Origin: Desulfobacteraceae bacterium
Lineage (GTDB): Bacteria > Desulfobacterota > Desulfobacteria > Desulfobacterales > BuS5
Assembly (NCBI GenBank): GCA_030642865.1
Contig: DAOWMW010000015.1
Location: forward strand, 1 to 11,630
DNA: 11,630 nucleotides
Reading direction: 5' to 3'
Shown: positions 1 through 11,630 of the stretch, one piece after another
How positions within the stretch are numbered: position 1 is the first letter of the stretch
Layout of the letters: every line of letters begins with the position of its first letter
Translations under genes and position numbers: made by a program
The notes under the pieces: generated by a model
The model's input: only the letters and a program-made list of their open reading frames with translations
Databases searched by the model: none
Told to the model about the DNA's origin: nothing

Positions 1-152
1 CCCCCTTGTTTAAAGAGGCAGACATGATAATCTGTGAAGGATACATCCATGGCCCCTGGAAAAAGCTTAAAGTCTGGCGAAAAAAGACTAATCCAGAACC
101 CGGATTTATACAAAAACGCGAATTGAAACTGTTATTACAGATAATCACATAA
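1..152 (+). CDS. 3' end of a MobB-like gene (partial, cut by window edge)
   Basis: An open frame enters from the left edge (codons in register from position 3) and stops at TAA 150-152, giving 49 C-terminal residues. It contains ADMIICEGYIHGPWKKLKVW. This matches the style of the MobB C-terminus, where an acidic-hydrophobic strand and 'EG(F/Y)' precede a K-(I/L)-x-V segment. MobB is the GTP-binding adapter of molybdopterin-guanine dinucleotide synthesis. The P-loop that would confirm it lies outside the window, so the name is a resemblance only. The gene ends 85 nt before the DUF3034 gene on the same strand. No clear terminator lies between them, so co-transcription is possible. Confidence 0.5.
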   Translation, partial: PLFKEADMIICEGYIHGPWKKLKVWRKKTNPEPGFIQKRELKLLLQIIT

Positions 153-237
153 AAACGAATCTACCTGTCTGGCCCCGTAAAAATATCCCGAAACTTGTGG
201 ACAACAGACTCTCTCTCACCGGAATGGGGAAATAATA

Positions 238-1179
238 ATGCTAAATTTTAATACACGGAGTTCAAATATACCTGTCATAGTAGTATTCACGTCCTTTTTG
301 TTTTTCATAGTAAGCCCTGGAGTATTTGCAGCAAACCCGGGGAGTCTTCCCCTTCCCATGCATGCAGCCGAAGGTGTTGGGGGATTATGGATTACCCATT
401 CAGCCTATTTTGCTAATCCTGCAACCGATGGAAAAATTATGGGAAAACCCGGCATAGGAGCAATGTATGTTAATCTGGGCCACGAAAAATATATTGACCT
501 TTTTTCCGCAACCCAAACCCTTGGAAATTGTGTTGAACTTGGATATTCCGCCATCCGTGCCCACTTTGGAGGTTTGCCCCAAAGAATAGAACAGGTTACA
601 GGAATTAAGATCAGGGATCACAATACGATTCTGCATAATTTTAATGGAAGACTCGCCCTCATTAAGGAGGGCGATTTTGATAAATCATGGATTCCCACGA
701 TGACCCTTGGTGTCCACTATAAATACAATTCAGAAATCAGTGATATAAATGATGACCTGGGTGGTACACTGGAATCGCTCCACCTAAAAGATAATGATGG
801 GTGGGATTTTACTGTTTATACATCAAAAACAATCACCTCCCTTCCCAAAATAGTTTTCATCACCCTTGGGGTTAGATCTACAAAGGGAGCACAACTTGGA
901 TTATTAGGCTTCACAGATAAAAGACGTATTGTCGTCGAAGGGAGCGTGGGTATCTTGTTAACAAAAAATTTTGTTGCAGGAGCTGAATATCGACAAAAAC
1001 CTGATCAGTTTGATGATGCGCCGGGGCTGTTTAAAGGAGAGGATGACTGGTGGGCTTTATCAATAGGTTATATAATCAATAACAAAATGACCATAGGTAG
1101 CGGGTATGGTCATTTCGGAGACGTTTTTGACCATAAAGCCAATTCTTCATGGGGTGTCGGGGTGAAGTGGGAATTTTAA
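238..1179 (+). CDS. DUF3034-family outer-membrane beta-barrel protein
   Basis: This is a 313-residue exported protein of unknown function. The N-terminus is a signal peptide: Asn/Arg-containing n-region, hydrophobic core VIVVFTSFLFFIVSP, and a likely cut after GVFA around residue 31. The mature part has alternating-hydrophobicity strands, many Gly and aromatic residues, and ends in WEF, the terminal aromatic typical of barrels assembled by the BAM complex. Segments AAEGVGGLWIT, LGLLGFTDKRR, AEYRQKPD, EDDWWALSIGY, GYGHFGDV and NSSWGV recall the DUF3034 family as I know it, and the length fits. The start is supported by GGGGA at 226-230, seven bases before ATG. A double hairpin with a T-run follows the stop. 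Location in the outer membrane is inferred and the substrate is unknown. Confidence 0.82.
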   Translation: MLNFNTRSSNIPVIVVFTSFLFFIVSPGVFAANPGSLPLPMHAAEGVGGLWITHSAYFANPATDGKIMGKPGIGAMYVNLGHEKYIDLFSATQTLGNCVELGYSAIRAHFGGLPQRIEQVTGIKIRDHNTILHNFNGRLALIKEGDFDKSWIPTMTLGVHYKYNSEISDINDDLGGTLESLHLKDNDGWDFTVYTSKTITSLPKIVFITLGVRSTKGAQLGLLGFTDKRRIVVEGSVGILLTKNFVAGAEYRQKPDQFDDAPGLFKGEDDWWALSIGYIINNKMTIGSGYGHFGDVFDHKANSSWGVGVKWEF

Positions 1180-1236
1180 GCATCCGTGGCTTACACTTTA
1201 CCTGTCTATTTTTTATAATTCAGGCGAATGCCGGGC

Positions 1237-1299
1237 TCCAGCCCTCCCTGTCAGTTACAGGGGGCTGGACTCCGCTTTTCACCGGAGTTACGATTTTTT
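1237..1299 (+). terminator. Double hairpin with T-run after the DUF3034 gene
   Basis: Stem A pairs TCCAGCCC (1237-1244) with GGGCTGGA (1262-1269) and CCTGT (1247-1251) with ACAGG (1257-1261), around a CAGTT loop, with a 2-nt bulge at 1245-1246. Stem B pairs ACTCCG (1269-1274) with CGGAGT (1283-1288). Five bases after stem B comes TTTTTT (1294-1299). The combination looks like a Rho-independent terminator for the upstream gene. The two stems share one base, so they can nearly coexist. The gap between stem B and the T-run is a little long, and termination is inferred. Confidence 0.6.
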
Positions 1300-1330
1300 A
1301 TAAACCCAGGCAGCATTAGAAAGTATAAAC

Positions 1331-1388
1331 GTAACTACTCAGCTACACTGATTCAGTGTATTGCAACAGATACTGGCTGAATAGTTAC
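1331..1388 (+). mobile_element. MITE copy 1 (58 bp, GTAA ends, 8-bp flanking repeats)
   Basis: The ends are GTAACTACTCAGC and GCTGAATAGTTAC, inverted repeats matching at 12 of 13 positions. Just inside the left end is the palindrome TACACTGATTCAGTGTA (1344-1360). The flanks are GTATAAAC (1323-1330) and GAATAAAC (1389-1396), an 8-bp direct repeat with one mismatch. It is 53/58 identical to the copy at 9105-9162. It is too short to encode a protein, so any movement needs a transposase supplied elsewhere. It lies between two convergent genes. Confidence 0.82.
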
Positions 1389-1429
1389 GAATAAACTAAA
1401 TTAAAAAAACACCACAATACCTTAAAACA

Positions 1430-1795
1430 CTAAAACGCCATCCCTTTTTCCACAAGTATTTTAACAGCACAATTTACCTTGCCCATTGCTTTATATTTTT
1501 CGGTAAACTTGTCAAAAACATCACCTGAGGTCATAAATTCAACTGCCTTGCCCCATACACGCCACCCTTTTCTGGTCTCGGGATTCAGTGCAATGATTGA
1601 TAAACTGGGATTTACCTTTAAATTATCAATGGTCTGGGGAGATTTGAGTTCTGCAAAAACCAGGTGATCATCATCCAAAACAGTAAGGGAACCTTTTATT
1701 GAGACATTCGGTTTTCCTTCCTGGTCAGCAGTTGCAACAAAAGATGGTTGAATTTCGGCTATAGCTTTTTTTAAATCATCATTGATCGCGCCCAT
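1430..1795 (-). CDS. Pyridoxamine 5'-phosphate oxidase-like FMN split-barrel protein
   Basis: A 121-residue cytosolic protein with the split-barrel flavin-binding fold pattern: SFVATADQEGKPNVS (strands 1-2), GSLTVLDDDHLVFAE, LKSPQTIDNLKVNPSLSII, then GWRVWGKAVE. This is the small single-domain type of the pyridoxamine 5'-phosphate oxidase superfamily. It is not a canonical PdxH, which is about twice as long. Members bind FMN, F420 or heme, and the actual reaction cannot be told from sequence. The start is well supported by AAAGGAGG upstream of ATG (complement of about 1803-1810). It is transcribed in the same direction as plsY, about 155 nt downstream of it, and convergent with the DUF3034 gene. 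There is no signal peptide. Confidence 0.8.
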   Translation of the reverse strand: MGAINDDLKKAIAEIQPSFVATADQEGKPNVSIKGSLTVLDDDHLVFAELKSPQTIDNLKVNPSLSIIALNPETRKGWRVWGKAVEFMTSGDVFDKFTEKYKAMGKVNCAVKILVEKGMAF

Positions 1796-1925
1796 TTTTT
1801 AAAGCCTCCTTTATTTTGAAAAATATCAGTAGTACCCGGCCAGAAGCTTGCGAGATGGAAGTTTATTTGTTTCTTGCAATTTCCTAACTGGACACTACTG
1901 GAAAAAAATACAAAAACAGATTCAT

Positions 1926-1942
1926 ATAGACCTAAGGTCTAT
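1926..1942 (-). terminator. Palindrome after plsY, possible weak terminator
   Basis: ATAGACC (1926-1932) and GGTCTAT (1936-1942) are perfect inverted arms around TAA. The palindrome begins 8 nt past the plsY stop. Reading leftward it is followed within about 20 nt by two T-rich runs. The T-runs are not adjacent to the stem, so it could equally be an operator or a simple processing hairpin upstream of the PNPOx-like gene. Confidence 0.35.
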
Positions 1943-1950
1943 TCAGCGAT

Positions 1951-2574
1951 TTATTTTTTCTTCCATATCACAGGTTCCCGATTCGACAAAAGACGTTTAA
2001 GATTATCTTTATGGCGTATGACAATAAATACAGACATCACCAGGGCACAGATCGAGACAACTGTCTCCCCGGATTTTATCCAAACAAAGAAAGGGAGTAT
2101 TACAGCCCCTCCCATGGAAGCCACAGAAACACGTTTACATATAAAGAGAAGAATGACAAAAATTAAAAACGAAGCGCCACAGGCAGCAGGGGCAAGTATG
2201 AAAAAACATCCAGCCGTGGTCGCGACACCTTTTCCACCCCCTTTAAAGCCTGTAAAAACAGGATAAAGATGCCCCATAAAAGAAGAAAAAGCTACCAGGG
2301 AAACGAAAATTCCAGTCCGCGCAGGAGACGGGTGTTCCATTAAAAGAGCCAGATATACAGGAAACGCTCCTTTAAAAAAATCACATCCAAGGGTCAGTAA
2401 ACCCAGCCCAGGTCCTGCAACCCGCGTAACATTGGTGGCACCTATGTTTTTACTCCCCTTTTCTCTCACGTCAAAGCTGGCGAATATCCTCACTAAAACA
2501 TAACCGGATGGGATAGATCCCAGAAGATAAGCCATGGGAATCAGCAAAAGCAGCTTGATTAATATTGGTTCCAT
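1951..2574 (-). CDS. plsY: Glycerol-3-phosphate acyltransferase PlsY
   Basis: PlsY is an inner-membrane enzyme that moves an acyl group from acyl-phosphate to the sn-1 position of glycerol-3-phosphate, making lysophosphatidate for phospholipid synthesis. All three conserved cytoplasmic motifs are present: YLLGSIPSGYV near the N-terminus, EKGSKNIGATNVTRVAG, and GHLYPVFTGFKGGGKGVAT. Between them are hydrophobic membrane segments such as LIKLLLLIPMAYL, ACGASFLIFVILLFI and VVSICALVMSVFIVI. I chose ATG at 2574 (207 aa, MEPILIK...). The frame can be extended five codons to a TTG at 2589, but neither start has a convincing ribosome-binding site. The C-terminus is basic (WKKK). It is divergent from smr-panC across an AT-rich promoter region. 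Confidence 0.95.
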   Translation of the reverse strand: MEPILIKLLLLIPMAYLLGSIPSGYVLVRIFASFDVREKGSKNIGATNVTRVAGPGLGLLTLGCDFFKGAFPVYLALLMEHPSPARTGIFVSLVAFSSFMGHLYPVFTGFKGGGKGVATTAGCFFILAPAACGASFLIFVILLFICKRVSVASMGGAVILPFFVWIKSGETVVSICALVMSVFIVIRHKDNLKRLLSNREPVIWKKK

Positions 2575-2612
2575 GCTTATTTTTATCAAAATGATTAAAT
2601 AAAAAAAATAAC

Positions 2613-2641
2613 TTGAATCTTTTTATTTATATTTTTATACA
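2613..2641 (+). promoter_or_regulatory. Predicted promoter for smr-panC
   Basis: TTGAAT (2613-2618) and TATACA (2636-2641) are separated by exactly 17 nt and resemble sigma-70 -35 and -10 hexamers. Transcription would begin near 2648, leaving about 105 nt of leader before the smr start. The surroundings are extremely AT-rich, so chance matches are a real possibility. Confidence 0.42.
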
Positions 2642-2652
2642 AAACATATCAA
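2624..2652 (-). promoter_or_regulatory. Predicted promoter for plsY, overlapping the smr promoter
   Basis: Reading leftward, TTGATA (complement of 2647-2652) is followed after 17 nt by TAAATA (complement of 2624-2629), or after 15 nt by TATAAA (complement of 2626-2631). This would start transcription about 40 nt before the plsY ATG. It overlaps the predicted rightward promoter almost completely. Confidence 0.33.
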
Positions 2653-2753
2653 GGGAAAATAAATAAAAATCGTAAATAGTACATTTAGCTCAAAAACAGG
2701 GAGAAAAAGGGATTATCTCTTCTCAACTTTATAAAGAAACCGAAAGTATTACG

Positions 2754-3053
2754 GTGAAACTTCCCATCACAGATGTTCTGGATCTGCATACTTTCAACCC
2801 AAAAGAAGTGCCTGAGCTGCTCTCCGACTATTTCAGAGCTTGTCTTGATGTCGGTATATTTTCCATAAAAATCATCCATGGGAAAGGTCGCGGAATTTTA
2901 AAAAACCGTGTACTTTCCCTTTTAAAGCTAAATCCCATGGTAAAATCATTCCAGGGAGCTCCCCCTGGATCTGGCGGCTGGGGCGCAACACTTGTGGAAC
3001 TGAATTCTCATACTAAAATGGAACAAGAACCATGCAACCTGTTAAAATTATAA
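2754..3053 (+). CDS. Stand-alone Smr-domain protein
   Basis: A 99-residue small protein that is essentially one Smr domain, the nucleic-acid-nicking domain found at the C-terminus of MutS2 and as single-domain proteins. Visible motifs are LDLHTF (the DLH motif, residues 9-14), IIHGKGRGIL (the HGxG loop) and GGWGATLVEL near the C-terminus. The start is GTG at 2754. It lacks a good ribosome-binding site, and the frame is open back to a stop at 2673-2675 with no other ATG, GTG or TTG. A purine-rich AGGGAGAAAAAGGG lies just before an in-frame ATT at 2712, so a rarer start giving 14 more residues is conceivable. The last 22 nt overlap panC in another frame, which implies coupled translation. The biological role of single-domain Smr proteins is not settled. 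Confidence 0.85.
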   Translation: MKLPITDVLDLHTFNPKEVPELLSDYFRACLDVGIFSIKIIHGKGRGILKNRVLSLLKLNPMVKSFQGAPPGSGGWGATLVELNSHTKMEQEPCNLLKL

Positions 3054-3886
3054 CTACCGTAAAAAAGATGCAAGAACACTCCGACCTTATGATTCATCAG
3101 GGTAAATCAATTGCACTTATTCCAACCATGGGCTTCCTCCACGAGGGTCACCTCTCTTTAATGCAAGAGGGCTCCAGACATGCAGATCACCTTGTGGTAA
3201 GTATTTTTGTAAACCCCACTCAATTTGGCCAGGGAGAAGACCTGGAAGCGTATCCAAAAGATTTCAACAGGGATATGGACCTTTGCAAAAAAAAGGGGGT
3301 AGATGTTATATTCAAACCGGATGCTCCGGAATTATACCCTGAAAATTTTCAAACTTATATAGCCCTGGAAAAACTGCCCAACCACCTATGCGGACTATCC
3401 AGGCCGGTTCATTTTAAAGGTGTGGCCACCATTGTCACAAAACTTTTTAATATTGTAAAACCTGACATTGCTATATTCGGCCAAAAAGATTTTCAACAAT
3501 TAGCTGTTATCAAGCAGATGGTTTCCGATCTTCATATGACTGTAAAGGTAATAGGAGCGCCAATCATCAGGGAAGCAGACGGCCTTGCCATGAGTTCAAG
3601 AAATACCTGTCTCTCCCCCGAAAAACGGCCGGCGGCTCTCTCTCTTTTTGAATCGTTAAATAATGCAAAACAGCTTATAAAAAACGGTGTTACAGACTCA
3701 AATATAATCACCAAAAAGGCCAGGGATATTGTAAAATTTCATGGGGATACAGAGATAGATTACATATCAATATGCGACCCGGAAACCCTTGAGGATGTCC
3801 AGAATATAAAAAAGCCTGTTTTAATGGCAATGGCTGTTAAAGTCGGCAAAACACGCCTTATAGACAATATGCTTCTATCTCCATAA
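3032..3886 (+). CDS. panC: Pantothenate synthetase PanC
   Basis: PanC joins pantoate and beta-alanine using ATP, through a pantoyl-adenylate intermediate, in the last step of pantothenate (vitamin B5, coenzyme A precursor) synthesis in the cytosol. The 284 residues match the family length. Signatures in order: PTMGFLHEGHLSL with the HxGH nucleotide-binding motif at residues 37-40, FVNPTQF at 59-65, LCGLSRPVHFKGV, FGQKDFQQ, IREADGLAMSSRN with the KMSKS-like MSSRN at 187-191, and LIDN near the end. ATG at 3032 lies inside the end of smr (22-nt overlap). GGAAC upstream is only a modest ribosome-binding site, so reinitiation from smr is likely. panB and panD are not in the window. Confidence 0.97.
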   Translation: MQPVKIITTVKKMQEHSDLMIHQGKSIALIPTMGFLHEGHLSLMQEGSRHADHLVVSIFVNPTQFGQGEDLEAYPKDFNRDMDLCKKKGVDVIFKPDAPELYPENFQTYIALEKLPNHLCGLSRPVHFKGVATIVTKLFNIVKPDIAIFGQKDFQQLAVIKQMVSDLHMTVKVIGAPIIREADGLAMSSRNTCLSPEKRPAALSLFESLNNAKQLIKNGVTDSNIITKKARDIVKFHGDTEIDYISICDPETLEDVQNIKKPVLMAMAVKVGKTRLIDNMLLSP

Positions 3887-3903
3887 GGATTGTGAATTTT
3901 ATT

Positions 3904-4028
3904 AATTACCCAGAATTACTTGTTCTTGTGCCCGTCTTCCGTGTTGCATCAATGGCCACAGACTCCGAGTATGCAACCATTGATGCGCCTTGAAGACGAC
4001 CACAAGTCCGGCGCAATTATGGGTAATT
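3904..4028. repeat. 125-nt long imperfect palindrome upstream of metK
   Basis: Two arms of about 52 nt face each other around a 21-nt loop (3956-3976). Perfectly paired blocks are AATTACCCA (3904-3912) with TGGGTAATT (4020-4028), AATT (3914-3917 with 4015-4018), CTTGTG (3925-3930) with CACAAG (4001-4006), CGTCTTC (3933-3939) with GAAGACG (3992-3998), and GCATCAATGG (3946-3955) with CCATTGATGC (3977-3986). TATT occurs directly outside both ends (3900-3903 and 4029-4032), which could be a 4-bp target duplication. TTGCAT (3945-3950) could instead pair with ATGCAA (3971-3976), giving a competing inner fold. It may be a miniature inverted-repeat element, a regulatory leader, or both. Confidence 0.75.
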
Positions 4029-4046
4029 TATTTCATCCCCAATCCT
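4025..4046 (+). repeat. 22-nt repeat, left arm (upstream of metK)
   Basis: This 22-mer (beginning AATTTATTTC, ending CCAATCCT) is the exact reverse complement of 5315-5336 on the far side of metK. It overlaps the last four bases of the long palindrome and lies 73 nt before the metK start. Confidence 0.9.
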
Positions 4047-4118
4047 GACTTTAACTCCAATTCACTTAAATCTTCGAGACAACAGATATAAACATATAAA
4101 CCATGCAGGAGAAAACCG

Positions 4119-5288
4119 ATGAGCCGACAAAATTTCCTTTTCACATCTGAATCAGTTACCGAAGGGCACCCTGACAAAGTAGCAGATGCCATCTCAGATT
4201 CCATATTAGACGCAATTATCGTACAGGATAAAGCTTGCCGGGTTGCCTGCGAGACCCTTGTGACCACGGGGATAGCATTTATTGCAGGTGAGATAACCAC
4301 CAACTGCTATGTTGACATGCCTCAGATCGTAAGAGACACAATAAAAGATATCGGCTATAATTCTTCTGACATGGGTTTTGACTGGCAAACATGCTCTGTA
4401 ATCACCAGCATCGACCATCAGTCCCCCGACATTGCCCAGGGTGTAAATGCAGGAGAAGGGCTCTATAAAGAACAAGGTGCCGGAGATCAGGGGATTATGT
4501 TTGGGTATGCTTCAGACGAAACCCCTGAATTAATGCCCATGCCCATATTATTAGCCCACAGACTGACAAAAAGGCTCGCAAAAGCAAGAAAAGATAATAT
4601 CATTGATTTTTTAAGACCCGATGGAAAATCCCAGGTAACCATAAAATATGAAGAGAGTGTTCCAAAATATATCGACACCGTTGTAATATCGACCCAGCAT
4701 ACCCCTGATATTTCCTACAATCAGATAAAAGAGGCTGTAATTGAAGAAGTTATAAAAAAAGTACTCCCCATTGATATGGTGACCCCTGATACACGTTTTC
4801 TTATCAACCCCACTGGCAAGTTTGTAATCGGAGGGCCCATGGGCGATTGCGGCCTGACCGGGCGTAAGATTATTGTAGATACCTACGGAGGCCAGGGAAG
4901 TCACGGTGGGGGATGTTTCTCAGGGAAAGATCCTTCCAAAGTAGACAGAAGCGCATCCTACATGGGAAGGTATATTGCAAAAAATATTGTTGCAGCCGGC
5001 CTTGCAAAAAAATGTGAGGTTCAGATCGCTTACGCCATAGGAGTTGCAGAACCTGTCTCCATAATGGTAGATTTAATGAATACAGGCGTTATTTCCAAAA
5101 ATCAGGTTAAAAAAATAATTACCCAGGTTTTTGACCTGAGACCCACAGCAATAATAGAAAACCTGGATCTTTTGCGGCCAATATATAAAAAGACCTCAGC
5201 TTATGGACATTTTGGCCGAAACGACCCTGACTTTACATGGGAAAAAACCGATAAAGCAGAACTGATCAGGGAAAAAGCGGGATTGTAA
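4119..5288 (+). CDS. metK: S-adenosylmethionine synthetase MetK
   Basis: MetK makes S-adenosylmethionine from methionine and ATP in the cytosol, releasing phosphate and diphosphate. The 389-residue length is typical. Visible signatures are GHPDK at residues 16-20 (His17 acts on the ATP triphosphate), [12 protein letters not shown] at 120-131, [20 protein letters not shown], and the glycine-rich phosphate loop [10 protein letters not shown] at 263-272, where Cys266 replaces the usual Ala. The start is set by AGGAG at 4107-4111, seven bases before ATG. The 232-nt gap after panC contains a large palindrome, so metK may have its own promoter or leader control. ahcY follows 94 nt downstream, pairing SAM synthesis with SAH removal. 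No known SAM riboswitch core was recognised in the leader. Confidence 0.97.
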
Positions 5289-5314
5289 TTTTTTTTAAAA
5301 AAAGTAAACTGGTA

Positions 5315-5336
5315 AGGATTGGGGATGAAATAAATT
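5315..5336 (-). repeat. 22-nt repeat, right arm (upstream of ahcY)
   Basis: Exact reverse complement of 4025-4046, located in the metK-ahcY gap 46 nt before the ahcY start. In a joint metK-ahcY transcript the two arms could form a 22-bp duplex enclosing the metK cistron. As DNA they could instead be two operator copies, one ahead of each SAM-cycle gene. Confidence 0.9.
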
Positions 5337-5382
5337 CACGAGCCTAAGATACCAAAAGCTGCGTAAAAAGGAGAAATCAACA

Positions 5383-6807
5383 ATGTCCTTCTTAAAACTG
5401 GATTCATCATTACCATATAAAATCGCCGATATTTCACTTGCAGATCTCGGAGAAAAAGAGATGCGCCTGTCGGAAAACGAGATGCCGGGCCTCATGGCTG
5501 TCCGAACGAAATACGGCCAAAAAAAACCTTTAAAAGGTATGAAAATCATGGGAAGTCTCCACATGACCATTCAGACCGCCATGCTCATCGAAACCCTCAA
5601 GGAACTCGGCGCAGATCTGAGGTGGGCTTCATGTAATATTTTTTCAACCCAGGATCATGCTGCCGCCGCAATTGCAAAAAGAGGATCTTCTGCTGTTTTT
5701 GCATGGAAAGGTGAAACTCTGGAAGAATTCTGGTGGTGCACAGAACAGGCACTTATCTGGCCTGACGGGTCAGGCCCTGACCTTATTGTGGATGACGGAG
5801 GAGACGCAACCCTGTATGTACATCAGGGCGCACTTGTTGAAAAAGATCCCTCCCTTCTCGACAAAGAATATGCCTCCCTTGACATGAAATGCCTGATGGA
5901 TCGTCTTAAAGTCAGTCATAACACAGAGCCCCAACGCTGGACTCAAATTGCATCAAAAATACTGGGCGTTTCTGAAGAGACAACCACAGGTGTTCACAGA
6001 CTTTATCACCTGGCCAAAAATAATGAACTTCTTTTCCCTGCTTTTAATGTTAATGATTCAGTCACAAAATCAAAATTCGACAACCTTTACGGATGCAGAG
6101 AATCCCTTGCTGACGGAATAAAACGGGCCACAGATATTATGATCGCAGGAAAAACAGCTGTGGTCTGCGGCTATGGTGATGTGGGAAAAGGATGTGCCCA
6201 GTCTTTAAAAGGATTTGGTGCCCGTGTACTCATTACAGAAATCGATCCAATATGCGCACTTCAGGCCTCCCTGGAAGGGTTTCAAGTAGTTTTAATGGAG
6301 GATGCAGCTTCCATGGGAGATATTTTTGTCACAGCCACCGGATGCTACCATGTAATCACCGGCAAACATATGCAAAACATGAAAAATGAAGCTATAATAT
6401 GCAACATTGGCCATTTTGATAATGAAATCGAGATGAGTTATCTTACTGACAATCCTGATTTTGAAAAGGAATCTATTAAGCCTCAGGTGGATAAATGGAC
6501 AGGCAAATCAGGAAAATCCCTGATCATCCTTGCCGAAGGAAGGCTGGTCAACCTAGGCTGTGCAACCGGGCACCCAAGTTTTGTAATGAGCAGCAGCTTC
6601 ACAAACCAGACCCTTGCCCAAATAGAACTTGCAACAAAAAAACATGAAAATAAAGTTTACACACTTCCCAAAGCCATTGATGAAGAGGTGGCAAGGCTGC
6701 ATCTTGACAGACTCGGTGTGAAACTCTCGAAACTCACACAAGAACAGGCTGATTATCTGGGAGTATCGGCGGAAGGCCCATATAAACCCAAACAGTACAG
6801 ATATTAA
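5383..6807 (+). CDS. ahcY: S-adenosylhomocysteine hydrolase (adenosylhomocysteinase)
   Basis: AhcY reversibly splits S-adenosylhomocysteine, the inhibitory product of SAM-dependent methyl transfer, into homocysteine and adenosine using tightly bound NAD+. The 474 residues fit the long bacterial form, which carries an extra segment before the NAD domain (here around [16 protein letters not shown]). Visible features: [14 protein letters not shown] and [15 protein letters not shown] in the substrate domain, [23 protein letters not shown], the Rossmann motif CGYGDVGKG with GxGxxG at residues 263-268, [21 protein letters not shown], and C-terminal KPKQYRY, whose Lys and Tyr reach into the neighbouring subunit in this family. 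AAGGAG at 5368-5373 sets the start. It follows metK in the same direction, probably co-transcribed. Confidence 0.97.
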
Positions 6808-6814
6808 AAGAACT

Positions 6815-6890
6815 GTAATTATTCAGCCAATATCTACAATAACAGGTATAATCTGATTAAAACATTGAATCAGTGTAGCTGAATAGTTAC
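6815..6890 (-). mobile_element. MITE copy 2 (76 bp, inverted, enlarged spacer)
   Basis: The ends are GTAATTATTCAGC and GCTGAATAGTTAC (12/13 inverted match), and the order of internal blocks is reversed relative to copies 1 and 3. After the shared block CCAATATCTACAA there is a 22-nt spacer (6840-6861) where copy 3 has 4 nt. The palindrome follows, with one arm slightly altered (ACATTGAATCAGTGTA). The flanks are AAAGAACT (6807-6814) and AAAGAATT (6891-6898), an 8-bp direct repeat with one mismatch. It starts 8 nt after the ahcY stop, whose last base lies in the left flank. Confidence 0.8.
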
Positions 6891-6906
6891 AAAGAATTTT
6901 ACAGAT

Positions 6907-6951
6907 CGCAGATTGGAACAGATTTTTTAATATCCCTGCAATCTGCGTTTT
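6907..6951 (+). terminator. Hairpin plus short T-run downstream of ahcY
   Basis: CGCAGATT (6907-6914) pairs perfectly with AATCTGCG (6940-6947), followed at once by TTTT (6948-6951). The 25-nt loop is long and the T-run short, so this is a weak Rho-independent terminator candidate for the metK-ahcY transcript. The AATCTGCG word could equally belong to a dispersed intergenic repeat. Confidence 0.35.
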
Positions 6952-6960
6952 GATTTCGAC

Positions 6961-7040
6961 TGGGGCAGGTGCAGAATCCCTTTCTGTCATTGCAGGGGCA
7001 GAATCTATTTCTGCCCTGCGGATATGGAATCCGCCCCTGC
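6961..7040. repeat. GC-rich hairpin cluster with a duplicated 16-nt unit
   Basis: GCAGAATCCCTTTCTG (6971-6986) is repeated with two changes as GCAGAATCTATTTCTG (6998-7013), a spacing of 27 nt. The second unit lies inside a larger fold: GCAGGGGC (6992-6999) can pair with GCCCCTGC (7033-7040), and GCGGAT (7018-7023) with ATCCGC (7029-7034). GGCAG (6997-7001) with CTGCC (7011-7015) is a competing stem. The cluster stands out from the AT-rich surroundings and contains no coding frame I can support. Confidence 0.55.
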
Positions 7041-7307
7041 TTGTTTCTTCACCTTTTCAATTACGTTTTGACAATTACTTTCGATAAATTCTTCCCCTGC
7101 AACGTATGCAAGTGATGCTGTGCACAGATCCGTTCCTTTACATGTGAAAATAGATCAAAATCAAAAGACATCTGTGCTTTTATCTGGCAGAGACAGTTCA
7201 ACAACTCTTGTGGATAATTTGAGCTTTTAGATAATAGCTTCTAATTTGAAGATAATAGTGTTCTTGGAAGTTAAAAGAAATTTACCGTGGTTTTGGGCAT
7301 ATAATGC
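7041..7307. other. Gene-free stretch before deaD
   Basis: No coding frame, RNA gene or strong terminator was recognised here. The only structure seen is an 8-bp inverted repeat, GCACAGAT (7122-7129) with ATCTGTGC (7170-7177), spaced 40 nt and followed by TTTT. A stray TATAAT at 7300-7305 has no matching -35 box at normal spacing. Confidence 0.5.
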
Positions 7308-7336
7308 TTGCCTTACCGTTTAATTCATGTTATATT
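7308..7336 (+). promoter_or_regulatory. Predicted promoter for deaD (extended -10)
   Basis: TTGCCT (7308-7313) and TATATT (7331-7336) are spaced by 17 nt, and TG at 7328-7329 gives the extended -10 form TGnTATATT. Predicted transcription starts near 7343, leaving a roughly 70-nt A-rich leader before the helicase gene. Long leaders are common in cold-shock helicase mRNAs, but nothing here shows cold control directly. Confidence 0.48.
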
Positions 7337-7413
7337 CGTCTGTTTTATATAGCCAAAAGTTGAAATTATTAAAAAGATTTAAAAAAAAATAAAAATAAGA
7401 GATTAAGAAAAAA

Positions 7414-9093
7414 ATGAGTTTTGAAAATTTTGATTTAATAGACGAGTTATTGAAGGCGGTTACTGACCTCGGGTTTGTAGAACCAACACCGATCCAGACA
7501 GATGCAATTCCGGAAATTATTGGTGGAGGGAGGGACCTTGTGGGGCTTGCCCAAACAGGAACAGGGAAAACAGCAGCTTTTGCTTTACCCATGATCCAGT
7601 TAATTGACTTTGACCTTACATATCCCCAGGGAATGGTGATTTGCCCCACCAGGGAGCTCTGTTTGCAGATTTCCGAGGATATTAAAAAATTATGTAAATA
7701 TGTAAAAGGCGCAAGGGTTGCTGCTGTTTATGGGGGCGCCAGTATTGAAAATCAGAGAAATCAGCTCAAAAAAGGGGCTCAGATTATTGTGGCAACACCA
7801 GGGAGATTGCTTGATCTTATTAATAGAAAAATAGCAAAACTTTCCAGGGTAGCATATCTGGTTCTTGATGAAGCGGATGAAATGCTTAATATGGGGTTTC
7901 AGGAAGATATAGATGCCATTCTTGAAAACACACCATCTCAAAAAAGAACCTGGCTCTTTTCTGCAACAATGCCCCGTGAAGTTGCTAAAATTGCAAAAAA
8001 ATATATGAAAAATCCGGTTGAGATAACTGTGAGGAAAAAAAACAGCGGTGCTGACAAGATTTTGCATATGAATTATATTGTTAAAGAACAAGACAGGTAT
8101 CAGGCATTAAAACGGATTATTGATTATTACCCGGATATTTATGGCCTTGTCTTTTGCCGCACACGAAAAGAGACACAGGAGATAGCCGAAAAATTGATCA
8201 AAGACAGCTATAATGCTGAAGCCCTCCATGGTGACCTTTCCCAGGCAATACGGGATAAAGTGATGAGTAGATTTAAAGCAAAATCTATTCAGATTCTTAT
8301 TGCAACAGATGTTGCTGCCCGCGGGATAGATATTCAGGATATAACCCATGTAATTAATTACAAACTTCCGGATGAGGCGGAAAACTATACTCACAGGAGC
8401 GGCAGAACCGCAAGAGCTGGTAAATCAGGGACATCCATAGTTATAATCAATTCCCGGGAAAAAAGGAAACTTCAGTTTGTGGAAAAAAAAGCCGGGGTTA
8501 AATTTAATTATACAAAAGTTCCAGAAGGGTGTGTAATTTGTGAAAAACAACTCTATTCCATGATCAGTCAAATAGTAAAAGCCAAAGTTGATCAAAAAGA
8601 AATCGGGCGTTTCCTGTTACCGGCCTACAATGCATTAAGCGATCTTACAAAAGAGGAGCTCATTCAAAAATTTGTTTCAATTGAATTTAATCGCTTCCTT
8701 GATTATTATAAAGATTCCAAAGATATAAATGTATCCTTTAGTAAAAAGGAAGGGTCTAACCTCCCTGCAAAAAAAAATCGACAACAAAAAAATTTAGCCC
8801 ATGGAAAAGCGAAACGTTTTTTTTTAAATGCAGGTTCCATGGACAATTTAAAAAAAGGGACTGTAATAAGAACTTTATGCAGCAGATCTGGAATTAGTGC
8901 TGAAAAGATCGGCCCAATAGAAATCATGCGGGAATTTTCTTTTTTTGAAGTTGAAACAAGTGTTGCAGCTAAAGTGTTAAAAGCGATGAAAGGTGCAAAA
9001 ATTGATGGCCGGGATATTCGGGTTCAATATGCCGAAAATAAAAAAACGGAAACCGGTCGATTTAAAAAAAGTAAAAAGAAAAAAAAGAATTAA
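7414..9093 (+). CDS. deaD: DEAD-box ATP-dependent RNA helicase, DeaD/CsdA type
   Basis: This is a cytosolic ATP-dependent RNA helicase of 559 residues. DeaD/CsdA proteins unwind structured RNA in ribosome assembly and mRNA turnover, often at low temperature. Motifs in order: Q motif around PTPIQ with Gln28, motif I AQTGTGKT (46-53), PTREL (78-82), TPGRLLD (128-134), DEAD (152-155), SAT (183-185), then LVFCRTRKE, ATDVAARGIDI and HRSGRTARAG in the second RecA domain. From about residue 468 to 541 is a DbpA-type RNA-binding domain (FFLNAGSMDNLKKGTVIRTL through GRDIRVQYAE), which separates it from the shorter RhlE proteins. The protein ends in a Lys-rich tail. The ribosome-binding site is weak (AAGAGA-like, A-rich leader). 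It is convergent with the HAD gene, with MITE copy 3 between them. Confidence 0.93.
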   Translation: MSFENFDLIDELLKAVTDLGFVEPTPIQTDAIPEIIGGGRDLVGLAQTGTGKTAAFALPMIQLIDFDLTYPQGMVICPTRELCLQISEDIKKLCKYVKGARVAAVYGGASIENQRNQLKKGAQIIVATPGRLLDLINRKIAKLSRVAYLVLDEADEMLNMGFQEDIDAILENTPSQKRTWLFSATMPREVAKIAKKYMKNPVEITVRKKNSGADKILHMNYIVKEQDRYQALKRIIDYYPDIYGLVFCRTRKETQEIAEKLIKDSYNAEALHGDLSQAIRDKVMSRFKAKSIQILIATDVAARGIDIQDITHVINYKLPDEAENYTHRSGRTARAGKSGTSIVIINSREKRKLQFVEKKAGVKFNYTKVPEGCVICEKQLYSMISQIVKAKVDQKEIGRFLLPAYNALSDLTKEELIQKFVSIEFNRFLDYYKDSKDINVSFSKKEGSNLPAKKNRQQKNLAHGKAKRFFLNAGSMDNLKKGTVIRTLCSRSGISAEKIGPIEIMREFSFFEVETSVAAKVLKAMKGAKIDGRDIRVQYAENKKTETGRFKKSKKKKKN

Positions 9094-9104
9094 AATACAA
9101 GCAT

Positions 9105-9162
9105 GTAACTACTCAGCTACACTGATTCAGTGTATTGTTGTAGATATTGGCTGAATAGTTAC
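9105..9162 (+). mobile_element. MITE copy 3 (58 bp, same orientation as copy 1)
   Basis: Same length and ends as copy 1 (GTAACTACTCAGC ... GCTGAATAGTTAC), with 53 of 58 positions identical. The five differences fall between the palindrome and the right end. TACACTGATTCAGTGTA is intact. The flanks are ACAAGCAT (9097-9104) and ACAATCAT (9163-9170), an 8-bp direct repeat with one mismatch. It fills the short convergent gap between deaD and the HAD gene, where its hairpins could also affect transcript ends. Confidence 0.83.
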
Positions 9163-9171
9163 ACAATCATT

Positions 9172-10014
9172 TCATATAAAATCTTTAAGCTGAGCCAGAT
9201 CCGTAATAATCATATCAGGGGTAATGTTCCGGCACTCCTGATTCTCTTCCCTTAATCGTAAAGATCTTTTATCCCCCGCAAAAAGAGCTGTTTGAAACCC
9301 TGCTTTTTTTGCAGGGAAAATATCTTTTAACATATCATTTCCAAGATAGAGCACAGATCCCGGTAAAATTTTCATTTCCCCAAGTTTTTCAACAGCCCTG
9401 TTAAACATAAACATTGACGGCTTTCCATATCCGTATATGTATGAATAAAAGATCAGCTCAGGGGAAAACCCCATCTCTTCAGGGTCTGAATTAAAAAACC
9501 AGTTAAAAAGCCAGGGAGTATAAAACTGGGCATTCGAGATTATTCCGGTTGATATGCCTGAGCCTTTGCATGCTAAAAGAAGTTCTTCAGCACGGGGCAT
9601 GGGATATACCTGATTTACAATAAGTTCATAACAGGCGGCAAATTTTCTTGCTGTTTTTAAGTCGCGGATATTTAAAACATCCATCCAGAGCAAATCTATC
9701 TTCACCTCAGGAAAATCAACACCTTTTTTTTTAAATTGAGCGTGGGTGGTGTGAATTTTTTCAGACAGATGCTGCAAAATTTTTTCAGGGCTTTTTTTTA
9801 TCCCTAATTCCTCCAGCAGCTCCGCCACCTTTAATAATTTTTGCGATTTATCCCCGGCAAATCCAATATCCCCTGCTTCACTGATAAAAAGCGTGCCGTA
9901 AAGGTCAAAGAGAATGGCTCTAATCTTTTTGCAGGGTTCACCCCGCCTCCCAAGGGATGTGGGAATCGGAGAAAAAGGAATTATATATTTAAATATCTCC
10001 ATTTTATTCAACAT
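9172..10014 (-). CDS. HAD-superfamily hydrolase (DxY-type motif I)
   Basis: A cytosolic HAD-fold hydrolase of 280 residues. Motif I is ILFDLYGTLF with nucleophile Asp37. Tyr39 stands where phosphatases usually have the second Asp, as in the DxYGT form known from haloacid dehalogenases. Motif II is Ser160 in GIISNAQ, motif III Lys198 in GKPS, and motif IV GNDMLKD (Asp227, Asp231). A helical cap lies between motifs I and II, so the catalytic set looks intact. I chose ATG at 10014, 5 nt after GGGG. Alternatives are GTG at 10020 and ATG at 10002. The gene overlaps the glycosyltransferase by 11 nt, indicating one operon. The pairing suggests a phosphatase or dehalogenase step on the same sugar compound, but the substrate is unknown. 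Confidence 0.85.
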   Translation of the reverse strand: MLNKMEIFKYIIPFSPIPTSLGRRGEPCKKIRAILFDLYGTLFISEAGDIGFAGDKSQKLLKVAELLEELGIKKSPEKILQHLSEKIHTTHAQFKKKGVDFPEVKIDLLWMDVLNIRDLKTARKFAACYELIVNQVYPMPRAEELLLACKGSGISTGIISNAQFYTPWLFNWFFNSDPEEMGFSPELIFYSYIYGYGKPSMFMFNRAVEKLGEMKILPGSVLYLGNDMLKDIFPAKKAGFQTALFAGDKRSLRLREENQECRNITPDMIITDLAQLKDFI

Positions 10015-11416
10015 AACCACCCCATTTGAGAAGACTGAACTGCTTTGGATTTAAAAAATTTGAAGCTAAAATTTTCTTATCAATAGTTTGGATGACAGGA
10101 TTCTCAATAATTTTCAAATAAGTTTTAAGGAGTCTTTTTTTATAGATTGTCTGATTATATTTTTTCTCCACAGCCGCCATATTTTTTTTTATCAAATTTT
10201 TTTTATCGGATAATTCGGCCGGAGGAAGAATATGAGGATTTTTTGCAATGAGCTCATCTGCACTTTTTCGCTCAGACATTACTTTTAAAATAACTTTTTT
10301 CTGAAACTGCTCGTCAAGAATCCCAAAATCAATATGGTCATCAATTATTATTTCATTAAAAAACTGTTCAGTATTTTTTCGACCCTCATCAAATCCAAAT
10401 ATTGTACAATTTTTCATCCAGCATGCTTTCCATCTCTTATAAAAAGCATCCCTCCCTATCCATTTAAAAGGGAGAAGTATATTAGAATAAAGGTGGTCCA
10501 GGCTCACCCCATTTTTTTCAAAACCATCACATATTTCATCAAGTCTTCTTCCCCACAAAAATTTATTTGCGGTCCATGGCTCCAAAAAGGTAAAGCCAAA
10601 CCCTTCTGTTATACTCGTGGTGATAAGAGATTTTGAGTTACTGACAAGTTCATTAAAATCATTTTTAAGACCTGCATCAAAATTGACTTTCAGCCTGTTT
10701 GAAGATATAAATTTTTTCCACCCCATGAAACTGTCAATATCAGGTTGACTGTTGGGAGGAAGAGTAATAGACAAAGTCTCATTATTTTTAAAAAAAAGAG
10801 ATAAAAGAATTGCTTCCCCTATATTTTTCCTCCGTATCCCCCTGACCGGATAGAGAATATTATTCCCGGAATCCTTACCATTGCAATTAAGCGGAACAAC
10901 AGCATTTGGAAGATAATGAAGTCCTTTTTCAGTCAGTCCCGACCTTAAGAGAATTTCATAATCCCTGGAATTAATAACACCGTAATGGGAATCATGGGGA
11001 TACTCGCTCCCTGCGAAAAAAGATAATGGCCGCCCATCCTCTGCAAAATCATGAATCTGCAAAAAAAGTCTCATCCCGCTTTTTTGAAGAAAATATAAAA
11101 TTTTTAAAAAATTTCTATTTTTAGCCAAAACAGGATTGTGCACATGGAGTATATCGCACTCCCCTTTAAATTTTTCCAGAATAGCTTTTTGTACGGCATC
11201 AGCTACTTTTTCAGGATCATATATATCTCTGGAACCGGTCCCGTTATAATAGCCAAGCCCCGGAACATGTACTGTATCAGCAGAAAAAGAAGCAAGTGGT
11301 GGTTCCCCTGTTAAAAGAAGAATCTCACAATTATCTTTTAAAGCCTCTATCTGATGTTTTAAAACAGAGGTAACCCCTCCCTGCTTTAGATGATAGTGAA
11401 TAAAGGCAATTTTCAT
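10004..11416 (-). CDS. GT4-like glycosyltransferase (GT-B fold)
   Basis: A 470-residue cytosolic or membrane-associated sugar transferase. The N-terminal domain opens with MKIAFIHYHL and the acceptor-side glycine loop QGGVTSVLKH (12-21). DILHVHNP (88-95) and LFLQIHDF are the expected Rossmann strands. Ser/Asn-rich NSKSLITTSITEGFGFTFLEPW carries the retaining-enzyme EX7E motif at Glu271 and Glu279, which binds the nucleotide-sugar donor. After that comes an unusually long tail of about 190 residues that is Lys-rich and helical (EKKYNQTIYKKRLLKTYLK), beyond the normal core. Donor and acceptor are unknown. ATG at 11416 has no visible ribosome-binding site and is preceded by TATTATATTATAAAAT. The 3' end overlaps the HAD gene, so the two are probably translated together. 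Confidence 0.83.
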   Translation of the reverse strand: MKIAFIHYHLKQGGVTSVLKHQIEALKDNCEILLLTGEPPLASFSADTVHVPGLGYYNGTGSRDIYDPEKVADAVQKAILEKFKGECDILHVHNPVLAKNRNFLKILYFLQKSGMRLFLQIHDFAEDGRPLSFFAGSEYPHDSHYGVINSRDYEILLRSGLTEKGLHYLPNAVVPLNCNGKDSGNNILYPVRGIRRKNIGEAILLSLFFKNNETLSITLPPNSQPDIDSFMGWKKFISSNRLKVNFDAGLKNDFNELVSNSKSLITTSITEGFGFTFLEPWTANKFLWGRRLDEICDGFEKNGVSLDHLYSNILLPFKWIGRDAFYKRWKACWMKNCTIFGFDEGRKNTEQFFNEIIIDDHIDFGILDEQFQKKVILKVMSERKSADELIAKNPHILPPAELSDKKNLIKKNMAAVEKKYNQTIYKKRLLKTYLKIIENPVIQTIDKKILASNFLNPKQFSLLKWGGYVE

Positions 11417-11501
11417 TATTTTATAATATAATAGTTACGAAAAATATTGATTTTAAATAACAACGGCGGCAATGAAGTAGAAGGCATACCTTGTTGTCTC
11501 T

Positions 11502-11630
11502 ACTCCTTATTTTCAAGGGAGTCATAAGGGTTCGCTCAAAAATAAATTGGCAATTTTAAGTGTTGAGGCGCCTGCCTGACAAGGCGCGAAAGCGTAGGAA
11601 TATCAAGATATTTATACGTTTTCGTAACGC
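11502..11630. repeat. Palindrome-dense intergenic tail at the right edge
   Basis: Several hairpins occur in succession. ACTCCTT (11502-11508) pairs with AAGGGAGT (11515-11522) with one bulged G. GCGCCT (11568-11573) pairs with AGGCGC (11582-11587). A long stem pairs 11586-11603 with 11608-11625 around the loop CAAG (11604-11607), with one G/A mismatch and three G-T wobbles in 18 positions. The second and third share two bases (11586-11587), so their outermost pairs compete. The window ends here, so the element may be incomplete. No coding frame is supported between 11417 and 11630. Confidence 0.55.

Follow-up and report, generated by a model that had tools for sequence, protein, structure and literature searches.

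Elements in the window

The window, which here denotes the whole 11,630-bp stretch of Desulfobacteraceae DNA that was analysed, carries three short repeats among genes assigned by Pfam to a DUF3034 protein, a PNPOx-like protein, S-adenosylmethionine synthetase, ahcY, a DEAD-box helicase with a DbpA domain and a HAD hydrolase. Element 1 is a candidate IS66-type MITE of 58 bp on the forward strand (1331-1388; ends at 1331-1343 and 1376-1388, inner palindrome at 1344-1360), bordered by GTATAAAC on the left (1323-1330) and GAATAAAC on the right (1389-1396). Element 2, a MITE of 76 bp on the reverse strand (6815-6890; ends at 6815-6827 and 6878-6890), lies between AAAGAACT (6807-6814) and AAAGAATT (6891-6898), and element 3, again a forward-strand MITE of 58 bp (9105-9162; ends at 9105-9117 and 9150-9162, inner palindrome at 9118-9134), lies between ACAAGCAT (9097-9104) and ACAATCAT (9163-9170). 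Comparison of the arms places element 2 in inverted orientation relative to elements 1 and 3, which agree with each other. None of the three encodes anything. The stop codon of ahcY (6805-6807) shares its last base with the first base of the left repeat of element 2, and gene 3' ends lie close to all three copies.

Direct reading of the sequence bears out what a preliminary description of the window had reported, namely three units at these positions with 13-bp inverted ends, each between 8-bp flanks that match at 7 of 8 positions. Five of the six ends are exactly GTAACTAYTCAGC, and the left end of element 2 (GTAATTATTCAGC) departs from it by one mismatch. The internal palindrome that had been ascribed to all three, TACACTGATTCAGTGTA, is perfect in elements 1 and 3 but imperfect in element 2.

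The family in the source genome

The source MAG (G000) comprises 1.62 Mb in 285 contigs and is 67% complete. The preliminary description spoke of a three-copy family, a count that holds for the window but not for the genome as a whole, where there are many more copies. A genome search with a 58-mer had been proposed; carried out with a 74-mer around element 1, it returned 48 match rows, some of which are opposite-strand or partial matches on one element. The same 74-mer had no match at an E value of 0.001 in 39 other genomes taken as relatives, none of which belongs to the same genus. When the 13-mer was sought with at most one mismatch, 115 sites were found, against a single site for a reversed-pattern control; 100 of the 115 were listed with their places, and 60 further stretches were read. 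Pairing of the ends by a fixed rule gave 64 elements, 63 of them with both flanks.

The flanks of these genome-wide copies were compared for 8-bp duplications, as had also been suggested. Fifteen of the 63 agree at all eight bases, 12 at seven, four at six, five at five and 27 at fewer, so that 7 or 8 of 8 bases match in 27 of 63 elements, compared with 0.8% when flank partners are shuffled; some of the 63, mainly those longer than 90 bp, are unrelated ends paired by chance, and among pairs of up to 90 bp the fraction is 25 of 48. Exact flanking repeats occur 15 times at length 8 and between zero and two times at every other length from 3 to 13. The family thus consists of short gene-free units with inverted ends, dispersed in many copies (64 paired in the stretches read), with a target duplication of fixed length, as is expected of MITEs. 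One copy (L024) has a perfect duplication, GTCAGATC, on both sides and is nested in a stretch whose start resembles another copy. The duplications are 83% AT, compared with 70% in the outer flanks, and 49 of 50 copies fall outside called frames (simple frame calls; 10 lay at a stretch edge).

Longer forms are also present. A copy of 253 bp (L017, 1290-1542) has TTTGGTGC on both sides, and another of 242 bp (L259, 659-900) has flanks that match at 7 of 8 positions. Folding of the 253-bp form extends over almost its whole length (z -11.4); searched against G000, its interior returned 61 match rows, most of them partial. The 58- and 76-bp copies of the window, together with a 43-bp class, retain both ends and parts of the long-form arms. 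Palindromes are prone to internal deletion. The parent form in this genome would accordingly appear to be an almost perfect palindrome some 250 bp long, of which the window copies look like shortened versions, and the forms of 43 to 87 bp, the window copies among them, are probably internally deleted derivatives in which both ends were kept.

Probable IS66 partner elements

Elements that carry both these ends and a transposase gene were delimited by their ends and duplications among the loci fetched. Four loci hold IS66 elements with ends GTAACTAYTCAGC and perfect 8-bp duplications: L227 (1758 bp, AAACAAGT), L232 (two copies of 1724 bp, TATTGAAA and ATAAAAAC), L240 (1757 bp, AAAACGCC) and L309 (1706 bp, TTGCGATA), the last from a Pseudomonadales MAG. 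Two short single-gene elements of 1588 bp (L235 and L243) have ends GTAACTACTCAGG. Each of the six short elements read, out of seven delimited, contains a single long frame of 438-554 codons, and the partner transposases are IS66 by NCBIfam and, where scanned, by Pfam. Matches of the L240 protein to L232 and L240 contain no stops. Its match to L227 crosses two TGA codons, and in the case of L309 part of the N-terminus is covered by a second piece that lies in a different stretch; the transposases of these two loci may thus be interrupted close to the N-terminus.

In a transposase tree of 58 rows, a clade of nine rows (support 100/99) contains all delimited GTAACTAYTCAG-ended elements, although a long-branch warning leaves the deeper placement of this clade unsure. 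Two of the nine rows, L236 and L242, lack ends delimited by the rule; both have end-like 13-mers, with flanks that match poorly in L236 and partly in L242. A further single-gene type of 1578 bp (L165 and L170) ends in GTAAGCGTTCACG, so a single-gene layout is not in itself enough to determine the ends. Two IS66 elements of 2.7 kb start with GTAAATATTCGG. Classical IS66 elements of about 2.4 kb, which are three-gene-sized (L205, L210, L213 and others), share a GTAA start and an 8-bp duplication with the window elements, but their ends read GTAAGCG or GTAAGTG and their transposases lie elsewhere in the tree; they were therefore rejected as the matching partner.

The closest described system is ISDge4 of Deinococcus geothermalis, which its authors place in the ISBst12 group and which was seen to transpose; its ends are GTGACTACTCAGCA and GTAACTGCTCAGCA and its repeat is 8 bp long, according to that paper, which also calls the transposition mechanisms of IS66 elements insufficiently characterised (PMC12898284). 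Since the ends and repeat of ISDge4 as given there are nearly those of the partner elements, the partners are here named after the ISBst12 group, a name based on ends and repeat. The window elements resemble this group in their near-identical ends and 8-bp repeat and differ from it in that its members encode a transposase within 1.6-1.8 kb, whereas the window elements are gene-free and span 58-76 bp. By their ends and duplications the window elements belong with the ISBst12 group as putative gene-free passengers. The preliminary description favoured mobilisation of an IS66 type; IS66 elements with the exact 13-bp ends, perfect 8-bp duplications and transposases of one clade support that proposal and narrow it to the single-gene ISBst12 group. 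The elements are thus very probably, to judge from sequence comparison, non-autonomous MITEs of this group that are moved by the transposase TnpC in trans.

Other short, gene-free bacterial elements with inverted ends and many copies, such as MITEPsy1/2 and MITEAba12, are comparable in these respects, but their ends differ, as do the presumed partner families in those cases where one is named (MITEPsy1 being listed as IS5 with a query mark). Titles and abstract openings in the literature searched for IS66 MITEs contain no report of the present family. GTAACTATTCAGC was not found in the literature searched; the reverse complement of GTAACTATTCAGC, GCTGAGTAGTTAC and two 12-mers matched only work on silkworm, and GTAACTACTCAGC matched only work on fish or animal speciation.

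Distribution of the transposase

Across a sample of 389 genomes of the order, the IS66 transposase profile PF03050 has matches in 157, and G000 is not among these. Neither this profile nor the L240 protein detected an IS66 transposase in the 67% of the genome represented by G000, in G398, or in G394 and G395, despite 194 and 105 end sites, respectively, in the latter two. L240-protein matches in G391, G414, G415 and G420 occur as pieces that are 38-68% identical and broken or short. A gene with a PF03050 match, in many cases of another type, is present in 5 of 8 and 14 of 26 genomes examined, and the L240 protein has matches in 19 of 40 genomes, a set that includes three source genomes of partner elements. 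Conversely, G013, G063 and G127 hold partner elements, and no short element was found there by the exact pattern. Taken together, these counts indicate that genomes in which the MITEs are frequent often lack the partner or hold it in broken form, and the incompleteness of MAGs may explain part of this pattern.

In one genome, G396, MITEs co-occur with an IS66 element whose ends they share. The MITE interiors there and the ends of the IS66 element have, by eye, just the first 13-15 bp in common; these MITEs are therefore probably not plain deletion derivatives of the IS66 element of that genome. When MITE-rich genomes were searched for autonomous elements, no pair of neighbouring ends 800-3500 bp apart had flanks that agree at more than four of eight bases.

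Alternative explanations

It is improbable, though the best placed of the alternatives, that MITEs of the kind described are mobilised by another transposase family, or by a different IS66 branch, with almost identical ends and a stagger that is also 8 bp. Such a source would fit the searches of G000, G394, G395 and G398, none of which yielded a transposase belonging to the matching clade, and other branches of IS66 do generate 8-bp duplications: in G001, of the same family as G000, an element of 2818 bp (L387) starts with GTAACCGTTCACG and has flanks identical at 8 of 8 positions, and in G002, also of that family, an IS66-like frame of 471 aa (L385) lies between end-like sites, GTTACTACTCAG. 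Against this, the exact ends are found on delimited IS66 elements of one clade, and no other transposase was seen between such ends, the 11 frames read between neighbouring ends looking by eye like host genes, among them one for a sigma factor and one for a phosphoglycerate mutase.

That the repeats are instead inherited, immobile regulatory or terminator hairpins between genes, with flanking repeats due to chance, is very hard to credit. Each of the six strands of the window copies has a better fold than the shuffle mean (z -2.8 to -5.8), and the position of nearly all copies outside called frames, and of the three window copies near gene 3' ends, would suit such a role. Folding, however, is expected of any inverted-repeat element, and the 8-bp duplications lie far above chance. 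Over 14 aligned copies, none of 19 base pairs is altered on both sides, so that there is no sign of selection for RNA structure, and Rfam gave no match in the window at the gathering threshold. Neighbouring genes at the copies are arranged in tandem in 28 cases, divergently in six and convergently in five, close to the local background of 42, 9 and 10.

The preliminary description had taken a conserved position in distant relatives as the mark of vertical inheritance. Among 23 ahcY loci scanned, the source locus included, only G000 has an end-like sequence (at least 11 of 13 positions, either strand) within 400 bp downstream, and all 22 loci of relatives lack one, two of these offering just 167 and 287 bp. 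A conserved structured RNA or regulatory spacer was rejected on this ground and on the lack of two-sided changes. The genome-wide duplications, the nested copy of L024 and the 22 relatives without ends after ahcY all bear out the earlier contention that these are transposed units and not just structured spacers. For an empty site, the flanks of one element of Desulfoluna limicola (G168), which belongs to the same order as G000, were searched in six genomes of that genus; in G147 and G184 the two flanks matched separate places, and no clean empty site emerged. A preference for gene 3' ends, hinted at by the window, is not claimed: the copies lie at a median of 45.5 bp from 3' ends and 93.5 bp from 5' ends (simple frame calls), and gene orientation is near background. 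A chance origin of the elements, already judged very unlikely from the window, is rejected on the strength of the excess of end sites over the control and of the duplications of the 27 G000 elements.

The same ends in other lineages

The full pattern, two ends around an interior of 18-48 bp, was found in 4 of 389 genomes of the order (control, 0) and in at least 112 stretches of a species collection, whereas viral contigs gave no match. The single 13-mer reaches 137 sites in G389 (control, 1) and 194 in G394 (control, 0). The 112 distinct elements listed leave out loci of the order itself, which bring the number to 120. Likeness of the ends is built into the pattern search, but duplications are not, and 64 of the 112 elements listed have matching flanks (44 at 8 of 8 and 20 at 7 of 8), compared with 0.3% of shuffles; length 8 alone stands out. 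The variable end position has the same letter at both ends in 108 of the 112, unlike most window copies.

Sorted by shared 9-mers, the interiors of the listed elements fall into about 57 groups, 29 of which include at least one case with 7 or 8 matching flank bases; the largest group, with 22 members, comes from one MAG save for one member. Lineages represented among the matches listed are Desulfo- and Deltaproteobacteria, Gammaproteobacteria, Chloroflexi, Prevotella, Saprospiraceae, Lachnospiraceae, Bacillus, Spirochaetes, Aminicenantes and two archaeal MAGs. Most of these cross-lineage elements come from MAGs and might reflect contamination; in the two from archaea (L050 and L150), just 4 of 8 flank bases match. 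The element of L141 measures 45 bp and has an 8/8 duplication.

A look for hairpin capture gave no result. Of 66 GCCTCCGGCGG sites across 66.9 kb of Desulfoluna limicola, 24 lack an end (with up to two mismatches) within 250 bp, and all 38, 32 and 14 core sites in G000 have one; the stretches compared were all chosen for their ends.

Proposed mechanism and significance

In the proposed mechanism, TnpC supplied in trans would recognise the 13-bp ends GTAACTAYTCAGC and move the unit, and repair of the staggered insertion, in most cases into an AT-rich intergenic spacer, would leave the 8-bp duplication. A near-perfect palindromic parent of about 250 bp would have given rise to the shorter forms by internal deletion with both ends kept, and the transposase gene may have been lost, or may not have been assembled, in this lineage.

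As a MITE family the window elements are tidy and ordinary; more interesting is that a single 13-bp end pair recurs across many lineages. A tentative and rather speculative extension is that GTAACTAYTCAGC serves as a shared transposition code in bacteria, and possibly archaea, whereby a roaming transposase of the ISBst12 group would move whatever DNA is bounded by a pair of these ends, with the result that tiny elements with unrelated, often hairpin-forming interiors could have arisen independently in dozens of lineages, some perhaps enclosing pre-existing host hairpin repeats. For the present lineage, the reading as ISBst12-group MITEs accounts for the origin of the spacer repeats and singles out a transposase group that could be tested on them. 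The recurrence of the same end pair, with 8-bp duplications, around many unrelated interiors provides natural minimal substrates, down to 45 bp, for defining the recognition requirements of an IS66 transposase.

Other repeats and an unassigned frame in the window

In addition to the miniature elements, the window carries a second repeat with inverted arms, AGGATTG...AATTTATTTCATCCCCAATCCT (catalogued as I6 and I7), at positions 3886-4046 and 5312-5336, which bracket the S-adenosylmethionine synthetase gene, one on each side, and whose end sequence recurs in two further stretches of the same genome (L263 and L264). A third repeat, TTAAGTGTTGAGGCGCCTG..., occupies about 11500-11630 and is present too in L263 and in another stretch of this genome, L282. 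A 470-codon frame lies on the minus strand at 10004-11416; a Pfam scan of this frame at an E-value of 0.001 returned no match, and its sequence, judged by eye only, looks like that of a glycosyltransferase.

Related elements in other genomes

In Desulfoluna limicola loci (L151, L153, L059, and others), GCCTCCGGCGG hairpins are found within GTAACTAYTCAGC-ended elements and also standing alone, with 24 of the 66 GCCTCCGGCGG sites having no end within 250 bp. Weak matches to the IS66 transposase profile PF03050 were obtained for a 564-aa frame of a Thiomargarita MAG (L316; E-value 9.6e-6) and a 556-aa frame of a Thermoflexales MAG (L317; E-value 1.1e-4), the latter forming a very long branch in the transposase tree; both source genomes hold MITEs with the same ends as the window elements. 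IS66-like elements of other types occur in two genomes of the same family as the MAG under study: one (L385, in G002) is flanked by the end-like sites GTTACTACTCAG, and the other (L387, in G001) is 2818 bp long, has the ends GTAACCGTTCACG, and is flanked by a duplication matching at 8/8 positions.
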